Shown here piece by piece: positions 1 to 64,000 of a stretch of DNA of 64,000 bases. The position numbers and the translations under genes were made by a program. The notes beneath the pieces were generated by a model that was not told the DNA's origin, did not search any database, and saw only the letters and a list, made by a program, of their open reading frames with translations. Origin of the DNA: Candidatus Saccharimonadota bacterium (lineage in GTDB: Bacteria > Patescibacteriota > Saccharimonadia > Saccharimonadales > Saccharimonadaceae); NCBI GenBank assembly GCA_017480095.1, contig JAFVBG010000003.1, positions 124,001 through 188,000 of the forward strand, read 5' to 3'. Positions within the stretch are counted from its first letter, which is position 1. Each line of letters opens with the position of its first letter.

Positions 1-1313
1 TGTTTGATGGTTGAAACGTCCAAATCGCCGAAGATGGTGAGTTGGAGTGAACGTGGGATTGGAGTGGCGGTCATCATCAGGAGGTGCGGAATGCTCTTAG
101 TGAGTAGTTTTTGACGTTGACTAACGCCGAAACGATGTTGCTCGTCGATGACGCAGAAGGCGAGATTGTGAAAGACGGTAGTCTCTGTTAAAATTGCATG
201 GGTCCCGACGATTAAATCGACATCGCCTTGAGCAATATGCTTCTTGAGATGTTCTTTTTGCTTAGTAGAGCCAATCAGGAGCGCAGTATTGACGCCAAAA
301 GGACGCAAAAGTTTATCTAGAGATTCGGCATGCTGGGCGGCCAGGACGGAAGTAGGAGCGAGAATGGCCACTTGGTGACCTTGTTTGATTACTTGAAGAG
401 CGGCGGCAGCGGCAACAACGGTTTTACCTGCGCCGACATCTCCTTGTAGTAAACGGTTCATCGGTGTAGTTTTGCTTAGATCTTGGATGATTTGCCAAGT
501 GGCGGCTTTTTGGGCTGGCGTGAGCTCAAATGGCAATTTAGCTAAAAACTGGTGCATAAGTTGGTCGTCGTAGGGGATGGCGATGGTTTTGAGCTTCTGA
601 TTTTCGAGCTCATTCAGCCTAGCGGCTAGAATCAACTCAAATAACTCTTCGTAGGCTAAATAATTACGGGCGTGGTCGATGTCGGCTTGATTATCGGCAA
701 AATGAGCTTTAAAAAGTGCATCGGCGCGTGCGCCAGGATAGACAAAGTCGGGCTTCTTCTCTGACATTGGCAATAAGTCTGGAATGTCGGCAAACTTGCT
801 GCGGAGATTATTGATAATCTTTTTAAAATCCTCCGCCGTGAGAGTACGCTTGGCGGGATAAACCGGCTGAAAAGAAGCTTCGTTGGTGGATTTTTGAGCT
901 TTGTTCTTCGGAATGACGCGGACGATTGGATTAGATAAGCCATAGCGACCAGCGCGGAGCTCATAGGGGCCAGAAAAAATATATTCACGGTCTTTTTCAA
1001 ATTGACGGCAGCGGTAGGGTTGATTGAACCAAGTAGCACGAATCGAATCGACGCCGTCAGTGATGGTGGCCTCGGTGATGGTAAGATTGCGCCCGCGCGC
1101 GTGTTTATTAAAAACGGATTCGACAGTACCCCGCACAGTGATGCGGCCAGGGCGAAGCTCGCTGAGTTTGGTGACAGTCTGATAATCGTCGTAAGTACGC
1201 GGAAGATAATAAAGCAAATCGCGAACGGTATTAATCCCAATCGTACTCAAGGCATGGGCCGTACGTGGTCCAACGCCAGGAATCGATTCCGTGCTCTCCG
1301 TCATCTCCAACAT
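1..1313 (-). CDS. recG: ATP-dependent DNA helicase RecG, N-terminal part (cut by window edge)
   Basis: RecG unwinds and reverses stalled replication forks and Holliday junctions. The visible 437 codons hold an N-terminal helix-hairpin-helix-like stretch (SIPGVGPRTAHALSTIGI), the OB-fold wedge domain, then helicase motif I (GDVGAGKTVVAAAA), motif Ia, motif II as DEQH (CVIDEQHRFG) and motif III (MMTATPIPR). DEQH with the wedge domain separates RecG from PriA and Mfd. The C-terminal third lies outside the window. Start is ATG at 1313 or 1304; the first is 7 nt after a TACAAT box with no Shine-Dalgarno, so it is probably leaderless. Transcribed divergently from the gene at 1421. Confidence 0.95.
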   Translation of the reverse strand, partial: MLEMTESTESIPGVGPRTAHALSTIGINTVRDLLYYLPRTYDDYQTVTKLSELRPGRITVRGTVESVFNKHARGRNLTITEATITDGVDSIRATWFNQPYRCRQFEKDREYIFSGPYELRAGRYGLSNPIVRVIPKNKAQKSTNEASFQPVYPAKRTLTAEDFKKIINNLRSKFADIPDLLPMSEKKPDFVYPGARADALFKAHFADNQADIDHARNYLAYEELFELILAARLNELENQKLKTIAIPYDDQLMHQFLAKLPFELTPAQKAATWQIIQDLSKTTPMNRLLQGDVGAGKTVVAAAAALQVIKQGHQVAILAPTSVLAAQHAESLDKLLRPFGVNTALLIGSTKQKEHLKKHIAQGDVDLIVGTHAILTETTVFHNLAFCVIDEQHRFGVSQRQKLLTKSIPHLLMMTATPIPRSLQLTIFGDLDVSTIK

Positions 1314-1385
1314 ATAATATATTGTAGCATTTTTTGGAGAGTTTTGACAGATAGAATCTGGGGTTTACTGTAAAAGATTTGGGAC

Positions 1386-1414
1386 TTGAAAAAACGCTCA
1401 TGCCAATATATAAT
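1386..1414 (+). promoter_or_regulatory. Sigma70-type promoter for the 1421 gene, leaderless start
   Basis: TTGAAA at 1386-1391, a 17-nt spacer, and TATAAT at 1409-1414. The ATG at 1421 begins 6 nt after the -10 box, where transcription should start. No ribosome binding site precedes it, so this start is preferred to upstream in-frame alternatives. Confidence 0.75.
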
Positions 1415-1420
1415 ATGGTT

Positions 1421-4400
1421 ATGGCTGAGAAGGTCTATTATCGGGGTGAAGGTGATGAAAACACCTTTCATAACACGGAGGTAGATCGCCTGCGCGAGGC
1501 AGAAGATGCGGCAGGTGAGGATTTTTCTGAGTTTTCTAATGGGGATTATAATTCGGAGATGAACAATCGACGAAGTGCCGAAAATCGTCCGATTCTTTTA
1601 AATGGGCGGCCAGTGGACGGTAATGGTAATGAGATTCAGCACCATACAAATAGTGGGTATTGGCGTGGCAAGGGACGCGAGGCAAACGAGGTGAATCCTG
1701 GCGCTATGAAGAAGAAGCGTCGCTTTGGCCCGGCCGCTTTGATTATTATGGCGCTTTTTGGCGCTGGCGGCGTGGCGTTCATGGGGACTTCGCTTGGGCC
1801 TTTCGCGTTGGTTGGTAATGCACTTGATCAATTTAATGTCATGCGCACGGCGATGAACCGACGTTCGACTTATTTTATGCGTTTTCAGATGGATGAAACG
1901 CTTAATACTTCCCTGACAAACAGACGTTTTGGGATTTTTAGCGCAGAGAAGTTTAAGATTTCGAATAAAATGCAGAAAAAACTGGCGAAGCAGAGTATTG
2001 AGTATAAGGAAGACCCCGATACAAAGGCGCGCTACCTTGTCTATACGAATCAAGATACGGGAGAAGTCTCGGCGGTGGTGGCAAACGACGGGGATATGCA
2101 AAAACTTACCGGGAAGACTTTGACTAATAAAGATGGCGCTTCGGCTGGCAAACTGATGATGATGGACGATGCGCTAGGGTCGGATGATAACTTCTTTGCC
2201 GCACACCAGAGCGCCACGAAGACGATGAAGGGGCATATTGTGGGGTGGTTTGAGAGTTTGACGGAGGCGTTTCATAGTAGGATAAAGGCGTCTAGAAATA
2301 GGTTTTTTGGTACAACGGACGAAACGGATGAAGACGAAATAAAGAAAAAAGCCAAAGCAACTGGTCTTGCGGAGGATGTGGGGGATTCGGATGGAAATGC
2401 ACGTGAACGTGATGATGATTCTGATGAAAACGGCAAGAAGAAAGTTATAACTGGCTATGATGAGGTGGACGACCCAGACAATCCGGGGCAGAAAATTCAA
2501 GTTCCAATTGAAGAAGAAGTTGACACAACTAAACCGATTACTGGCTCAGAGGCACTGACTAGTGGAGCAGATGCTTCTCAGGTGGAGAGCGCATTAAAAA
2601 CAAGGGTGGATAAAGTATCATCTTTGATGGGCGGAGTTAGTTCTGCGCAGGGTTTGGCTTGTGGTGTAATCAATGCGCTAAGTGCGCTCAATATAGCGAT
2701 TTCTGGTATCCAGGTTGCTAAAACGTTGAATTTTGTTACTGGCATGCTTGAGGCAATTCAACGTACGCAGATTGGTGATGGTGGTAGCGAGATGATGGTT
2801 TACTTCAATGAATTTGCAGAAGCAAAGGAAACGGAAGTCTGGAGCGGGTCTGGTACAAGTATCGATAAACAAGTTACAAGTAATAAATCAACTATGGCAT
2901 CTACTGCGTATAATGCGCAATTTGGAGGTCCAGAAGTTGATTCGAATGATGAAAAGGCACTAAAATTTAATCGCGATGAAGCTATGAAAAATGCACTTAA
3001 ATCAGTTATGGGCGATAGTTGGTTTACGAGCTTGCTTGGTGATTTTGGTGCTGGCGCTTCGAGCCTTACTGTCTACAAGACATGTTTATATTCTGGGCTC
3101 GCGTTAAATGCAGTGGGCACGGTGGTTGATATTGTACTATTGGTAGTTACTGGCGGAATTGGTAATGCTATTAAAAGTTTTGTTGGTGGATTAGTAAAAG
3201 CTGGTATTAAGGCTGCGATTGGCCTAGCGGTTGGGCTAGCTATTTCATGGTTAGTTCCAAAAGTTGCACAATTATTAGCTACTGATTTGATTGAAAATAT
3301 TGGTGGCGAAGATGCGGCAAATGCGATGCGCAGTGGCTTTAATATCTATATGGGAAAATCAATGGAGGCTAATTCTGGTGCTGTTGGCGACGAGGCGGCA
3401 GTATTAGCCATGTATAGTGCGACACAAGATGTTCTGGCCGATGACGCAAAATATGATCGCATGACTAGGTCTCCATTTGATCCGACCTCAAAGTATACTT
3501 TTATAGGCAGCATAGCATATAAAATGATGCCGATTGCTAATATGTTAGCTGGTAGTTCGGCGCTTGGTTCTATAAGTTCTATGATGTCAAGTGTTAGTAA
3601 GTCGGCGTTGTCGATATTACCTTCTGCCAGTGCGGCTAGCAAGACTTGGTATGATAAGACATTGAATAAGGATTGTGCCAATTTGAAAGATTTAAACTTG
3701 GTGGGAGATGCTTATTGTAATCCATATTATACGACTGATTTTAGTACGATTCATATGGATCCATATAAAGTCGTGGAGAACGTTGGTGATGAGAATTTTG
3801 AAGATGGAGAAGTCGATAATCCGGCTATCAAACAAGATTCAGATTTGGGTAAGTATATTATTGCTTGTACTTTGCGCGATGCACAATATGGCGTGAAGGA
3901 TGCCGCTGTGATGTCTTGGATTGAAAACCCGACTGGCAACTCTACGATTAACGCTGTCATTGACGCTGGTACTGGTTTGATTCCTGTAATTGGTAATCTA
4001 TATGATGCAGCGCAACAGACATCTGAACTTTCCAATATGGCTTGGAACACTGGTCAAGCTTGTATCCAAAATGATGAGATTAATCCATATTGGCAGAAAA
4101 ATAAATACTATCAGCGTTACATAGAAGACCAGACTTTGATGGAGGCAGCTGGAATCATTGATAAATCTTCTGTGACTGCGTTTGTCGAAAAATACTACGA
4201 GCAGAATCCGATTGATAACTCCCTTGAAGGTGTGATTGCTCGTTATAGCGGTATGTCTAAGGAGCAGGCGAGTAATACGGTAGCCCTAGCGGAATATATC
4301 GATTTTCTTGCAAATTATAATCCGTCAGATTCTTATCCGGTACCAGTTGAACAGGAAGAAGTAGTTGCAATTCGTGTTTATCAGCCAACGTTTGTTGATC

Positions 4401-4474
4401 AGTCAGTAGAAGTAGCTTCTGTAAAGCATATTACCTATGTCAACCTGCGCGACCGTGTAGTTGCTATGGCATAG
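1421..4474 (+). CDS. Large multi-helix membrane protein of unknown function
   Basis: A protein of about 1,017 residues with no family I recognise. The first 110 residues are hydrophilic and acidic, followed by a basic KKKRR stretch and a transmembrane helix (PAALIIMALFGAGGVAFMG). A charged D/E/K-rich segment lies around residues 290-370. Further hydrophobic blocks follow: one near residue 430 (SAQGLACGVINALSALNI), and a Gly/Ala/Ile-rich pair near 580-640. The C-terminal 350 residues are probably extracytoplasmic and contain several cysteines. Start chosen at 1421 because of the promoter 6 nt upstream. The organisation recalls polytopic proteins of conjugation or secretion systems (VirB6/TrbL-like), but no motif proves it and no secretion genes are adjacent. 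Single gene, ended by the terminator at 4475. Confidence 0.8.
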   Translation: MAEKVYYRGEGDENTFHNTEVDRLREAEDAAGEDFSEFSNGDYNSEMNNRRSAENRPILLNGRPVDGNGNEIQHHTNSGYWRGKGREANEVNPGAMKKKRRFGPAALIIMALFGAGGVAFMGTSLGPFALVGNALDQFNVMRTAMNRRSTYFMRFQMDETLNTSLTNRRFGIFSAEKFKISNKMQKKLAKQSIEYKEDPDTKARYLVYTNQDTGEVSAVVANDGDMQKLTGKTLTNKDGASAGKLMMMDDALGSDDNFFAAHQSATKTMKGHIVGWFESLTEAFHSRIKASRNRFFGTTDETDEDEIKKKAKATGLAEDVGDSDGNARERDDDSDENGKKKVITGYDEVDDPDNPGQKIQVPIEEEVDTTKPITGSEALTSGADASQVESALKTRVDKVSSLMGGVSSAQGLACGVINALSALNIAISGIQVAKTLNFVTGMLEAIQRTQIGDGGSEMMVYFNEFAEAKETEVWSGSGTSIDKQVTSNKSTMASTAYNAQFGGPEVDSNDEKALKFNRDEAMKNALKSVMGDSWFTSLLGDFGAGASSLTVYKTCLYSGLALNAVGTVVDIVLLVVTGGIGNAIKSFVGGLVKAGIKAAIGLAVGLAISWLVPKVAQLLATDLIENIGGEDAANAMRSGFNIYMGKSMEANSGAVGDEAAVLAMYSATQDVLADDAKYDRMTRSPFDPTSKYTFIGSIAYKMMPIANMLAGSSALGSISSMMSSVSKSALSILPSASAASKTWYDKTLNKDCANLKDLNLVGDAYCNPYYTTDFSTIHMDPYKVVENVGDENFEDGEVDNPAIKQDSDLGKYIIACTLRDAQYGVKDAAVMSWIENPTGNSTINAVIDAGTGLIPVIGNLYDAAQQTSELSNMAWNTGQACIQNDEINPYWQKNKYYQRYIEDQTLMEAAGIIDKSSVTAFVEKYYEQNPIDNSLEGVIARYSGMSKEQASNTVALAEYIDFLANYNPSDSYPVPVEQEEVVAIRVYQPTFVDQSVEVASVKHITYVNLRDRVVAMA

Positions 4475-4516
4475 AAAAACTCCCGATTTTTAAAGTGGTA
4501 ATATCGGGAGTTTTTG
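4475..4516. terminator. Bidirectional intrinsic terminator
   Basis: The arms AACTCCCGAT (4478-4487) and ATCGGGAGTT (4503-4512) form a 10-bp stem, flanked by A5 on the left and T5 on the right. It serves the convergent genes 1421-4474 (+) and 4527-5270 (-). Confidence 0.9.
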
Positions 4517-4526
4517 GTAGAGGATT

Positions 4527-5270
4527 TTAATCTGCATGACTACTAACTATGCCTTCACTGGGCGTATCTGCTGAGTGCTCGATACCATATCCGGCGTACG
4601 GGCATTGGTTATTTTCGAACCTCTCAAGTGCAGTGGGAACGATTTTGCTAATCGCGTCGTAGGCTGATGGGGTTAGCGAAATGCCTTCTAGGTCAGTTGT
4701 GACTTGTCCCATGTCTGAATCAAGATGAGACGATAGATAGGAAGCACCGTAGTCGTAGTCGCGAGCATGGATATCGACAGTCTTCATGTTCGGCCAGCAC
4801 ATAATGGTAATGTAACACATCAAGCCATTGAAAGTAACCGAGTACTCCCCACTTTCTTTTAATGTGGGCATGTCGGAATCGTGATAAAATCCGTAATTCT
4901 GCATGAATTTGGTAAGTTCGAATACTTCGCCGTTAAAATACTGGTCGGTAGAGCTTGCTGAATCTCTAGCGTTGTTGTCGGTGATGGAGCTTGCTAATTC
5001 CTCCGTACTGCTATTGTCGGTGAGGTTTATTGACTCCCCAGTGTTGCCATTTTCATCTTCCGGAGCTGTAATATCCGGACTAGTTTCGGACGTAAAATCG
5101 TCTTTGGCATTGCTATTCTCGCTGGTAAAATCACTAATAACTATAGTGTCGTCATTAGTGAAATCGCTGGTAGCTGTGACTTTTTCGCTTCCGCAGGCGG
5201 TGATACCGCCTATGACTGCCAGATACAAGCAAGCTAGACCGAGTTTTTTGATTAAAATTCGTTTTTTCAT
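4527..5270 (-). CDS. Secreted lipoprotein of unknown function
   Basis: 247 residues. The N-terminus has MKKRILIKK, a hydrophobic core and a lipobox (GGITAC), so it should be a lipid-anchored surface protein. Next comes a Ser/Thr/Asp/Glu-rich linker of about 90 residues with DFT[NS] repeated three times, typical of a flexible spacer. The C-terminal 120 residues (EVFELTKFMQNYGFYHD onward) form a small globular domain with three cysteines and no recognised family. The start at 5270 follows AGGAGG at a 9-nt spacing; an upstream in-frame extension would add residues before the signal peptide. Single gene. Confidence 0.82.
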   Translation of the reverse strand: MKKRILIKKLGLACLYLAVIGGITACGSEKVTATSDFTNDDTIVISDFTSENSNAKDDFTSETSPDITAPEDENGNTGESINLTDNSSTEELASSITDNNARDSASSTDQYFNGEVFELTKFMQNYGFYHDSDMPTLKESGEYSVTFNGLMCYITIMCWPNMKTVDIHARDYDYGASYLSSHLDSDMGQVTTDLEGISLTPSAYDAISKIVPTALERFENNQCPYAGYGIEHSADTPSEGIVSSHAD

Positions 5271-5385
5271 GATAATCATCCTCCTAATGTGCAAATTTTT
5301 CAGAGCGGAATTGCGCTGAAATTTAATATATTATACCACCAAAACTTATAAAATGCAAGGAAGCGTATGATTTGGATATAAAATT

Positions 5386-5411
5386 AAGCACGGGCATAAG
5401 CCCGTGCTTTT
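5386..5411. terminator. Intrinsic terminator
   Basis: The arms AAGCACGGGC (5386-5395) and GCCCGTGCTT (5400-5409) form a 10-bp stem with an ATAA loop. U-rich tracts flank it on both sides. It ends the minus-strand protease gene at 5449-6069. Confidence 0.88.
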
Positions 5412-5448
5412 AATTTTTACCTATAAAACCGAGCGAAAGTCTGCATAC

Positions 5449-6069
5449 TTATCGGCAAAAGCGTCTTCGATTTTTTTTGCCGGTCTTTTTCAGATATTTT
5501 TTGACTAAATAATACCCCAGAGAGTATCCGGCCCAGCGAGGGAGATCATCATTTCCGTTAAAGAAAATTGTATTGTAGTCATAACGGTTTGAGTCTAGCT
5601 GTTCGTGGAGACGTTTTAAGATTTTTTCATTCTTCTCGTCGGTCCGCTCGAGGATTGTCTTTATAAATAAAGTTTTCTCATTACTTTCTCGTACGAATTC
5701 AGCCTCGAAGTAGCTTGCGAGACCTTCAAAGATTAAGCCGTCAAATAGCGAGTTTGTCCATTCATCATTTTTGCCCCAACGCGCGGCGTGACATAACTCA
5801 TGTATAATATTTTCAGTTATCAAGCTTTTGGTAGCTTTTTTATCGTCTATGTTTATTCGAATAAAGTCAGCTGAAAAAGTATATCCGCCGGCGCCATTCT
5901 CGGGAATAATCATGGGGATTCTATTTGTAACTAGAATGTCAACATCCCAATTAATTTTAAGTTTTGAAAAAGCATATTCTTCAGCCGTTTTGACGGCTTT
6001 TTCAATCATCGCTTTTTTGTCCGAGAGATTACCGTTAGCAGTGGTAAGTAGAACATTAATTTTATTCAT
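5449..6069 (-). CDS. DUF2268-type zinc metalloprotease, C-terminus probably frameshifted
   Basis: 206 residues in the open frame. The HExxH zincin motif lies at residues 90-94 (IIHELCHAARW), and a downstream Glu in IFEGLASYFE is the likely third zinc ligand; this arrangement fits the predicted Zn-dependent protease family DUF2268. No signal peptide, so probably cytoplasmic. The frame ends in an implausible basic tail (KKNRRRFCR) just after a run of eight A on the coding strand (5471-5478). With seven A the protein would continue GKKIEDAFADKYADFRSVL and stop at 5421, just before the terminator. The homopolymer is therefore either a real frameshift, a slippage site or a sequence error. The start is 6 nt after a TATAAT box, so it looks leaderless. 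Confidence 0.75.
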   Translation of the reverse strand: MNKINVLLTTANGNLSDKKAMIEKAVKTAEEYAFSKLKINWDVDILVTNRIPMIIPENGAGGYTFSADFIRINIDDKKATKSLITENIIHELCHAARWGKNDEWTNSLFDGLIFEGLASYFEAEFVRESNEKTLFIKTILERTDEKNEKILKRLHEQLDSNRYDYNTIFFNGNDDLPRWAGYSLGYYLVKKYLKKTGKKNRRRFCR

Positions 6070-6121
6070 AATAAAATTATATCATATTTCATACTAAAAG
6101 TGTTCTTTCAAGGGGTGAAAA

Positions 6122-6150
6122 TTGACTTTTTTGGCGATTTGTGGTATAAT
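6122..6150 (+). promoter_or_regulatory. Promoter of the CDP-alcohol phosphotransferase-like gene
   Basis: TTGACT at 6122-6127, a 17-nt spacer, TATAAT at 6145-6150. A leader of about 43 nt with a strong GAAGGAGGG ribosome binding site follows, in contrast to the leaderless genes nearby. Confidence 0.8.
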
Positions 6151-6199
6151 GGAAATATAGGCGTGTGCATGCACAAAAATAGAGAAGGAGGGTGTTCTC

Positions 6200-6946
6200 A
6201 TGAAGAAGTATCACGTCGCCGATGTTCTTTCACTGTTGGAAGTTTTATGCGTAGTTGCGGTCATCGTGTGTATCGCAATGGGCATCAAGTCCGAAATTGT
6301 CCTGCTCTTGTTTGGGTTTGGCGAGCTTTGCGATGCATTCGATGGTAGTGCAGCGCGCAAGTGGCCATATCCAGACGATGGCAAACGTCGTCCTTGGCGC
6401 AATCCCACGTTTATCCGTCACTATGAATGGGCGAAGGATATTGCACTAGGCCTTTCGGTATTAGTGTATATTATTGTCCGCATCGATTGGTTAACTGGTG
6501 TGGTTTGCACGAGTTTGGCTCTAGGCTTGGGGCTCGGCATGCAAGTATTTGCTGGTTCACTTTGGATTTGGGCAAATACGGAGATGCGTTCGGAAGAGAA
6601 ACGCAAGCAGGCCAGGCAAGACCTGGAAGACTATTATCTCAAGCGCAGAATTTATCTGTATGTGCCAGGGATTGTGACTCTAGTGCTCACCTTACTTTAT
6701 GCTACGAGCTGGCCACTGGTCATCAAGACACTCTTGGTTTTCGGGTTGACGATGGTAGGTATTTTCCTCTGGGATTTCAAAAAGGATCGCCGTACGAGCG
6801 AAAACCCGGACAAATTGCCTCGGCCAACCAAGCTCTGCTTATCGATTCTTAGCGTTTTGATGGATCCAAAGGTGGTCAATTCTGCCTTGGCTGCGACACG
6901 TATCCACGTGTGTGATAACGTCAAAGTCCCAGACGAGTTTGAGTGA
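6200..6946 (+). CDS. CDP-alcohol phosphotransferase-like membrane protein
   Basis: 248 residues with about six hydrophobic segments. Residues 44-53 read CDAFDGSAAR, which matches the first half of the CDP-alcohol phosphatidyltransferase signature D-x2-D-G-x2-A-R. That family transfers phosphoalcohols from CDP-alcohols in phospholipid or inositol-phosphate synthesis at the membrane. The second half (G-x3-D-x3-D) is not clear: residues 54-77 are an unusual polar insert (WPYPDDGKRRPWRNP) before WAKD. The acceptor cannot be inferred, and a divergent non-catalytic member is possible. The start follows GAAGGAGGG by 9 nt. Single gene between its own promoter and terminator. Confidence 0.65.
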   Translation: MKKYHVADVLSLLEVLCVVAVIVCIAMGIKSEIVLLLFGFGELCDAFDGSAARKWPYPDDGKRRPWRNPTFIRHYEWAKDIALGLSVLVYIIVRIDWLTGVVCTSLALGLGLGMQVFAGSLWIWANTEMRSEEKRKQARQDLEDYYLKRRIYLYVPGIVTLVLTLLYATSWPLVIKTLLVFGLTMVGIFLWDFKKDRRTSENPDKLPRPTKLCLSILSVLMDPKVVNSALAATRIHVCDNVKVPDEFE

Positions 6947-6961
6947 GACTTCCAAAAACCC

Positions 6962-6990
6962 GATGGACGACCAAGCGGTCGTCCATTTTT
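6962..6990 (+). terminator. Intrinsic terminator
   Basis: ATGGACGACC (6963-6972), AAGC loop, GGTCGTCCAT (6977-6986), then T5. It follows the gene at 6200-6946. Confidence 0.9.
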
Positions 6991-7009
6991 CTAGCTATGA
7001 CAGTGGGGG

Positions 7010-7549
7010 TTATCCGCGGTCATCCATTTGGTCGGTGATTTTGCCGTTTTTGAGCAGTAGAATGCGCTGATTGCGGGAACCACGAAACTTAAGGGTTAAA
7101 TCCCTTTCGGCGAGGACGAATGGGCCGTCAATCAAAGCGTCAAGTTCGTTTAGAAAATCGAGTGTCGCTTGATTTTTGCGAGCCTGCTTCTCGTCGTCAG
7201 TCTTCATGGCGCCATACTTCTTGATGGCTTCGTAGGTAAAACCGGAGAAGCTCCAAACGTTCCAGCCGAGTTCTTGGTGGGCAAACTTGGCTAGCTCTAG
7301 ACAGGCTTCAGGTTGAACAAACGGTTCCCCGCCACAAAAGGTGAGACCTGTTTGTCCTTTGAGCTCGCGCAATTCTTTTTTAACTTCCTCAATATCGACT
7401 AGCTTGCCGCCGTCGAAGCTCCAGGTTTCGGGGTTTTGGCAACCTTCACAATGATTTGGGCAGCCCTGGGTCCAGACCACGGCGCGGAGGCCTGGACCGT
7501 TGACGATGGAATCGTGCTCGGTAGGGGCACTGAGGCGAATTTGCGTCAT
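7010..7549 (-). CDS. nrdG: Anaerobic ribonucleotide reductase activating protein NrdG
   Basis: A radical-SAM activase that installs the glycyl radical on NrdD. 179 residues, near the family norm. The family C-x3-C-x2-C cluster motif is present as GCPNHCEGC (Cys30, Cys34, Cys37), followed by the GGEPF SAM-binding motif. Its ATG overlaps the nrdD stop codon (ATGA, 7546-7549), so the two are translationally coupled and share the NrdR-type promoter. The start is fixed by this overlap. Confidence 0.95.
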   Translation of the reverse strand: MTQIRLSAPTEHDSIVNGPGLRAVVWTQGCPNHCEGCQNPETWSFDGGKLVDIEEVKKELRELKGQTGLTFCGGEPFVQPEACLELAKFAHQELGWNVWSFSGFTYEAIKKYGAMKTDDEKQARKNQATLDFLNELDALIDGPFVLAERDLTLKFRGSRNQRILLLKNGKITDQMDDRG

Positions 7550-9924
7550 GCTTTACCCAGCGCTTTCTGAGCACGGCTCTTTTTGCTCTCGCGGGCACAC
7601 TTTTCGTCCTCGGTGTAAACGCCGTTTTTGTGCTTGTCGCTCATGCAGGAGCAGTCAACGTTATGTTTGACACGGGCGGCTTCTTCAGCTTTTTTGCCGT
7701 CGTTCCAGCGTTCGAGTGAACCGACGAGGTAGCCAGTGATACGGCGGAGACGCTCAAAGAGAACATTACCCTCACTCTCTAGCCGACCACAGCTTGGACA
7801 ACGGTCACCTTTGATGATACCGGAGAAGCCACAGACTGGGTCACGATCGACAGGGTGGTTGACGGAGCCATAACCGATGCCCTTATCGTGCATATGACGA
7901 ATGACGGCTTCAAAGGCCTCGATATTGTCGGACGGGTCGCCATCCAGCTCGATATAGGAGATGTGTCCAGCGTTGCAGAGGGCATGGTATGGCGCTTCGA
8001 TGTCGATTTTATCGAAAGCGGAGATTGGGTAATAGACTGGGACATGGAAAGAGTTAGTGTAGAAGTCGCGGTCGGTAACACCCTCGATTTTGCCATATTC
8101 TTTGCGGTCAATCTTAGTGAAGCGACCAGCTAAGCCTTCAGCCGGAGTGGCGAGGAGAGAGAAGTTGAGATGATTCTTCTTGGCGAATTCGTCGCATTTC
8201 TCACGCATGTGGGTAACAATGTCAAGACCGAGCTCCTGAGCTTCTTCAGATTCGCCATGATGTTTACCAATCATGGCCTTCAACGTCTCGGCTAAGCCAA
8301 TGAAGCCAATGGAAAGCGTACCATGCTTGATAACATCGCGAAGCGTGTCATTTGGCTTCAAATTTTCTGAACCAAACCAGTTCCCTTGCCCCATTAGGAA
8401 TGGGAAGTTGCGGACGTGCTGATTGGCTTGGAAATCAAAACGCTCAAGGAGCTGATCGCGGCAGAGCTCAAGCTTCTGGTCGAGTTCTTTATAGAAACCA
8501 GACCAATCCGCTTCTTTGCGCTCGCCAAGGCAGATACCATGCTTGATGCCGATACGGACAAGATTCAAAGTGGTAAATGAACAGTTGCCACGGCCGAAAA
8601 TGTAGCCATCAGACTCTGGGAAGACGGAAGAGAAGACACGCGTGCGGCAGCCCATGGTGGCAATTTCGGTCTCTGGATGACCTGGCTTATAATATTGCAA
8701 ATTATATGGTGCATCGATGAAAGTGAAGTTCGGGAAGAGGCGTTTAGCGGAAACTTCCATACTACGCTTGAAGAGGTCGTAATTTGGATCTTCTGGGTTG
8801 TAGTTGATACCCTCTTTGACTTTGAAAATGGAAATTGGGAAGATTGGTGTCTCGCCTTTGCCGAGACCGTTCATAGTGGCTTCGAGGAGGTATTTGGAGA
8901 CTAAGCGACCAGAGGCGCTAGTATCAGTGCCGAAATTAATCGAAGTAAACGGCACCTGAGCACCAGCGCGGGAGTGCATGGTATTAAGATTGTGGATGAA
9001 GCCCTCCATGGCCTGGAAGGTCTGATTTTCAACGTCTTTAGTAGAAGCTTCAATCACAACCTTTGGAACTTTCAGTTTTTCAAGTTTCTTGTCATCGCCA
9101 AACTTAATGTCATCTGGAATCTCAATCTTGAGCTTTTTATCGGTGAATTCGTCGTATTTTTCAAGATTGGACTTCAAAGCTTTGCGGAAAGACTTATCGA
9201 CTCCTGGCGCCATAGCGTAGTCGAAGTTTGGAATAGACTGGCCACCGTGTTGCTCGTTCTGGTTGGCTTGGAGGATGATAGCGGCGAGGGCGGCGTAACT
9301 GCCAATGGAATTAGGAGTGCGAAGATGACCGTGACCAGTATTGAAGCCACCGTTGTTAAAAAGTTTAGTTGGATCGGTCTGGCAACAAGTTAGCGTGCCG
9401 GTAGCATAGAAATCAAGATCATGAATATGAATATCACCATTGTCATGAGCGTAGCCAAATTCTGGGCGCATGAGGACGGTTTTAGCGAAAACTTTAGAAC
9501 CCTCGGCGCCGAACTGGAGCATTTTGCCCATGGCGGAGTTACCATCAACATTGGCGTTGCCACGTTTGACATCAGAATCCTCGGAAGCGTCGGCAATCGA
9601 AATGGTGCGGTAGATATTCATTAAGTTCGACTTGGCTTCGCGAGTGCGGTTGCGCTCTTGACGATAAGTAATATATTCTTTAGCCGTGCGTTTGAAAGCG
9701 GACTCCATCAAGACGCGCTCGACAATATCTTGAATCTGCTCAACGTGCGGAGTACGCTTGGTGATCTCTTCATCGGCAATCTTTAAAACCTTCTCGGTCA
9801 AAGCTTTAGCACGGTCATATTTAAATTCTTCCGTAGCGGCACCAGCAGCAGCAATTGCATCGGTGATTTTCTCTGGGTTGAACGTAACGATTTTGCCGTC
9901 GCGCTTTTGAATTTTCTTGAACAT
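7546..9924 (-). CDS. nrdD: Anaerobic ribonucleoside-triphosphate reductase (class III) NrdD
   Basis: Reduces NTPs to dNTPs under anoxia, using a glycyl radical made by NrdG. 792 residues. An ATP-cone allosteric domain occupies residues 1-90 (KRDGKIVTFNPEKITDAI). Near the C-terminus is a four-Cys zinc site (PVCGF and CPSCG), then the radical site in RRITGYL with Gly731. About 60 residues extend past the radical glycine, with further cysteines (VDCSCMS), longer than the usual short tail. GGAGG lies 12 nt before the ATG. First gene of nrdD-nrdG. Anaerobic reductase as the only one seen here suits a fermentative, host-associated life. Confidence 0.96.
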   Translation of the reverse strand: MFKKIQKRDGKIVTFNPEKITDAIAAAGAATEEFKYDRAKALTEKVLKIADEEITKRTPHVEQIQDIVERVLMESAFKRTAKEYITYRQERNRTREAKSNLMNIYRTISIADASEDSDVKRGNANVDGNSAMGKMLQFGAEGSKVFAKTVLMRPEFGYAHDNGDIHIHDLDFYATGTLTCCQTDPTKLFNNGGFNTGHGHLRTPNSIGSYAALAAIILQANQNEQHGGQSIPNFDYAMAPGVDKSFRKALKSNLEKYDEFTDKKLKIEIPDDIKFGDDKKLEKLKVPKVVIEASTKDVENQTFQAMEGFIHNLNTMHSRAGAQVPFTSINFGTDTSASGRLVSKYLLEATMNGLGKGETPIFPISIFKVKEGINYNPEDPNYDLFKRSMEVSAKRLFPNFTFIDAPYNLQYYKPGHPETEIATMGCRTRVFSSVFPESDGYIFGRGNCSFTTLNLVRIGIKHGICLGERKEADWSGFYKELDQKLELCRDQLLERFDFQANQHVRNFPFLMGQGNWFGSENLKPNDTLRDVIKHGTLSIGFIGLAETLKAMIGKHHGESEEAQELGLDIVTHMREKCDEFAKKNHLNFSLLATPAEGLAGRFTKIDRKEYGKIEGVTDRDFYTNSFHVPVYYPISAFDKIDIEAPYHALCNAGHISYIELDGDPSDNIEAFEAVIRHMHDKGIGYGSVNHPVDRDPVCGFSGIIKGDRCPSCGRLESEGNVLFERLRRITGYLVGSLERWNDGKKAEEAARVKHNVDCSCMSDKHKNGVYTEDEKCARESKKSRAQKALGKA

Positions 9925-10017
9925 AACTTTTTATACCTCCAATTTCAGTTATGAAAAATATCTTCCATAGACAAGCTATGAATAGATGATTATTTTAATG
10001 ATTTTGTTTTTCTTTTA

Positions 10018-10070
10018 ACACCATATTTAGTGTCTATATTAAGTATAAGACACTAAATATAGTGTGTCAA
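10018..10070 (-). promoter_or_regulatory. nrdDG promoter with two NrdR boxes
   Basis: On the minus strand TTGACA (10065-10070), a 17-nt spacer and TATACT (10042-10047) form a near-consensus promoter. Two 16-nt NrdR boxes are present: ACACTAAATATAGTGT at 10050-10065, filling the spacer, and ACACCATATTTAGTGT at 10018-10033, downstream of the -10. They begin 32 nt apart, about three helical turns, the spacing NrdR dimers use. Binding of NrdR loaded with ATP/dATP should block RNA polymerase, giving dNTP feedback on nrdDG. The nrdR gene itself is not in the window. Confidence 0.9.
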
Positions 10071-10089
10071 TACCGATTTTGTTTATTTT

Positions 10090-10974
10090 CTATGATATTT
10101 CGTATTTTCTAGAAGTTATTCTATTATCGGAACAATATTTAATTACATATTTATTGTCTTGTTTACAAATAATAATCCCTACAGTCTTATTTTCTTCAAT
10201 AGTTTTTAATTTGTCATCTATGAAGTTCATGTAAGTCATGATTTGCCCAGTATGTTCTTTTTTGAGTTCAGTATTTTTTAATTCTATAACTACATAGCAT
10301 TTATATTTAATATTATAGAGAAGTAGATCTATATAATTATATCGATTATCAATCTTTATTTTATATTCATTTTTGATAAAGGTGAAACCTTCACCTAGTT
10401 CATCCAGAAAAGATGGAATATCCTCAAGTATCAATCGTTGTAGCACCTTTTCCGATGCAATTTCTTGATTACTGCGGTTCTTGATAATAATAGGATTTTT
10501 GACAAAGTCTATTATGTCATATGTTTTTTGTTTAGAAAGGCTATTTTTTGTATTCTTTGGTAGTCTTTCATATTCATTGGATTTTATTTTTAGTCTAAGT
10601 TGTCGAACGGATAGACTCTTTTGTATGGACTCTTGAATGTAATATCGTATTTTATTCAAATCATTGCATGATAATAGCTCGACGTAATGGCTATATGACA
10701 AAAGTGGCGACAGTGTCGCCACTTTTTGGGCGAGGTGATAAAATTTCCGCATTTTATGAAGTGACGATACATTATATCTAGTATTTAAATCATTGGTTAA
10801 TCTGATTGAATATTCTTTTATAATTTTGTCGCCATAACTTTTTCCAGCTTCTGAAAGTAGCTTGCCTACATTGTAATATTTTTGTAGTTCATATCTATTT
10901 TTACTGTAATCTTTGACTTGTTTGTTTATTTTGTTAGATATTAATTCATTTTTGATTTCTTCATAATATTCCAT
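10090..10974 (-). CDS. YhcG-family (DUF1016) PD-(D/E)xK nuclease domain protein
   Basis: 294 residues. The N-terminal half matches the DUF1016 helical domain (ELQKYYNVGKLLSEAG, LHKMRKFYHLAQKVATLSP, LSYSHYVELL). The C-terminal half is a predicted PD-(D/E)xK fold with YIDLLLYN followed by VVIELK, then GQIMTYMNFIDD. Family members are putative DNA nucleases often carried by mobile or defence islands; the substrate is unknown. Base composition is clearly AT-richer than nrdD and the codons are biased to A/T, suggesting horizontal acquisition. GAAAGGAG precedes the ATG. Single gene. Confidence 0.88.
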   Translation of the reverse strand: MEYYEEIKNELISNKINKQVKDYSKNRYELQKYYNVGKLLSEAGKSYGDKIIKEYSIRLTNDLNTRYNVSSLHKMRKFYHLAQKVATLSPLLSYSHYVELLSCNDLNKIRYYIQESIQKSLSVRQLRLKIKSNEYERLPKNTKNSLSKQKTYDIIDFVKNPIIIKNRSNQEIASEKVLQRLILEDIPSFLDELGEGFTFIKNEYKIKIDNRYNYIDLLLYNIKYKCYVVIELKNTELKKEHTGQIMTYMNFIDDKLKTIEENKTVGIIICKQDNKYVIKYCSDNRITSRKYEIS

Positions 10975-10975
10975 A

Positions 10976-11004
10976 TTTACTCCTTTCTAGGGTGCTGTTA
11001 TAAT
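10976..11004 (+). promoter_or_regulatory. Promoter of the 61-residue gene, leaderless start
   Basis: TTTACT (10976-10981), 17-nt spacer, TATAAT (10999-11004). The ATG at 11011 is 6 nt further on, so the mRNA should begin at or next to the start codon. Confidence 0.75.
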
Positions 11005-11010
11005 ATAGTA

Positions 11011-11196
11011 ATGAAATTAACCCAAGGCGAATACGTCCCGAAGCGGTGCTGGGTGGGTGAGACGCACAAGATTTGTTATGATACGCGTGAGGAGGCGGAA
11101 GTGGCGGCACGCGTGGCAGAGCATGACCACGGTGCGCCACATCTATCAGTTTACAAGTGTGAGTTTGGTGACCATTTTCACCTTTCTTCTACCTAG
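11011..11196 (+). CDS. Small 61-residue protein with Cys/His pattern
   Basis: Sequence begins MKLTQGEYVPKRCW and ends with VYKCEFGDHFHLSST. The spacing of Cys, the aromatic-Lys-Cys unit and the HFH near the C-terminus resemble short actinobacterial and phage proteins with a YxC..C..WHL-type ending, perhaps a small zinc-binding fold, but one Cys of that pattern is absent. Function unknown. It is supported as a gene by its own near-consensus promoter placed for leaderless translation. Its 3' end overlaps the convergent cutinase-like gene by 8 nt. Confidence 0.6.
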   Translation: MKLTQGEYVPKRCWVGETHKICYDTREEAEVAARVAEHDHGAPHLSVYKCEFGDHFHLSST

Positions 11197-13147
11197 CGCC
11201 AGCGTTCGGGGCGAGGATTTGCACTTCAGCGCCAAAGCCGCCTTCTGGCGAAAGATCAAACATGATTGGCGTGCCTTGCTCACCCGAATTGCCAACTGGA
11301 ATTAGAGAAACTGTGGCAGGTTGTGTCAGATTGTTTAAAACAAAGTTTTCGCTACTTGTTAAGCCAATGAGATTACCATTTACGGCAATGAGAACGGCGC
11401 TAGTATCTGGTCCAAATTGATATCTAAAATGGGTAGAATTACCGTTTAGCTCATAGGTAATATTGTTGATTGTCGGCTCTGTGGACGAGCTAGAAATAAT
11501 TACGTGTGTGGAGGCAGTGCTAGAGAGGCCGGCGGAATTAGTCGCGCGAACTTGGAGGTAGAAGTCCATATTCTTGGTAAAAGTGGTTTTTATTTCAGGG
11601 CTAGCAGTAGCTCGTTCAAATACGCCGTCGCCGTTTAGATCCCATTCATACTTGACATTTTCGGAATTCGTGTTGAGTCGAAAAGTAAACTCTTCGCTAG
11701 GCTTGCCTTGATAGACTTCGAGTGGAAAAGTGATTTCTGGTCGGTCAAGAATAGTCGTGCGGATGAGATTGTCAATATTAGAATCATCACCAAGTAGAAG
11801 TGATTTGCCGCCAGTCTTACTAGTTAACTCCTCGTAGTAAGCTTTCAGGGTTGAATTTGGTGTGATGGCGTAAATATTGACAGGGTCGATTTCTAGGCTG
11901 CGCTGAATCACTTGGGGTAGGGTCACTTTATCAAGGTCAGGCGAGTGATAGCTAGCATCGGTAAGGAGAATAATTGTTTTAGTGGCGTTTTTGTGCCATT
12001 TGAGCGTATTCATCACATGTAGTGAGGCACTAAGCGCGGATTCTGGTATGTCGCCACCGCCACTAGTTTTAATATTATTGATGGCGTGTTCGATTTCGGT
12101 ATAATTTGAGCCAAAATCAGCCAGTAAACGGGGCTTGAATGGGTCGGCCAGGTCGCGATATTCAAAGACCGCCACATTTCCGCCGCCATCTAGAGTCTCT
12201 TTGGCAATATCGAGCGCGGTAGCCTTAAACTTTTCAATCATGGCCTCCATCGAGCCAGAGGAGTCAATTAAGATGGCAGTATCACGACTAACACCACTTG
12301 CAGTCTCAGTCTTGGAAGCTTCGGGATAGACTAGGGCAATTTTCTCGCGAATGGTTTTAGCCGCTTCGGGATAAAGTCCATAAGAAATATAGGAAATATG
12401 GTCGCCAATCGGGTCTCTTAAGTTTACACGGTTGCTGCAGAAAATATCATCGTAGGTACACCAGACCCCAACTTTGCCAGAGAAGCCTTTGGGAGTATAG
12501 GGCTTATTGGCTCCAAGCAAGCCAGCATGAGCCTTGCAATTTGGCGCATAAATACGATAGTCGGAATACCAGACGCCACGGCAAGCGGGTGGATTAATTC
12601 CCTCTCCCTCAGGAAGGTAGTTGACGGGATCGCCAAAAGTAGCGGCAAATATGAGTCGGTCTGGATTGAGCTGAGGCAGCGCATAGCTAACAACGATAGC
12701 ACCTTGCGAGTAGCCACCGATGACGAATTTAGTATTAGCGCAGCGGCTGGAGACGTCTTCAATGCGACCAGCTAACTCCTTTACGCCAGCATCCACACTT
12801 TTACTGAACTCACCGAGGTGAGTAGCAGTGAAAATGGCAGACATGGTGTTCATAATAGTCTTTGCATCATCAAAACCGATGCCGACGGCGGGATATTTGG
12901 CATTATGGTAACTAGTCGTACCGAGCTCGTAGAAATTATACGACAAGCTACTCTCTTTTATCATCGGTTCCAGACTGCCAACCCAAGCAGCATTGTCGGC
13001 GCCGCCAAGTGGGGCGCCAGACCCCCTCGCGAAGATAAACTCGACATCCTTACAAGTTTCGGCGGAAGCAGAAATTACGTGGTTATAAGGTGCAAAAATA
13101 AAGGCGACAGCACAAAAAGTGCTCATCAGAAATTTAACTGAATTCAC
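11189..13147 (-). CDS. Secreted cutinase-like hydrolase fused to VWA and PKD-like domains
   Basis: 652 residues with a signal peptide of about 28. Residues 32-270 are a cutinase/serine-esterase domain: GGYSQGA with Ser147, CTYDDIFC holding the likely catalytic Asp, and GDHISY with His250. Paired cysteines suit an exported protein. Residues 288-470 form a von Willebrand A domain with the MIDAS motif DSSGSM. The rest is a PKD-like beta domain (YEWDLNGDGVFERA) and a C-terminal beta domain. Cutinase domains act on esters of lipids, cutin or mycolate-containing envelopes and are frequent in Actinobacteria, the known hosts of Saccharibacteria. A host-surface role is therefore plausible but inferred. 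Start is GTG at 13147 after GAAAGGAA. Confidence 0.85.
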   Translation of the reverse strand: MNSVKFLMSTFCAVAFIFAPYNHVISASAETCKDVEFIFARGSGAPLGGADNAAWVGSLEPMIKESSLSYNFYELGTTSYHNAKYPAVGIGFDDAKTIMNTMSAIFTATHLGEFSKSVDAGVKELAGRIEDVSSRCANTKFVIGGYSQGAIVVSYALPQLNPDRLIFAATFGDPVNYLPEGEGINPPACRGVWYSDYRIYAPNCKAHAGLLGANKPYTPKGFSGKVGVWCTYDDIFCSNRVNLRDPIGDHISYISYGLYPEAAKTIREKIALVYPEASKTETASGVSRDTAILIDSSGSMEAMIEKFKATALDIAKETLDGGGNVAVFEYRDLADPFKPRLLADFGSNYTEIEHAINNIKTSGGGDIPESALSASLHVMNTLKWHKNATKTIILLTDASYHSPDLDKVTLPQVIQRSLEIDPVNIYAITPNSTLKAYYEELTSKTGGKSLLLGDDSNIDNLIRTTILDRPEITFPLEVYQGKPSEEFTFRLNTNSENVKYEWDLNGDGVFERATASPEIKTTFTKNMDFYLQVRATNSAGLSSTASTHVIISSSSTEPTINNITYELNGNSTHFRYQFGPDTSAVLIAVNGNLIGLTSSENFVLNNLTQPATVSLIPVGNSGEQGTPIMFDLSPEGGFGAEVQILAPNAGAR

Positions 13148-13211
13148 TATGATTCCTTTCTCAGAAGTTGTCCCTTTTTTGCTGAGTAAAGTTTATCATA
13201 GATTTTGGGAT

Positions 13212-13240
13212 TTGACAAGACTTTTTTCTTCTGCTAGACT
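13212..13240 (+). promoter_or_regulatory. Promoter of the dCMP deaminase gene
   Basis: TTGACA (13212-13217), 17-nt spacer, TAGACT (13235-13240). It lies just upstream of the AAGGAGG ribosome binding site of the gene at 13262. Confidence 0.7.
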
Positions 13241-13261
13241 AGATAAAAGACAAGGAGGCAG

Positions 13262-13804
13262 ATGAGTCAAATTAGTTGGGACGAATATTTTATGGGGATT
13301 GCGGACGAGGTGGCCAAACGTTCAAAAGATCCTTCTTCTAAGAATGGTTGTGTGATTGTGGATGAGCGTCATCGTCCAGTTTCTTTTGGTTATAATGGTA
13401 CGATTCAGGGGGCGGACGAGAGTAAAATGACTCTGACCGAGCGCCCGATGAAGTATTATTTTGCTATTCACTCCGAGATGAACGCACTGCTCTTTGCGGG
13501 AAAAGACGTGGCGGGTTGCACGCTTTATAACAAGATGGCGACTTGCGAAAACTGTCTCAAATATTGCCTCCAGGCTGGGATTACGCGCTTTGTTTATAAA
13601 GAATTGCGAGTGCATTCGCATTCGAGCGATAAAACGAAGTCGATGACTAATGTTGATACTGATGAGGCGATTATTCGCCTGCTAGCTTCGATGCCACAAG
13701 TGGAGACTCTAAATATCACTAATGGTAAGACTTATACCGAGGATATTTTAGACTCTTATGATAAAAATTCAGAGGAATATAAGCGCCTCGTCAAGTGGCT
13801 CTAG
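13262..13804 (+). CDS. dCMP/cytidine deaminase family protein
   Basis: 180 residues of the zinc-dependent deaminase fold. Zinc ligands and the proton shuttle are visible as HSEMNALLF (His, Glu) and TCENCLKYCLQAG (Cys-x2-Cys). The N-terminal SWDEYFMGIADEVAKRSKDPSSKNGCVIVD is typical of deoxycytidylate deaminases (ComEB type), which turn dCMP into dUMP for thymidylate synthase. The usual Pro before the first Cys is Thr. It fits with thyA, tmk and tdk in this window. The start follows AAGGAGG. The 3' end overlaps the convergent helicase gene by 4 nt. Confidence 0.88.
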   Translation: MSQISWDEYFMGIADEVAKRSKDPSSKNGCVIVDERHRPVSFGYNGTIQGADESKMTLTERPMKYYFAIHSEMNALLFAGKDVAGCTLYNKMATCENCLKYCLQAGITRFVYKELRVHSHSSDKTKSMTNVDTDEAIIRLLASMPQVETLNITNGKTYTEDILDSYDKNSEEYKRLVKWL

Positions 13805-15363
13805 AACTTAAATTCATCGAGCCAATCTGGGTTGAGCAAACAAAGGAAATTTGGCTTGGCAGGGTCGAGCTGATTATAGGTTTCTGGTGGAGTGCTGGTG
13901 AGGATGTAAAGTTCCTCTTTGGCACGGGTAAGAGCGACATAAAAGAGGCGTTCTTCATCGGCTAGGCGACTCTCGTAGGTTTCATTGAAAATACTAGAAA
14001 TCTCATCGGGTTTGGGTGGTTTTGGGAACTGCCCGGCATCGATTTCAAGCAAAATTACAACATCTGCCTCTAGGCCTTTGCTCCGATGAATTGTGCTAAA
14101 TGAAAAACGAGAGATGTCTGAACCGAGACGTTCAGCTAGACGGTCGTAGAAGAAATTAATGTCCCAGTCGATGCTGTTTAGTTCATTATTACGAGTGAGG
14201 ATTTTGATACTGCGCCCTGGATGGCGCTTGGCAATCGCTTGAATTACGCTAAAAGTTTGCTCGATAAAATAAGATTTTTTCGGTGCGTAAACTTTCGGTG
14301 GTAGGCGCAAAGTCTTGAGGTTGACGAGATGGATGTATGAACTGACTTTGTTGCCAGCCCTGCAACCTTGATAGTCATCTAGCCCATTGGCCATAAAATA
14401 GTTGGCATTGCGCACGATGAGGCGACCTGAGCGGTAGTTAGTCGGGATGAAGAGCTTGATGTGGTTTTCTGGGAAATAATCCTCAAAATGTTGAAAATAG
14501 CGCACGTCAGAGCCAGCAAAGCCGTTGATAGCCTGCCAATCGTCGCCCACGGCCAATAGATGCGAATCTGGGCATTTGGCGCGCAGAGCTTGTACTAAGG
14601 TCAAGAAAAGAAGTGAGAAATCCTGATACTCGTCGATAAAGATATATTTATAAGGTAAATTCTCGGTCTGTGCTTGCAATTTTTGGCTAGCTTGGACCAG
14701 CATTTGGTTAAAATTAAGCAGATTATGTTTTGTAAGATAATTATGATGGGCGAGCAGAATGCGATAATAAAGCTGGAGACGAAGATTGTCTGAGACGTTG
14801 ATTTCTTCGTAGAGTTTATTATAATCTGCAAAATAAAGCTGCTCGGCGCGGACGATGAACTGGGTGGCAGCAGTGGCAAGCTGATTAAACTGTTTTTCAT
14901 CTAGACGTTCGCGAGTTTGGTAAAGAATTTTCTTGAGAGCGGCGACAGTAAGGCGGTTGGAAAAATCTTCTGAGATGAGTCGCTTCTTGAGATTGCCGTC
15001 ATCGAGCAGATGAAAAGCAAAAGCGTGGAAGGTAGTAGCAATGTCGGGAGCGTCGGTGAAAAGTGGCTTTCCGTCGATGGTGATCTTGGTGAGACGAGCG
15101 TTGATTTCGGCGCGTGCCTTGCGATTGAAAGCGAAGACGATAATTTCCGCTGGTTTGACTCGCTCATGGGCAATCAAATAGATAATCTTAGCGACAATGG
15201 TGCGAGTTTTGCCAGAGCCAGCTCGCGCGGTGACGAGACAATTTTGATGAGTATCGGCAATAATGGCAGCTTGATGATAATCAAGAGTGTATTTTTGGCC
15301 ATTATCGGCCACGTGGCTAGTAAACCACTTCCGAACTTGATTCACCTCGCTACGATTAGACAT
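13801..15363 (-). CDS. UvrD/Rep-like superfamily 1 DNA helicase, short form
   Basis: 520 residues, shorter than the roughly 700 of UvrD, PcrA or Rep. Motifs: Q motif region (DYHQAAIIADT), Walker A (TARAGSGKTRTIVAKI), DEYQDFS (motif II), VGDDWQAI (motif III), NYRSG (motif IV), TIHRSKGLEADVV (motif V) and YVALTRAKEELYIL (motif VI). It should translocate on ssDNA with 3'-5' polarity; subdomains 1B/2B appear reduced. The ATG follows TTGCGA-17-TATATT by 6 nt, so it is probably leaderless. It lies downstream of ung on the same strand. Confidence 0.9.
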   Translation of the reverse strand: MSNRSEVNQVRKWFTSHVADNGQKYTLDYHQAAIIADTHQNCLVTARAGSGKTRTIVAKIIYLIAHERVKPAEIIVFAFNRKARAEINARLTKITIDGKPLFTDAPDIATTFHAFAFHLLDDGNLKKRLISEDFSNRLTVAALKKILYQTRERLDEKQFNQLATAATQFIVRAEQLYFADYNKLYEEINVSDNLRLQLYYRILLAHHNYLTKHNLLNFNQMLVQASQKLQAQTENLPYKYIFIDEYQDFSLLFLTLVQALRAKCPDSHLLAVGDDWQAINGFAGSDVRYFQHFEDYFPENHIKLFIPTNYRSGRLIVRNANYFMANGLDDYQGCRAGNKVSSYIHLVNLKTLRLPPKVYAPKKSYFIEQTFSVIQAIAKRHPGRSIKILTRNNELNSIDWDINFFYDRLAERLGSDISRFSFSTIHRSKGLEADVVILLEIDAGQFPKPPKPDEISSIFNETYESRLADEERLFYVALTRAKEELYILTSTPPETYNQLDPAKPNFLCLLNPDWLDEFKF

Positions 15364-15453
15364 ACAGAGAATATAGCACGAATTTTAGTCGGTCGCAAGC
15401 ATGGGCGGATTGTAGCAAGGTGTGCAATATAATGCAGTGCGACACGTTGCGAG

Positions 15454-16161
15454 TCACCACTTGATTTGCGGTAAGTGATGGTGATTGAGAAAAGCGTTGG
15501 CTTGAGAGAAAGGCCGGCTACCGAAGAAGCCATGGTAAGCTGAAAGTGGCGAAGGATGGGCGGATTCAAGAACAAGATGTTTAGACTGGTCGATGAGCGG
15601 CTTTTTACTGCGTGCATCGCGCCCCCAGAGGATAAAAACTAGATGTGGACGACGTTCGTTAAGATACCTAATCGTGGCTTCGGTAAATTGCTCCCAGCCT
15701 TTGCCACGGTGAGAACCAGCAAGGTGGGCTTCGACCGTAAGAGTGTTATTAAGTAGCAACACGCCTTGTTTCTGCCAAGGGGTGAGGTCGCCAGAAGGAT
15801 TATGGTGGCGATAATCTGCGGGTTGCAAATCGAGGTTGGGATTCATCATCAAAAGCTCCTCGCGGAGCTTTCCGAGGTCGGAATCGATTTCTTTATAAAT
15901 ATTGACGAGAGAGGGTGGGATCGGCTCGGTTTCTGGCACGGAAAAGGCTAAGCCCATGGCGGCGCCTGGAGTGTGATAGGGGTCTTGACCCAGAATGACC
16001 ACGCTAACCTCTTCTAAATCAGTCTCGAAGGCCTTGAAAACTTGGCTCTTGAGCGGGAAAATACGCTTAGTCTGGTAGGCTTCGTGCAAGAATTTAGACA
16101 ATTCCTTAAAATAAGGTTTGGCGAACTCGGACTGCAAGAACGGTTTCCAGGAATCATGCAT
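15454..16161 (-). CDS. ung: Uracil-DNA glycosylase (family 1)
   Basis: Removes uracil from DNA to start base-excision repair. 235 residues, normal length. The water-activating motif is VVILGQDPYHTPGAAMGLAFSV. LLLNNTLTVEAHLAGSH carries the uracil-binding Asn and HPSPLSAYHGFFG is the DNA-intercalation loop with the catalytic His. The ATG is 6 nt after TATAAT with no ribosome binding site (leaderless). Divergent from tdk; the two promoters share 16162-16199. Confidence 0.96.
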   Translation of the reverse strand: MHDSWKPFLQSEFAKPYFKELSKFLHEAYQTKRIFPLKSQVFKAFETDLEEVSVVILGQDPYHTPGAAMGLAFSVPETEPIPPSLVNIYKEIDSDLGKLREELLMMNPNLDLQPADYRHHNPSGDLTPWQKQGVLLLNNTLTVEAHLAGSHRGKGWEQFTEATIRYLNERRPHLVFILWGRDARSKKPLIDQSKHLVLESAHPSPLSAYHGFFGSRPFSQANAFLNHHHLPQIKW

Positions 16162-16199
16162 ATTATAATTATAGCATATTGGCTAATTTGTGGTATAAT
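16162..16199. promoter_or_regulatory. Compact divergent promoter between ung and tdk
   Basis: On the minus strand TATAAT stands 6 nt before the ung ATG. On the plus strand TATAAT at 16194-16199 serves tdk, which has a leader and GAGAGG ribosome binding site. With under 60 nt between start codons, the two polymerases should compete. Confidence 0.6.
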
Positions 16200-16217
16200 A
16201 AGCGAAAAGAGAGGTTT

Positions 16218-16820
16218 ATGTCGAAATTATATTTTAGATATGGAGCGATGGGGTGTGGAAAAACTATGCAGCTCTTGCAGGTGGCGTTTAATTATGAAGA
16301 ACGTGGGCATAAAGTCTGCGTGATTAAGCCAGCAACGGATACGAAAAACGGGACAAAGCTCTTGACGCGGATTGGGCCAGAGCGTGAGACGGACTTTTGT
16401 TTTGATAAAAAGACGGATATCTTCAAGAAGGTCAAAAAAGATTTTGCTAAGGTACATTGTGTATTGGTGGACGAAGCGCAATTTTTGACACGTCAGCAAG
16501 CTGATCAACTGATGCAGATTACTACCGAGCTAGACATTCCCGTAATGGCATACGGGCTACGTCTGAATTTTCGGATGGAAGACGGGGGATTTGAGGGGGC
16601 GACGCGATTACTGCAGATTGCGCATGATATTGAGGAGATTAAGACGATTTGCGAATGTGGGCGCAAGGCTACGCTCAACTGTCGCTTCTTGAATGGGAAA
16701 TTGGTCAACACGGGGCCAGATATTTTGATTGACGATGGCAAGACGGAAATTAAGTATCAGGCGCTCTGCCCGAAGTGTTATTTTGAACATCTGAGAAATA
16801 CTGTAACAGAGGTAAAGTAA
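16218..16820 (+). CDS. tdk: Thymidine kinase (type II)
   Basis: Phosphorylates thymidine to dTMP in pyrimidine salvage. 200 residues. The P-loop is YGAMGCGKTMQLLQ and the Walker B-like motif is CVLVDEAQFLT. The lasso/substrate region is MAYGLRLNF. A C-terminal four-Cys zinc site (CECG and CPKC) marks the type II family. Start chosen at 16218, where GAGAGG precedes ATG; earlier in-frame codons lie in the promoter. Followed by tmk, so dThd to dTDP is encoded consecutively. Confidence 0.95.
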   Translation: MSKLYFRYGAMGCGKTMQLLQVAFNYEERGHKVCVIKPATDTKNGTKLLTRIGPERETDFCFDKKTDIFKKVKKDFAKVHCVLVDEAQFLTRQQADQLMQITTELDIPVMAYGLRLNFRMEDGGFEGATRLLQIAHDIEEIKTICECGRKATLNCRFLNGKLVNTGPDILIDDGKTEIKYQALCPKCYFEHLRNTVTEVK

Positions 16821-16828
16821 GAAAAAAC

Positions 16829-16845
16829 GTTGTAAAAAATACAAC
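16829..16845. repeat. Short inverted repeat before tmk
   Basis: GTTGTA-AAAAA-TACAAC, a 6-bp perfect inverted repeat between tdk and tmk. There is no U-run, so it is not a terminator; an operator or chance palindrome is possible. Confidence 0.35.
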
Positions 16846-16906
16846 ATTTGAGAAGGGTGAAAAGGGCGAATATAGCGCACTAAAATAATGAAAGGAAGGA
16901 CGGAAG

Positions 16907-17536
16907 ATGTATATCGTAATCGAAGGACAGGACGGAACGGGCAAATCAACCCAAGTTGAACTGCTGGCGGAACGGCTGAAGAAGACTGGCAAGGAAGTCT
17001 TAACCTTCCACGAACCAGACGGAGATTTGGAAGCGGCACACGCAATGCGGGCGATTATCAAGGATAAGAAATACAATTTGGAACCGATGACGCACGTAAT
17101 GCTTTTTACAGCGGCACGCTATGAACTTTGGAAGAAGCTGGCGGAGCCGGTTTTGAAGCGCGGTGGCTATGTGATTTCGGCACGGAACTGGTGGTCCACT
17201 TTAGCCTATCAGGGCTATGGACAAGGAGTGTCTAAGTCGCGTATTACCCGCTTGACGAAAGAAGTGATGCCAGAGCCATACGTGAAGCCAGATAAGGCAG
17301 TGATTCTGACGTTAGATGACGCAGAACGGCATAAGCGCCAAGCTGGGCGAGATGAGACTCACGGCGCAGATACGACGACTAAGACTGATACTTTTGAATC
17401 AAAATCGGACGACTTCCAGCAAAAAGTCAATCATGCTTACCTCGCGATTGCAAAAGAACTAGGGATTAAAATGCTTGACGCGAGTGGCACGATTGATGAG
17501 GTTTCCTCAAGTCTCTTGGAACTGGGAATTGTATAA
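16907..17536 (+). CDS. tmk: Thymidylate kinase
   Basis: Phosphorylates dTMP to dTDP. 209 residues. The P-loop is IEGQDGTGKSTQVELL, followed by the DR-like substrate motif replaced by HEPDGDLEA. ARNWWSTLAYQGYGQG is the thymidine-binding segment. AERHKRQAGRDETH is the lid region. The start follows GAAAGGAAGG. The last 30 nt overlap the convergent ABC transporter gene. Confidence 0.93.
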   Translation: MYIVIEGQDGTGKSTQVELLAERLKKTGKEVLTFHEPDGDLEAAHAMRAIIKDKKYNLEPMTHVMLFTAARYELWKKLAEPVLKRGGYVISARNWWSTLAYQGYGQGVSKSRITRLTKEVMPEPYVKPDKAVILTLDDAERHKRQAGRDETHGADTTTKTDTFESKSDDFQQKVNHAYLAIAKELGIKMLDASGTIDEVSSSLLELGIV

Positions 17537-19336
17537 TTCAGCGTAAAATCCGTTCTGTTTCAAAAGCGTCTCGTGATTCCCTTGTTCTACAATGTTGCCA
17601 TCGCGCATTACGAGGATGAGGTCGGCATTGCGAATCGTGCTGAGGCGGTGCGCAATCACAAACGAAGTACGCCCATGGGTAAGTTTAGTGATAGCATCTT
17701 GAATCAACTGCTCGGTGCGCGTATCGACGTTGGAGGTGGCTTCGTCGAGAATCATCATCGGTGGATTTTCAACCATAGCACGAGCGATGGTGAGGAGCTG
17801 CTTCTCGCCAGCAGAAATATTGTCGGAATCTTCAGAAATTTTAGTATTATATCCGTCTGGTAGGCTGGTGATAAAATGATCAATGTGAGCTTTTTTACAG
17901 ATACTTACAATATCTTCATGTGTGGCTTTAGGCTTGCCGTATCTTAGGTTTTCTTCAATCGTGCCGGAGAAGAGCCAGGTATCCTGCAAGACCATGCCAA
18001 AGAGGTTACGGACGGTCTCGCGTGGCAACTCGCGCGTTGGGTGGCCATCAATAGTGATATAGCCAGAATCTGGGTCGTAGAATCGCATCAAGAGGTTGAC
18101 GATTGTAGTCTTGCCGGCACCAGTCGGGCCGACCAGGGCAACCTGCATGCCTGGCTCGATTTTGCAGGAGAAGTTGGTGATGGTAGGCTTAGTTTTGTCG
18201 TAGCTGAAGCTAAGATCGTGAAACTCTACGGCACCTTTTACTCGGCTACGGAAGTCTTCAGTTAGCTTGGTGATGGCGGTTTGTCGATTAAAGCTAGTTA
18301 CGGATTCCGGCAGGGCGGTGGCAGGTTCTTCTGGTTCGTCGAGGAACTTAAAGACGCGTTCGGCGGCAGCTAGAGTGAGTTGAATCGTGCTAAAAATCTG
18401 GGCGACCTGGGTGATTGGGCGGTTGAACTGGTTGGTATATTGGATAAAGGCCTGGACGTCACCGATCATAATCTGACCAGTGATGGCGAGGTGACCACCA
18501 AAGACGCAGACGCCGATGTAGCTGAGATTGGTAAAAATGTGCGTAATCGGGAAGGCAACCGAACCAAAGAACTGGGCTTTCCAGTCTGATTCGGTAAACT
18601 TATCGTTGACTCTGGTGAAATTGCGGTAGGATTCTGGGATGTGAGAGTTGCTTTTGATGATGAGCTGGCCAGAGTAGTCTTCCTCGATGATGGAGTTGAG
18701 TTCGCCGAGATTCTTGCGTTGCTTAGTATAGAACTTTTGCGAAAGGCGGGCAACTTTGCCGACGAGGAGGCTGGAAATTGGAATGGTGATAGCGGCCACA
18801 ATAGTAAGCAGTGGCGAGATAAAAATCATCATCAGTAGCGTACCGAAGAAAAGAATGATATTACTGATTAGTTCGGTGAGAGTGGTTTGCAAAGATTGGG
18901 TGATGGCGTCAACATCGTTACTGACAATGGAAATTAAATCGCCGTGCTGGTGTTTGTCAAAATACGAAACTGGGAGATGGTTGATTTTCTCTAGCAAACG
19001 AAGACGAGTAGCCTCGGCATATTTGGCGGCAAGCCGACCGACTAGATAAGATTCAAGATATCCGAGAAGCCCGGAGACCGCATAGAGTGCAATCAAAGTG
19101 ATAAGGAGTAGTAAAATCTTATCCCAATCCACGGCGCCAGTAGTAGTAACGCTGGTGACGGCAGTAGTAGTGATATCTCCTAGGACTTTTGGCCCCAACA
19201 CGAAGAGTAGAGTACTGAGAATGGAGGCGATGATGGCAAAAACGATGATGACACGCCATTTGCGTAGATCTTTGAGCAAGCGGATGGCGGTGGCACTGGC
19301 GTTTTTCGGTTTTTCAGTAGCTGGTCGCAGTGGCAT
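17507..19336 (-). CDS. ABC exporter half-transporter, canonical-Walker-B subunit
   Basis: 609 residues: a type-1 exporter membrane domain (about residues 20-330) followed by a nucleotide-binding domain. Walker A is GPTGAGKTTIVNLL, the Q-loop lies in GMVLQDTWLF, the signature is degenerate (ISAGEKQLL instead of LSGGQ), Walker B is MMILDEATSNVD with the catalytic Glu, and the switch is IAHRLSTI. It pairs with the next gene upstream, as in BmrC/BmrD-type heterodimeric multidrug or lipid exporters. Substrate unknown. Its ATG abuts the stop of 19336-21132, indicating co-translation. Confidence 0.92.
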   Translation of the reverse strand: MPLRPATEKPKNASATAIRLLKDLRKWRVIIVFAIIASILSTLLFVLGPKVLGDITTTAVTSVTTTGAVDWDKILLLLITLIALYAVSGLLGYLESYLVGRLAAKYAEATRLRLLEKINHLPVSYFDKHQHGDLISIVSNDVDAITQSLQTTLTELISNIILFFGTLLMMIFISPLLTIVAAITIPISSLLVGKVARLSQKFYTKQRKNLGELNSIIEEDYSGQLIIKSNSHIPESYRNFTRVNDKFTESDWKAQFFGSVAFPITHIFTNLSYIGVCVFGGHLAITGQIMIGDVQAFIQYTNQFNRPITQVAQIFSTIQLTLAAAERVFKFLDEPEEPATALPESVTSFNRQTAITKLTEDFRSRVKGAVEFHDLSFSYDKTKPTITNFSCKIEPGMQVALVGPTGAGKTTIVNLLMRFYDPDSGYITIDGHPTRELPRETVRNLFGMVLQDTWLFSGTIEENLRYGKPKATHEDIVSICKKAHIDHFITSLPDGYNTKISEDSDNISAGEKQLLTIARAMVENPPMMILDEATSNVDTRTEQLIQDAITKLTHGRTSFVIAHRLSTIRNADLILVMRDGNIVEQGNHETLLKQNGFYAELYNSQFQET

Positions 19337-21132
19337 TAGTTGACTCCTTTTTCTAACATTGTATGGATATTTATTTTTTCGGCCTTCTTCATCTCTCTTT
19401 CAAATTCACTGTCAGAGAGCTGGGAGCGAGTGATTTCTTGATAAACTTTTGAGGCGCCGAGTAGTTGGTAGTGTGTGCCTTTGCCGACAACCTTACCTTG
19501 GTCGAGGACGATAATTTGGTCGGCGTTTTTAATCGTGGAGACGCGCTGGGCGACAATTAAAGTAATGGCGTTCTTAGTAAGTGGTTTTAAATCTTCGCGC
19601 AGTTTAGCATCGGTTTTCATATCGAGAGCAGAGAAACTATCGTCAAAAATGTAGATTTCGGGATGCTTGGCCAAAGCGCGAGCAATAGAGAGGCGTTGCT
19701 TCTGACCACCAGAGACATTAGTGCCACCTTGTGAAACAAGATAATCATAATTCTTTTCTAACTTCTGGATAAATTCGGCAGACTGAGAAACGCGAGCAGC
19801 TTCTTCAATCTCGGCCGGAGTGGCATTGAGGTTGCCAAAGGCGATATTGTTTTTGACTGTGCCGCGGAAAAGCTTGCCACGTTGCGGCACATAGCCGATT
19901 TTAGACATCAGTTCGTCTTCGGCGTAATCACGCAGGTCGATACCATCGACTAGAATTGCGCCATCCGTCACATCAAAGAAACGCGGGATGAGATTAATGA
20001 GTGTAGATTTGCCAGAGCCAGTTGAGCCGATAAAAGCGGTGGTTTCGCCAGCTTTGGCTGTGAAGCTGACATCCGAAAGTACGTTGGACTCGGCACCGTC
20101 GTAGGCAAAAGAAACGTGTTTAAACTCGATTGATGGTTCGGAGCTAAGATAATTCTCTGGTTTGGCAGTTTTTGACTTCCAGTGAATTTTTGGATGGACA
20201 TTCAAGACTTCGTTGATACGTTTGGCGGAAACTGTGGCGCGTGGCAACATCACGAAGAACATGGTGAGGAAGAGAAACGACATGATTACTTGAGTGGCAT
20301 ATTGGACGAAAGCCATCATGCTACCGAGGTAGGTCAAATCTACTTCGATTAAGGCTACGCCAATCCAGACGCAAAGGACGGTAGTGCCATTAAAAATCAA
20401 CGTCATCAGCGGAGATTCGAGGCTCATTAGGCGGTTGATGAAGAGATTAACCTTAGTAATATCGTGGTTGGCACGAGCGAACTTCTTTTCTTCAATCTGT
20501 TCATTGTTAAAAGCGCGGATGACGCGGAGACCAGTGAGGTTCTCACGGGTGAGCTGAGTGAGGCGGTCGAGGAGCTTCTGAAAGATTTTAAACTTTGGAA
20601 TAACAAGCGACATAATAGTAATGATACTGAAAAGTAAAACGCCAACTGCCAGCACGATAATCCAGGTCATATCGGGGGCGATGGCGACGGCTTGGATGAT
20701 GGCGATGGTGGCCATCATCGGTGCGCGAAGCATCATCGAAAGCATCATGGTGATGGTACGCTGAACTTGAGAGACATCATTAGTAGTGCGAGTGATGAGC
20801 GAGGCAGTGCTGAACCGGTCGATTTCGGAGACTGAGAAGGTGAGGATTTTGGCGTAAAGTGCGGCACAGAGATCACGAGAGTAATAAGCGCCAACATAAG
20901 CACTCAAGAAACTAGAAACTAGGGCACAACCGGCACTAATCAGGGCGTAAATCAGCATTTCGAGGCCAGTTTGCCAGACGATGGATTCGTTGCCAGCGCC
21001 AATGCCGTCGTTTACGATAATAGCCATACGAGCCGGCAAAAGTAGTGTGAACCAGGCTTGAACGCCCACAGCCACAACTAAAATCAAGGATTGCCACCAA
21101 TAGGGCTTTAAAAATCGAAGAAGTTTAAACAT
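19336..21132 (-). CDS. ABC exporter half-transporter, degenerate-site subunit
   Basis: 598 residues with a six-helix membrane domain and a nucleotide-binding domain. Walker A is GSTGSGKSTLINLI and the signature is canonical (VSGGQKQRLSIARAL). Walker B is IYIFDDSFSALD, with Asp where the catalytic Glu is expected, and the switch is a Gln (VAQRVSTI) rather than His. One composite ATP site of the heterodimer would therefore be weak, as in BmrC-type partners. The ATG is 11 nt after TATAAT, preceded by TTGATT at a 17-nt spacing, so the leader is only about 5 nt. Confidence 0.92.
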   Translation of the reverse strand: MFKLLRFLKPYWWQSLILVVAVGVQAWFTLLLPARMAIIVNDGIGAGNESIVWQTGLEMLIYALISAGCALVSSFLSAYVGAYYSRDLCAALYAKILTFSVSEIDRFSTASLITRTTNDVSQVQRTITMMLSMMLRAPMMATIAIIQAVAIAPDMTWIIVLAVGVLLFSIITIMSLVIPKFKIFQKLLDRLTQLTRENLTGLRVIRAFNNEQIEEKKFARANHDITKVNLFINRLMSLESPLMTLIFNGTTVLCVWIGVALIEVDLTYLGSMMAFVQYATQVIMSFLFLTMFFVMLPRATVSAKRINEVLNVHPKIHWKSKTAKPENYLSSEPSIEFKHVSFAYDGAESNVLSDVSFTAKAGETTAFIGSTGSGKSTLINLIPRFFDVTDGAILVDGIDLRDYAEDELMSKIGYVPQRGKLFRGTVKNNIAFGNLNATPAEIEEAARVSQSAEFIQKLEKNYDYLVSQGGTNVSGGQKQRLSIARALAKHPEIYIFDDSFSALDMKTDAKLREDLKPLTKNAITLIVAQRVSTIKNADQIIVLDQGKVVGKGTHYQLLGASKVYQEITRSQLSDSEFEREMKKAEKINIHTMLEKGVN

Positions 21133-21158
21133 ATAACTGTACTATTATAGCACTGTCT

Positions 21159-22151
21159 TTAAGCTAAATCAAGAGTGAAGGTCGTGGTTTTGCTATCTGA
21201 ACTGGCGGATAGTTTCCAGTGATTTTTATCGGCAATCGCCTTGGCAATAGAAAGACCCAATCCGACGCCAGATTTACTCTTATCGACTTGATAAAAACGC
21301 TCGAAAATATGCGGAAGTTTCTCTGGGCTAATGGTGGCACCGTCATTTTGGACTTGGACTTTGCGTCTATCGACGGTGATTTCAATGTAAGTGCTAGCAT
21401 ATTTGGCGGCGTTGTCAAACAAGATGTTTAAGAGCTGAGTTAGTTCGGTGCGTGGAAGCTGGAGTGGTTCGAGTTTGTCAGTAGATTTGATTTTGAGCTC
21501 AACTTTTCGTTCATCTAGCTTAGGTTGATAGAAATCGGCAGTTTTTTGAACTAACTTGTCGAGGTGAACGGCAGATTTTTTGGCCGGAGCCTGTGCAATT
21601 TGGTCCATGCGCGCTAAGTTTAAGAGCGAATTGTTTAGCTCGACGGCTTCTTCAACTTTTTGCATGGCGTTATCGAGCCAATGATTCCCTTCAATGTCGG
21701 CGGCTTCGAGGTTAGCCTGAATGACGGCGAGTGGAGTTTTAAGCTCATGCGAGGCATTAGAGATGAAAGTCTTTTGCGCCTCATAAGCTTCGCGGACGGG
21801 TTTGATGGAGGCTTCGGCCGCCCAGAGACTAGCAACGATGATTATTATTTCAAGGCTGATTCCGGTAATGATTAACGTGAATAGTAGAACTTCAAGCGAC
21901 TTTTCGCGGTCGAGACGGATTTTCTCCTCAAAAACTTCTTGGACTTGATTATTCAGGCTGCCCTGATTGGTATTCTCGCTAGGGTTTAGCTGGGGTGCGT
22001 TTTCTTGAAAGTGGAAGTTTACTTCTACGGGGCGGCGGCCACTGACTGAATTAGAGACTGCGATATAGACTATCGTAAATGAAATTGCAATCACTACGCT
22101 ACTTAGTAAGACCGTATTTAAGACGAAGTGTCGCTTGAGTTTCTTGAACAT
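21159..22151 (-). CDS. Membrane sensor histidine kinase
   Basis: 330 residues. Two transmembrane helices (about 12-33 and 87-111) flank a short extracytoplasmic sensor of about 50 residues rich in Asn/Gln. The dimerisation domain has the H-box NASHELKTPLAVIQ with His135. ATP-binding N, G1 and G2 boxes follow (LLNILFDNAAKYAS, GVGLGLSIAKAIAD). Partner of the response regulator directly upstream. The ATG is 7 nt after TATAAT at the regulator's 3' end, so it may have its own leaderless transcript as well as read-through. Confidence 0.93.
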   Translation of the reverse strand: MFKKLKRHFVLNTVLLSSVVIAISFTIVYIAVSNSVSGRRPVEVNFHFQENAPQLNPSENTNQGSLNNQVQEVFEEKIRLDREKSLEVLLFTLIITGISLEIIIIVASLWAAEASIKPVREAYEAQKTFISNASHELKTPLAVIQANLEAADIEGNHWLDNAMQKVEEAVELNNSLLNLARMDQIAQAPAKKSAVHLDKLVQKTADFYQPKLDERKVELKIKSTDKLEPLQLPRTELTQLLNILFDNAAKYASTYIEITVDRRKVQVQNDGATISPEKLPHIFERFYQVDKSKSGVGLGLSIAKAIADKNHWKLSASSDSKTTTFTLDLA

Positions 22152-22169
22152 ATATAATATATTATACTT

Positions 22170-22835
22170 CTATTCAGCTTTATTGACTAGTTTGTAACCG
22201 AGGTTGCGGATGGTTTTAATCTCGACCGAACTCTTCAGCTTCTGTAGCTTCTTGCGCAGATAAGAAATATAGACTTCGACATAATTGCCATCACCAAAGT
22301 TGTCGCTGCCCCAGATATGATGCAGGAGATAATCTTTATTTTGGGCGCGGTCGGGATTACGGAGCAGAGTCTCCATCAGCAATGCTTCTTTCTCGGTGAG
22401 CGGAATGTCGTTTAGACTACGATTTTCTAGATCATAATATAAATCACCGAAACAAAGCAGTTTTTCGTCTTGTAAAACTGGACGGCGAGCTAGGGCGCGC
22501 AGACGGGCGACCAGCTCGGCGGTCTTGAACGGCTTGGCAAGATAATCATCGGCGCCATAATCGAGGCCGCGGATTTTATCTTCGGCCTGTGAAAGTGCCG
22601 AAAGCATGATAATCGGGGTTTTCACGCCTTTTTCGCGTACGCGGCGCAAAATGTCGAAGCCAGACATCTTTGGTAACATTACGTCTAGCACGATAGCGTC
22701 GTAAATTGGTTTGAGGGCTAGCTCTAAGCCGTCCTCGCCGTCGGCAACCCACTCGACGGCGATGCCGTTTTTGTCCAACACGTGGATAACGGCATCGGCC
22801 AGGAATTTTTCGTCTTCTACATATAATATTCTCAT
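22170..22835 (-). CDS. OmpR/PhoB-family response regulator
   Basis: 221 residues. The receiver domain has acidic residues EDE (7-9), phosphoacceptor Asp51 (IVLDVMLPKMSG) and the conserved Lys in LAKPFK. The C-terminal winged-helix DNA-binding domain begins around residue 130 (LTEKEALLMETLLRNP). It presumably responds to the adjacent kinase. Start is ATG 7 nt after TATAAT, leaderless. The divergent or neighbouring targets cannot be inferred. Confidence 0.94.
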   Translation of the reverse strand: MRILYVEDEKFLADAVIHVLDKNGIAVEWVADGEDGLELALKPIYDAIVLDVMLPKMSGFDILRRVREKGVKTPIIMLSALSQAEDKIRGLDYGADDYLAKPFKTAELVARLRALARRPVLQDEKLLCFGDLYYDLENRSLNDIPLTEKEALLMETLLRNPDRAQNKDYLLHHIWGSDNFGDGNYVEVYISYLRKKLQKLKSSVEIKTIRNLGYKLVNKAE

Positions 22836-22870
22836 GGTATATATTATATGTTTAGAAGCTTAAAGAAACC

Positions 22871-23398
22871 TTAATTTTTCCAACGCTCGATGGCGTCTTC
22901 GATAACCTGTTTGGCTTCTTCTACATTACCCCATTTTTCAACCTTGGTGGTGCCAGGCTTCTTCAAGTCCTTGTAGTGGTTGAAGTGGAACTCGATTTGC
23001 TCAATCAGGCGCTTTGGAAGGTCTTCGAGAGTCTGGTAGCAGTCGCCATTGTTGCGGTCGTCGGCTGGGACACAGATGATTTTATCATCGACTTCGCCGT
23101 CATCGACAAACTTCATCACGCCGAGCACGCGAGCGGTCATGTAGATGCCCGTGGTGAGAGGTTGCTCGGTAATCACGAGAGCGTCAAGCTCGTCGCCGTC
23201 TTCGTCGAGAGTCTGAGGGATGAAGCCATAGTTGCAAGGCTTGGCAAAAGCGATTGGCTCTACGCGGTCGAGCATGAAGCAAGCATTTTTGCGATCCCAT
23301 TCAATCTTGTGGTTAGAACCAGTTGGGATTTCGATAACTACGTTGATTTCGCCGTTTTTGTAATCACCGGCGTCGAGAATTTTGTTAAAATCTGCCAT
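22871..23398 (-). CDS. ppa: Inorganic pyrophosphatase (family I)
   Basis: Hydrolyses PPi to phosphate, driving nucleic-acid and aminoacyl-tRNA synthesis. 175 residues. The family signature DEDGDELDALVI supplies the metal-binding aspartates. ETPTG-like IPTGSNHKIEWD and YGFIPQT complete the active site, with KWGNVEEAKQVIEDAIERW at the C-terminus. AAGGAG precedes the ATG and TATAAT lies about 25 nt upstream, so this gene has a normal leader. Divergent from the 23467 gene. Confidence 0.96.
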   Translation of the reverse strand: MADFNKILDAGDYKNGEINVVIEIPTGSNHKIEWDRKNACFMLDRVEPIAFAKPCNYGFIPQTLDEDGDELDALVITEQPLTTGIYMTARVLGVMKFVDDGEVDDKIICVPADDRNNGDCYQTLEDLPKRLIEQIEFHFNHYKDLKKPGTTKVEKWGNVEEAKQVIEDAIERWKN

Positions 23399-23466
23399 AT
23401 AAACTCCTTTTTATCTTATAATTATAACACAATTTTGCTATTTCGGCGTGATATAATATATATTAT

Positions 23467-24534
23467 ATGGCAAATGTGATTGATTATCTCAAAATAAACA
23501 CGGTGAAAGTTAGCCGGAAGAGTCCGTTTAATGAGCTGGATGCTTTGGCGTTGGCACGGGTTTCCTATTTGCCACTAACGCGGATTCGGATGAATGAGGT
23601 GCGAACCCTAGGCGACGTGGCGAAGAGACTAGAACGCCTAGAGGAGAAGGATTTTCGTTGGAAAGACGATAAAGAACTAATCCGCTTGCTTGGTGAGTCG
23701 GAACGCTTCCGCGCGATGAAAATTGCGGATTTTGTCTTAGACAATGATGAGGCGACTGAAAAGCAGTTTTCGGCGGTGACGATTTGGGTGAGACCATATC
23801 TGGCTTATATTTCGTATCTTGGCACAGACAGTTCGCTCTATGGTTGGAAAGAAGATTTTAATATGATTTTTATGCCCGAAGTGCCGGCGCAGACGGAGGC
23901 GGTAAAATATTTTCGAAGTTTTTGTCGCCATCATCTATTTTCAAAAGTTTATTTAGGTGGGCATAGCAAGGGTGGTAACTTAGCGATTTATGCGGCAGTC
24001 TTGGCGAATGATTTGCGCCAGATGCGGATTAAGAAAGTTTATAATTTTGACGGGCCGGGACTGCGGAAAAAGCTGGCAGATAAAGATGCGGGGCGGCCAG
24101 TGATCCAGAAAATCGAGAGTTTTATCCCGCAAGATTCGCTGATTGGGCGACTACTAGAACATCGTGAGAAATTTACCGTAGTCAAAAGCACGGCGGAGCC
24201 ACTTTTGCAGCATGATGTCTATAGTTGGGAAGTGGAAGATCAGAAGTTTGTGCGCTCAACTACGACGAAGAAATCGGACTTCAATGATCGAATGATTACA
24301 CGTTGGCTGGAGAGTGCGAGTGAAGATGAACGCAGGATCTTTGTGGATGGAATGTTCGAAATCTTGAAGCGGAGCAAGGCTGGTAATCCGATGGAAGTCG
24401 CTCTGAACGGCGTGAAACATATCCCGACTTTGGTGCGAGCCTATACAAAAATCGACAAAGAGCGGCGCAAGGTGATGATGGAAGTCGCCAAAAAGCTACT
24501 AAGCGCATATTATCAGACTTGGCGTGGTAGATAA
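23467..24534 (+). CDS. DUF2974 (Mbeg1-like) alpha/beta-hydrolase family protein
   Basis: 355 residues. The N-terminal NELDALALARVSYLPL is characteristic of DUF2974/Mbeg1-like proteins. The nucleophile-elbow motif GGHSKGGNLA (Ser around residue 163) and a downstream Asp in VYNFDGPGL suggest lipase-like chemistry, here lacking the usual GxSxG (HSKGG form). No signal peptide. The natural substrate is unknown. The ATG follows TATAAT by 9 nt with no Shine-Dalgarno, so it has almost no leader. Confidence 0.88.
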   Translation: MANVIDYLKINTVKVSRKSPFNELDALALARVSYLPLTRIRMNEVRTLGDVAKRLERLEEKDFRWKDDKELIRLLGESERFRAMKIADFVLDNDEATEKQFSAVTIWVRPYLAYISYLGTDSSLYGWKEDFNMIFMPEVPAQTEAVKYFRSFCRHHLFSKVYLGGHSKGGNLAIYAAVLANDLRQMRIKKVYNFDGPGLRKKLADKDAGRPVIQKIESFIPQDSLIGRLLEHREKFTVVKSTAEPLLQHDVYSWEVEDQKFVRSTTTKKSDFNDRMITRWLESASEDERRIFVDGMFEILKRSKAGNPMEVALNGVKHIPTLVRAYTKIDKERRKVMMEVAKKLLSAYYQTWRGR

Positions 24535-24571
24535 GTTGGTCAATGGGAGTGTAAGTTCGCGCTTCGAAGGT

Positions 24572-26119
24572 TTATTTGGCTAGGTACTTGGCGATTTTGG
24601 CTTGAGCATTCTTGATAGAACTTTCATCGGCGTCCATGACATAGAGTGGAAGCTTCTCGCCCATGGAGTAGGTGCCAGCATAGCGAGCATTGCCAGTAAT
24701 GTCAATCGACTCGGTCTGCCAACTTTTGCCCTCGGCAAGCTGATAGCGGACGAAACTGGTGATGTCGTTATAAGTGAAGCTAGTCTCAAAAGTACCCTCG
24801 GCGGCTTTCAAAATGCGCGGATAATCGGTGAGGAGAGATTTGTTCTTAGAAATCTTGTCGATGATTGCCGTGATGACCTGCTGTTGGTTGCGGCCGCGAT
24901 GAATGTCGCCGATGTAGTAGGTCTTGCGTTCGCGAGCGTAGCGGAGAGCACAGTCACCATCGAGGGTCTGATCGCCGACGACGTAAGTACATTTTTTATC
25001 TTTTCCCTCGACCTTGAGTGTCATAGCGGTGTCGGAGTTGATTTCGATGCCGCCAATGGCATCCACCACGTTGACGACGGTAGCGAAGCTGACCTTGATA
25101 GTGTGGTCAATCTTGATATTTAGAAAATCTTCGATGGTGTTCTTGCTCATGTCAATACCGTAAATGCCAGCATGAGTAAGTTTATCGTTAATGCCAGTGG
25201 TGCCGTGGAGCTGCACATAAGTGTCGCGCGGGATGGTGAGGAGAAGAATTTTGTTTTTGATAGGGTTGACCACGGCGAGAATGTTGACGTCAGAGCGGGC
25301 AATGCCGTTGATTCCCTGGCGAGAGTCGGTGCCGGAGATGTAGGCGATAAAGGGGTCTTTGGTGATATCGACAGATGAGCTGTAATTCGTGTCTTCGACA
25401 GTGATTTCGAAGGTGTAGGTTACTTCGACGCGGTCGGCGAAGGTGACAAGGTCTTGAGTAGATTTACTAGGGCTATTGGTGACATCTTTCGCCCCTTCAG
25501 TTTTTTTGGTTTCGGCGATTTCGGCTAGAGCTTCAAAACGTTCAGCTTCTAGCACGATGGCCGGAAGAGATTTATTGTCTAGTGCCGTAGTAATAGCATC
25601 AATATCATCGAAAGTTTTGTTGGTGAAGGCAATTTTCTCTTTGAGGGCAGATTCAGCCTTGGCCATGTATGGATCGAGGGAGAGGAAGCCAATTTCTTTG
25701 TCGCGATAATCTTCTAGAGTGTGCTTCTGGTCGGCGTCCGTCAGCTTTGGCGTGAGGAGATTGTAGACTTTGACGTGAGTTTTCGATTCTTTCGTAATGT
25801 CGGCGATGAAGTCGGAAATCGGGTCGATATAGTGATAGGCTGCGAGCGCACCAACGGAAGTAGCCAGCGAGAGTAGCGTAAAGATGATTTGGGGGATAAG
25901 CTTCGGATTTTTGGGTGTGCCGTCTTTATGAAAACGCTTTTTCGGGAAAATTAGGACTTTTAGGCAGATGAGAAGGAGGATGACGAGGATGGCGGTAGCG
26001 GCTAAGTTCTGCCAGGCTTGGAGGACGTTAAGATGAAAAAGGGTGTAGATGAGCAGACCAGAGGTGATTCCCTGTGCGGCAACTACTAAAAACTTCAAAA
26101 TTCGCATAATCATTTTCAT
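24572..26119 (-). CDS. LytR-CpsA-Psr (LCP) family cell-wall glycopolymer ligase
   Basis: LCP enzymes attach wall teichoic acid-like or capsular polymers from a lipid carrier to peptidoglycan. 515 residues. Three N-terminal membrane helices (residues 5-30, 36-58, 72-98) precede an accessory domain and the LCP core. The core shows GTDSRQGINGIARSDVNILA, LLTIPRDTYVQL and GDCALRYARERKTYYIGDIHRGRNQQQVI split over its conserved Arg/Asp sites. It lies next to the surface-polysaccharide operon, whose product it could anchor. The ATG is 6 nt after TATACT (leaderless). Confidence 0.93.
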   Translation of the reverse strand: MKMIMRILKFLVVAAQGITSGLLIYTLFHLNVLQAWQNLAATAILVILLLICLKVLIFPKKRFHKDGTPKNPKLIPQIIFTLLSLATSVGALAAYHYIDPISDFIADITKESKTHVKVYNLLTPKLTDADQKHTLEDYRDKEIGFLSLDPYMAKAESALKEKIAFTNKTFDDIDAITTALDNKSLPAIVLEAERFEALAEIAETKKTEGAKDVTNSPSKSTQDLVTFADRVEVTYTFEITVEDTNYSSSVDITKDPFIAYISGTDSRQGINGIARSDVNILAVVNPIKNKILLLTIPRDTYVQLHGTTGINDKLTHAGIYGIDMSKNTIEDFLNIKIDHTIKVSFATVVNVVDAIGGIEINSDTAMTLKVEGKDKKCTYVVGDQTLDGDCALRYARERKTYYIGDIHRGRNQQQVITAIIDKISKNKSLLTDYPRILKAAEGTFETSFTYNDITSFVRYQLAEGKSWQTESIDITGNARYAGTYSMGEKLPLYVMDADESSIKNAQAKIAKYLAK

Positions 26120-26125
26120 CTTTAT

Positions 26126-26154
26126 AGTATAGCATAGATAGGGGGAGAAGTCAA
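26126..26154 (-). promoter_or_regulatory. Promoter of the LCP gene, leaderless start
   Basis: On the minus strand TTGACT (26149-26154), 17-nt spacer, TATACT (26126-26131); the ATG at 26119 is 6 nt further on. It is one of the clearest leaderless promoters in the window. Confidence 0.8.
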
Positions 26155-26225
26155 ATGGAGGGGATGAAAAAGAGGAATTACTAGCAGGGGTGATAAAATT
26201 AGATAGGCTTTTAGTAGCGATATTC

Positions 26226-27278
26226 CTAGTCTATTGTTTTAAATAGTCTCTTTTTTACCTTGCTAGGAATCAGCTTGCGTAATGGGTACGGAGACTTTAT
26301 ATATACAGTGCGAATAAAATCGTTTTTTCTTGAAGTGGTTTTAAGATTGCGTTTTAATAATTCTATGTTTATTCTATTTTGGATTACAGAAATATCCATT
26401 GGTCTTTCGTAAGCATATACTTTACTTTTCATGAAAGAGGCCAAGAGTTTAATTAAAGATTCCTTGTTTAGTGGGTGTTTTTTGGTTATTTCTTTGATGA
26501 GTTTTTGAATAATATTTCGATAATAGTTTGAGATGGTTTGCTTTTGCGTCAAGCAGTGATATAGTATTGTAAAAAGTTGATTTTCGGTATCCATTACATA
26601 TATATTACTCTCATTTAACCGACGATTATCTAGTATATTTTTTGCCCACATTTTATCCAAGTAATTATCTCCCACATAACGAATATCAAGGTCGGTTTTA
26701 GTATTATTAATAGTTATATAGTAGGCACTTATCCCGATACTTCGCTTTTTGGCTCCAGCCGCAAGTATCATCTCCTCTTTAGAATCGCATAGCAAGTCAA
26801 TATCATGATCTCCATCTATAAAACTTTCTGGTAGCATTTCATATTTTCTCAATATCACATAAGACAGTTGCGCGTCATTTAGAGCTTTGAAAAATTCCCT
26901 CAGGCTAGACCACCCATTCTCCCCCATTAGGCATATTGTATTTGAGTTTTCGTCATATTGAATAATTGTTGAAAGAATGCGATTGATGTGTTGGCTAGAA
27001 TAACCCAGAATTGTTTTATTAGTAGTAAGTAACTCGTGAATCTGCAAGTTGCAATCGTTGTGGTATTTACCATTTTCGATAGCTGCACCCAGATTCTGTT
27101 TTGATGGCTGTATTTTGTATATAGAAAACGGCTTGCCAGTGAGATTACTTTTCTGAAATAGTCTATTTACTTGTTCTGTTGATAAAAACACGTGATAGAC
27201 TTGAATGATAGCACAGCCTGGAGCTAATTTGACTGGTTTATCTTCTGGGACAAAAATATAGTAGGTATTAGAATTCAT
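26226..27278 (-). CDS. Predicted nucleotidyltransferase-like protein of the polysaccharide operon
   Basis: 350 residues. The centre reads GDHDIDLLCDSKEEM and later KTDLDIRYVG, the pattern of the uncharacterised nucleotidyltransferase-fold family found in LPS and capsule clusters, with Asp pairs as candidate metal ligands. The N-terminal 130 residues are not recognised. It may modify a sugar, but no substrate can be named. Last gene of the operon. Its ATG overlaps the flippase stop (ATGA, 27275-27278). AT-rich codon use like the rest of the operon. Confidence 0.65.
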   Translation of the reverse strand: MNSNTYYIFVPEDKPVKLAPGCAIIQVYHVFLSTEQVNRLFQKSNLTGKPFSIYKIQPSKQNLGAAIENGKYHNDCNLQIHELLTTNKTILGYSSQHINRILSTIIQYDENSNTICLMGENGWSSLREFFKALNDAQLSYVILRKYEMLPESFIDGDHDIDLLCDSKEEMILAAGAKKRSIGISAYYITINNTKTDLDIRYVGDNYLDKMWAKNILDNRRLNESNIYVMDTENQLFTILYHCLTQKQTISNYYRNIIQKLIKEITKKHPLNKESLIKLLASFMKSKVYAYERPMDISVIQNRINIELLKRNLKTTSRKNDFIRTVYIKSPYPLRKLIPSKVKKRLFKTID

Positions 27279-28717
27279 TTTTTGATTGTCTTGAGAGTAT
27301 TAATAATAGTCTTTTTCTTCATAATAGCGACGATAATGGCGATAATAATTAGAAGGTATCTGACTATACTAATATTATATAATGCCGTTGATAAAGCTGC
27401 AAGGATAAAGACTATAATCGTAATCAGTCCAATTGTTCTAATATTAAATATATTGGTATGACCAATCTCTTTTTTACAGATGTGTCGCATATATAAATAA
27501 TGACAGGCGGTGTAAATCATATAGCAGAGCAACGAGGTATAGGCGCAAGCAATGTAGCCGAATTTTCCGATAAAAATGTAATTCAATGCTATATTTAAAA
27601 TTGCACTGACCATAGAAGCAACCATCATGAATTTTGTTTTCAAAAAGTAGAATTCAACATTCGAAAACATGCCGTACATGAAGATAAAATATACGCTTAA
27701 CATGATTGGTGGTATGGTCCACATTGCTTCACTATACTTTGTGCCGCCGAATATATAAATAATCTCAGGAGCAAGTAGATTTGCTATCACTACTATGCCT
27801 GCTACGAGCGCTAACAGAGTTAAACTAATCTTGTTTATTCTACTGTAATTCTTTCTCTTCATATTTTGGTAGCGCCATGGTGTCAGTGTTTGATTGATTG
27901 CATCCGTAAAAACAGAAACTAGTGACGAAACGGAATAGGCAACACTATAATAGGCGACGTCAGATGTGCCGCAAAACCAGTTTATCATAATGCGATCTGA
28001 TTGATGCAGAATTAAATTTGATAGATAGTGTGGTACTAGTGGCAAGTTGAAATCAAGAGAATACTTCCACATTTTTTTGTCGTAAAACGTTTTTCCGTTT
28101 CCGAAGTTATAAATGTAGAAAGGTAGAGCTACCAGTATTCCACCCAATGTCGACCATATAACTTTTGCTTCTCCGCGGCTGCTCGTAGAAAGGATTGCCG
28201 CAAGCAGACCAAGTCCAGCTGAAATAATTGTATTTGTGATGGTTACGAGAACTAATGCTTTATATCTATAAAAGAAACGTTGTTTTACCGTCCATAAATT
28301 AAGTGCGGCAGTCGTAAAAAAGTGGAGGCACATAATATATAAAACTGGAGATGAAAGTCCAGATATTGAGGAAAGAAAATCGTGAAAAATGATTATTAGA
28401 GCTGTAACTATTGCTGAAATTGTTGTTGCTAGACTCTGGACAGAAGAGGTGTATTTTTTTTCGTCAAACTCAAGAAGTCCTCTGTTATATACTCCACCGG
28501 ATAGATTTAGCGTTGCAAAAATCACTAAGAGTGTGGACCAAGTATTGAATAGGTTAGTTACCCCATATTCTTCCGTAGTGAGGACTCGTGTAAATATGGG
28601 GATCGTAATGAATGCGATTCCTTTTTGAAAGAAGCTACAAAATACGAACCAAATTCCAGCTTTGGCTTGACTGTTCATATTGTGGTAAGTTCGCAATAAT
28701 CTCTTTATTTTTTTCAT
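27275..28717 (-). CDS. Wzx-like polysaccharide flippase
   Basis: 480 residues with about 12-14 hydrophobic helices and few charged loops. The N-terminus AGIWFVFCSFFQKGIAFITIPIFTRVL split across helix 1 and the TTEEYG motif match the polysaccharide transporter (MATE/MOP) family that flips undecaprenyl-linked repeat units. Overlaps by 4 nt with both neighbours (28714-28717 and 27275-27278), so it is tightly coupled with them. It works with the polymerase-like gene at 31069. Confidence 0.9.
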   Translation of the reverse strand: MKKIKRLLRTYHNMNSQAKAGIWFVFCSFFQKGIAFITIPIFTRVLTTEEYGVTNLFNTWSTLLVIFATLNLSGGVYNRGLLEFDEKKYTSSVQSLATTISAIVTALIIIFHDFLSSISGLSSPVLYIMCLHFFTTAALNLWTVKQRFFYRYKALVLVTITNTIISAGLGLLAAILSTSSRGEAKVIWSTLGGILVALPFYIYNFGNGKTFYDKKMWKYSLDFNLPLVPHYLSNLILHQSDRIMINWFCGTSDVAYYSVAYSVSSLVSVFTDAINQTLTPWRYQNMKRKNYSRINKISLTLLALVAGIVVIANLLAPEIIYIFGGTKYSEAMWTIPPIMLSVYFIFMYGMFSNVEFYFLKTKFMMVASMVSAILNIALNYIFIGKFGYIACAYTSLLCYMIYTACHYLYMRHICKKEIGHTNIFNIRTIGLITIIVFILAALSTALYNISIVRYLLIIIAIIVAIMKKKTIINTLKTIKK

Positions 28718-30120
28718 TTTGTTTTACGGATTATCTTTCTGGCTGGTTCTAGAAGGCCAGCCTTTCTCAGCGCAAATCGAGCGGTTCTTTTTGCCTTGTA
28801 AAGATTCTTGGAAAAGCTTTCCTTGACCTTAGCTTTTATACTGATTTTATTTAACTGTGTTATGGCGTCGAATTCTTTGCGATACTTGTCGTTGCATAGC
28901 TCTTTGGCGTATTCTGGAGAAAAGAACTTAAAACCTCTGTAATAAAAGAAATTATTTATGTCATATTCAACGTCTTTTTGCAGTTTGGATACGTCATAAA
29001 AGTCTTCGCTTACAGCTTCCGTTGTGTAGCCAAAATATTGCAAAGTATATAACGGATTTAATATAGCTCGTTCTGTTTTTGTGCTATATTCCCTTAGTCG
29101 ATCTAATTTGGCGTTTAGCTTGCCAGGATAGCCATTATTTAACACTGACACACTATTAGGGTTAAGCGTTAGATTGGCGGCGAGCATTGCTTCTTCTGGG
29201 GTGTCCGTAATATGCACCGAGTGTTTGCCAACGTTGTAGATAGACCTGATATCCTCTTTTAGTTTAAGGATGGTATCTAAATTTTTTGCTTCCACAAAAT
29301 ACAAGATGGTATTTGACTTTTTAGTGTAACATGAATCCGCTTTTCCATACGCCCCAACGTAATTGTTCTTGCCGGCGCCGACCCATTTCTCCGTGTGATA
29401 TAGATGCATCATAAAATTTTTAAGCCCAAGCTTTTTGAGCGGTAGTTCTTTTTTGTAGATGACGTCCGTTTTTCTGTTTATCAGTCTTTCACACTCTGGA
29501 AGTTTATTCATGGAGGTTGCTTTTGGCCAAAGGCAAATGACGAAAGTTGGTCTTCTTGTAATTTTCATATAGTTGAGAGTAAGAAAATCCAGATAATTTT
29601 CGCCTAAATGCCTTTGCGTGAAATATCTATAATTATAATGCGGACCTGAGTGGTCATTGATATCTAGAAGATAGACGGTACTATTGAGGAAGATAGATAT
29701 TGCTACTCTATGTGCTCCGTTAATAATTACACCATCATTACCTACTGGGATTAAGGATGTTTTGGGGTTAAAACTGTTCTTCTTTATGCTGTGGAATAGT
29801 TTATCGTATTCAGTTAGAAAGGCGTCGTAATTTGTCTTAGTTTGACTATCTGGTTCGTAAAATCTTCCGTCAGAAAATGCTTCAATATGTTTTCTATAAA
29901 CATTTTTTGCTAGGTCGGATTTGATTTTCTTATTCTTAAATAGCAGAAGCATGTATTTTGCAACTAAATCTATACGCCTTGGCACAAGTAGATCCACCCC
30001 ATATTTTTCAGTGATTGAATATTCTTTATTATCGTTTATGTCGAATTTTCTGATCGTAGTTGCGTCAATTAAATCCAAAAAAGACTTGCCTTTAATTGTA
30101 TTATCAATTATTTTGCTCAT
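28714..30120 (-). CDS. Unrecognised protein of the polysaccharide operon
   Basis: 468 residues, soluble, basic C-terminus. I do not recognise a family. A segment near residue 130 (LIPVGNDGVIINGAHRVAIS) resembles the NG-x-HR loop of ParB/sulfiredoxin-like folds. Around residue 240 a stretch GAYGKADSCYTKK is followed by an alternating helix/strand pattern. The C-terminal 50 residues are rich in Lys/Arg (KARRTAR-like). It sits between flippase and glycosyltransferase genes, so a role in building or decorating the polymer is inferred from context. AAAGGGAA precedes the ATG. Confidence 0.6.
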   Translation of the reverse strand: MSKIIDNTIKGKSFLDLIDATTIRKFDINDNKEYSITEKYGVDLLVPRRIDLVAKYMLLLFKNKKIKSDLAKNVYRKHIEAFSDGRFYEPDSQTKTNYDAFLTEYDKLFHSIKKNSFNPKTSLIPVGNDGVIINGAHRVAISIFLNSTVYLLDINDHSGPHYNYRYFTQRHLGENYLDFLTLNYMKITRRPTFVICLWPKATSMNKLPECERLINRKTDVIYKKELPLKKLGLKNFMMHLYHTEKWVGAGKNNYVGAYGKADSCYTKKSNTILYFVEAKNLDTILKLKEDIRSIYNVGKHSVHITDTPEEAMLAANLTLNPNSVSVLNNGYPGKLNAKLDRLREYSTKTERAILNPLYTLQYFGYTTEAVSEDFYDVSKLQKDVEYDINNFFYYRGFKFFSPEYAKELCNDKYRKEFDAITQLNKISIKAKVKESFSKNLYKAKRTARFALRKAGLLEPARKIIRKTK

Positions 30121-30145
30121 GTGTGATTCCCTTTATGAATTTCAT

Positions 30146-31072
30146 TTATTTATTACCCTGATTTTTTCTTCTAATACTTCTCATTTCGATTGCCCCATAT
30201 ATATTTTCAAATCCTACCGTACTAAGCATTATTGGCATGTTAGTCAGTATAATCAATAACCGTTTTGTAGGGCTGCTATTATCCTTTAGCTTTCGGACGA
30301 TTTCAAAAAATTTTTGAGTTAGTTTTATTCTTCTCTTTCCTTTTTGGCTGTTTATGTATTTTTTATATTCACTATACTTACTTATTTTTTTCTTCCTAAA
30401 GTTCTTACTAATATATGCTAGGCCAGTTCTTTGAAGGCCCTTCTTCTTAAAGGAAATCCCCTCGGTATTGATGCGGTAATCTAGTAACACTTCGCTTATG
30501 TTTCCCAGTCTTTTCCCATGTAGCGATATTCGAACTAGAAACTCATAATCTTCGCAAGCTAGAAAATCTATGTATTTATTATCTTTAAATATATCTGCTT
30601 TACCAAACCATGTTGGATGAGGAATTGGATTATTATGACGAAGGATTTTATTAATCGAATTATTATCTCTTGGATAAGCGACGTGCGGGCGGATAATTTT
30701 GTCATTAGAGTTTATATTGGAAATATCGCTACCAATTAAATCGTATCTGTTTGAGACGAGGTAGCTAAGTTGGCGTTTCAATCTATCTGGTCTGGAAATA
30801 TCATCTGCATCCATACGTGCGATATATTCTCCATTCGCAAAGTCTATTGCCCTATTAAGGCTGGCGGTTAACCCAAGGTTTCGATCGTTTAGTAGTGGTA
30901 CGATTCTTGAGTCGTGCTTCTTTTTTATTAACTCAACAATATCTTTCCGTTTTGGGTCATCGATAACTATGATAAATTCAAAATCACTATATGTTTGGTT
31001 GAGGATGGAATCAATGGCCTTAGAAATATAATCAATAGGCTCGTGATATGTTGACATTATGACGGTTATCAT
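30146..31072 (-). CDS. Family 2 glycosyltransferase
   Basis: 308 residues. A GT-A fold: ITVIMSTYHEPIDYISKAI, then SILNQTYSDFEFIIVIDD, NRDLGLTASLNRAI (as NRNLGLTASLNRAI), and the metal-binding DxD motif in YIARMDADDISRPDRL. Acceptor and donor sugars cannot be inferred. No C-terminal membrane helix is obvious, so it is cytoplasmic or peripheral. The ATG overlaps the stop of the Wzy-like gene (31069-31072). Confidence 0.93.
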   Translation of the reverse strand: MITVIMSTYHEPIDYISKAIDSILNQTYSDFEFIIVIDDPKRKDIVELIKKKHDSRIVPLLNDRNLGLTASLNRAIDFANGEYIARMDADDISRPDRLKRQLSYLVSNRYDLIGSDISNINSNDKIIRPHVAYPRDNNSINKILRHNNPIPHPTWFGKADIFKDNKYIDFLACEDYEFLVRISLHGKRLGNISEVLLDYRINTEGISFKKKGLQRTGLAYISKNFRKKKISKYSEYKKYINSQKGKRRIKLTQKFFEIVRKLKDNSSPTKRLLIILTNMPIMLSTVGFENIYGAIEMRSIRRKNQGNK

Positions 31073-32337
31073 GCAAGCTCCGTTTTATGGTTGTATGCCG
31101 TTTTTGAATCATACATCGCGGTATTTAAAATAAACATTATGGGTAAGAACTCATAATAGGCAGCTCCCTTATATTCGAAAGCGATGAATAGGATTAATAT
31201 CTGCAAAACTAATAATTTATTTAATCTAAATAATGTAAATATTGAATATAGTGTTGTCCCATATGATATCAGCGCTCCAATCAGACCCCAGAAGAGGACA
31301 TTGCGCACGAAGCCAGCATCGGTTCTCATGTAGTAATGCCCATCTTCTTCAGTGTAGTAACCATCCCCTACCAATAATGTAGTGCCTTCAATTTTTACTT
31401 GGTTCATTTCTTGTAGCCTATCAAATGAACTATTTTGCATATCTCCGGTAGTAACTAGGTTGATAATTGGTGAGGACATCCACTCGTACCAGTTTTGTAG
31501 AAGTGGTATATATCTCAGTGACCCAATGCCTAAAATAAGTATTACCGAGGATAATGCTGCAACAACTATACGTTTTAGATTTTTCCTATTCCAATATAAA
31601 AAGCCAAGGATACTTACTATCAAAGAAATGAGCAGGCCACTCCTTCCATAAAACATATTACCGGCTATGTTGAAAAGATAAGCAAAGAGAAATTGCTGAT
31701 TGGTTATCTGTGCTGGCTTCGCTCCATATCTAAGATATAAGGCAAAAATCACACTAATGGTGCAATAGAGCGTTACTCGAAAGCCTGCAAAACCTCGCCA
31801 GCCAACTCGAAATAGATGTCCAGCCTCATTTCCGTACATCACTTCTTTTTCAAATATTGAAAACCAAACACTGCGTAGCCCGGGGATAAATACGAATAGC
31901 AATGTGCCTATGACGTAGGCTATATGTGTTAGTATAAAATAATACATGAAATATTGCAGACTCCGTTCTCTCCCATGATGTTTCTCAATCATGAGTAGCA
32001 GGGCAACAAATGTTAATGCTTTCCTATAGAATATTAATGAAATAGCAAAGTATGAGAAGTCTCCAGTTCCGTGCAATAGTGGAAAAACACAGCTAAGCAA
32101 TGATAGTAGTATTGCGGATAGTACAATTGCCCATTGTTTTTTGCCAATCTTACCTATTCTATCAATATTGAATAAAATATAGGCTAGCGGTATTATTACT
32201 GATATAATCTGTTGAATAATCGCTGGTAGATTGAATTTTGGCATATAGATAAGAAAGCAAAAAGCAAAAAGTATGGACGGCCTAATTTTCAGAAGATTGG
32301 CACTGACATCTTTAAAGCTCTTTCCTATAGTTCTCAT
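31069..32337 (-). CDS. O-antigen polymerase/ligase-like (Wzy) membrane protein
   Basis: 422 residues with about 11 predicted transmembrane helices and one large extracytoplasmic loop around residues 290-350 (NLVTTGDMQNSSFDRLQEM, GDGYYTEEDGHYYMRTDAGF). That topology is typical of Wzy polymerases and related ligases, whose sequences are poorly conserved. The HYYMRTDAGFVRN segment may be catalytic. Together with the flippase it supports a Wzx/Wzy-type pathway. 4 nt downstream of the preceding gene. Confidence 0.8.
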   Translation of the reverse strand: MRTIGKSFKDVSANLLKIRPSILFAFCFLIYMPKFNLPAIIQQIISVIIPLAYILFNIDRIGKIGKKQWAIVLSAILLSLLSCVFPLLHGTGDFSYFAISLIFYRKALTFVALLLMIEKHHGRERSLQYFMYYFILTHIAYVIGTLLFVFIPGLRSVWFSIFEKEVMYGNEAGHLFRVGWRGFAGFRVTLYCTISVIFALYLRYGAKPAQITNQQFLFAYLFNIAGNMFYGRSGLLISLIVSILGFLYWNRKNLKRIVVAALSSVILILGIGSLRYIPLLQNWYEWMSSPIINLVTTGDMQNSSFDRLQEMNQVKIEGTTLLVGDGYYTEEDGHYYMRTDAGFVRNVLFWGLIGALISYGTTLYSIFTLFRLNKLLVLQILILFIAFEYKGAAYYEFLPIMFILNTAMYDSKTAYNHKTELA

Positions 32338-32341
32338 TCTT

Positions 32342-33523
32342 CTACTGACTCGCCTTTATTGCTCTGTAATTTCGTTCACAATTTTTTGAATCTCTAAACG
32401 CATAGAACTCGTCGGCATCCTTCTTATATTTGGATTTTATATGGTAGTCATTCTCGACGGTTCTTAATATTTTATCAACCAGTTCACTTTCGCTATCTAG
32501 AATATCGCCAAATGGATAAGGTTTACCACTGGACGTGTAATGCTTGCTAAAAAAGTCTTTTCGGTCAAATTGATAAAAGATAACTGGTTTATTCATATAG
32601 ACAAAGTCAAAGAATACGCTGGAATAATCAGTGATAAGGAGGCTTGATCGTCTAAGTAATTCTTGTATGTCGTATTGCCCCGTCTTGCCGATAACAACGT
32701 ATTTACTCCCGGCCTTGAAATTGTGGGCGAGCGCTTGCATTTCTTTGTGCGGGAAAAATATAAGTTTCACATTATTCTGTTTTAAAATTTTCGTTATTTT
32801 TTTGTTGTTCAGGAGATTGTTCCACCTCTTAAAATATTCCGTATTCATGAAAGTTTGGTCTGCGCCCTTAAGTCTCGCAATATCCCTCAGCCATCGCCTA
32901 AAAGTTGGCATGACTAAGATGATTTTTTGCTTCTCTACTAAGGAGGCATCCACCAGGTTGTCATATCTACTGAATCCCAAAGTGTAAACCTTTCCAGAGT
33001 ATTTTGGATTTGCAGATTCAAGTATCTTCTTCTCCTCATTGGAAGCGGCAACAATAATATCTAAGCCTCCCCTTAGATTTACGGCGTTTACTGTTATTCC
33101 ATGTTGCAAGAACACCGTTTTCTTACGTCTCACAAACGGTAAAAATGGGATGACAAATGATTTCCCTGGGCAAACTCCATGCATATGTGTGGAGATAGAA
33201 TACCTACAAAGAATGTAATTAATGTAGTGTTTTGCAGAGCCAGGTTCGATTATTAAATCTTTTCTCGGCATTTTTTCGTAGTCGACACTGTTTTTCGCTA
33301 GGACAAATCTAATGTTTGTTTCTGGATGATTTTCTATGATATATTTATAGAGCCAATAGCCGTTATCCCTTGCTTCGTCCGGACGTTCACCAATCAACCA
33401 TAAGTTGTCATATTTTTTATTGAAACGAAGCGGAATAGAGACGATTAGATAGAAAATCATCAAAAAAGAGAATTTTAGAAGCCATGTGCTATAGAACCAG
33501 ATTTTCTTGATTTTTTGACGCAT
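32342..33523 (-). CDS. CDP-glycerol glycerophosphotransferase-like protein (TagB/TagF family)
   Basis: 393 residues. One N-terminal membrane segment (LLKFSFLMIFYLIVSIPLRF) is followed by a GT-B-like fold. The C-terminal motif LLITDYSSVFFDFVYMNKPV with FYQFD downstream, plus PTFRRWLRD and FFPHKEMQ, are the hallmarks of the Glyphos_transf family that adds polyol-phosphate in teichoic-acid synthesis. It suggests a phosphate-containing surface polymer. First gene of the six-gene operon 33523-26226. Leader of about 24 nt, no strong ribosome binding site. Confidence 0.88.
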   Translation of the reverse strand: MRQKIKKIWFYSTWLLKFSFLMIFYLIVSIPLRFNKKYDNLWLIGERPDEARDNGYWLYKYIIENHPETNIRFVLAKNSVDYEKMPRKDLIIEPGSAKHYINYILCRYSISTHMHGVCPGKSFVIPFLPFVRRKKTVFLQHGITVNAVNLRGGLDIIVAASNEEKKILESANPKYSGKVYTLGFSRYDNLVDASLVEKQKIILVMPTFRRWLRDIARLKGADQTFMNTEYFKRWNNLLNNKKITKILKQNNVKLIFFPHKEMQALAHNFKAGSKYVVIGKTGQYDIQELLRRSSLLITDYSSVFFDFVYMNKPVIFYQFDRKDFFSKHYTSSGKPYPFGDILDSESELVDKILRTVENDYHIKSKYKKDADEFYAFRDSKNCERNYRAIKASQ

Positions 33524-33547
33524 AAAAATAAATTGATTATTTATTCT

Positions 33548-33576
33548 ATTGTATCATATTATGATGATTTTGTAAA
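33548..33576 (-). promoter_or_regulatory. Promoter of the surface-polysaccharide operon
   Basis: On the minus strand TTTACA (33571-33576), 17-nt spacer, TACAAT (33548-33553). It is the only promoter I see before the six genes that run to 26226. Confidence 0.75.
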
Positions 33577-33614
33577 GAGGTTAAGCTGGGGGCGAGCTGT
33601 GCTATAATATATCT

Positions 33615-34835
33615 ATGGTAAAGAGTAGAGATATACAGGCAAAGCTTGATTGTGTAAAAAATATTCTAAATGATGACGATATTATTAAACGTTATGGAAT
33701 TTATGTAAAACGCGGCAGGGATGTAATTCATCCTAAAATTCAAGAGATTATATATAGTCGTATAGCTGTTTGCATCACGACGGATGTTATATTAAAAATA
33801 GCGACTAATGTTTTTGAAGATTTTAAGAGTTTAGTCGATGAGCATGCGATTCTGCGAGGCGTGATTTTTATTCTGCCATATAATACCACGATACCACTAG
33901 CGCCAGGTGATTATCTTGCCAGGAAAATTTTGGCTGACGGAAGTGGTATATGTTTTATTGATTCTATAAATACTATTCTTGATTTTTCCGGTAAAAATAA
34001 AAACCAAAAAGATTTTTATGGTTGTTCCTGTTTTATTGGTGGCATACTTTATACTAAAGAGGTACTGAATGATTGTCCATTGGGAGACAAATACGATAAA
34101 GTGATTGACTACGCTAATGATTTTATTACCGGATACAGATTGGTAAAGCATGATCATTCAGTTTATAAGTTAACACAAACTAATCTTCCAGATCATATTC
34201 TATACCATGAGGTAACATTAGGTATTGATGGAAAAATTAGCTTGTCAAAAAGAAAAATTTTTCAAGCTAGTCATTTTAATGATTTATTGGATTTGCAAAA
34301 TAAGCTAATAAACCCCGATTCTTCCGTTTTGAAGGTCTTTGCTGAATATTGCGAGAAGTTACCTTTACATGGTGATATTAGATATTCTTTGGATTTGATG
34401 CTAGACTCTTTGAACGCCTTTTGCCTCGGTGATTATGTTAGGGCTGTCTTATTGTCTGATCTATTTATGGAGTTCTCATTGAAGATAGTCTATAAGTCTT
34501 TTCCAAAATATAAAGACACGCCTTTTCCGAGTGATATTTTTAAGACAAAGGATAAAGACAATAAGTCTTTAATTTCTAAAATTTGTCTTGAGCTAGGGTT
34601 GGATAAGGGCGATAGTACAATCTCTAAATGGTTAAAATGTTCTCGTTCGTTGAGGAACAACTTAGTACATAATCTTGGATACGATGAATTAAATGTGTAT
34701 TCTGCGCAAAAAGCTGTAAAATATAATCTAGAATTAGTGGAGAAAATAGTCGATAAGTTGCCAGTGCAGAATAGCAGCCCGATTAGGCTACTTGGTCTCG
34801 GTGGTAGAACTTATAGACATTTGTTTGAGGAGTAG
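33615..34835 (+). CDS. Protein of unknown function with C-terminal HEPN-type RxxxxH motif
   Basis: 406 residues, AT-rich codons. The N-terminal 230 residues are a predicted alpha/beta region without a family I know. The C-terminal part is helical and contains CSRSLRNNLVHNLGYDEL: R-N-x3-H around residues 347-352 is the HEPN signature, preceded by a long helix (SDLFMEFSLKIVYKSF). HEPN domains are often RNases in toxin and defence systems. The ATG at 33615 is 6 nt after TATAAT (33603-33608), leaderless. Convergent with another HEPN-motif gene at 34862. No signal peptide. Confidence 0.62.
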   Translation: MVKSRDIQAKLDCVKNILNDDDIIKRYGIYVKRGRDVIHPKIQEIIYSRIAVCITTDVILKIATNVFEDFKSLVDEHAILRGVIFILPYNTTIPLAPGDYLARKILADGSGICFIDSINTILDFSGKNKNQKDFYGCSCFIGGILYTKEVLNDCPLGDKYDKVIDYANDFITGYRLVKHDHSVYKLTQTNLPDHILYHEVTLGIDGKISLSKRKIFQASHFNDLLDLQNKLINPDSSVLKVFAEYCEKLPLHGDIRYSLDLMLDSLNAFCLGDYVRAVLLSDLFMEFSLKIVYKSFPKYKDTPFPSDIFKTKDKDNKSLISKICLELGLDKGDSTISKWLKCSRSLRNNLVHNLGYDELNVYSAQKAVKYNLELVEKIVDKLPVQNSSPIRLLGLGGRTYRHLFEE

Positions 34836-34861
34836 TTTTTGGCTATCTAAGAGGGTGTATT

Positions 34862-35926
34862 TTAGGTAGGTGGTAGATAGCCTTGCCTGACGACGATTTC
34901 AGATAGTAGCACTGAAGTTTCTCTGAGGCAATCGAGACATCTTTGTATGTATTCTTGGTCTGATATATCCGTAATGTATTCAATTAGTCCGCCGAATAAT
35001 TTATTTTCATCAATTTTATTGTTGAATCCATGATCGAATTTAAAATGATACATGCTGTTGCGCAATTTTATATTTTCTGTAAAGATGTTAAATTTGCTCG
35101 CTAATTCAGCTAGACCTTCGATTGGTAAAATGGTGTGTAAAAGAAGAGAATCTGAAAGCGCTTTATTTAGAGTAAGATAGCAGAGCCTCATGCGAAGCTC
35201 TGGGCAGGCAGTGTTATTTAGAAGAATTTGGCTACAATAGTTAATTGAACAAAGAGAATTCAGATATATCAAAGATTTTTCATCTAAATATTTATCATAG
35301 AAAATTGGGGAATGCTTCGATAATAACCTCTCATCTTTCGTTACTATTTTATTATTGTCTGCAATGAGTCTTGTTTCTGCGGTATTTTTGCCAAATAATG
35401 ATACTATGCGTCCGGCTTCGCGTGATATGTCAATAATTTTTTCTCTATCGGGTTCGATATTTTTGCTCATTATGTGACTATTCTCCATATGAGTGCCAAT
35501 AGTATTAGATATAATAAAGCCATTGCAATAAAATAGTCCAATGTCGTTAGCCAATGGTCTAAACGGCGGGCATACGCTCTTTATAAAATAGTCGTTTGAA
35601 ATCTTGGTATACTTATGCACTGTATTGACCATCATCTTGATATCTTCGAATGGTTTCATTTTTCCACGTGTTTCTCGAAAAATTTTTGAGTATTTAATTT
35701 CTTGTTTTTCTTTTAGGAGGCTTGCAATCTCATTTGCATAAAAACAAATATATTTCTCTAGATTGACCATTAAATAAGCTGAATATTCCTCTTTTATCAT
35801 CAAGTTTATTAAGCCTGTTAAATCTTGTAGCTCGCGGACTATGCTTAGGGCGTTATAAGTCTTTATATCCATATGTAGCAGAGTATATCTTTTATTGCTT
35901 TCTTGGTTCTTAGCGTAGTAGACCAA
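34862..35926 (-). CDS. Second protein of unknown function with HEPN-type RxxxxH motif
   Basis: 354 residues, AT-rich. Mostly helical. KLRNSMYHFKFDHGF around residues 288-300 carries R-N-x3-H, again with flanking helices, so a C-terminal HEPN-like domain is likely. The rest is unrecognised. TTG start at 35926, supported by GAGGAAAG 7 nt upstream; the first ATG, 18 codons on, lacks a ribosome binding site. The stop codons of this and the 33615 gene are about 26 nt apart, tail to tail. There is no close resemblance between their N-terminal parts. Confidence 0.58.
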   Translation of the reverse strand: MVYYAKNQESNKRYTLLHMDIKTYNALSIVRELQDLTGLINLMIKEEYSAYLMVNLEKYICFYANEIASLLKEKQEIKYSKIFRETRGKMKPFEDIKMMVNTVHKYTKISNDYFIKSVCPPFRPLANDIGLFYCNGFIISNTIGTHMENSHIMSKNIEPDREKIIDISREAGRIVSLFGKNTAETRLIADNNKIVTKDERLLSKHSPIFYDKYLDEKSLIYLNSLCSINYCSQILLNNTACPELRMRLCYLTLNKALSDSLLLHTILPIEGLAELASKFNIFTENIKLRNSMYHFKFDHGFNNKIDENKLFGGLIEYITDISDQEYIQRCLDCLRETSVLLSEIVVRQGYLPPT

Positions 35927-35987
35927 AAACTTTCCTCTATTTATATACTATAATTATAGCATGAACTGTATTATGGCGATGGTGCCA

Positions 35988-36082
35988 TTGCTTTGATATC
36001 TGTGGAGTGGTATAATTGTTCCAAGATGAAAAGATTTTTGAATAATATCCATCATTTGGAGATTATTAGCCGAGGACGGTAG
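35988..36082 (+). other. Promoter and possible 18-codon leader peptide with tandem His
   Basis: TTGCTT (35988-35993), 17-nt spacer, TATAAT (36011-36016), then ATG at 36026 opening an 18-codon frame, MKRFLNNIHHLEIISRGR, ending TAG at 36080-36082. A terminator hairpin and a tRNA-His gene follow. The two adjacent His codons before a terminator recall an attenuator leader, but only two His codons and no obvious biosynthetic operon make this weak. Confidence 0.35.
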
Positions 36083-36106
36083 TCTTTTTGTCTATTTTGG
36101 AAGAAA

Positions 36107-36129
36107 GGCTACTTAAGTAGCCCATTTTT
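36107..36129 (+). terminator. Intrinsic terminator upstream of tRNA-His
   Basis: GGCTACTT/AAGTAGCC is a perfect 16-nt palindrome (effective stem GGCTAC, TTAA loop) followed by CA and T5. It would end the short transcript that starts near 36023, only 8 nt before the tRNA. Confidence 0.75.
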
Positions 36130-36136
36130 AATATAT

Positions 36137-36213
36137 GGTGGCCATAGCTCAATTGGTAAGGCGCTAGTTTGTGGCACTAGAGCGTGTAGGTTTGATCCCT
36201 ACCAGTCACACCA
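36137..36213 (+). tRNA. tRNA-His (anticodon GTG), unusual acceptor stem
   Basis: Anticodon stem CTAGT/ACTAG is perfect, with loop TTGTGGC giving anticodon GTG. T-arm is GTAGG/CCTAC with TTTGATC loop, and CCA is encoded (36211-36213). An extra G at 36137 corresponds to G-1, typical for His. Odd points: acceptor pairs 6-67 and 7-66 are C-A and A-C mismatches, 13-22 is C-A, and the discriminator is A rather than the usual C opposite G-1. It may be functional, divergent or decaying. Only tRNA in the window; the next gene's ribosome binding site follows at once. Confidence 0.8.
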
Positions 36214-36225
36214 CAAGGAGATTTT

Positions 36226-36939
36226 ATGTCTAAAATTTTAGTTGTTCCCGATACTCATCTCAAGCCAAAGATGTTTGATCTTGCGGATAAGATTTTGCGC
36301 GAGCATAAGGTTGACTACGTTATTCAGCTTGGTGACAACGTGGATGATTTTTATTGCTACGGCGATCAGTATCGCAATCATAACGCTAGAATGCTAACCT
36401 TTTATCGTGACTACCCGAATACAATTTGGCTCTGGGGCAACCATGAAGCCTCATATATTTTAGGTCGGCCGGTGACGGGTAATATTTTCGTCGGAAGAGA
36501 GTATGCGCGCCTCTATCGCGAAAATTTTAACCCAAAGTTTATACATCTCGACGGCAAAGTGATATTTTCTCATGCGGGCATTTTTCAGGAATTTATTGAT
36601 GAAAACAATCTACAAGATTACAAAAATGCTGAGGAGTTAGTTCAGAGAATAAACCAGTTAAATCTCTTAGCTCTTTGGCGCGATAATTCTCCGCTTTGGG
36701 CGAGACCACAATATGACGGGTTGACCAGGCCAAAGCTCATAAAAGATTGCCTGTAAGTTGTTGGCCATACCCCAATGAAAGGTGTTATTGAGATGGATAG
36801 TGTTGTCTTCGTTGATGTATTTTCTACGAGCTGGGGTAAGAAATATGGCATCGAGAAAATGATTATAGTAGATACGGAAGAGCCTTCTTTTGAGGTTGTA
36901 GATATTGACTATCGGAAGGAATTTGGGGAAGGAAGGTAA
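36226..36939 (+). pseudogene. Calcineurin-like metallophosphatase interrupted by an in-frame stop
   Basis: The reading frame starts at ATG 36226 after AAGGAG. Metal-binding motifs in order: PDTHLKP, QLGDNVDDF (GDxxD), WLWGNHEAS (GNHE), and IFSHAGIF. At 36754-36756 TAA stops the frame after 176 codons, exactly before VVGHTPMKGVIEMDS, which carries the essential GHTP motif. The frame then stays open to TAA at 36937-36939 (237 codons in total). A single C-to-T change (CAA to TAA) would explain it. So this is a recent pseudogene, a sequence error or a read-through case. It could otherwise be a Ser/Thr-phosphatase or Ap4A hydrolase-like enzyme. Confidence 0.8.
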
Positions 36940-37032
36940 CTTATTTAGTTGGATTGTCAAGGATTCCTTGTGTTTCACATAAAATGCGGGGCTTTCCTTG
37001 TGGAAAACTTTATTGTATGGTAGAATTGAAGA

Positions 37033-37452
37033 ATGAAAATAAATATAAGAGAGGTGAGCCGAGTTCCAGAAAATAAACTTGGTCGGATCCGAACTAACGG
37101 AATGCAGAAAATGGCTCATGAATATGCAACGGCTTCATACCTGACGCTTTTTGGTATTAATATTGATTTTTTAAAACAAACCAATACGGTCGGCACACAC
37201 AATGCGGACTTTATGATTTTTGGGACAATTTGGGAATCAAAATCACCAGACGGACGCAGTAAGAATGCTATAGAACGTAATATCAAGAACTCTGGTCATC
37301 AAGCGGAGAATCTAGTATTAGACTTGCGTAGATTTGGAATGAAAGGCGACCAATCCGAAGCGGAGGCCATAAAACAATTTACATTATCACGGAATACGAG
37401 GAGGATGCTTTTAATTACAAAGGATGGTCGTTTGCTTGACATTAAAAAGTAA
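37033..37452 (+). CDS. CdiA C-terminal-type tRNA nuclease domain protein (stand-alone)
   Basis: 139 residues. The core HNADFMIFGTIWESKSPDG, then SKNAIERNIKNSGHQAENL and VLDLRRFGMK, resembles the CdiA-CT tRNA-nuclease fold (ESKSPxGxSKN signature, then an I/LDLRR strand) seen at the toxic ends of contact-dependent inhibition proteins and in mobile elements. Here it stands alone with only a 35-residue N-terminal part and no export signal or recognisable immunity gene. The ATG is 6 nt after TAGAAT, with TTGTGG at a 17-nt spacing, so it looks leaderless. Its last codons overlap the promoter of the small RNA at 37471. Confidence 0.62.
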   Translation: MKINIREVSRVPENKLGRIRTNGMQKMAHEYATASYLTLFGINIDFLKQTNTVGTHNADFMIFGTIWESKSPDGRSKNAIERNIKNSGHQAENLVLDLRRFGMKGDQSEAEAIKQFTLSRNTRRMLLITKDGRLLDIKK

Positions 37453-37464
37453 GTATGATACAAT
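37436..37464 (+). promoter_or_regulatory. Strong promoter for a small RNA
   Basis: TTGACA (37436-37441), 17-nt spacer, TACAAT (37459-37464). The -35 box lies in the last codons of the CdiA-CT-like gene. Predicted transcription start is near 37471. Confidence 0.75.
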
Positions 37465-37470
37465 GTAGAC

Positions 37471-37521
37471 ATTGGGGGCGACCCGCTGCTGGAATGCAGA
37501 GGTGCCAAGCCCCCACTTTTT
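37471..37521 (+). ncRNA. Probable small structured RNA, about 51 nt
   Basis: Starting 7 nt after the -10 box, the RNA would fold with GGGGGC (37474-37479) against GCCCCC (37509-37514). Inside is a second stem, CTGC against GCAG, with loop TGGAAT, and T5 follows at 37517-37521. Promoter and terminator are only about 50 nt apart with no convincing reading frame. It matches no RNA class I know: it lacks the SRP GGAAGG/AGCAGCC core and is not a tRNA. It could be antisense-like or an RNA antitoxin to the adjacent nuclease, but that is conjecture. Confidence 0.55.
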
Positions 37522-37678
37522 GTTGGCTTTTTCAATAGTAAAATCTCAAAAAATGGCTATTTTTTGGATTGCATTCCCAATATATTGCCATTTTTTGGGA
37601 ATTTGGAGAGTTTTTACTTCTATGGAGGAAAATTTTTGGATTTTTAATGAGTTTTTACCTGTATATAAGTAAACTTTT
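37522..37678. other. AT-rich intergenic region with short direct repeats
   Basis: No gene seen. The decamer GAGTTTTTAC occurs twice, and two similar ATTTTTTGG-containing segments are spaced about 40 nt apart. It separates the small RNA from the 3' end of glyS. Confidence 0.4.
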
Positions 37679-38992
37679 CTATAACTCTTCTACCTTTACC
37701 CTCTTCTGCTCGGCCGTATCTCTATCACGGATAGTGACAGTGCCATCTTCCAAAGTATCGAAGTCAATCACCACGCAGTGTGGCGTGCCGATTTCGTCTT
37801 GTTTGCGGTAGCGTTTACCGATATTCCCAGAATCGTCCCAAGTCACATTACCATACTTTTTGCGGAGCAAACCGTAAACCTCACGTGCCTTCTCAACTAG
37901 CTCAGACTTATTCTTGAGTAGTGGCGAGACACAGAAGCGATATGGCGCCAAGTTTTCAGACAGCTTCAAAACCGTGCGTGGCTTGCCATCAATTTCATCT
38001 TCCGTATAAGCGGAAGCCAAAACCGCAAGCAGTAAACGCTCAACACCAATCGAAGGTTCAATCACGTGCGGCACAAAACTCTCACCAGTATTTTTATCAC
38101 GATACTCCTGAGATTTGCCGGAGTTTTTCGCAATATTGCTGAGGTCGAAATCGGTGCGGTAGGCGATACCCATCAGCTCCTCGCGGCCATTCGGATAGTC
38201 GAACTCAAGGTCAATCGTGCGCTTAGAATAATGCGCGCGGTCTTCGACTGGGACTTCGTAATCGTGAAGCTTCTCGGCTGGCAGGCCTAATACATCAATC
38301 AGGAAATGATGATACTCCTCGCTCAGCTTCTCAAAATGCTCTTCCCAAGTATCTGGATGGACAAAATACTCAATCTCCATCTGAGAGCACTCGCGGTCGC
38401 GGAGGATAAAATCGCGCGGAGAAATCTCGTTGCGGAAGGCTTTACCTTGCTGGGCCAAACCAAACGGTAAATCTGGGTAAATCGTATCGACGACGTTCTT
38501 GAAATTCGTGAAAATCCCCTGTGCTGTCTCTGGGCGGAGATAAGCGATAGACGAGCCATCATCCACCGGGCCGACGTTCATCTTGAACATCATGTTGAAT
38601 TTCTTAATTTCGGACCAGCTCTGCTTGCCACAAGTTGGACACTTCGGATTAGCCTTTAAGAAATCTTCGGTCGAGATGGACTCGTTTGCTCCTTCGACCA
38701 GTTTGTCGGCACGGAAACGGCCATGGCACTCTTTGCACTCGACGAGCGGATCATTAAAGGTATCAACGTGTCCAGAAGCTTCCCAAGTCTTTGGGTTCAT
38801 GATAATCGCAGCGTCGATACCATACATATCATCGCGACCATCGACCCAATAACTCCACCAGGTGTTCATTAGATTACGTTTCAACATGACGCCAAGCGGA
38901 CCAAAATCCCAAGTGCCGGCCATGCCGCCATAAATATCAGAGCCGGGGAAGATGAAACCGCGGCGCTTGCAAAGACTTACAATATTTTCCAT
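37679..38992 (-). CDS. glyS: Glycyl-tRNA synthetase, alpha2 (eukaryote/archaeal-like) type
   Basis: Charges tRNA-Gly. 437 residues. Class II motifs: YGGMAGTWDFGPLGVMLKRN at the N-terminus, motif 2 around FRNEISPRDFILRDRECSQ with the preceding YLRPETAQGIF, and motif 3 in IEPSIGVERLLLAVL. A zinc-type pair VECKECHGR/CPTCGK lies in the insertion. The C-terminal anticodon-binding domain runs from LAPYRFCVSPLL. Start placed at 38992 because TATAAT is 7 nt upstream (leaderless); longer in-frame extensions read through that promoter and the structured element and are not credible. Confidence 0.95.
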   Translation of the reverse strand: MENIVSLCKRRGFIFPGSDIYGGMAGTWDFGPLGVMLKRNLMNTWWSYWVDGRDDMYGIDAAIIMNPKTWEASGHVDTFNDPLVECKECHGRFRADKLVEGANESISTEDFLKANPKCPTCGKQSWSEIKKFNMMFKMNVGPVDDGSSIAYLRPETAQGIFTNFKNVVDTIYPDLPFGLAQQGKAFRNEISPRDFILRDRECSQMEIEYFVHPDTWEEHFEKLSEEYHHFLIDVLGLPAEKLHDYEVPVEDRAHYSKRTIDLEFDYPNGREELMGIAYRTDFDLSNIAKNSGKSQEYRDKNTGESFVPHVIEPSIGVERLLLAVLASAYTEDEIDGKPRTVLKLSENLAPYRFCVSPLLKNKSELVEKAREVYGLLRKKYGNVTWDDSGNIGKRYRKQDEIGTPHCVVIDFDTLEDGTVTIRDRDTAEQKRVKVEEL

Positions 38993-38999
38993 GCCACTT

Positions 39000-39028
39000 A
39001 TTATACCATAAAAACAGAAGTTTATAAA
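39000..39028 (-). promoter_or_regulatory. glyS promoter, overlapping a structured element
   Basis: On the minus strand TTTATA (39023-39028), 17-nt spacer and TATAAT (39000-39005), 7 nt before the ATG. The -35 box lies inside the closing helix (39016-39029) of the structured element, and the spacer contains its U-run. Confidence 0.65.
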
Positions 39029-39209
39029 AGTTATTTTCCAGACACGTGTCCGTCCAGCCCATCTCAAGAGACGGCTACTTCTCACTCAAAGATGAAAATG
39101 TAAACATTTTCGCCTTTTCGTCTCGTCGTGCCGTCGCCATGGGTGGACGGCACTACTACTCGCGCTGCCGCGCTCCGTACTGTCTGGAGAAATAATTTTA
39201 TAAACTTCT
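39016..39209 (-). ncRNA. Structured RNA element, copy A (terminator-promoter insulator type)
   Basis: Read on the minus strand. An outer 14-bp perfect helix (39196-39209 with 39016-39029) includes the last codons of recO. It is followed by a second helix TTATTT/AAATAA, then CCAGACA/TGTCTGG (39181-39187 with 39038-39044). Inside, P2 is GCGC-GGCA-GCGC, then the conserved joining strand GAGTAGTAGTGC. P3 is CCGTCCA..CCCAT with ATGGG..TGGACGG, bearing a long branched tip. T5 follows the outer helix. Copy B at 59397 has the same core and fold with different helix sequences. Confidence 0.7.
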
Positions 39210-39866
39210 TGCAACTGGTATAATATCAGGTAGCAAATCCTGGTAGCCTTTGATTTTTGCGCAATCTTTTAGGGGTAAGACGTGCAATAGGCGAAGGAAC
39301 TTGATGTGATTGGCGGCAATCTGACCGTTTGGGCTAGGGTGTAAGACCATCTCCATTGGGTCCCAAGTATAAGTTTGGTCTCCTACGAGTTTAGCGCCAG
39401 TATTATCAAACATCAGGTTTAATTCGTTTCCCTTTTCGTGCTCCAGATTGAGTGTGAACCAAGTATGGGCAAGTTCAAGGTTGGCTTCTGCCGAATCGAG
39501 GTAAGCTAGAATTTGGCTTAAGATGGAGAAATAGGCTTCAGACTCAGTATCGCGCGAGGCGCGTTCGATGGCTTTTAGGGCGTTTGAGGCAAGTTCGAGC
39601 TTATTTAAGTTCTCTAGAATGTGACGGTAGAACTTCTGCATCTTGGCGGAAGTCAGCGTGTAGCGTCCAGTTTTTACGGAGTGATGAACCTGAATCTCGG
39701 AGATAGAAAAGAGTTCGACCCCGCCCGCGAGGCGAGATTTTTCTTTGCGCACGGCTTTGGCGAGAGCGGAAATGCGACCGCTAGGGGTGAGGAAGTCGAT
39801 TAGGCGGTCGGCCTCGCCGAGGTTGGTGCGGCGTAGGACGATAGCGCGCGTTTTAACGTCGTCCAT
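39198..39866 (-). CDS. recO: DNA repair protein RecO
   Basis: Loads RecA on SSB-coated ssDNA with RecR in gap repair. 222 residues, near family length. The N-terminal OB-fold carries RAIVLRRTNLGEADRLIDFLTP, and ALAKAVRKEKSRLAGGVELF is the typical family stretch. The helical C-terminal half has no zinc-finger cysteines. The ATG lies 14 nt before the end of the upstream response-regulator gene, so translation is coupled. The last codons form part of the outer helix of structured element A. Confidence 0.93.
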   Translation of the reverse strand: MDDVKTRAIVLRRTNLGEADRLIDFLTPSGRISALAKAVRKEKSRLAGGVELFSISEIQVHHSVKTGRYTLTSAKMQKFYRHILENLNKLELASNALKAIERASRDTESEAYFSILSQILAYLDSAEANLELAHTWFTLNLEHEKGNELNLMFDNTGAKLVGDQTYTWDPMEMVLHPSPNGQIAANHIKFLRLLHVLPLKDCAKIKGYQDLLPDIIPVARSL

Positions 39867-40200
39867 CTATAATCTCCTTAACGTCATCAGGAGTGAACTT
39901 AGTCTTGTCTAAATATGCAATAACGTTATAGTCTTTCAACTTTGGTAATTCGTGGTAGAGTGAAGAGATTAATACCGTAGGAATAGAATTAGTATCACTG
40001 TAAGAGGCGATTTCATCTAAATAGGTAAACCCGTCTGGTCCATCTAGGAGAATATCGAGAAAAATCAGGTCAGGAATTTTCTTTTCCAGAGCATTAATGG
40101 CGTCGATGGCGTTGGAAAAAGTCCGCACCTCATGCCCTTTCAGGTAGCGTTTCAAGACACTGGCAAAAATCTGGTCGTCGTCGATGATATGAATCAGCAT
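39853..40200 (-). CDS. Stand-alone receiver-domain response regulator
   Basis: 115 residues, only a CheY-like receiver domain. Acidic pocket IIDDDQ (6-9), phosphoacceptor Asp49 (LIFLDILLDGPDG), switch Ser in TVLISSLY and Lys in AYLDKTKF. No output domain, so it must act by protein contact. It lies 31 nt after the soluble histidine kinase at 40232, its likely partner, and overlaps recO by 14 nt. Confidence 0.93.
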   Translation of the reverse strand: MLIHIIDDDQIFASVLKRYLKGHEVRTFSNAIDAINALEKKIPDLIFLDILLDGPDGFTYLDEIASYSDTNSIPTVLISSLYHELPKLKDYNVIAYLDKTKFTPDDVKEIIDGRR

Positions 40201-40231
40201 GACTTATTCTCTCGCCTTAAAATTAAAAAAT

Positions 40232-40927
40232 CTAGCATGGAAAGAAACTCGCTTGGTGGCTAATAGGTAAATCAACGAAGAAGCTGGTGCCGTCACGGTG
40301 ACGAATCGCGCCGACTCTGGCGTGCATATATTCTGAGAAAGTCGAGGCGATATAGAGCCCCAGCCCAGACGAACCGGGGCGCATGGAGATGTTGGTTGGA
40401 TGTTCGAGCCAGCCTTGATTCATCTTTTGCCAAAGCTCTTTCGACAAGCTCGGACCAAAATCACGAATCGAAAGACGAACGTGATTACGATCTTGATTCT
40501 TCACGCTAAGGCGAGAGCGGGTCTCAATGTCGGAATAGTGGGCGGCATTGAGACAAAAATTATAGATTACGGAGTGTAACAGTTCGCGATTGGCCGTCAC
40601 GAGGCGGGCACGGTTGGTATATTTAACATCGAGCGTGCGGTTATTGGCGGAGAAGAGGACGTCTAGCTCGTTTGCCACGTCGTCGCAAAGTTTACGAATC
40701 GCTACGGGCTCTAGCTGGAATAAGCCATCCTCTAGCCGTGCAACCTTAGTCAAATCTTCAACTTGTTTCAAGGCACGGTCGGACACTTCGACCATCTGGG
40801 TCTGAATGCCAACTAAATCCTCGGCATCTTCAGCTAGGCTGATAGAATAGGCAAGCTGACGCAAGGTGGCCAGAGGGCCTTTAAGCTCGTGTGCCGCCAC
40901 CAAAATACCGTTTACCTCACTTGTCAT
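40232..40927 (-). CDS. Soluble sensor histidine kinase
   Basis: 231 residues with no membrane helix and almost no sensor region. H-box AAHELKGPLATLRQL with His13. The HATPase domain shows the N-box VIYNFCLNAAHYS, the D-box in LSIRDFGPSL, and the G-box GSSGLGLYIASTFSEY. It may sense a cytoplasmic cue or be driven by another protein. The ATG is 6 nt after TATAAT with TTTACT at a 17-nt spacing, leaderless. Followed by its receiver protein. Confidence 0.92.
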   Translation of the reverse strand: MTSEVNGILVAAHELKGPLATLRQLAYSISLAEDAEDLVGIQTQMVEVSDRALKQVEDLTKVARLEDGLFQLEPVAIRKLCDDVANELDVLFSANNRTLDVKYTNRARLVTANRELLHSVIYNFCLNAAHYSDIETRSRLSVKNQDRNHVRLSIRDFGPSLSKELWQKMNQGWLEHPTNISMRPGSSGLGLYIASTFSEYMHARVGAIRHRDGTSFFVDLPISHQASFFPC

Positions 40928-41004
40928 ACTTTAATTATAGACGTAGGGGTAAGAAAAGTAAAATGCTTGCGCTAAAATAATCTAGTTTTTTGTAAATATA
41001 TTAA

Positions 41005-41766
41005 CTAAGCGTTGTAATTGATACTGGAAAGGACGTTGAAGAAATCGTTTTGGAAGACGGAGTAGGCGTCGGTCTGGAAGGTGACGGTCTTGTCGCGAAT
41101 CTTAATAATCAAGATGGCACCCTGGAACTTGTTTTCGAGTTCGCCAATGTAAAGGTTGGCATTGGCGCCGTTAATCTGGACGATTTGAAGCTGAAGTTGA
41201 CCACTCTGAACTTTGCTCTCATAGCTCCGGATGGCGTTTTCGTAGTTAGTATTGTCGATTTTGACGCGGAGAGCGTTTATCGTGTCACCGCCATTGCTGG
41301 TAATTTTGTCTGGGTTGAAGACTGCGCCAAAGTCCCCACCATTGCTGGCGCTGGCATATTCATAGACACTCCAGGTCTTAGGGTAGTTAAAAGTTAGTTC
41401 ACCATAGTCAGACGGGCCTGCGAATTTTTTGAACGGACTTTTTTCTTTTTCGGCGAATTGGGATTGCAGTTCTACGGTGTTTTCATCGACGGCTTTAATC
41501 GTGGCGTCCTTAATCTTGGACTCAAGATTGGTGGAGGCGTCGCTGTATTGGGCGGTCATCCAGGCAAAGAGGACGAGAAAAATCACTGAAGCCAGTCCAA
41601 ACAGAACGGTCAAGGCAATCAGAATGCCGCTAGTGCGGTTTTGTGCTGGTTGATTTGGCATAGCTGGATTCTGACCAGGCTGAGCCATGGGATTATTCGG
41701 CATGGTCGGCTGTGGCTGGTAAGCTGGCTGGTAGCCATAATTAGGATAAGAAGAATCGTTATTCAT
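41005..41766 (-). CDS. Membrane-anchored protein with Pro/Gln-rich N-terminus
   Basis: 253 residues. The cytoplasmic N-terminus (residues 1-45) is rich in Pro, Gln, Asn and Tyr. One transmembrane helix (GILIALTVLFGLASVIFLVLF) is followed by a coiled segment and an extracytoplasmic domain (YGELTFNYPKTWSVYEYAS) recalling PsbP-like folds. No function known. The ATG is 6 nt after TAAAAT, leaderless. It lies downstream of xseB on the same strand. Confidence 0.82.
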   Translation of the reverse strand: MNNDSSYPNYGYQPAYQPQPTMPNNPMAQPGQNPAMPNQPAQNRTSGILIALTVLFGLASVIFLVLFAWMTAQYSDASTNLESKIKDATIKAVDENTVELQSQFAEKEKSPFKKFAGPSDYGELTFNYPKTWSVYEYASASNGGDFGAVFNPDKITSNGGDTINALRVKIDNTNYENAIRSYESKVQSGQLQLQIVQINGANANLYIGELENKFQGAILIIKIRDKTVTFQTDAYSVFQNDFFNVLSSINYNA

Positions 41767-41786
41767 ACTTTTATTTTACCACAAGC

Positions 41787-41999
41787 CTATTCTTCTGAAA
41801 AGTCTTTTTCAATGACGGTAATTTTGTTCTTGAGCGTTTTGAGGTCGGTCTCGATGTCTTTGGCGAGTTTGGCGGCCTGTTCGTAGCGCTCGATGGCTTC
41901 GGAGAGGTTAAAATCTTCGCCGTAGAACCAATCTACTGCCGTGTCGAGTTCGGCGATTTTCTGGCTGAGATTTTTGGCTTCGTCTTTCTTGGTGGTCAT
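41787..41999 (-). CDS. xseB: Exodeoxyribonuclease VII small subunit
   Basis: 70 residues, the usual size. Helical hairpin with AVDWFYGEDFNLSEAIERYEQ split as the family core (F..DxxLxEAIxxYEx.A). It forms a complex with XseA that degrades ssDNA. Start taken at ATG 41999 behind AAAGGAG; a longer frame would extend into xseA. The xseA stop (42001) is 1 nt from its start. Confidence 0.92.
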   Translation of the reverse strand: MTTKKDEAKNLSQKIAELDTAVDWFYGEDFNLSEAIERYEQAAKLAKDIETDLKTLKNKITVIEKDFSEE

Positions 42000-42000
42000 G

Positions 42001-43227
42001 CTAACTCCTTTCGTTAATTGTGATAACTTTAGTTTCGATGATTTGCTTCTTGGTGGTAATCTCAAGCTTCTCTCCAGGTGAAACCTTGCCTCTCAAGATG
42101 GCGTAACCCTGCTTTAATACGGTATCGGGATTACAAGATTCAAGGACTTTGCGTAGAGAGGTCAACTTTTGTTCGGTGGAATCGAGCTGGAGATGGAGGT
42201 GGCGGCTGAGTTCATGCAATTTGGTGGTGGATTTACGTTCGTATTCGGCAATACAATTAGAGAGGCGCGCACTGATGCGTAGTAGGGCGTTTCTTCGGGC
42301 GGACTCCAGTTCGCCCGTCTTGCTGCGAAGTTGAGTGGAAATGGAACGAACGTTGGCGCGAGAATTATTATAGATTTCACTCATGGCAGAGAGTAGGCGA
42401 GAGCGAGCGTGCAGACGCTTGGTCTCGGTGGCTTTGTGGACTTCTCGCTTGTCGTGGGTCAACATCTCGGCGCAGTTGCTAGGGGTAGAAGCACGCACGT
42501 CGGCGACAAGATCGGCAATGCTTTCATCCACTTCGTGCCCGATGCCAGTGATGACTGGAATCTTACTCCTGGCAATTTCACGAGCCAGGACTTCATCGTT
42601 AAAGCAAGACAAATCGTCTTTGCTGCCGCCACCGCGGATAATCGCAATTACCTCTACTTCGGAGTGTTCATTGAGATATTTGAGGGCGCGGATAATCTGA
42701 GCGGGAGCGTCCAGCCCTTGCACTTGAGTATGGCAAGTCTGAATATCCAGTCCAACCCATCTGCTATTAACAATTTTACAGAAGTCGGCATAACCAGCCG
42801 CACCCGTAGAGGAGATAACGCCGATTTTGACGAGGTTGTCTGGTAATGGACGTTTGCGTTCTGGCGCAAAAAGTCCTTCTTTCTCTAACTTTTTCTTCAG
42901 TAGCTCAAAAGCCTTTTTAATGTTCCCCTCGCCGACCGGTGCAATTTTCTCGACCGTGAAGCTAAACTTGCCCCATTTGGTGACTTTTGGGCAGCCGCGG
43001 ATGCGGACTTTCATGCCGTCGGTAATCTCGGTGGTGAGTTTCCAGACGGGCAGAAAGCAAGAAATGGTGGATTCTTCGTCTTTGAGTGAGAAAAACACCC
43101 ATTTTCCTTGATTGAGCTTGTATTCGGCCACTTCGCCTTCGACGGAAATATCTCCGAAGTTGGCAGCAAGATAATCATTGCAAGAATCTAGTAGTTCTGT
43201 GACGGTGAGCGGACGATTATCCCACAT
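42001..43227 (-). CDS. xseA: Exodeoxyribonuclease VII large subunit
   Basis: 408 residues. The N-terminal OB-fold (LTVTELLDSCNDYLAANF, VEGEVAEYKLNQGKWVFFSL) precedes the catalytic domain with GVISSTGAAGYADFCKIV, IAIIRGGGSKDDLSCFND and PVITGIGHEVDESIADLVAD. A long C-terminal coiled coil binds XseB. The ATG at 43227 lies within the last codons of the upstream membrane-protein gene. A GTG four codons earlier is the alternative. Confidence 0.95.
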   Translation of the reverse strand: MWDNRPLTVTELLDSCNDYLAANFGDISVEGEVAEYKLNQGKWVFFSLKDEESTISCFLPVWKLTTEITDGMKVRIRGCPKVTKWGKFSFTVEKIAPVGEGNIKKAFELLKKKLEKEGLFAPERKRPLPDNLVKIGVISSTGAAGYADFCKIVNSRWVGLDIQTCHTQVQGLDAPAQIIRALKYLNEHSEVEVIAIIRGGGSKDDLSCFNDEVLAREIARSKIPVITGIGHEVDESIADLVADVRASTPSNCAEMLTHDKREVHKATETKRLHARSRLLSAMSEIYNNSRANVRSISTQLRSKTGELESARRNALLRISARLSNCIAEYERKSTTKLHELSRHLHLQLDSTEQKLTSLRKVLESCNPDTVLKQGYAILRGKVSPGEKLEITTKKQIIETKVITINERS

Positions 43228-44323
43228 TGGCGTGCCCACTGTTTAGCTTTTCGATGTCCTTCTTATCTTTTTTACCGATTGTACTGATGGCGTGCTGATA
43301 AAAACCATAGCCAGAGGTGATGGTACCGATTAAGACTGCCATGCGCGTCGTCACGACTACTGCGGTAGCTAGACCAATCTCAACGCCGAGTAGCGACATA
43401 ATAAATACCATCGAGCCTTCGTAGCCGCCAACGCCGCCAGGGGTAGGTAAAATTGCGCCAAAGACCGAGCCGATGGCTTCGCCCACCAAGATAGCTGGGA
43501 AGATTTCAAAATGCCCCATGCTGGTAGCTACTATCCAGTAGGTCGCCACCTCGAAGAAGCTGTAAACAATACCCCAAAGAATCGGGTGGATGAGGATACG
43601 ACGATTCTTATGGGCTTCCTCATAGCTCTCGTGAAGCTCATTGCAATATGACTTGACGTCGGATTCTTTCAAGAGCTGCTGCTTATGCCCGAAGGTAATA
43701 GTCTTCACCAGCCAGTTGACAAGACTGCTAACTAGCTTGGCAAACCAGGAGATGCGCTTTTTACTACTAATGACAAAAATTGCAACAAAACAGGCTGTCA
43801 CTACGCCGATGCAAGAAAGTGCGACTAGCCAGAGAATCCACGAGTTCTCTGCTGGGAAAGACTGAGAAATCAGGAGAATAGTGATGGCAATGAGAGTCTG
43901 AGTCTGATTGGCGATAATGGTAATTAGGTAACGCAGTAGATACATAAACGAAGTCTGAGCATAACTAGAGCCATAAGGCTTCAAGCGCCAGGCAATATAG
44001 CCTAGACCAGAGACGCCGCCGCTTGGTACGGCATGATTGACGAAGTTGAGCTCAAAACTAATGCGCATCAAAGTCCAGAGCTTAAGTTTCTGAGCGCCGT
44101 CGTCGGCCTTAGTCCTAGTGGTGTAAGATTTGGCCTTGATGTATGAGAAAAACATCTGCCCGCAACAGAAATACATAAAAAGTTGCTCTGGAATTAAGAG
44201 TAAAATAATCCAAATATTGGTCTGACCGAGGTAGTCAATCGCCTGAAAAACTTCTTCACGGGCATTCCAAAGCACAAAAGCTAGCAAAAGTAGAGTAACG
44301 ACAGATAAGATTTTTCTAAACAT
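43217..44323 (-). CDS. YbhN/LPG-synthase-type (UPF0104) membrane protein
   Basis: 368 residues with about eight transmembrane helices. The family signature near the C-terminus is AILPTPGGVGGYEGSMVFIMSLLG (read as PTPGGVGGYEG plus following helix), and GLGYIAWRLKPYG is a second conserved piece. The family includes the flippase domain of lysyl-phosphatidylglycerol synthase (MprF) and YbhN-like proteins; no synthase domain is attached here. It is probably a lipid transporter, inferred from family only. The ATG is 6 nt after TATAAT, leaderless. Confidence 0.88.
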   Translation of the reverse strand: MFRKILSVVTLLLLAFVLWNAREEVFQAIDYLGQTNIWIILLLIPEQLFMYFCCGQMFFSYIKAKSYTTRTKADDGAQKLKLWTLMRISFELNFVNHAVPSGGVSGLGYIAWRLKPYGSSYAQTSFMYLLRYLITIIANQTQTLIAITILLISQSFPAENSWILWLVALSCIGVVTACFVAIFVISSKKRISWFAKLVSSLVNWLVKTITFGHKQQLLKESDVKSYCNELHESYEEAHKNRRILIHPILWGIVYSFFEVATYWIVATSMGHFEIFPAILVGEAIGSVFGAILPTPGGVGGYEGSMVFIMSLLGVEIGLATAVVVTTRMAVLIGTITSGYGFYQHAISTIGKKDKKDIEKLNSGHANVG

Positions 44324-44384
44324 ATAATCATTATAACATAAAAAGTGCCCCTAGTATAGCCTAGCTCGAATGTAGATTTACCAA

Positions 44385-44412
44385 GAAAAAGCTCCCAGTG
44401 TGCGCTGGGAGC
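44385..44412 (-). terminator. Intrinsic terminator after the VUT transporter gene
   Basis: GCTCCCAG/CTGGGAGC stem (44391-44398 with 44405-44412), followed on the minus strand by T5. Confidence 0.88.
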
Positions 44413-44435
44413 AGTGCGGAGGTTGGGACTCAAGG

Positions 44436-45146
44436 CTAGAAGCCGTAGTAGTCGGTATTGGTATAACGACGGCAGAGCCTAACGAGCGGTTGCGAGACAA
44501 ACGCGATGAGAAGAAACTCAACCACGAAGCCTTCGACATAGGCCATGACCGCCTGGAGCAGAAATTCACCAGTCGAGAGTACGCCGAGAAAGGCGATAGT
44601 CTCGAAGAGTGCGTTATCGACCAAACGGCCGAGCATCGAAGAGAGTAGTGCACGCGTCTTGTAATGGCGCACGTCCATATCCTCGTAGTATTGTTCTTCA
44701 TCATTGTATCGTTGTTTAAGCCATTGGTTATACTTGATTTTGCGGAAGCTCATATTGTTGGTGAGCTGCGAAAACAAGAAACCAATCAGACTGGCGGCAG
44801 TGATACGGAGTGATGAGAACACTACATTTTGGAACTCGGTTTGCCCTTCCCAATTCGGATAGGCCGGTAGCATGACAACGATAACCATCAGACCGATGAT
44901 TATCACGTTGGCGATGGTCGCGACAATGCTGACGAAATTGGCCATCTTTTGACCGTAGAGTTCGACCAGAATGTCACCGACAATGTAGGTAAGCGGGAAG
45001 ATAATTAGTCCACCATCAACGGCGATGCCCCAGAGGTTCCAGAGCTTGACCGCGGCAATATTAGCCGCAAAAATTGCCAGCATCATGACGCCAGAGAGGA
45101 TTGCGAGCAGTTTGACCTGCTCCTTAGAGTAGTCATCGAACATCAT
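44436..45146 (-). CDS. VUT family (YhhQ-like) putative queuosine-precursor transporter
   Basis: 236 residues with about six transmembrane helices. The family motif FPLTYIVGDILVELYG is clear, followed by a long cytoplasmic loop and VDNALFETIAFLG near the C-terminus. Relatives import preQ0/preQ1, precursors of the modified tRNA base queuosine. The loop between helices 4 and 5 (NQWLKQRYNDEEQYYEDMDV) is longer than in many members. Start is ATG at 45146 or its neighbour at 45149 behind AGGAGG. A hairpin leader precedes it. Confidence 0.85.
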   Translation of the reverse strand: MMFDDYSKEQVKLLAILSGVMMLAIFAANIAAVKLWNLWGIAVDGGLIIFPLTYIVGDILVELYGQKMANFVSIVATIANVIIIGLMVIVVMLPAYPNWEGQTEFQNVVFSSLRITAASLIGFLFSQLTNNMSFRKIKYNQWLKQRYNDEEQYYEDMDVRHYKTRALLSSMLGRLVDNALFETIAFLGVLSTGEFLLQAVMAYVEGFVVEFLLIAFVSQPLVRLCRRYTNTDYYGF

Positions 45147-45149
45147 AGA

Positions 45150-45223
45150 AAAAACACCTCCTGTCAAAGTACTAGGGATACCCCTAACCTACTTATTATA
45201 GCATATTTTAGCTAAAAAAGCAA
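45150..45223 (-). promoter_or_regulatory. Promoter and hairpin leader of the VUT transporter gene
   Basis: On the minus strand TTGCTT (45218-45223), 17-nt spacer, TATAAT (45195-45200). The leader of about 40 nt has a hairpin, AGTA..TAGGG-GTAT-CCCTA.TACT (about 45168-45193), ending close to the AGGAGG. It could mask translation. A preQ1-class riboswitch would fit the gene, but the sequence does not match the preQ1-I, -II or -III consensus as I know them. Confidence 0.5.
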
Positions 45224-46957
45224 GTCTAAGTAGTCTTTTAGCATCCGTGTGCCAGAAATAACAGGGAGATAAGCTTTTAGCTCGGTCTTAATTAAGTATT
45301 CAAGACTAGTGTCGTTATTCCAGGCGGAGGCGGCCTCGCTCATGCGGGAATAGAGGACGTCGATTTCCTCAGTTTCATTGTCGCCATAGACACAGAGATA
45401 AGAATCGGATGAAGCGTCGGCGACACCACCATCATGAGTAGAGACAAGTAAGCCAAGGTTGGCAATATCTTTCATCCAAGAGGTACCACAGGCCTCCAGA
45501 CCGACAATCGGAGTATTGATGCTGATATTGGAGCCAATTGAGAGGGCGCGACCAAGTTCTTCATCATAATCTGGCAGATAATGCACGCGAGCCTTCAGGA
45601 TTTCATCGCTATCAATCAGCTTGAGCAGGGCGGTCAAGCGTTCCATCATGCGGTTGTCGCCCTCGTGGACGCGACCAGCGAAGATATAATGGGCGTTGTT
45701 GCGCTCTAAAATGTCTTTCATGGCTTCGGGATGGGTAAACGGCAACCATGGGCGCTTGTAATCGACAAAACGACGTTTGAATTCAAAGAGCAAAGCGTCT
45801 TCTGGGATATTGAGAAAATTACCGTATTGGTCTGGGCGACGCGCGAGCACGGTATTTAATTCACGGCGACCGGAGGCTTTAAGCGTCTTGATGTCTTCAG
45901 CCTTGACCGTGTCGATGGCAGTCTTATAATCTTCGGTCGGGAGATAGAATTTATCGATGATTCCCTGGCGTTCAAAATAGGCGAGAATGTTGCGCGCAGT
46001 CCAGGTTGGCATATCGATACCGTTAGTGACGGCTTTAAATTTGACTTTCTTGCCGGCGAGGTCATGGTAATTAGCCACGCGAGCATGGAGCTTAGAAACA
46101 CCACTGCGGAGTTCGGCGATTTCGATTGTGACGGAGCTAAGCATTAGCTTGCCGTTTTCAAACTTGTCCGAGAGCCATTTTTTGACGGCTGGAGAGGAGA
46201 GGTTTGGGAAAACATAGCGTTCAAATTGCTCATAAGAGAAGGTGGCTTCGGCGGCTTGGACGAGGGTGTGGTTAGTATAGAGCGTATGTTTGCGAGTATA
46301 GACTACGGCTTCATAAAAATCCATGCCAGAGGCGACTAGCTCATCAAGACGAGCGAGGGCGGAGAAGAAAGTGGCAACTTCGTTAAGTTGCATGATGGAT
46401 GGCTTCAGACCACAAAGCTTCAGCGCCTGATAACCGCCAAAGCCGAGAGCGACTTCTTGATAGAGGCGATGGTCGGAGCCAGATTCGCCAGAGTATAATT
46501 CGCCAAAACCAGGCTCGGTAACAGAGATAATTCGCGTAGAGCCGAGCTTTTTCTCAATCACGTCAAGGCTGACGATACCACTATTACAGTGAATCATCAC
46601 GGTATTCAGGAATTTGAAGCCATAGGCGGCATAATCTACGGCGATGGAATCGGTATGATTTTCGAGACTAAAACCGTTTTCGTGATGGATTTTCGTGAAC
46701 TGATGTTGCTCGGATGGATAAAAGGGCGTGACGACCACCAGGGGGACGTTCATGCGTTCGGCGACCCGACGAGTATCGGCAGCCAGCACGCCGAGACCGC
46801 CGCCGCCGCGGATGCCATTAGCTTTATCATAAAGCTCAATCGTCCAATAGGTATAAGGGCGCGTCTTTGAGAGTGCCTTAGTCAAATGTTGCCTATCGAT
46901 AGCAGCGTAAAACTCTGCTACGTCGTCGATATTATCTTCAGAATGCCCATCGTTCAT
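45212..46957 (-). CDS. Alpha-glucan (glycogen/starch) phosphorylase, GT35 family, short form
   Basis: Releases glucose-1-phosphate from alpha-1,4-glucans with pyridoxal phosphate. About 581 residues, shorter than the 800 of classical phosphorylases. NGIRGGGGLGVLAADTRR is the family N-terminal glycine-rich site. LFEFKRRFVDYKRPWLP and VGLEACGTSWMKDIANLG hold the cofactor region, with the PLP Lys expected in TSWMK; THDGGVAD follows. No other glycogen genes lie nearby. The ATG at 46957 is 7 nt after TAAAAT with TTGTGT at a 17-nt spacing; leaderless. Confidence 0.87.
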   Translation of the reverse strand: MNDGHSEDNIDDVAEFYAAIDRQHLTKALSKTRPYTYWTIELYDKANGIRGGGGLGVLAADTRRVAERMNVPLVVVTPFYPSEQHQFTKIHHENGFSLENHTDSIAVDYAAYGFKFLNTVMIHCNSGIVSLDVIEKKLGSTRIISVTEPGFGELYSGESGSDHRLYQEVALGFGGYQALKLCGLKPSIMQLNEVATFFSALARLDELVASGMDFYEAVVYTRKHTLYTNHTLVQAAEATFSYEQFERYVFPNLSSPAVKKWLSDKFENGKLMLSSVTIEIAELRSGVSKLHARVANYHDLAGKKVKFKAVTNGIDMPTWTARNILAYFERQGIIDKFYLPTEDYKTAIDTVKAEDIKTLKASGRRELNTVLARRPDQYGNFLNIPEDALLFEFKRRFVDYKRPWLPFTHPEAMKDILERNNAHYIFAGRVHEGDNRMMERLTALLKLIDSDEILKARVHYLPDYDEELGRALSIGSNISINTPIVGLEACGTSWMKDIANLGLLVSTHDGGVADASSDSYLCVYGDNETEEIDVLYSRMSEAASAWNNDTSLEYLIKTELKAYLPVISGTRMLKDYLDLLF

Positions 46958-46996
46958 TGTTACTATTTTAGCATGAGTAGTAAGAAAACACAAGAA

Positions 46997-48196
46997 TTAT
47001 TCAACATCAATAGTACCAATGAGCTTTGTGCTTTCGCTCTCTGGTAATTCTTCTACGTCTTTCAGTTTGCGTTCGATTTGACGAGAGGTGGTGGCGGCTT
47101 GATCAATCTTATTAGCACTCTCGACTAATTTTTTCTTGGTCGCTTCGAGTAAGTCACCAAATTTGCTGAATTGCGATTTGACTGCGCCGAGGGTTTGCCA
47201 GACCTCACTGGAGCGTTTTTCAATTGCTACGGATTTGAAGCCCATCAGAAGCCCATTGAGGGCGACAGGTAGAGTGGACGGCGAAGTAATGGAGACGTGG
47301 AACTTCTGGCGGACTTCGTCGGAGAGACCTGGAATACGCAAAATCTCGGCATAAAGGCTCTCCGTTGGCACGAACATGATGCCAAAATCGGTGGTGGCAG
47401 GTGGGTCGAGATATTTGGTAGAAATCTTTTTAGCCTGTTCCTTGACGTCGGCAGCAAGGGCTTTGGAAAACTTTTCGATTTCAGTTTTATCACCGTTTTC
47501 ATAGGCGGCAATCAGGCGTGAATAGTTTTCGACCGGAAACTTTGAGTCAATCGGGAGATAGACTAGTGAATCTTCATCTTTGCCAGGCATCTTGATGGCA
47601 AACTCAACACGGTCGTTTGAGCCTTTCTTGGTGATGATATTCTCGTCGTATTGGGCGGAGTTGAGGATGTCTTCGATGATTGAGCCGAGCTGAACCTCAC
47701 CGTAAATCCCGCGCGTTTTAACACCTTCCATCACCTTTTTCAAATCACCAACACCGGTGGCAAGGTTTTTCATCTCGCCGAGACCTTGGTAAACTTGCGT
47801 CAGCTGGCCAGAAATAGTCTTGAAGCTCTCGTTGAAACGTTTTTCGACTGAAGCTTTTAATTTCTCATCGACGGTCTCGCGCATTTCTTCGAGCTTCTTG
47901 GCGTTGTCGTCTTGCAGAGATTTAACGCGTGTATCGACGGTTTTTTGAATCGTTTGCAGGTTTTCGGCAATTTCTTTACGCGAAGCAGAAAAATTAGTAG
48001 TGATTTCCTTGCGATTTTCACGGAATTCGTTGGCTATGGACGGGCTAAGTTTGTCAACTTGCGCTTCGATGCGCACTAATCGTTCCGATAATTTCCTTAA
48101 TTCTTCGTCGTTATTGACGGTTTTTGGCTTACGCAAAATCAAAACTGCCAACAATACAATAATTATTCCCAATAATACTAAATAAACTACATCCAT
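46997..48196 (-). CDS. rmuC: RmuC family DNA recombination protein
   Basis: 399 residues. An N-terminal membrane anchor (VYLVLLGIIIVLLAVLIL) is followed by a long coiled coil (residues 35-150). The RmuC domain then shows GIYGEVQLGSIIEDIL, YLPIDSKFPVENYSRLI and DFGIMFVPTESLYAEIL. Predicted PD-(D/E)xK-like nuclease fold that limits inversions at repeats. The ATG is 6 nt after TATAAT. Downstream of the hemolysin III homologue. Confidence 0.93.
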   Translation of the reverse strand: MDVVYLVLLGIIIVLLAVLILRKPKTVNNDEELRKLSERLVRIEAQVDKLSPSIANEFRENRKEITTNFSASRKEIAENLQTIQKTVDTRVKSLQDDNAKKLEEMRETVDEKLKASVEKRFNESFKTISGQLTQVYQGLGEMKNLATGVGDLKKVMEGVKTRGIYGEVQLGSIIEDILNSAQYDENIITKKGSNDRVEFAIKMPGKDEDSLVYLPIDSKFPVENYSRLIAAYENGDKTEIEKFSKALAADVKEQAKKISTKYLDPPATTDFGIMFVPTESLYAEILRIPGLSDEVRQKFHVSITSPSTLPVALNGLLMGFKSVAIEKRSSEVWQTLGAVKSQFSKFGDLLEATKKKLVESANKIDQAATTSRQIERKLKDVEELPESESTKLIGTIDVE

Positions 48197-48208
48197 CTTT
48201 CTATTATA

Positions 48209-48868
48209 TCATATACAATAGAATAGAATAAAGAAATAGTGCAATGCGCTAGCGATTAGGACGAAAATGTGAAAAATGGAGTGAAACCATTTGCGATTGG
48301 CGCCGAGGCCGTAAAGAATCGAGCCGACTGTATAGACAATGCCACCGGAAATCAGTAGCCAAATACCTTCCCATGGGCAGTGCGCCTGCAAGACTGGCAA
48401 GCAAAACAGCGAGCCCCAGCCGAGTACGAGATTGCAAATCACAGACATAAAACTGTATTTATCGACGTCGATCGCATTGAATACCACCGCGGGGATGGTG
48501 ATTGCCCAGACGATAGCGAAAATTAGCCAGCCTAGCCCGCCACCGATGAGTGACAAGGTGATAGGAAGGTAAGTGCCAGCCACCATCAACATGACGTTGC
48601 AGTGGTCGATGACGCGGAGAACTTTTTTACCTTTCAGATTGCGCGAGAGCGAATGGTAAACACAAGAGATGACATAGAGGACAATCATGATTGCTCCATA
48701 GAGTGTCATGCTCACGATACCTTGGACGGTCTCCGCTTTGACTACGCCAACCACTAAGCCAGCAATCGCCAATAATGCGCCGATGCCGTGCGTGACGGCG
48801 TTAAAAATCTCTTCACCGAGTGAATATTTAGGGATGCTAATACGGTTGAGACGTGATGATTTAGTCAA
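48209..48868 (-). CDS. Hemolysin III/PAQR family membrane protein
   Basis: 219 residues, seven transmembrane helices. Family motifs: NAVTHGIGALLAIAG near the N-terminus, SCVYHSLS (Ser and His of the metal site), VIDHCNVMLMVAGTY (Asp and His), and HSIFHIFVLIASALHYF with the final metal-binding histidines. The biochemical role is debated (ceramidase-like PAQR fold, TrhA/YqfA). TTG start at 48868 with AGGA about 11 nt upstream; no ATG is available nearby, so the start is less certain. Confidence 0.9.
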   Translation of the reverse strand: MTKSSRLNRISIPKYSLGEEIFNAVTHGIGALLAIAGLVVGVVKAETVQGIVSMTLYGAIMIVLYVISCVYHSLSRNLKGKKVLRVIDHCNVMLMVAGTYLPITLSLIGGGLGWLIFAIVWAITIPAVVFNAIDVDKYSFMSVICNLVLGWGSLFCLPVLQAHCPWEGIWLLISGGIVYTVGSILYGLGANRKWFHSIFHIFVLIASALHYFFILFYCI

Positions 48869-48883
48869 TATAATAAATCCTGT

Positions 48884-49489
48884 TTAGAGTTTAGTGCGGT
48901 TTTCAAGGGCGGCGGAAAGGGTGATTTGGTCGGCGTAGGATAAATCTACGCCTAGGGGCAGACCACGAGCGAGACGGGTAATCTTTAGGTCAGAAGACGC
49001 GTCGTGGAGCATTTTTTCCAGCAGAAGTGCGGTCGATTCTCCTTCCACGGAGGGATTGGTGGCGATAATTACTTCAGAAACATCGTCATCATCCACGCGG
49101 TCAATCAGCTCGCGAATATGGAGTTGGTCTGGCGTAATACCATCAATCGGTGAAACCGCGCCACCGAGGACATGATAGGTGCCATGATACCCCTTAGTCT
49201 GTTCGATGGCAAAGATGTCGAGTGGCTCTTCTACTACCAGCACGGTTTTTTTATCGCGATTTGGGTCGTCGTAGAGCGGGGAGACCTCTTCAGAGCTATC
49301 AATCAAGGCAAAGGTCTTCGGGCAGAGCTTGACGCCATCATGCAAGTTAGAAAGAGCGTCCGAAATAGCCTCAGACTGCTTCGGATTGGCGCGAAAAAGA
49401 TAGTAGGCATAGCGTTCGGCTGTGCGTGGACCAACACCAGGCAGGCTGCCCAGTGCATCAATTGCAGCTTGAAGAGCTTGTGGTAGCAT
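48884..49489 (-). CDS. recR: Recombination protein RecR, zinc finger degenerate
   Basis: Works with RecO to load RecA. 201 residues. The helix-hairpin-helix SLPGVGPRTAERYAYYL and the Toprim domain (VLVVEEPLDIFAIEQT, ATNPSVEGESTALLL, RLARGLPLGVDLSYAD) are intact. The zinc-finger region, normally C-x2-C...C-x2-C, reads KLCPKTFALIDSSEEVSPLYDD and keeps only one cysteine. AGAGGGTAAAG precedes the ATG. It sits in the dnaX...ybaB-recR order common in bacteria, 13 nt after ybaB. Confidence 0.95.
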   Translation of the reverse strand: MLPQALQAAIDALGSLPGVGPRTAERYAYYLFRANPKQSEAISDALSNLHDGVKLCPKTFALIDSSEEVSPLYDDPNRDKKTVLVVEEPLDIFAIEQTKGYHGTYHVLGGAVSPIDGITPDQLHIRELIDRVDDDDVSEVIIATNPSVEGESTALLLEKMLHDASSDLKITRLARGLPLGVDLSYADQITLSAALENRTKL

Positions 49490-49502
49490 CTTTACCCTCT
49501 AA

Positions 49503-49805
49503 TTACATACCGAGGCCAAGGTTGCCTAAGCCCGCCATTAGTGGCTTCATCTTATCGGTGGCAATTTCTTGAGCCTTCGCATAACCATCGCGGAAACAGT
49601 TTTCAATCCAGCGTTCAAGCTCGTGGATGTCGTCAAAATCAACTTTTTCTGGGTCGATTGTAACCTTTTTCACCTTCATCTCGCCAGTAATCTGAACAAT
49701 CACGGCGCCATCGCCAGCTTCTACTTCGACAATCTCATTTTTTAGTTCTTTTTGCGTCTTGCGTAGCTGATTTAGCATCTTCATTTGGTCCAAAGTCTGT
49801 CCCAT
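49503..49805 (-). CDS. ybaB: YbaB/EbfC nucleoid-associated protein
   Basis: 100 residues. Helical ends flank a beta core. LRKTQKELKNEIVEVEAGDGAV, VQITGEMKVKKVTIDPE and the C-terminal AKAQEIATDKMKPLMAG match the family, which forms DNA-binding dimers. AGGAG precedes the ATG. It lies between the GT39-like gene and recR; this pairing with recR is widely conserved. Confidence 0.93.
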   Translation of the reverse strand: MGQTLDQMKMLNQLRKTQKELKNEIVEVEAGDGAVIVQITGEMKVKKVTIDPEKVDFDDIHELERWIENCFRDGYAKAQEIATDKMKPLMAGLGNLGLGM

Positions 49806-49823
49806 AAAAAACTCCTGAAATAA

Positions 49824-51257
49824 TTATTTATATATGTATATTCTATCAGAATTTATCGTTTTTGGCGAGGGTATAATCCGATAAAGTTCAAATTTGAGCT
49901 TGGTCGGCCACTTGCCGAGTGAAGCGACCGGAGCAGTAAGTCCCTCAGACGTACTAGTGACGGTATATTTGCCTTGATCATCTAAGATGTGGAAGAAATC
50001 ATAATCGAGTGTGCCACCAGAGATTAGAAGGGTTGAACCCGGTTCGACGTTTTGATAGACTAAGCTCAAGTCATCTTGGAATTCGTTGGCAACGGCTGGA
50101 TTGTAGCGGTAGCCGAAGATGAAATGCGACAATGAACTCACTAAGATAATCCCGATAAACAGACTAATTGGCAAGATGGCAAAGATGCGTGCGTAAGGGT
50201 TCTCTGGGAACAAGTCATACCATTTTTCAATAATGTAACGGATGCCATGGGCGGTCAAAATGGCGAGCGGCAAGATGGAAAGGATGGCGGTATCAGGGTT
50301 TAGGCCAGTGATGAAGATTGTAAAGACAAGTAGGAGCGAAGCGATGGAGTTGCGCGAAGCGAAAAAGCCTTTGGTGGTGGAAATCATGCCCGTAATCGCT
50401 AGAGCGATTGTCGGCAGGCCAATCATCGGGCTGAGAAGAGTGCTTTCGACACTACCCGTCCAAGAGAGAAACGGTAAAATTCCCGCTCGAATGTTGGAGA
50501 TAAAGTGACGGATGGTGAAATCTTTGCTGAATAATAATTCTAGGCCGGTGGTCGGATTTTTGATGGCGGCATAACCGATTAGCGATACGCCAGTAACTGC
50601 GACGAGACAAGCTAGGATGAATGGGACGCGAGGTAGATTCTTAATTGTATAACGCAGATGTGGATGGGCGATGGCATAGAAGAAAATCAGCACGGCGAGA
50701 TAGGCGATATAAGGTGTAAAGACACTTAGAATCAATGCAAAAATGAAGTAGAAACAGTAAGAAATCCGCGGTCTTGTCACCCCTTGAATTTTGGAGCCGA
50801 GCCAGAGTAGTAAGGTAGGCCAAAAGACTAGCATGATGAGCGGTGTACCACTGCCAACGAGATAGAGAAATGGCGTCGCGAGGACTGTTAAGATACTAGA
50901 AATCAGAGCGACATTGTTCTTAAACCAGCGGTTGAGGAGCAAAATCAAGAGAATGCCGAGGATAATTCCCAGTAAGATACTCGGTAGTTTAATTGAGTAG
51001 GCACTGAGACCAAAAAGCGTAATGCTTCCCTTCTGCAAGGCGTGATAGGGTAAATCGACGATGCTGCCAGCCTTGATGGTTTCAATGCTGATAGCATTAG
51101 AATCAACGGCGGATTGCATCTCGGCTTCGGAGAGACCATTTGGTGAGATGAGCGGCAGCAAAAAGAGTAGGATAGCAAAAGCTAAGCTTAGTAAGATATA
51201 GCCAATGCCGATGCGATGGCGAAATAAGAAATAATCCGAAAGTTTGCGTTTACGCAT
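49824..51257 (-). CDS. GT39/ArnT-like polytopic membrane glycosyltransferase
   Basis: 477 residues, about 11 transmembrane helices. After the first helix comes an acidic loop GLSEAEMQSAVDSNA carrying the Asp/Glu pair expected of dolichyl- or undecaprenyl-phosphate-sugar mannosyltransferase-like enzymes, then a second loop DLPYHALQKGSITLFGLSAY. Donor and acceptor unknown. The ATG is 7 nt after TATAAT with TAGACA at a 17-nt spacing, overlapping the end of dnaB; leaderless. Confidence 0.72.
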   Translation of the reverse strand: MRKRKLSDYFLFRHRIGIGYILLSLAFAILLFLLPLISPNGLSEAEMQSAVDSNAISIETIKAGSIVDLPYHALQKGSITLFGLSAYSIKLPSILLGIILGILLILLLNRWFKNNVALISSILTVLATPFLYLVGSGTPLIMLVFWPTLLLWLGSKIQGVTRPRISYCFYFIFALILSVFTPYIAYLAVLIFFYAIAHPHLRYTIKNLPRVPFILACLVAVTGVSLIGYAAIKNPTTGLELLFSKDFTIRHFISNIRAGILPFLSWTGSVESTLLSPMIGLPTIALAITGMISTTKGFFASRNSIASLLLVFTIFITGLNPDTAILSILPLAILTAHGIRYIIEKWYDLFPENPYARIFAILPISLFIGIILVSSLSHFIFGYRYNPAVANEFQDDLSLVYQNVEPGSTLLISGGTLDYDFFHILDDQGKYTVTSTSEGLTAPVASLGKWPTKLKFELYRIIPSPKTINSDRIYIYK

Positions 51258-51273
51258 TACTACTATTATACCT

Positions 51274-52644
51274 TTACTCGCGCTTCTTGTCTAGTGACAT
51301 AAAGCGTAAGAGTTCTGGGTGGAAGTAGAGTTCAATCTTGCCCACTGGCCCATGACGGTGTTTAGCAATGATGAGCTCGGTAATATTAGTCGGGACGTAA
51401 TCATCTTCGTTTTGATGGTAATAATCAACACGGTGGAGGAAGGCTACGAGGTCAGCATCCTGCTCGATAGAGCCAGATTCGCGGAGGTCGGAGAGGACTG
51501 GACGCGGATCATCACGACCAGTCACGCCACGGGAGAGCTGCGCTAGTGCAATCACGGGGATTTCTAGCTCACGAGCCAGGGTCTTTAATCCGCGCGAAAT
51601 CTCCGTCACCTCTTGGACACGGTTGCCAGCGTAGCGGTCGGAGCCTTGGAGTAGCTGGAGATAGTCCACGATGACGAGACCGATATCTTTATCATGCTTG
51701 GCGCGACGGGCTTTATTGCGAAGTTCAAGAATGGTCATAGAACTGGTATCATCAATCAGGAGTGGGACTTCACCCATCTCGCCGAGCGCGTCGCCGATGC
51801 GGGCAAAATCTTCGTCGGAGATGTTACCAGTGCGAATCTTCCAGGAATCTACCGAGGAGACATCAGCAATCATACGGTCAACAATTTCGGATTTTGCCAT
51901 CTCCATTGAGAAGAACAGGGCTGGCTTGCGGTTGATGGTAGCGGCATTATAGGCGAGGTTCTGAGCAAAAGTAGTTTTACCCATGGCTGGACGAGCGCCA
52001 ATAATGATTAAATCGCCAGGCTGGAGACCAGCAGTCTTATTATCGAGGTCATGAAAACCAGTCTTGAGTCCACGGAGCGCGCCCTTGTTTTTGTGTAGCA
52101 TCTCCATACGGTCGTAAGCATCGACCAAAAGGTCTTCAAGCGCGGTATAGTCAGATTTAGTGTCTTTATCAGAAACTTCAAAGAGTTCGCGCTCAGCTTC
52201 GCCGACTACTTCGCCAATCTTATTGCCGTCTTCGTAAGCCTTCTCGACAATGAGCGACCCAGCACGAATCAAGCGACGACGAGTGGAGGCCTCGGCGATA
52301 ATATCAGCATAGGCCGAAGCGTGAGAAGCGGTCGGGACGTAGTTAGTCAGTTCGGTCAGATAAGCACGACCACCGATGTTCTTCAAGGTTTTTCTGGCTT
52401 GTAGCTCGGAGGAAAGGGTTAAGAGGTCAATTGGGCGATGGCTTTCGTAGAGATTGGTCATCGCATGGTAGATTTCACTGTTATTCTGGTCGTAAAAATC
52501 GGTGAATTTGACTCGTTCGAGAATATCTGGAAAAGCAGAGTCAGAAAGCAGAATTGCACCCAGCAGGGATTTTTCAGCGTTTAAGTCCTGCGGCGGAACG
52601 CGCCCAGCATTCTTGGCGGGATTAAAATTACTCGCCTCTGGCAT
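51274..52644 (-). CDS. dnaB: Replicative DNA helicase DnaB
   Basis: 456 residues. The N-terminal primase-interacting domain begins PPQDLNAEKSLLGAILLS. The RecA-like motor has Walker A GARPAMGKTTFAQNLAYN, ALFFSMEMAKSEIVDRM, Walker B IGLVIVDYLQLLQG, and the arginine-finger region SDLRESGSIEQDADLVAFL. Hexameric 5'-3' helicase at the fork. AAGGAGG precedes the ATG. 34 nt after dnaX, so replication genes are grouped. Confidence 0.97.
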   Translation of the reverse strand: MPEASNFNPAKNAGRVPPQDLNAEKSLLGAILLSDSAFPDILERVKFTDFYDQNNSEIYHAMTNLYESHRPIDLLTLSSELQARKTLKNIGGRAYLTELTNYVPTASHASAYADIIAEASTRRRLIRAGSLIVEKAYEDGNKIGEVVGEAERELFEVSDKDTKSDYTALEDLLVDAYDRMEMLHKNKGALRGLKTGFHDLDNKTAGLQPGDLIIIGARPAMGKTTFAQNLAYNAATINRKPALFFSMEMAKSEIVDRMIADVSSVDSWKIRTGNISDEDFARIGDALGEMGEVPLLIDDTSSMTILELRNKARRAKHDKDIGLVIVDYLQLLQGSDRYAGNRVQEVTEISRGLKTLARELEIPVIALAQLSRGVTGRDDPRPVLSDLRESGSIEQDADLVAFLHRVDYYHQNEDDYVPTNITELIIAKHRHGPVGKIELYFHPELLRFMSLDKKRE

Positions 52645-52677
52645 CTGACCTCCTTTGCCTTATAAAACTGGAAAACT

Positions 52678-54087
52678 CTAGAATGGATCGGTTTGACCAG
52701 TTTTAACTTCTTGTATATTACCCATTATATCAGAAATTTGCGAAAGTGTAGGGTCTTTTTGCAGATTTTCTGAGTTTTGGTCGGTGATTTCGAGACCATA
52801 GCCTTCGGGCAGGTATTTAGCCAGCATTTTAGCATTATTTGGCGATTTCAAGATGGATTTATAGATTTTCTTCTCTGGGGCAATGATGAGGGTCTTGACT
52901 TTTAAGGTGATAGTTGATTTTCTCAAGATGTCGCCAATCGAAGAATTAGCGGTGGTAATCTGTTGCAGGAAGATTTCGGCTGTAAATTCACCGGTCTGGA
53001 TGGGCGTTTGAGCCTCTTCTGGGGCTTCTGTTGGAGGTGTTTCTGCCGTTTTAGGCTCATTTGAGGGCTTCTGAGGCATTCTAGGGGCATTCTGGGGCGC
53101 AACGGCGGTTTGAGCCGAGACCGGCCTTAAATTGGCTCTGGGGGCGATAACAGGGGTGGAGACAAGGCTATCAGAGAGGGCGAGGATTAGTTTGGCCTCT
53201 GGATAAGCTCCGTCAACAGAGGTGAGCGTCTTCAAGAGCGGTAAACGGCTAGCTTCAGGGTGTTTTAAGAGGTATTCAATTAATCCCGAAGCGATTAAAC
53301 TAGCAGAGGTACCGCCATTCAGCTCCCTTTCGACCGTCTCTGTAATCTTAGCAAAATCATGCTCGTCGTAGGCTTTTAAGATGGCTTCGAGCGCATCGTC
53401 ACGCGGCAAACCGAGGGCGGAAATAACCTGTTCGGCGGAAATTTCGCCATCCGACATGGCCGAAATCTGGTCGAGTAGCGAAATCGTATCGCGAAACGAG
53501 CCGCCACCTCTACGGACGAGTAAGTTTAAAGCATCATCGGTAATCTGGATCTTTTCGGTCTTAGCGATGGATTTCAGGTGTTCAGCCATAATGCTTGGCT
53601 CGGCGAGTCTAAAATGTAAGACTTGTGAGCGTGAAAGAATCGTGACGGGGACTTTATCTAAATCCGTAGTCGCCATCAGGAAAATCACATGAGCAGGTGG
53701 CTCTTCCAACGTCTTTAGGAGCGCATTAAAAGCTTCTTTTGTCAGCATGTGGACTTCGTCGATGATATAAATCTTATATTTACCCTCGGTCGGGGCGATG
53801 GCGGCTTTTTCGCGTAGCTCGCGGATGTTGTCAATGCCACGATTGCTAGCTCCATCAATCTCTAAAATATCGACATAACTATCTTCTAGCTCATAATTAA
53901 ACTGGTTGACTTCGTGAGCAAAAATGCGTGCCACTGAAGTCTTACCGCAACCACGTGGGCCAGTGAAGAGATAGGCATGAGAAAATTTGCCTGATTGTAA
54001 AGCGGAAGTCAAAACATCAACCACTTGTGGTTGACCAACGACATCCTTGAGCTTGAGTGGCCGATATTTGCGGTAGAGAGCTTTCAC
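52678..54087 (-). CDS. dnaX: DNA polymerase III subunit gamma/tau, lacking the zinc module
   Basis: Clamp-loader ATPase. 469 residues. Walker A is GPRGCGKTSVARIFAHEV, Walker B IYIIDEVHMLTKEAFNALLK, the sensor/SRC region VPVTILSRSQVLHF and sensor 2 GGGSFRDTISLLDQ. Between Walker A and ILEIDGASNRG the canonical four-Cys zinc module is replaced by a short Cys-free linker. A Pro/Thr/Glu-rich linker around residues 325-365 precedes a small C-terminal domain. GTG start at 54087, 13 nt after the upstream gene. No frameshift signal for a separate gamma form was recognised. Confidence 0.94.
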   Translation of the reverse strand: MKALYRKYRPLKLKDVVGQPQVVDVLTSALQSGKFSHAYLFTGPRGCGKTSVARIFAHEVNQFNYELEDSYVDILEIDGASNRGIDNIRELREKAAIAPTEGKYKIYIIDEVHMLTKEAFNALLKTLEEPPAHVIFLMATTDLDKVPVTILSRSQVLHFRLAEPSIMAEHLKSIAKTEKIQITDDALNLLVRRGGGSFRDTISLLDQISAMSDGEISAEQVISALGLPRDDALEAILKAYDEHDFAKITETVERELNGGTSASLIASGLIEYLLKHPEASRLPLLKTLTSVDGAYPEAKLILALSDSLVSTPVIAPRANLRPVSAQTAVAPQNAPRMPQKPSNEPKTAETPPTEAPEEAQTPIQTGEFTAEIFLQQITTANSSIGDILRKSTITLKVKTLIIAPEKKIYKSILKSPNNAKMLAKYLPEGYGLEITDQNSENLQKDPTLSQISDIMGNIQEVKTGQTDPF

Positions 54088-54100
54088 GGTAGAGCGACCC

Positions 54101-54619
54101 CTAAATGGCCGCTTCTACTGCCGCCCAGTTAGCGTTTTCGTTTTGGGCAGGAATGACGACTGCGACTTGTTGTCCTTCGCGCAGGCGGAAATAAGTGACA
54201 GAGGCATAAAGCACTTCATATTCGCGACCAGCAACTTCAACGTAGTATTTATCATCATGATGGGTGAGTGTGCCGATTACCGTCTTGCGCTCAACTGGAC
54301 CAATCTGTTTATACATGAAACGACCGTCTGGAGTGATAGTGAGCTTCATAATATCGCCCTCGACGAGCTTAGACTTAGAAGCGTAGTTAGCCGGGACTGG
54401 ATAATTCTTTCCTTCTTGGTCAATCATAATCTGACCGTCGAAGACACCTTCGATTACCTTGCCATCTGGACTAGAAACCACTGTGTCGCGCGGCGCAGAA
54501 ATCATCTCGCCGTCGCCGGTTATAGAAATAAGAAGCTCTTTAGCAGCGGCTAAGTTAGTCTCTGCCTCCTGAATAAGAGAGCGGAGTCGTTTTATTTGTT
54601 TTTCTGGTATTTCAGACAT
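54101..54619 (-). CDS. Conserved-looking protein of unknown function, N-terminal helix plus beta domains
   Basis: 172 residues. Residues 1-40 form a helix (EKQIKRLRSLIQEAETNLAAAKELL). The rest is strand-rich: EGVFDGQIMIDQEGKNYPVP, SKLVEGDIMKLTITPDGRF and YEVLYASVTYFRLREGQQV look like two OB or SH3-like barrels. No catalytic motif. The ATG at 54619 is preferred over the GTG just before it. Immediately upstream of dnaX, so it may be co-expressed with replication genes. Confidence 0.72.
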   Translation of the reverse strand: MSEIPEKQIKRLRSLIQEAETNLAAAKELLISITGDGEMISAPRDTVVSSPDGKVIEGVFDGQIMIDQEGKNYPVPANYASKSKLVEGDIMKLTITPDGRFMYKQIGPVERKTVIGTLTHHDDKYYVEVAGREYEVLYASVTYFRLREGQQVAVVIPAQNENANWAAVEAAI

Positions 54620-54735
54620 CACCTCGCGTCCCGTCTGTTTTAATTCTAGTATTACTTTTATACTACATCAACGGCCAATAATTGTCAAGGACTTTTTTAA
54701 AAAGCTTTCCACAATTAATGTTGTAAAAAATACCA

Positions 54736-54764
54736 TTGACTCTATGCTGTATATTCTGCATAAT
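54736..54764 (+). promoter_or_regulatory. Promoter of the matrixin-like pseudogene
   Basis: TTGACT (54736-54741), 17-nt spacer, CATAAT (54759-54764), then a leader with AAGGAG before ATG 54796. Confidence 0.65.
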
Positions 54765-54795
54765 ATTAATTAGTATAAGTAAGGAGAAAAAACAT

Positions 54796-55414
54796 ATGAA
54801 AAGAGGGCTGATGATTGCATTAGCGTTTTCTTTTTGTGGTGCAGTGATTGTTTCGCCGCCAATCTTTGCACTAAATACGCCAACGCCAGTTTTTGGTTAC
54901 CATATGTCTGGCGGAATTAGTAATATATACACATATATCGACACTCAGCAGACTCCTGCGGCCTCATACTGACAGAATTTCATCAAAGCCGCAATTAACA
55001 ATTGGATGTATACTGGGGTAGGTGCTAATAATTTCTACAATTTGGGCTATGTTAGTTCTGGTACTAGCGGCTCAAAATTGGATTTCTATTCAAAATATGC
55101 GTCGTATTGGGGCGCTGAAGGTCCTTTTGTTTTTTGCGCAAACTTCTTTTTGGACTTATTCCATAGTGCAAGCTGATCCGTACTCTCAAGATTGGTATTC
55201 TGGGCAAATTGATCTGAATCATACAAAATTGAGCAGCTCGTCTGTCTCTGATGATGTAGCTAGAGGTGTTATGAAACACGAGATTGGCCACGCATTTGGA
55301 CTTGATCATAATAATTCAAATCAATATAGCATTATGTGTCAAATGGAATTCGGAAGACAGGTGCAAAGCGTGCAAGCTGTAGATAATACGGCACTAAATG
55401 GTCTTTACCCATAA
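54796..55414 (+). pseudogene. Secreted matrixin-like zinc protease, broken by a stop and a frameshift
   Basis: Starts with a signal peptide (MKRGLMIALAFSFCGAVIV, cleavage near ALN). After QQTPAASY an in-frame TGA (54970-54972) interrupts, then the same frame continues QNFIKAAINNWMYTG to about 55125. There a T6 run shifts the frame by one. The new frame reads AQTSFWTYSIVQADPYSQ and the zincin site MKHEIGHAFGLDHNN (HExxHxxGxxH), then the Met-turn-like YSIMCQME, and ends at 55414. Two lesions make an inactivated gene likely. TGA recoding is unlikely because other genes here end in TGA. The 3' part is intact, so loss looks recent. Confidence 0.82.
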
Positions 55415-55442
55415 TGTTTTATGAAAAATGGAGAACTAATAT

Positions 55443-56129
55443 ATGAAATCACGAAAAATATTCCCAATTATAGCTTTTATAATGGTTGGAACTGCAATAT
55501 TTATTACTTTATCTGTGATAGTTTCTAGTGCTAATAAAGAATATGTTAATGAACAGAGCCAGAACAATGATACTATAACATCGTATAATATAACTTCGGT
55601 AGCAGATTTAGCTATCGACAACTCGGATTTAAAAAAGATGTTCGACAATAGTGAATATGTAGCCATCCTCACTATTGATTCAATAGATGGTGCCGATAAT
55701 TATAGTTATATTAATCACGAGTATGTCTTTCCATATTCCTTTGGTTCTGCCACTATTCACAACGTATATAAAGGAGATTTTAGGGATAATGATAAAATTA
55801 AATTTTATCGTTTAGGTGGCACGTTACCAATTGATAAATATCGCGAAGGATTAGGTGTTTCTGAGAAAGCTAAATTTGATCAGCTAAGAAAAAATGATCC
55901 AAATTTGGAATCAGCAGAAACCATCACAAGATCATTTAAGAATGATATTAAAATCGATACTGGAAAGACATATCTTGGTTTTCTCGTTAAAGATACTACA
56001 TATAATGGTGATGGATTATCCTTTATAGGATTCGAGGGTGGCATACGACTAATTGACGGTGAGAAGGTTCTAAACAATTTCACTAATGAGTGGGAGCCCC
56101 TTAATGATGTGACAAACAAGTTGCAGTAA
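55443..56129 (+). CDS. Membrane-anchored protein of unknown function
   Basis: 228 residues. N-terminal anchor (IFPIIAFIMVGTAIFITLSVIV), then an extracytoplasmic domain, strand-rich: YVAILTIDSIDGADNYS, SATIHNVYKGDFRDNDKI, GKTYLGFLVKDTTY. No family recognised. Base composition AT-rich like the preceding pseudogene, 28 nt downstream of it; the two may have been one module. GGAGAA lies before the ATG. Ended by the terminator at 56146. Confidence 0.7.
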   Translation: MKSRKIFPIIAFIMVGTAIFITLSVIVSSANKEYVNEQSQNNDTITSYNITSVADLAIDNSDLKKMFDNSEYVAILTIDSIDGADNYSYINHEYVFPYSFGSATIHNVYKGDFRDNDKIKFYRLGGTLPIDKYREGLGVSEKAKFDQLRKNDPNLESAETITRSFKNDIKIDTGKTYLGFLVKDTTYNGDGLSFIGFEGGIRLIDGEKVLNNFTNEWEPLNDVTNKLQ

Positions 56130-56145
56130 TTTCTGCCAATAAAAT

Positions 56146-56174
56146 AAACCCCCTCCATTTATTAGAGGGGGTTT
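56146..56174. terminator. Bidirectional intrinsic terminator
   Basis: AAACCCCCTC (56146-56155) with GAGGGGGTTT (56165-56174), 9-nt loop. It lies between the convergent 55443 gene and rplL, with U-rich tracts on either side. Confidence 0.88.
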
Positions 56175-56208
56175 GAGTTTTTTGAACTTGTTGACACTGG
56201 TGAACTTA

Positions 56209-56589
56209 TTATTTAAGTTCGACGGATGCGCCGGCTTCTTCGAGAGATTTCTTAAGAGCTTCAGCTTCGTCTTTAGCGACTTTCTCTTTGACGGTAGCAG
56301 GAGCACCATCAACGATAGCCTTAGCCTCACCGAGACCAAGACCAGTAGCTTCCTTGACAGCCTTGATGACGGCAATCTTCTGAGCACCGGCATCCTTCAA
56401 GATGACGTCAAATTCAGACTTGCCTTCATCGGCAGCGGCAGCACCTTCAGCAGGAGCAGCAGCGACGGCAACGGCAGCAGCAGCTGGCTCGATGCCATAT
56501 TCGTCCTTGAGGACGTTTTTGAGTTCATTTACTTCGAGAACGGTGAGCTTAACGAGCTCTTCCGCAAGTTTCTTAATATCAGTAGCCAT
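56209..56589 (-). CDS. rplL: Ribosomal protein L7/L12
   Basis: Stalk protein that recruits translation GTPases. 126 residues. N-terminal dimer domain [22 protein letters not shown], Ala-rich hinge ([21 protein letters not shown]) and C-terminal domain with the factor-binding helix [20 protein letters not shown]. Start at 56589; an in-frame upstream extension overlaps the hairpin leader and is not credible. No clear Shine-Dalgarno is next to the ATG; a purine-rich GGAAGAAAGGG lies in the adjacent hairpin. rpoB does not follow, as it does in many bacteria. Confidence 0.97.
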
Positions 56590-56597
56590 ATAACCAT

Positions 56598-56677
56598 AAG
56601 AAAGGGAACACATTTCCCTTTCTTCCTTTCCTTTTGATTACTGTTTTAAAGTTACGCACATGTCATAACTTTAAAAC
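56598..56677 (-). promoter_or_regulatory. Two tandem perfect hairpins between rplJ and rplL
   Basis: Hairpin 1 (nearest rplL): AAGAAAGGGAA (56614-56624 on the minus strand) pairs with TTCCCTTTCTT (56598-56608), 11 bp, loop of 5. Hairpin 2: GTTTTAAAGTTA/TAACTTTAAAAC (56643-56654 with 56666-56677), 12 bp, loop of 11. Neither has a U-run. They may set mRNA stability or L12 translation, since L12 is needed at several copies per ribosome. Confidence 0.65.
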
Positions 56678-56703
56678 GATTATTAGTAGTTAGTATTAGA
56701 TTG

Positions 56704-57228
56704 CTAATTTGAAGCCTTGGCTTCGAGACCGGAAACGATACCAGAGAGACCACCAGAGAGGGCGGAGACGGAATCGTTGATGCCGGAAAGAAGCTGAGCC
56801 ACGACAGAGCCGATGAGTTCGTTCTTGGATGGGAGAGCGGCCAGAGCGTTGACTTCGGCTGGAGCTAGATTGGCGCCAGCGTCGTTAAACGCACCAGTGA
56901 TTTCGAGGGCTTCGTGTTCCTTGGCAAAGTTTGCCAGGACCTTAGCCGGAGCGACCTCGTCATTGTCGGAAACCGCATAGAGGAGCTGCCCCACGAGATT
57001 AGTCGTGTCGGTATCCTTATAGACTGCGATTTCGCCCATCGCCACGCGAACGAGACGGTTCTTGGTGACCTTGATCTTAACGCCAGCTTCACGGGCATTT
57101 GCGCGGAGCTCTTGGAGCTCGGCAACTGTTAAGCCCTGGTACTTGGCGTAAACTGTCATCTTCGAAGAAGAAAGCAGCTCGGTCAAATCAGCAACCAAAG
57201 TTTGTTTCTTATCCTTAGAAATAGGCAT
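56704..57228 (-). CDS. rplJ: Ribosomal protein L10
   Basis: 174 residues, base of the L12 stalk. MPISKDKKQTLVADLTELL, then AKYQGLTVAELQELRANARE and VTKNRLVRVAMGE (rRNA-binding domain), with a C-terminal helix for L12 dimers (LLSGINDSVSALSGGLSGIV). AAAGGAAAA precedes the ATG. First gene of rplJ-rplL, behind an L10-type leader. Confidence 0.96.
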   Translation of the reverse strand: MPISKDKKQTLVADLTELLSSSKMTVYAKYQGLTVAELQELRANAREAGVKIKVTKNRLVRVAMGEIAVYKDTDTTNLVGQLLYAVSDNDEVAPAKVLANFAKEHEALEITGAFNDAGANLAPAEVNALAALPSKNELIGSVVAQLLSGINDSVSALSGGLSGIVSGLEAKASN

Positions 57229-57239
57229 AATTTTCCTTT

Positions 57240-57372
57240 GGTTAAGTTGATTTTGAGAGTGTCAACAAGTTGTTAAACACCGTTACCAACTCTAATTACA
57301 AGAGATATTTCCTCGGCGACATGATTAAGTGTATAGAAACACCGTCGCTGTCTTTGGTAACTATGACCATTA
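57240..57372 (-). promoter_or_regulatory. Ribosomal protein L10 leader
   Basis: The transcript from the promoter at 57369-57397 contains AGCGAC...CACTTAATCAT then GTCGC followed by CGAGGAAATA. The GCGAC/GTCGC stem with CTTAATCA and CGAGG matches the L10-leader architecture known in many bacteria, a kink-turn-like site bound by L10(L12)4 to repress rplJL. Confidence 0.75.
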
Positions 57373-57397
57373 TATCAAAAATTTCAGTAATTGTCAA
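57369..57397 (-). promoter_or_regulatory. rplJ promoter, overlapping the rlmH stop codon
   Basis: TTGACA (57392-57397, minus), 17-nt spacer, TATAAT (57369-57374): a consensus promoter. The TGA within TTGACA is the stop codon of rlmH. Confidence 0.85.
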
Positions 57398-57819
57398 CCG
57401 TCGTGATGATAATTGCTTCCCTTATATATCTCCTGCGCTCGATAGATTTGTTCAATTAGATATAGGCGCATCAGCTCATGCGGGAAGACGAGACGGGAGA
57501 AACTCCAGACAAAATCGGCTTGGGCGCGAAAATCATCGGTGAAGCCATACGGCCCGCCGATTACGATGATGATTTGCTGACCTTCGGTCATTTTGCGGTC
57601 AACTAGGCTAGAGAACTCTGGTGAACTGAGATTTTTGCCACGTTCATCGAGAATAATCAAAAATTCGTGGTTTTTACGGAGTTTTACAGTCTCCTTTTCG
57701 ACTTCGTCGGTAAAAATCCAGCGTACATCAAAAGGCTTCCTGAGGCGCTTCTGGTATTCAGAAACGCCTTCAAGAAGCCATCCTTTGGTTTTTCTGCCGC
57801 CTGCGACAACTGTAATCAT
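57394..57819 (-). CDS. rlmH: 23S rRNA pseudouridine-1915 N3-methyltransferase RlmH
   Basis: SPOUT methyltransferase acting on helix 69 of 23S rRNA. 141 residues. Family features: YQKRLRKPFDVRWIF, LDERGKNLSSPEFSSLV, the knotted SAM site IIIVIGGPYGFTDDFR and the C-terminal RLVFPHELMRLYLIEQIYRA. The ATG overlaps the rplA stop by 1 nt (TAATG), so it is coupled to L1 synthesis. Confidence 0.95.
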   Translation of the reverse strand: MITVVAGGRKTKGWLLEGVSEYQKRLRKPFDVRWIFTDEVEKETVKLRKNHEFLIILDERGKNLSSPEFSSLVDRKMTEGQQIIIVIGGPYGFTDDFRAQADFVWSFSRLVFPHELMRLYLIEQIYRAQEIYKGSNYHHDG

Positions 57820-58739
57820 TAGTTGTAAAGATTTTCGATAGCGATCGAAGGACCCATGGTGGTCGTAATGAAGACAGACTTCACGTATTGACCCTTGATG
57901 GAGGCTGGCTTCTGAGCTTTCAAACTATCGAAGAAGGTGTTAGCGTTCTCAAGTAGCTTGTCGGTGCCGAAGCTGACCTTGCCGAGACCGATGTGGACGA
58001 TGGACTGTTTGTCAACGCGGTATTCGACCTTACCAGCTTTGGCTTCCTTGACCGCCTTTTCAATGTCCATGGTGACAGTGCCAGCTTTTGGATTTGGCAT
58101 CAAGCCCTTTGGACCGAGGGTGCGGGCAAATTTGCCGAGCTTTGGCATGTATTGTGGGGTAGAAATGAGCACGTCGAAGGCGATTTCACCCTTTTCGAGA
58201 CGCTTCAAGAACTCTTCATCTTCGGCGATGTCGGCGCCAGCCTCTTTGGCGATTTTAGCCTGATCAAGTGGAGCAAAGACGGCGACACGGACGGTCTTGC
58301 CGTTGCCATTTGGCAGTACAACCGTGGTGCGGATGTTCTGATCGGCCTGGCGTGGATCGACACCGAGGCGGACGTGAGCTTCGACAGTAGCATCAAACTT
58401 AACGGCGGTAGTCTTCTGAGCGAGGTCAAGAGCTTCTTTCAGGGTATAAACTTTGCCTTTCTCGACTAATTCGTAAGCCTTACGGTAGTTCTTGCCACGG
58501 CGCTCAAGGCGAGGGCGGACTTTTGGCGCTTCACCTTTTGGTTTCTCGCCAGCAGCTTCCTCGGCTTTGCGCTCAGCCTTGCGAGCTTGGCGCTCTTCCT
58601 CGGCTTTGACTTCCTCGATGTGCTTCTTGGATTTTTTACCAGATTTAGCGAATTTTTCCTCAGTTTCAGGAGCTTCTGCGGTCTCCGCAGTCTCTTCGAT
58701 AACTGGGGTTTCAAGATTTTTGGCTTCTTCTTCGGCCAT
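57819..58739 (-). CDS. rplA: Ribosomal protein L1 with long charged N-terminal extension
   Basis: 306 residues against about 230 usually. Residues 1-80 are an extra Glu/Lys/Ala-rich segment (AEEERQARKAERKAEEAAGE). The L1 core starts near GKNYRKAYELVEKGKVYTL and includes TLGPKGLMPNPKAGTVT and FITTTMGPSIAI. AGAAAGGAT precedes the ATG, so the extension is translated. L1 binds 23S rRNA and in many bacteria its own mRNA. Operon rplA-rlmH. Confidence 0.95.
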   Translation of the reverse strand: MAEEEAKNLETPVIEETAETAEAPETEEKFAKSGKKSKKHIEEVKAEEERQARKAERKAEEAAGEKPKGEAPKVRPRLERRGKNYRKAYELVEKGKVYTLKEALDLAQKTTAVKFDATVEAHVRLGVDPRQADQNIRTTVVLPNGNGKTVRVAVFAPLDQAKIAKEAGADIAEDEEFLKRLEKGEIAFDVLISTPQYMPKLGKFARTLGPKGLMPNPKAGTVTMDIEKAVKEAKAGKVEYRVDKQSIVHIGLGKVSFGTDKLLENANTFFDSLKAQKPASIKGQYVKSVFITTTMGPSIAIENLYN

Positions 58740-58842
58740 GATGTATCCTTTCTGTGGTGTTAGCGAGTGTTTTTAATCTAACACTCTCCCAACATGGTTA
58801 ATTCTATACTCTTATTATATTACAGAATGGCGTTTTAGTCAA
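58740..58842 (-). promoter_or_regulatory. rplA promoter and leader with mutually exclusive hairpins
   Basis: TTGACT (58837-58842), 17-nt spacer, TATAAT (58814-58819). In the leader the segment 58780-58784 can pair in two ways: CTAACAC/GTGTTAG (58778-58784 with 58757-58763) or GAGTGTT/AACACTC (58780-58786 with 58765-58771). Only one can form at a time, so a switch or L1 autoregulation is possible. Confidence 0.6.
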
Positions 58843-58862
58843 GAGGGTGAGGCTTTAGCCAC

Positions 58863-58892
58863 AAAAAATACCCCTGCTATGGGGGGTATTTT
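58863..58892 (-). terminator. Intrinsic terminator after rplK
   Basis: AAAATACCCC/GGGGTATTTT stem (58883-58892 with 58865-58874), ending in a U-run on the minus strand. It separates rplK from the rplA promoter. Confidence 0.88.
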
Positions 58893-58901
58893 TAGAACGA
58901 C

Positions 58902-59333
58902 TTAGCCTTCGACGGTGACGCCCATAGAGCGAGCAGTACCAGCGACGACTTTGACGGCGCCATCGAGGTCGATAGCGTTCATCTGTTTCATTTTGACTTT
59001 GGCAATCTCTTCAAGCTGAGCACGAGTGATTTTACCAACTTTGTCAACATTTGGCTTGCCAGAGCCTTTTTGAATCTTGATCGCCTCGCGAATCAAATCA
59101 TCTACTGGCTGACCAAGGCAGGTCCAATCAAAAGTGCGATCTTCATAAACCTTGATGTGAACGATGACGTTCTTACCCATGAATTCCTTCGTCGCTTCGT
59201 TGAACGGGTTAATGAAGTCCATCATGTTGAGACCCCACTGACCGAGAGTCGAACCGACTGGAGGACCAGCGGTGGCTTTGCCACCAGGGATGCGCAACTT
59301 AAGGTTGCCGATTACTTTTTTAGTTTGTGCCAT
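58902..59333 (-). CDS. rplK: Ribosomal protein L11
   Basis: 143 residues. KVIGNLKLRIPGGKATAGPP, then GSTLGQWGLNMMDFINPFNEAT and the rRNA-binding C-terminal domain ending ARSMGVTVEG. Located at the GTPase-associated centre. AGAGGA precedes the ATG. It is transcribed alone, between structured element B and the terminator at 58863. Confidence 0.97.
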   Translation of the reverse strand: MAQTKKVIGNLKLRIPGGKATAGPPVGSTLGQWGLNMMDFINPFNEATKEFMGKNVIVHIKVYEDRTFDWTCLGQPVDDLIREAIKIQKGSGKPNVDKVGKITRAQLEEIAKVKMKQMNAIDLDGAVKVVAGTARSMGVTVEG

Positions 59334-59370
59334 ATAAAATATCCTCTAATTTCTAGTGCGTAACAGGTTA

Positions 59371-59399
59371 ATTATATCACACTGAAATAGAAAAAGCAA
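59371..59399 (-). promoter_or_regulatory. rplK promoter, overlapping structured element B
   Basis: TTGCTT (59394-59399, minus), 17-nt spacer, TATAAT (59371-59376). The -35 box overlaps the closing helix and U-run of element B. Confidence 0.75.
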
Positions 59400-59515
59400 G
59401 TATCAGCATTTTTCCAGACACGCGTCGAAAACCCCTGTCGCTGTCGCCACAGGGGTTTTCGCACTACTACTCGCCTTGCCAGGCTCCGTACTGTCTGGAG
59501 AAAATGTGATACTTG
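59397..59515 (-). ncRNA. Structured RNA element, copy B (terminator-promoter insulator type)
   Basis: Minus strand. The outer helix CAAGTATCA/TGATACTTG (59507-59515 with 59397-59405) continues through CATTTT/AAAATG and CCAGACA/TGTCTGG (59492-59498 with 59414-59420). P2 is GCCT-GGCA-AGGC, then GAGTAGTAGTGC. P3 is GAAAACCCCTGT/ACAGGGGTTTTC with a GGCGACAGCG loop. GCTTTTT follows. It shares core, loop and layout with copy A at 39016, with compensating base changes in each helix. Situated between nusG and rplK. Confidence 0.75.
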
Positions 59516-59526
59516 TTTTTTCTGCT

Positions 59527-60075
59527 TTAGCTGATCTTTTTAACCTGTAGCGCATCGAGCTCGACAGGTGTTTCACGACCGAACATTGAGACCATAACCT
59601 TGAGTTTGCCTTTGACGCTATCAATCTCAGAGATAGCACCTTCGAAGCCTTTGAATGGGCCATCGATGATGGAGACGATTTCGCCCAGAGCGTAGTTGAT
59701 GGAGAATTTTGGATCTTCCACGCCCATGCGCTTCTTAATCTTCTCGATTTCTTTCTCGGAAACTGGGGTTGGCTGAGTGCCGTTGCCGATGAAGCCGGTG
59801 ACGCCTGGGGTGTTGCGGATGATGTACCAAGTCTCATCTGATAGCTTCATATCTACTAGCACATAGCCAGCAAAAATCTTGCGGTCAATCACCTTGCGCT
59901 TGCCGTTTTTAATCTCGATTTGCTTCTCTTTTGGTACGAGGGCGCCAAAAATCTTGCCCTTCATCGCCTCGCTATCGACACGCTGATTAATGCTGTCGGC
60001 GACTTTGTCTTCGTGACCAGAGTAGGTACTGATTGTGTACCAAGCCCTAGTGTCATCATAACGGTTTACTGCCAT
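59527..60075 (-). CDS. nusG: Transcription termination/antitermination factor NusG
   Basis: 182 residues. The NGN domain (ARAWYTISTYSGHEDKVADS-like start, RKIFAGYVLVDMKLSDETWY, NTPGVTGFIG) is joined to a C-terminal KOW domain (ALGEIVSIIDGPFKGFEGAI). It binds RNA polymerase clamp and links it to Rho or ribosomal S10. Co-transcribed with secE, 12 nt downstream. Followed by structured element B rather than directly by rplK. Confidence 0.96.
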   Translation of the reverse strand: MAVNRYDDTRAWYTISTYSGHEDKVADSINQRVDSEAMKGKIFGALVPKEKQIEIKNGKRKVIDRKIFAGYVLVDMKLSDETWYIIRNTPGVTGFIGNGTQPTPVSEKEIEKIKKRMGVEDPKFSINYALGEIVSIIDGPFKGFEGAISEIDSVKGKLKVMVSMFGRETPVELDALQVKKIS

Positions 60076-60087
60076 TTTTTTACTCCT

Positions 60088-60435
60088 TTAGCCTATAATA
60101 ATATTAAATAACCAAGTGAAGAGCATATCGAGAAGCGCAATCAGTACCATGAATAGGCCGGCATAGATTACGATTGCGAAGAACATTTTCCAGGTAGCAC
60201 CACGGGATGGCCAGCGGACTTGGCGTAGTTCGACCCAAGAATCGTGGATGTAGCGACCAAGCGCGATGAATGGTTTGGCCAGCATCCGAAAAGGCCAAGT
60301 GATAATCCGTAGTGCTTTTGGCATCGGTTTCTTCTTGGCGCGCTTTTCTTGACGAGCGGCGCGTTTTTCGGCTTTTCTAGCGGCTTTTTCTTCGGCTTTT
60401 TTGGCCTTAGCCTCGATTTTCTCCTTACTTGGCAT
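60088..60435 (-). CDS. secE: Preprotein translocase subunit SecE with basic extension
   Basis: 115 residues. Residues 1-42 are a Lys/Arg/Glu/Ala-rich helix (AKKAEEKAARKAEKRAARQE). The conserved amphipathic helix and membrane anchor follow: YIHDSWVELRQVRWPSR, then a single helix FFAIVIYAGLFMVLIALLD. It clamps SecY. GAAAGGAG precedes the ATG, just after an attenuator-like hairpin. First gene of secE-nusG. Confidence 0.94.
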   Translation of the reverse strand: MPSKEKIEAKAKKAEEKAARKAEKRAARQEKRAKKKPMPKALRIITWPFRMLAKPFIALGRYIHDSWVELRQVRWPSRGATWKMFFAIVIYAGLFMVLIALLDMLFTWLFNIIIG

Positions 60436-60445
60436 ATGCTCCTTT

Positions 60446-60470
60446 CAAAAATAAGCCTAATTCTAGGCTT
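60446..60470 (-). terminator. Attenuator-like hairpin in the secE leader
   Basis: AAGCCTA-GAAT-TAGGCTT (60464-60470 with 60453-60459) followed by A and U5 lies between the promoter and the secE ribosome binding site. It looks like an intrinsic terminator and could limit secE-nusG transcription. Confidence 0.6.
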
Positions 60471-60479
60471 GATAAGTCA

Positions 60480-60522
60480 AGTATAGCACATGTGCTTGCA
60501 ATTTGCAAGGGGATGTGATAAT
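60480..60522. promoter_or_regulatory. Divergent promoters sharing a palindrome
   Basis: CTTGCAA-T-TTGCAAG (60495-60509) supplies a TTGCAA -35 box to each strand. On the minus strand it is 17 nt from TATACT (60480-60485) for secE. On the plus strand TTGCAA is 15 nt from an extended -10, TGTGATAAT (60514-60522), for the HD gene. A regulator on the palindrome would control both. Confidence 0.6.
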
Positions 60523-60570
60523 ATGTGGGTATCTGGAAGGGGGACAGAGTACTTTAGGAGGTGAAAATAT

Positions 60571-61422
60571 ATGTCAAACGAAGTGATGGACGGCTTTGGC
60601 GTGGATCGGATTGCAAATTCGTCCAATCGCCTGTGGGCATGCTATGAGAATATCTGGTCAATCTATTACAATTACTGGAAAGGTCGCTACGTCCAAAGAA
60701 TTGGTCGGGCCAATAATGGTCCAAATGTTACCTTATCCGAAGAAGAAATGTGGACTAGGCCAGAGAGTACCAATGAACATCAAGCTACTACGGGTTTACT
60801 CTGGGGCGCAATCATTTTGGTTTTTCCCGACTTCGTACCGAAAGAGCGTCAGTTTGAGACTTTGTTCGAGGCAATCACTCATGATGTCTCCGAGGGCATT
60901 TTAGGTAAGGACACCGCCGATAATGGCAATGCCGAACACGAATTGGCTAAGGTTGCAGAAGATGGCGCGGTTAAATCTTTCCTGAGATTTTTCCCTGATG
61001 CGTATCGCCGACTCGGCTATCAGGATCATTGTGCTTTCGAGAAGCCTGAAGAAACCGAAGATACCGTGATGATTGCTCTGAAGATGGTCGACAAATTGGA
61101 CGCTGTCCTGGGCTATTTAGCCGATGAGAAGGCCAAGCGTGAATTTGACAAAGCGCATGGCAAAGATGACCCCGAGCCCTTTGTGGGACGGATTAATGCC
61201 ATGTCGAGAGACCCCAGCAATCGCGATTTAAAGCGTACCGATTATCTAGAAACAGATGTGGCAACCGATACCTGGATGTTTGGTCTGCGTAAGAAAATGG
61301 CGTCCTGCAAGGTGCCGAGCGACATTTGTGACTTGATTATGGGTATAGCCTACGTCGCTTTCATGGATGTGCGCAATATCATTCCAAATTGTCTGGCCGC
61401 CGACGTTTGGGCGGTCGAATGA
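60571..61422 (+). CDS. HD-domain metal-dependent phosphohydrolase
   Basis: 283 residues. Metal ligands of the HD superfamily can be followed: EHQATTGLLWGA (His), EAITHDVSEGILGKD (HD) and MIALKMVDKLDAVLGYL (final Asp). The layout resembles YfbR-type 5'-deoxynucleotidases and related nucleotide hydrolases. That would suit the neighbouring thyA-dfrA genes, but substrate is inference. The N-terminal 65 residues are unusual and aromatic-rich. TTAGGAGGTG precedes the ATG. Confidence 0.75.
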   Translation: MSNEVMDGFGVDRIANSSNRLWACYENIWSIYYNYWKGRYVQRIGRANNGPNVTLSEEEMWTRPESTNEHQATTGLLWGAIILVFPDFVPKERQFETLFEAITHDVSEGILGKDTADNGNAEHELAKVAEDGAVKSFLRFFPDAYRRLGYQDHCAFEKPEETEDTVMIALKMVDKLDAVLGYLADEKAKREFDKAHGKDDPEPFVGRINAMSRDPSNRDLKRTDYLETDVATDTWMFGLRKKMASCKVPSDICDLIMGIAYVAFMDVRNIIPNCLAADVWAVE

Positions 61423-61439
61423 TTCTCCTCCCCCACTAT

Positions 61440-61486
61440 ATCCCTGGGCAATGGATAGCTTATACTACTCCAGCCTGGGGATTTTT
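61440..61486 (+). terminator. Intrinsic terminator
   Basis: ATCCCTGGGC (61440-61449) pairs over 10 positions, two of them G-U, with GCCTGGGGAT (61473-61482). A T5 run follows. Confidence 0.75.
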
Positions 61487-61503
61487 CTTGGCCAATTTTG
61501 CCC

Positions 61504-61532
61504 TTGAAAGCCCACTAAATATCTGATATACT
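61504..61532 (+). promoter_or_regulatory. Promoter of thyA-dfrA-glyA
   Basis: TTGAAA (61504-61509), 17-nt spacer, TATACT (61527-61532). It is followed by AAGGAGG and the thyA ATG. Confidence 0.75.
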
Positions 61533-61552
61533 AGAGGTAATTAAGGAGGTTT

Positions 61553-62509
61553 ATGGCGAAATTTGATGATCAGTACATTGATCTGTGCAAGCGCATTTTG
61601 GCTGAGGGCGAAAAAATCACGAATTACAAGAAGACTGATAGTCGCTCCAAGTCTGTGGCGACTGCTATTCCAGATCACGCGGCGCAAGGTTCTTCCGAGG
61701 CGAAGACCATCCGTTTGCCACATCAAGTTTTGCAGTTTGACGTGGGTGAAGAGTTCCCGATTTTGACCTCCAAATTGGTTTCCTTCAAAACCGCCGTACT
61801 GGAGATTTTGTGGATTTTTCAGGTGCAGAGCAATGACGTACGTTGGCTCCATGACCGCAAGGTGAAGATTTGGGACGAGTGGGAGATTCCAGAAGACGGG
61901 ATTTACTTGGAGCGTGATTTCAAAAAGCTCTATAAAGCAGCTGGTCTAGACGAGGACCCGGCCCACACGATTGGCACAGCCTACGGTTGGATTACGAAGA
62001 AATATCAGTTGACGCAGAACTTGATTGAGACCTTGAAGTCCAATCCTGGTAATCGACGGATGATTATGAGTCTCTGGCAGAACGAATGGTTGCCGACGGC
62101 GGCGCTGCCAAGTTGTGTCTGGAACTCACAGTGGAACTTGATTGACGGTAAACTCAATGTTTTGGTCACTTCTAGATCTTCGGATGTGCCACTGGGCCTA
62201 CCGTTCAATGTCGTACAATATGCAGTTTTGCAGTGTCTGATTGCGCAGAGCGTAGGAGCAAAGCCAGGTCAGCTGACTTTTATTACCAACGATGCCCATA
62301 TCTATGAGAATCAGGTTGATGGTATCCATGAGCAGATTTCCCGCTATGAAGAGGCCAAGAAGAATAATACGCTGCCGAAAGCGCCAAAATTATGGCTTAA
62401 TCCAGAGGTGAAAGATTTCTTCAAGTTTGATAATTCTAGAGAGTTGAAAGATATAAAGCTAGAAGGTTATGAACATCTAGGCAAGATTTCGATGCCGGTA
62501 ACGGTTTAA
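61553..62509 (+). CDS. thyA: Thymidylate synthase ThyA
   Basis: Methylates dUMP to dTMP using methylene-tetrahydrofolate. 318 residues against about 264 in E. coli. The catalytic Cys188 lies in ALPSCVWNSQW; the usual His after the Cys is Val. SRSSDVPLGLPFNVVQYAVL is the dUMP-binding signature, and DAHIYENQ the C-terminal motif. Insertions lie near residues 25-50 and 110-145. AAGGAGG precedes the ATG. With dfrA, glyA and dCMP deaminase it forms a complete thymidylate cycle. Confidence 0.94.
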   Translation: MAKFDDQYIDLCKRILAEGEKITNYKKTDSRSKSVATAIPDHAAQGSSEAKTIRLPHQVLQFDVGEEFPILTSKLVSFKTAVLEILWIFQVQSNDVRWLHDRKVKIWDEWEIPEDGIYLERDFKKLYKAAGLDEDPAHTIGTAYGWITKKYQLTQNLIETLKSNPGNRRMIMSLWQNEWLPTAALPSCVWNSQWNLIDGKLNVLVTSRSSDVPLGLPFNVVQYAVLQCLIAQSVGAKPGQLTFITNDAHIYENQVDGIHEQISRYEEAKKNNTLPKAPKLWLNPEVKDFFKFDNSRELKDIKLEGYEHLGKISMPVTV

Positions 62510-62542
62510 TCTTCTTAATAAGTAGGATAAAAAGTCAAAAGT

Positions 62543-63067
62543 ATGAGCATATCACTAATTGCGTCTATCGGGAAGAACGGAGAGCTGGGGCAAAACGGCG
62601 ATTTAGTCTGGCGTTCAAAAGCAGACTTAAAATACTTCCGTGAGACGACTACTGGACATCCAATCTTGATGGGTAGCAGGACTTTTGCGAGCTTGCCGAA
62701 ATTATTACCTGGTCGGCAACATTTAGTGGTGACGCGCGAGGCTAGGCCAGAGTTTTTTGAAAAACATCACCTAGCCGAAGATACCCCCGTGAAGCTGATT
62801 CATGATTTGGGCGAAGTATTAGAGGATTATCATGCCGAAGAAGAGGAGGACGAGCTCTTTATTGTCGGTGGGGGGACGATTTATCGGCAGACAATTTCGC
62901 AGTGTGATAAGCTTTATTTGACCGAGATTGATAAAAGTTTTCCAGGAGCGGATACCTTCTTTCCAGAGTTTGACAAGGCCAAATATACGCGCGAGGTAGT
63001 GGGGAGTGGTGAAGATAATGGTACTAAATACGAGTTTGTGATTTATACTCTGAAGGAGCGCCTATGA
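62543..63067 (+). CDS. dfrA: Dihydrofolate reductase
   Basis: Regenerates tetrahydrofolate after thymidylate synthesis. 174 residues. ISLIASIGKNGELGQNGDLVW holds the Met20-type loop. DLKYFRETTTGHPILMGSRTF gives the acidic Asp and the NADPH site, and LFIVGGGTIYRQTI the second glycine-rich motif. An acidic run EEEEDE sits in the loop before it. 33 nt after thyA; weak ribosome binding site (AGTAGGAT). Confidence 0.95.
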   Translation: MSISLIASIGKNGELGQNGDLVWRSKADLKYFRETTTGHPILMGSRTFASLPKLLPGRQHLVVTREARPEFFEKHHLAEDTPVKLIHDLGEVLEDYHAEEEEDELFIVGGGTIYRQTISQCDKLYLTEIDKSFPGADTFFPEFDKAKYTREVVGSGEDNGTKYEFVIYTLKERL

Positions 63068-63120
63068 TCTAGTTTTTCCGCCGGTTTTGAAGTGTTTAAT
63101 AATTATTTTGGAGGAAAAAT

Positions 63121-64000
63121 ATGGATCCAGTATTTGATTTGATTGAGAGTGAGCGTCAGCGCCAACGTGAGGGTTTGGAACTAATCCCAAGTGAAAACTA
63201 CGTCACTAAAGAAGTTTTGGAGGCGATGGGGTCGGTACTTACCAATAAATACAGCGAAGGCTACCCTAGTTTTTCCTGGAACTTTTCTTCGGAAGAAAAG
63301 CCCCAACGAAAAGAACCTAGCTCGGATGTAAAATCAGATACATGCTCTGATTTTGTATCAAAAGAAAAATGGATTGCTGAAACGATTTTGCCTAATCATC
63401 GTTATTACGGTGGGCAGGTAAACGTCGATCGGATTGAACGTCTAGCCATTGCCCGCGCCTGCGAACTATTTAATGCGGACCACGCTAATGTCCAGCCACA
63501 CTCTGGCGCCAATGCCAACGAGGCGGTCTATTTTGCTTGGTGTGAGCCGGGAGATAAGATATTGGCGATGAATCTCGCCCACGGTGGACACCTCACTCAT
63601 GGTTCACCAGTTACTAGGAGTGCCAAGATTTACGACTTTGTCGCCTATGGGGTTAATGATGAGGGCGATATTGATTATGACCAGATGGAAAAAGTTGCAC
63701 TCGCAGAAGGGCCGAAGCTGATTCTAGTTGGCTATTCTGCATTCATGAAAATCCCAGATTTTAAGCGAGCGGTAGAAATCCGTGATAAAGTTGAGCAAAA
63801 GTTTAAGCACGAAGTGCTCCTGATGGCAGACATGGCACATGTGGCAGGCTTGATTGCTGGTGGCGTTCACCCGAATCCCCTCGACTTCGGCTTCAATGTA
63901 ATGACGACTACTACGCATAAGACTTTGCGTGGTCCACGCGGTGGTTTGATTCTCTCAAAAGGCAGAGTTGGTTCGCAACTGAAGCGACCAGAGCACACCC
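63121..64000 (+). CDS. glyA: Serine hydroxymethyltransferase with internal insertion (cut by window edge)
   Basis: Converts serine to glycine and makes methylene-tetrahydrofolate for thyA. 293 codons visible. Start after [25 protein letters not shown] and NKYSEGYP are canonical. Residues 50-93 (63268-63399) are then an extra 44-residue insert, after which [13 protein letters not shown] resumes. PLP site: [16 protein letters not shown], with the Schiff-base Lys in THKT. The insert DNA is palindrome-rich. The C-terminal part lies beyond 64000. Confidence 0.95.
63268..63399 (+). repeat. Palindrome-rich in-frame insert within glyA
   Basis: 132 nt (44 codons) absent from the usual SHMT alignment. 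It contains CTTTTCTTC-G-GAAGAAAAG (63282-63300) and AAAATCAGA-TACATGC-TCTGATTTT (63330-63354). In-frame palindromic inserts of this kind resemble the protein-coding palindromic elements of Rickettsia. Confidence 0.5.

Follow-up and report, generated by a model that had tools for sequence, protein, structure and literature searches.

In-frame palindromic elements are known mainly from Rickettsia and Wolbachia. The Rickettsia palindromic elements (RPEs), about 105–150 bp in size, are located between genes and also fused in-frame in many conserved genes (PMC2229807, PMC10969869). These elements possess terminal inverted repeats, and their repeat identity is eroded with time (PMC2229807, PMC6649704). 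In the mitochondria of Nematomorpha, locus-specific inverted repeats are found in protein genes with both arms coding, and template switching has been proposed (PMC6649704). The byp elements of Magnusiomyces mitochondria are palindromic and transcribed, but not translated (PMC6649704).

Here we describe a family of palindromes in Saccharibacteria, two copies of which (A and B) lie in the 64,000-nucleotide stretch of DNA analysed (the window). We consider that they are probably copies of a mobile palindromic DNA element, one that is non-autonomous and restricted to its lineage. Like RPEs and their Wolbachia counterparts, the element fits the 105–150 bp range and is both intergenic and coding, with in-frame insertions in unrelated conserved genes (lepA, ileS and trmD by comparison with orthologues, others by eye). 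Unlike RPEs, it belongs to a different phylum (Saccharibacteria/Patescibacteria) and is characterized by a covarying three-way-junction core, arms that are particular to each locus, both orientations within genes, a strand bias and core inversion. Family-conserved terminal inverted repeats of ~12 bp are absent, the outer arms differing at every site (mean identity between copies 0.29), and for this reason we liken the element to RPEs by description and do not file it among them. It shares with the coding palindromes of Nematomorpha the locus-specific complementary arms inside protein genes; those, however, are perfect repeats in animal mitochondria, whereas a conserved structured core is repeated genome-wide here. 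These two systems are the best comparisons, and the element behaves like an RPE. In-frame palindromes thus appear to recur in another phylum, in an apparently unrelated, structurally conserved family in small genomes, where the hosts of coding copies include translation factors and aminoacyl-tRNA synthetases. Orthologous sites in their various states (filled, empty, decayed or inverted) offer a natural record with which to test how coding palindromes insert and persist.

Copy A (39016..39209, minus strand; covariance-model match G000:C5:163106) is a complete element, with arms and core, located between recO (39198..39866, upstream; named in the original prediction and by synteny in relatives) and glyS (37679..38992, downstream, with its ATG start at 38992), both open reading frames on the minus strand. 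Its outer helix is a perfect 14-bp duplex, AGAAGTTTATAAAA/TTTTATAAACTTCT, in which 39209–39196 pair with 39029–39016. Inside this helix, TTATTT/AAATAA and then CCAGACA/TGTCTGG close a three-way junction. The 5′ arm (39190..39209, minus strand) takes in the final codons and the stop of recO; its inverse complement forms the 3′ arm (39016..39036, minus strand). The core (39038..39189, minus strand), as delimited by folding and alignment, is composed of P1 (CCAGACA/TGTCTGG), a helix TAC/GTA, P2 (GCGC-GGCA-GCGC, with a GGCA loop), the joining strand GAGTAGTAGTGC and a long, branched P3. The helices, the junction and P2 are all present as the original prediction had drawn them, and the minimum free energy is −88.3, compared with −51.5 on average for shuffled sequences (z −8.1). 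The long branched tip ascribed to P3 is also there, but looks like a nested insert: a palindrome of ~60 nt (GACGAGACGAAAAGGCGAAAATG..., 39069..39137, limits approximate, minus strand) that recurs in the P3 tip of the G000:C5:233950 copy but is otherwise absent from the 651 kb of this genome that was checked, taken in stretches. A CTCC/GGAG hairpin proposed as a switch shows no conservation across the family. A T5 run (39014–39010) follows copy A, and TTTATA (39028–39023) in the 3′ arm, upstream of TATAAT, forms a promoter-like −35 for glyS, the hexamer being a consensus match only; the sequence here agrees with the U5 run and the −35 inside the closing helix that had been described.

Copy B (about 59391..59522, minus strand; covariance-model match G000:C5:183409) lies between nusG (59527..60075, upstream) and rplK (58902..59333, downstream), both again minus-strand open reading frames. 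Folding places a locus-specific 5′ arm at 59493..59522 and a 3′ arm at 59391..59419 (both minus strand), the latter ending in a terminator-like T-run. The fold is as marked as that of copy A relative to shuffled sequences (−71.4 versus a mean of −34.8, z −9.4). Folding and sequence agree that copy B has the core of copy A in other helix sequences, as had been claimed; the window contains two exact occurrences of an 18-nt core word, compared with an expectation of 0.01 with up to three mismatches. Each of the two copies is a long hairpin followed by a T-run, and for this reason could serve as a terminator. Terminator-like and promoter-abutting behaviour is plausible for intergenic copies only, and looks like a by-product of the landing site.

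The core, ~75 nt of an element of ~130–150 nt, folds into a three-way junction whose unpaired bases are conserved and whose helices covary. In 45 aligned matches, 315 double-change cells were counted, compared with 104 in shuffled alignments and a maximum of 54 when the partners were slid; in 88 aligned matches (some copies being common to both sets) the numbers were 492, 154 and a maximum of 83. The alignments were fitted to the model structure, so these counts favour it. The preservation of base pairing by compensating changes, part of the original prediction, is borne out in both sets. Covariation can come from selection for RNA folding, selection for DNA folding or template-switch correction of hairpins, and therefore covariation alone is no proof of RNA.

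A pattern search identified nine genuine copies in the 813-kb genome from which the window comes. A covariance model (R1) built from seven aligned copies of those nine found 13 confident copies there, and matched 52 of 60 sampled genomes of the same genus, with 1–23 copies each. In a class-wide scan with R1 (295 genomes, 128 genera), matches were confined to three genera: 59 of 75 same-genus genomes and five genomes from two sister genera. No copy was detected in approximately one-sixth to one-fifth of the genomes of the genus. Among the matches listed for a short pattern, named records are nearly all Candidatus Saccharibacteria, many of them from ruminant gut and including Ca. Nanosyncoccus alces; the few matches to other phyla in that list look like chance, and none of the named ones is from Rickettsiales. 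The exact core of the type found here has no match in viral contigs. A single viral match to the family pattern, inside a phage ORF and with the fold absent, was set aside as chance. Rfam covariance models, at gathering and relaxed thresholds, matched a tRNA alone in the window, and their matches to the loci of five copies were all far under gathering scores. The prediction of a new structured family, to be sought in relatives by covariance model and compared with Rfam, holds on each count: there are further copies in related genomes, compensatory changes and no Rfam family match. Searches of open-access literature turned up no description of elements of this kind in Saccharibacteria. As judged from these sequences, the family is spread within one genus of gut Saccharibacteria (TM7), between genes and, from the predicted translations, in-frame inside essential protein genes.

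Individual sites are variably occupied. At both recO–glyS and nusG–rplK, several relatives keep the gene order without the element, and others hold a different palindromic core. Pairwise comparison revealed filled/empty pairs (L121/L294 and L212/L169) and one pair of species, L133/L046, with the same site and arms but an inverted core, in flanks about 94% identical. Less favourably for a mobile element, no relative of this genome exceeds 76% identity at glyS, and a clean single-copy insertion with defined ends was seen in none of the very close genome pairs. Two 'empty' sites, in trmD (L377) and ileS (G025, L095), contain short palindromes (GAGAATTT-ACAAA-AAATTCTC and GATTC-TCCT-GAATC, respectively), and may be excision scars rather than ancestral sites.

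Many copies are located inside protein genes. Among 146 distinct copies, a set slightly diluted by the few chance short-pattern matches from other bacteria that it includes, 85 lie within an ORF that reads without interruption across the element and has 60 or more codons on either side of it (fewer where a contig end cuts). The same fraction of random windows lies in open ORFs (426/730). By contrast, only 12 of 292 frame-shifted controls, in which one or two bases of the element were deleted, are still open. The 85 copies are divided between sense (46) and antisense (39) orientations. Their translations place insertions in genes resembling lepA, tsaD, dus, leuS, polA, trmD, tatD and others, named by eye except that lepA, ileS and trmD were compared with orthologues. 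The lepA linker preceding RALIFDS varies between genomes, being short in some and containing the element or related palindromes in others; among 30 loci sampled (second half not found in three, a run of N in one), the insertions are in-frame wherever the gene is unsplit. All 30 ileS loci and all 30 trmD loci examined are in-frame, filled or not. At six loci (L061, L063, L065, L068, L079 and L081), lepA is split in two at the palindrome linker; a phosphoglycerate-mutase-like ORF (in L079, an aquaporin-like ORF) lies between the halves, the second of which has an apparent new ATG.

Hairpin inserts in conserved genes could also be an intervening RNA, spliced out or bypassed in translation and missing from the final protein, and the palindromic, transcribed and untranslated elements of Magnusiomyces are a precedent (PMC6649704). 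The Saccharibacteria element resembles the byp hairpins in that palindromes interrupt protein genes. Unlike byp elements, which the ribosome skips, it leaves the reading frame open, at all ileS and trmD loci and in unsplit lepA insertions, and the frame-shifted control closes it. This counts against splicing or bypass, because a spliced or skipped insert needs no open frame, and makes that explanation highly improbable.

The same coding copies bear on the view of the original prediction that the element is a structured regulatory RNA or insulator, which terminates one transcript and abuts the promoter of the next. The high stability of its fold, the conservation of its core and its compensatory changes favour that view, as do the T-run past copy A, the promoter-like −35 in its arm and the position of intergenic copies between a gene end and a promoter. 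However, more than half of the copies are in-frame in ORFs, in both orientations, rather than ending a transcription unit. The fixed place between genes implied by the prediction does not hold either: the two sites in the window are unoccupied in relatives, and orientation follows GC skew (below) rather than genes. Accordingly, copies did not display the conserved position and orientation relative to genes by which we tested for a cis-regulatory element. For these reasons we regard a regulatory RNA or insulator as improbable.

The orientation of the element was compared with the GC skew of its flanks, which is negative, read in element orientation, for 114 of 143 copies (114:29, binomial p 4e-13; copies from one genome are not independent). 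The bias persists when gene direction is accounted for by regression (intercept −0.079, t = −7.3), and the skew is negative in 30 of 45 sense-inserted copies taken alone. Thus, the element prefers the C-rich strand, independently of gene direction. GC skew usually marks replication strands. If it does so here, where it serves only as a proxy for leading and lagging strands, the negative values would indicate a lagging-strand preference, as expected for an element moving as single-stranded DNA. A strong strand bias, together with a conserved structured core found in most same-genus genomes, might also be displayed by a host DNA structure with a role in replication, segregation or the nucleoid, its strand orientation being selected and its copies dispersed by recombination. 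Against this stand the variable copy number (1–23), the same-genus genomes that have no copy, the interior of essential genes as an odd place for a host site, and the related but different palindromic cores held by the same loops. A host structure therefore appears improbable too.

Strand bias is a trait of single-strand-dependent elements. Hairpin and bias together suit a non-autonomous element of REP/RAYT type, or of group II/retron type, mobilised by a known class of enzyme. As with REP sequences, the repeats are small, dispersed and palindromic. Unlike them, they are larger, branched and inside genes, and a Y1 (PF01797)/RAYT transposase was found in only 2 of 60 same-genus genomes, being absent from the other 58, this genome included, and is not supported as the mobiliser. 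Reverse transcriptases are present in 26 of 40 same-genus genomes, but five element-rich genomes, each >95% complete and with 9–14 copies (G003, G004, G018, G026 and G036), gave no match, and this candidate is likewise unsupported. An enzyme acting in trans or since lost is possible, and overall we consider mobilisation by one of these known classes unlikely. The RVT_1 ORFs, mostly about 350–490 aa and 1–4 per genome (G000:C5:87060 and C5:1891 in this genome), are possibly diversity-generating retroelements.

The arms provide a further clue to how the proposed mobile element may spread. In 139 of 146 copies, the complementarity of the flanks exceeds the 99th percentile for mismatched partners. 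Arm pairing stays near 0.9 up to about 28–30 nt from the CGGAG word and then drops, and arm ends peak at 30–35 nt. In orthologous trmD copies (L375, L396 and L399), both arms carry matching changes. A test of whether, in trmD, the second (right) arm is a copy of strictly conserved native (left) codons gave no significant result, and overlap between short segments flaws the empty-site null that it used. We also considered, and rejected, insertion into terminator hairpins already in place, which could account for the arms of intergenic copies but not for those within coding loops. We infer that the arms may originate when a flank is copied by snap-back or template switching.

In the mechanism that we propose, the element would spread in the form of a folded single strand, most probably at replication forks and on the lagging strand there, with the three-way junction recognised by a host or mobile enzyme. 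Snap-back copying of flanking DNA would create the arms, and the same template switching would keep them complementary. In-frame coding copies would survive because they sit in tolerant loops and are translated, and intergenic copies such as A and B would double as transcription terminators. We advance only tentatively the idea that this constitutes a new class of mobile element, in which a single strand folded into a three-way junction would travel on the lagging strand and make its own flanking inverted repeat from copied target DNA, giving locus-specific palindromes that can be translated inside essential genes.

In lepA, ileS and trmD, the same loops also harbour palindromic cores that are related to, but distinct from, that of the main element. 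A second core family (GACGACGGGAGC...CCCCGTAACGACGGGCGCGACGAAGCG) is found in ileS (L089, L094 and L097), at nusG–rplK (L308) and in lepA (L067); its arms are also locus-specific, and it has a tip, CCCGTAACGACGGG, similar to that of P3 in the main family. A third core (GACTTGGCCAGAGCG...CCCGGAGCGTGTCC and variants) is present in ileS (L091 and L103), in trmD (L381 and L387) and upstream of glyS (L272), occupying the same loops and intergenic sites as the main element.

Follow-up and report, generated by a model that had tools for sequence, protein, structure and literature searches.

To our knowledge, palindromic inserts that lie in frame within protein genes have been documented mainly in Rickettsia and its kin, and the agent that mobilises these Rickettsia palindromic elements (RPEs) has not been established. 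We know of no common core among the coding palindromes of Nematomorpha mitochondria, nor of evidence that they form a dispersed sequence family, and the byp elements found in mitochondria of Magnusiomyces capitatus are transcribed but untranslated. RPEs are described as palindromes of about 150 bp that are dispersed in a reduced genome, both in intergenic positions and, in frame, within numerous unrelated protein genes (Ogata et al. 2000, 2002, as cited in PMC10969869 and PMC6649704), and that lose repeat identity over time (PMC6649704). The same sources present the Nematomorpha palindromes as perfect inverted repeats in protein genes, whose arms are translated and kept matched and for which the authors regard template switching as one possible mechanism (PMC6649704); byp elements as numerous palindromic inserts in protein genes (PMC6649704); and REP/BIME elements and MITEs as short dispersed palindromes (PMC10969869). 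Template switching between inverted repeats homogenises arms and inverts spacers (PMC8604942) and can make a hairpin stem in one event (PMC8794818); these papers describe it as a mutation process and not as part of the life cycle of a repeated insert.

Here we describe a family of elements that shares features with each of these systems. A literature search covering openly accessible papers, with most subscription papers outside its scope, returned no report of such elements in Saccharibacteria. The likeness to RPEs is one of behaviour and is drawn from published descriptions: palindromes of about 100-150 bp are present in many dispersed copies and lie in frame in unrelated protein genes. Unlike RPEs, however, they reside in Saccharibacteria and have a branched tip that covaries, and the RPE descriptions consulted mention neither branching or covariation of the tip, nor a locus-specific outer stem in which each arm matches its own partner, nor two orientations at the same site. 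Homogenised arms, inverted spacers and stems that may arise in one event relate the family to template-switch mutations. In contrast to byp elements, the inserts stay open and in frame and, in contrast to REP/BIME elements and MITEs, their outer arms have no common terminal repeats and 35 of the 36 congeners analysed lack a Y1 transposase. A large in-frame palindrome family is present in unrelated streamlined bacteria, with empty orthologous sites and many copies per genome. We consider it likely that the copy on which this study centres, copy B, is an insertion of a dispersed, translated, RPE-like family of selfish palindromes whose arms are written and kept matched by template switching.

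Copy B is located between nusG and rplK, the gene for L11, in the 64,000-nucleotide stretch that was analysed (the window). Including its locus-specific arms it spans positions 59397-59515, and its sense strand is the minus strand, codirectional with nusG (59527-60075), whose stop codon lies 11 nt before the element, and with rplK (58902-59333). Read from 59515 to 59397, copy B forms a long stem, P1, the top of which opens into a three-way junction with the two capping hairpins P2 and P3. The 5′ outer arm, CAAGTATCACATTTTC (59500-59515), is locus-specific and ends in a bulged C at 59500. It is followed by the 5′ strand of the inner P1 helix, TCCAGACA (59492-59499), and by P2 with its closing helix, TAC-GGA-GCCT-GGCA-AGGC-GA-GTA (59468-59490), which is the most conserved part of the family. 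P3 is composed of the 5′ strand GAAAACCCCTGT (59449-59460), an apical loop that a short duplication has made larger than in most copies (59439-59448), and the 3′ strand ACAGGGGTTTTC (59427-59438). The 3′ strand of the inner P1 helix, TGTCTGGA (59413-59420), then leads into the 3′ outer arm (59397-59412), which pairs with the 5′ arm and has one extra base. This structure agrees with the original prediction, which gave P2 as GCCT-GGCA-AGGC, a P3 of 12 bp and an outer helix CAAGTATCA/TGATACTTG, and which had placed the bulged C (on the 5′ side of both copy B and a second copy, copy A) and the additional 3′-side base much as we find them. The minus strand folds with -66.4 kcal/mol, compared with a mean of -31.1 for 200 dinucleotide shuffles (z -11.5), and the fold of the plus strand is weaker (-57.1 kcal/mol, z -8.9).

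A putative rplK promoter was recognised by eye at 59371-59399 on the minus strand. It consists of an intact -10 box, TATAAT (59371-59376), preceded by TG, and a weak -35 box, TTGCTT (59394-59399); a promoter scan listed no promoter on the minus strand at nusG-rplK. The proposed overlap between element and -35 box holds in so far as the 3′ arm covers 3 nt of TTGCTT, but this hexamer matches TTGACA at only three of six positions. A terminator scan with limited loop and stem lengths gave no site at copy B, and T-rich stretches were seen by eye after the stem on both strands. At gathering level, Rfam matched tRNA alone in the window and placed copy B in no family. A match to FsrA at a relaxed level was at chance level, and this identity was rejected.

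A covariance model built from copies of the genus detected exactly two places in the window, copy B (match 59507-59407, E 5e-24) and copy A (39017-39208, minus strand, E 4e-11). In agreement with the predicted common core, the 43 nt around P2 are 91% identical between the two. Copy A, which has an enlarged P3, lies between two genes whose open reading frame sequences appear recO-like and glycyl-tRNA-synthetase-like. The extra internal P3 domain of copy A (GACGAGACGARAAGGCGAAAATG..., 39060-39140) is also present in locus L020 and may represent a nested insertion or, alternatively, a long form that is ancestral; yet another enlarged P3 occurs in L246. The genome to which the window belongs (813 kb in 8 contigs) contains 13 strong full copies, and a wider covariance model (R2) gives 18 matches, so that the original prediction of a dispersed family, as opposed to a locus-specific riboswitch, was right and understated. 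Five of these 18 matches carry a further conserved outer module, GGGWGA...CAGGACCC, and represent a longer form of the element, recognised by eye (L331-L335, at C3:108954-109044, C3:310344-310434, C3:40584-40681, C5:40322-40411 and C5:27382-27472, respectively); in L331, L333 and L334 it lies in frame within genes matching ABC_tran, UvrD and TatD.

Beyond this genome, a covariance model based on 11 of its own copies (R1) matched 32 of 36 congeners and none of 24 genomes of other genera. With a model from 102 copies, at least 100 of 392 genomes of the order scored, at least 82 from the same genus and at least 18 from other genera of the same family, and none in other families; as 10 candidates were scored per genome, these counts and absences are lower bounds. 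The core pattern is also present in relatives labelled Candidatus Saccharibacteria, including Candidatus Nanosyncoccus alces. The family is scattered through a group of tiny gut bacteria. Matches in Streptomyces and other phyla nearly all lacked the P2 closing pair or the 3′ motif and were judged by eye to be due to chance. Carriage by viruses was likewise rejected: eight viral contigs matched the core pattern and none of them had the 3′ core motif GACRC. A set of 149 distinct copies was assembled from 99 of the 102 model matches (two near a locus edge and one duplicate being removed) and 50 motif-filtered pattern matches. A survey of bulges in three classes gave no clean rule.

The core of the element covaries. 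In an alignment of 11 copies to which the structure was assigned by hand, both sides vary in 19 of 29 pairs, compared with a mean of 11.2 in shuffles; covariation in the larger alignment, which was fitted to the model, leans towards the structure, and the hand-set one is less biased. The P2 closing helix, for instance, occurs as TAC/GTA, TCC/GGA, TTC/GAA and TGC/GCA. Because the structure covaries and the arms stay matched, a mere decayed inverted repeat, the counter-possibility raised together with the original prediction, is excluded. Base-pair covariation alone is no proof of RNA function, and selection on RNA as its sole cause was rejected: P3 mismatches situated between Watson-Crick pairs comprise 7 G-T and 13 A-C, indicating no wobble preference there. 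A further 84 C-C cells reflect a fixed internal mismatch of P3. For 41 of 87 copies the most similar core was one from the same genome, where 5.9 were expected, which fits recent spread or conversion inside genomes.

Most copies lie within protein genes. An open frame of at least 25 codons on each side spans 112 of the 149 copies, and homologues, sought among the sequences collected here, flank the insert on both sides in 106 of these 112. The flanks of the other 37 copies match one continuous gene in no case (0/37), and hence no out-of-frame interruption of a gene was seen. Of the six frames, 51% (0.511) are open across in-gene inserts and 38% across intergenic ones; with half of the frames closed, the openness of the inserts is not automatic. 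The spanned copies comprise 63 in sense and 49 in antisense orientation, and inserts are read in all three phases on each strand. According to Pfam, hosts in the own genome include genes for a LepA-like GTPase, TsaD, Dus, an RNA methyltransferase, an M1 peptidase, an ABC ATPase, UvrD and TatD. We take dnaE and comF, recognised from their sequences, to be hosts as well; Pfam gave no match on the pieces of either, and for dnaE homologues were also found. Given the open frames spanning 112 of 149 copies, the homologues flanking 106 and the absence of a broken gene among the other 37, the inserts are very probably translated rather than spliced or regulatory. Within genes they would be read through in frame as tolerated loops of about 25-40 residues, and a selfish nucleic-acid structure would thus have added short peptide loops to LepA, TsaD and other conserved proteins. 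Outside genes, insertions land mostly beside stop codons, as copy B after nusG: a gene end lies within the scanned distance of 34 of the 37 intergenic copies, and 25 of those 34 are sense-oriented.

The arms of the outer stem are specific to each locus. In a set of 99 copies, few mismatches interrupt their pairing at positions 9-26 and pairing is lost at about position 29-30, the stem being complementary to about 28 nt from the core, and their information content is near background from about position 16. Arm pairing exceeded the 99% level obtained when arms of different copies were paired in 134 of 149 copies. Copies in one genome hardly have arm sequence in common, outer-arm identity being 0.336 within genomes versus 0.298 between genomes. 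In lepA, 8 of 13 readable genomes have inserts, in both orientations, and these lie between two conserved segments, PAP and RALIFD. Inspection of L087, L088, L089 and L090 by eye showed an arm of native, conserved coding sequence opposite an inverted copy of it, and the same was observed at sites in two genes that we presume to be trmD and mnmA; which of the two arms is native is, by eye, independent of element orientation. An orthologue was scored as insert-free for 57 copies, representing 43 distinct sites, two of which on inspection hold an element of their own. Compared with empty orthologues (n=23), inserts are -11 to +46 nt longer than the tip (median +16), a scatter so wide that addition of one arm and overwriting of one arm are not separated.

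When two copies at the same site were compared, the arms of each copy paired better with one another than with those of the partner copy in 75 of 82 pairs. Both orientations occur at 13 of 25 sites, and one pair in trmD has identical cores in opposite orientation. These observations are consistent with an element that brings about 80 nt of conserved tip (inner P1, P2 and P3), whereas in the remaining stem, to about 28 nt from the core, one arm can be the native flank and the other its inverted copy. Polymerase template switching at the hairpin would most likely write this copy, and the same process during replication would keep the arms matched and sometimes flip the element, with mobility as the presumed source of new sites. 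As arms are readable as host-gene sequence copied in inverse, and remain matched while diverging between species, the mechanism is testable with close strains.

The other explanations that we considered differ in which of these features they account for. The original prediction proposed regulation or insulation of L11 expression. A structured leader, attenuator or insulator would explain the stable fold, the covariation and the position between nusG and rplK with its overlap of the putative promoter, but it should then be associated with this locus in relatives. The gene rplK is present in 39 of 40 genus genomes, and its upstream region was read at 30 loci, the own genome and 29 relatives. In 17 of these relatives nusG lies within 200 nt of rplK according to tblastn (for the remaining 12, nusG was either not located or located away from rplK), and the spacers of all 17, 36 to 171 nt long, lack the element. 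This comparison, which had been suggested along with the prediction, gave the element-free spacers that were named there as evidence against it and indicates that copy B is a lineage-specific insertion. Moreover, most copies reside in frame inside unrelated coding sequences in either orientation, Rfam gave no match to copy B at gathering level and a chance-level one below it, and the terminator scan listed no site within its loop and stem limits. Regulation of L11 is therefore unsupported and this reading, to which we give hardly any weight, is largely refuted; in the reading that we favour, any effect of copy B on rplK is incidental. An intron removed at the RNA level, or a bypassed element like mitochondrial byp, would join exon ends through the paired flanks and leave the proteins normal. 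The nearly universal pairing of the flanks, the conserved genes among the hosts and the G-T-tolerant pairing on the sense strand described below agree with it. Such elements would, however, be under no need to keep the frame and avoid stops as the in-gene copies do although only about half of the frames are open, nor to spare the genes around the other 37; in addition, since 63 in-gene copies are sense and 49 antisense, a mechanism acting on one RNA strand could serve only about half of them. We therefore regard this explanation as very improbable.

A classical MITE or REP-like element, mobilised by a transposase in trans and with the arms as its terminal inverted repeats, would be small, palindromic, dispersed, devoid of coding capacity and polymorphic in its sites, all of which is observed here. 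Its terminal repeats should be common to the copies, whereas the arms are locus-specific, and a Y1/REP transposase domain was found in 1 of 36 congeners; we consider it unlikely. Locus-specific arms would also be explained, without any copying, if the core entered only pre-existing hairpins, so that the matched arms were the target and not the product. Yet the 43 empty orthologous sites show no hairpin excess over their surroundings (mean z -0.19); three fall in the top 5% for hairpins, and two of these three hold an element of their own. Together with the arms in lepA and trmD that repeat conserved codons in inverted form, this makes target choice a most improbable cause of arm matching. The main alternative is independent reinsertion at hot spots, which would equally yield matched arms and both orientations at one site.

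One feature of the arms is not predicted by plain template switching, the process that we favour. Among arm mismatches flanked by Watson-Crick pairs, counted on the element sense strand at arm positions 12-27 in the 134 of 149 copies with well-aligned arms, 62 are G-T and 21 A-C. Counted by copy, G-T is in excess in 44 and A-C in 13 (sign test 5e-5, an optimistic value because same-site copies are not fully independent). The bias is the same for in-gene copies in sense (23:8) and antisense (25:5) orientation and thus tracks the element and not the host gene; P3 mismatches showed no G-T bias. The excess suggests that the sense strand is special, either as RNA or as a strand that is copied with wobble errors. 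Tentatively, and with low confidence, one may think of a new kind of mobile element that spreads as a self-priming single strand and duplicates its target in inverted form over a roughly constant length. The branched tip would fold on the sense strand and the 3′ end would prime on its own P1; copying of the adjacent target would then produce the inverted duplication without need for a transposase of its own, and the orientation-independent G-T excess would be a trace left by this copying or by an RNA intermediate.

Searches for reverse-transcriptase and Y1 transposase domains in the 36 congeners identified no mobilising enzyme. Retrotransposition by a host reverse transcriptase was rejected, RVT_1 being above cut-off in 23 of 36 congeners and missing in several copy-rich ones (G003, G004, G018, G025 and G026, each with 9 to 13 R1 matches). 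The own genome encodes two reverse-transcriptase domains (G000:C5:87060-87602 and C5:1891-2490), which, judging from their length, we presume may be of the diversity-generating retroelement type. A Y1 (RAYT) transposase was rejected as well, PF01797 being present in 1 of 36 congeners and missing from the own genome. Loss of SbcCD as a genus-specific permissive factor was discarded, since none of the 60 genomes, of which 24 belong to other genera, has SbcD above the cut-off, and SbcD therefore does not distinguish the genus.

Other inserts of similar appearance were also encountered. The nusG-rplK spacer of genome G004 (L083) and lepA of genome G001 (L091) contain a different, smaller palindromic hairpin family with a core like GGACACRCTCAAGG...GGTCCTCAA, which in lepA is in frame. 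Further in-frame inserts, encoding peptides like DNGSKLASEPRNDGRER, are present in L096, L104, L113 and L114 (tsaD, dus and an RNA methyltransferase gene), which code for conserved proteins of the genus, some of them at positions that are empty in the own genome; these possibly belong to other palindromic families.
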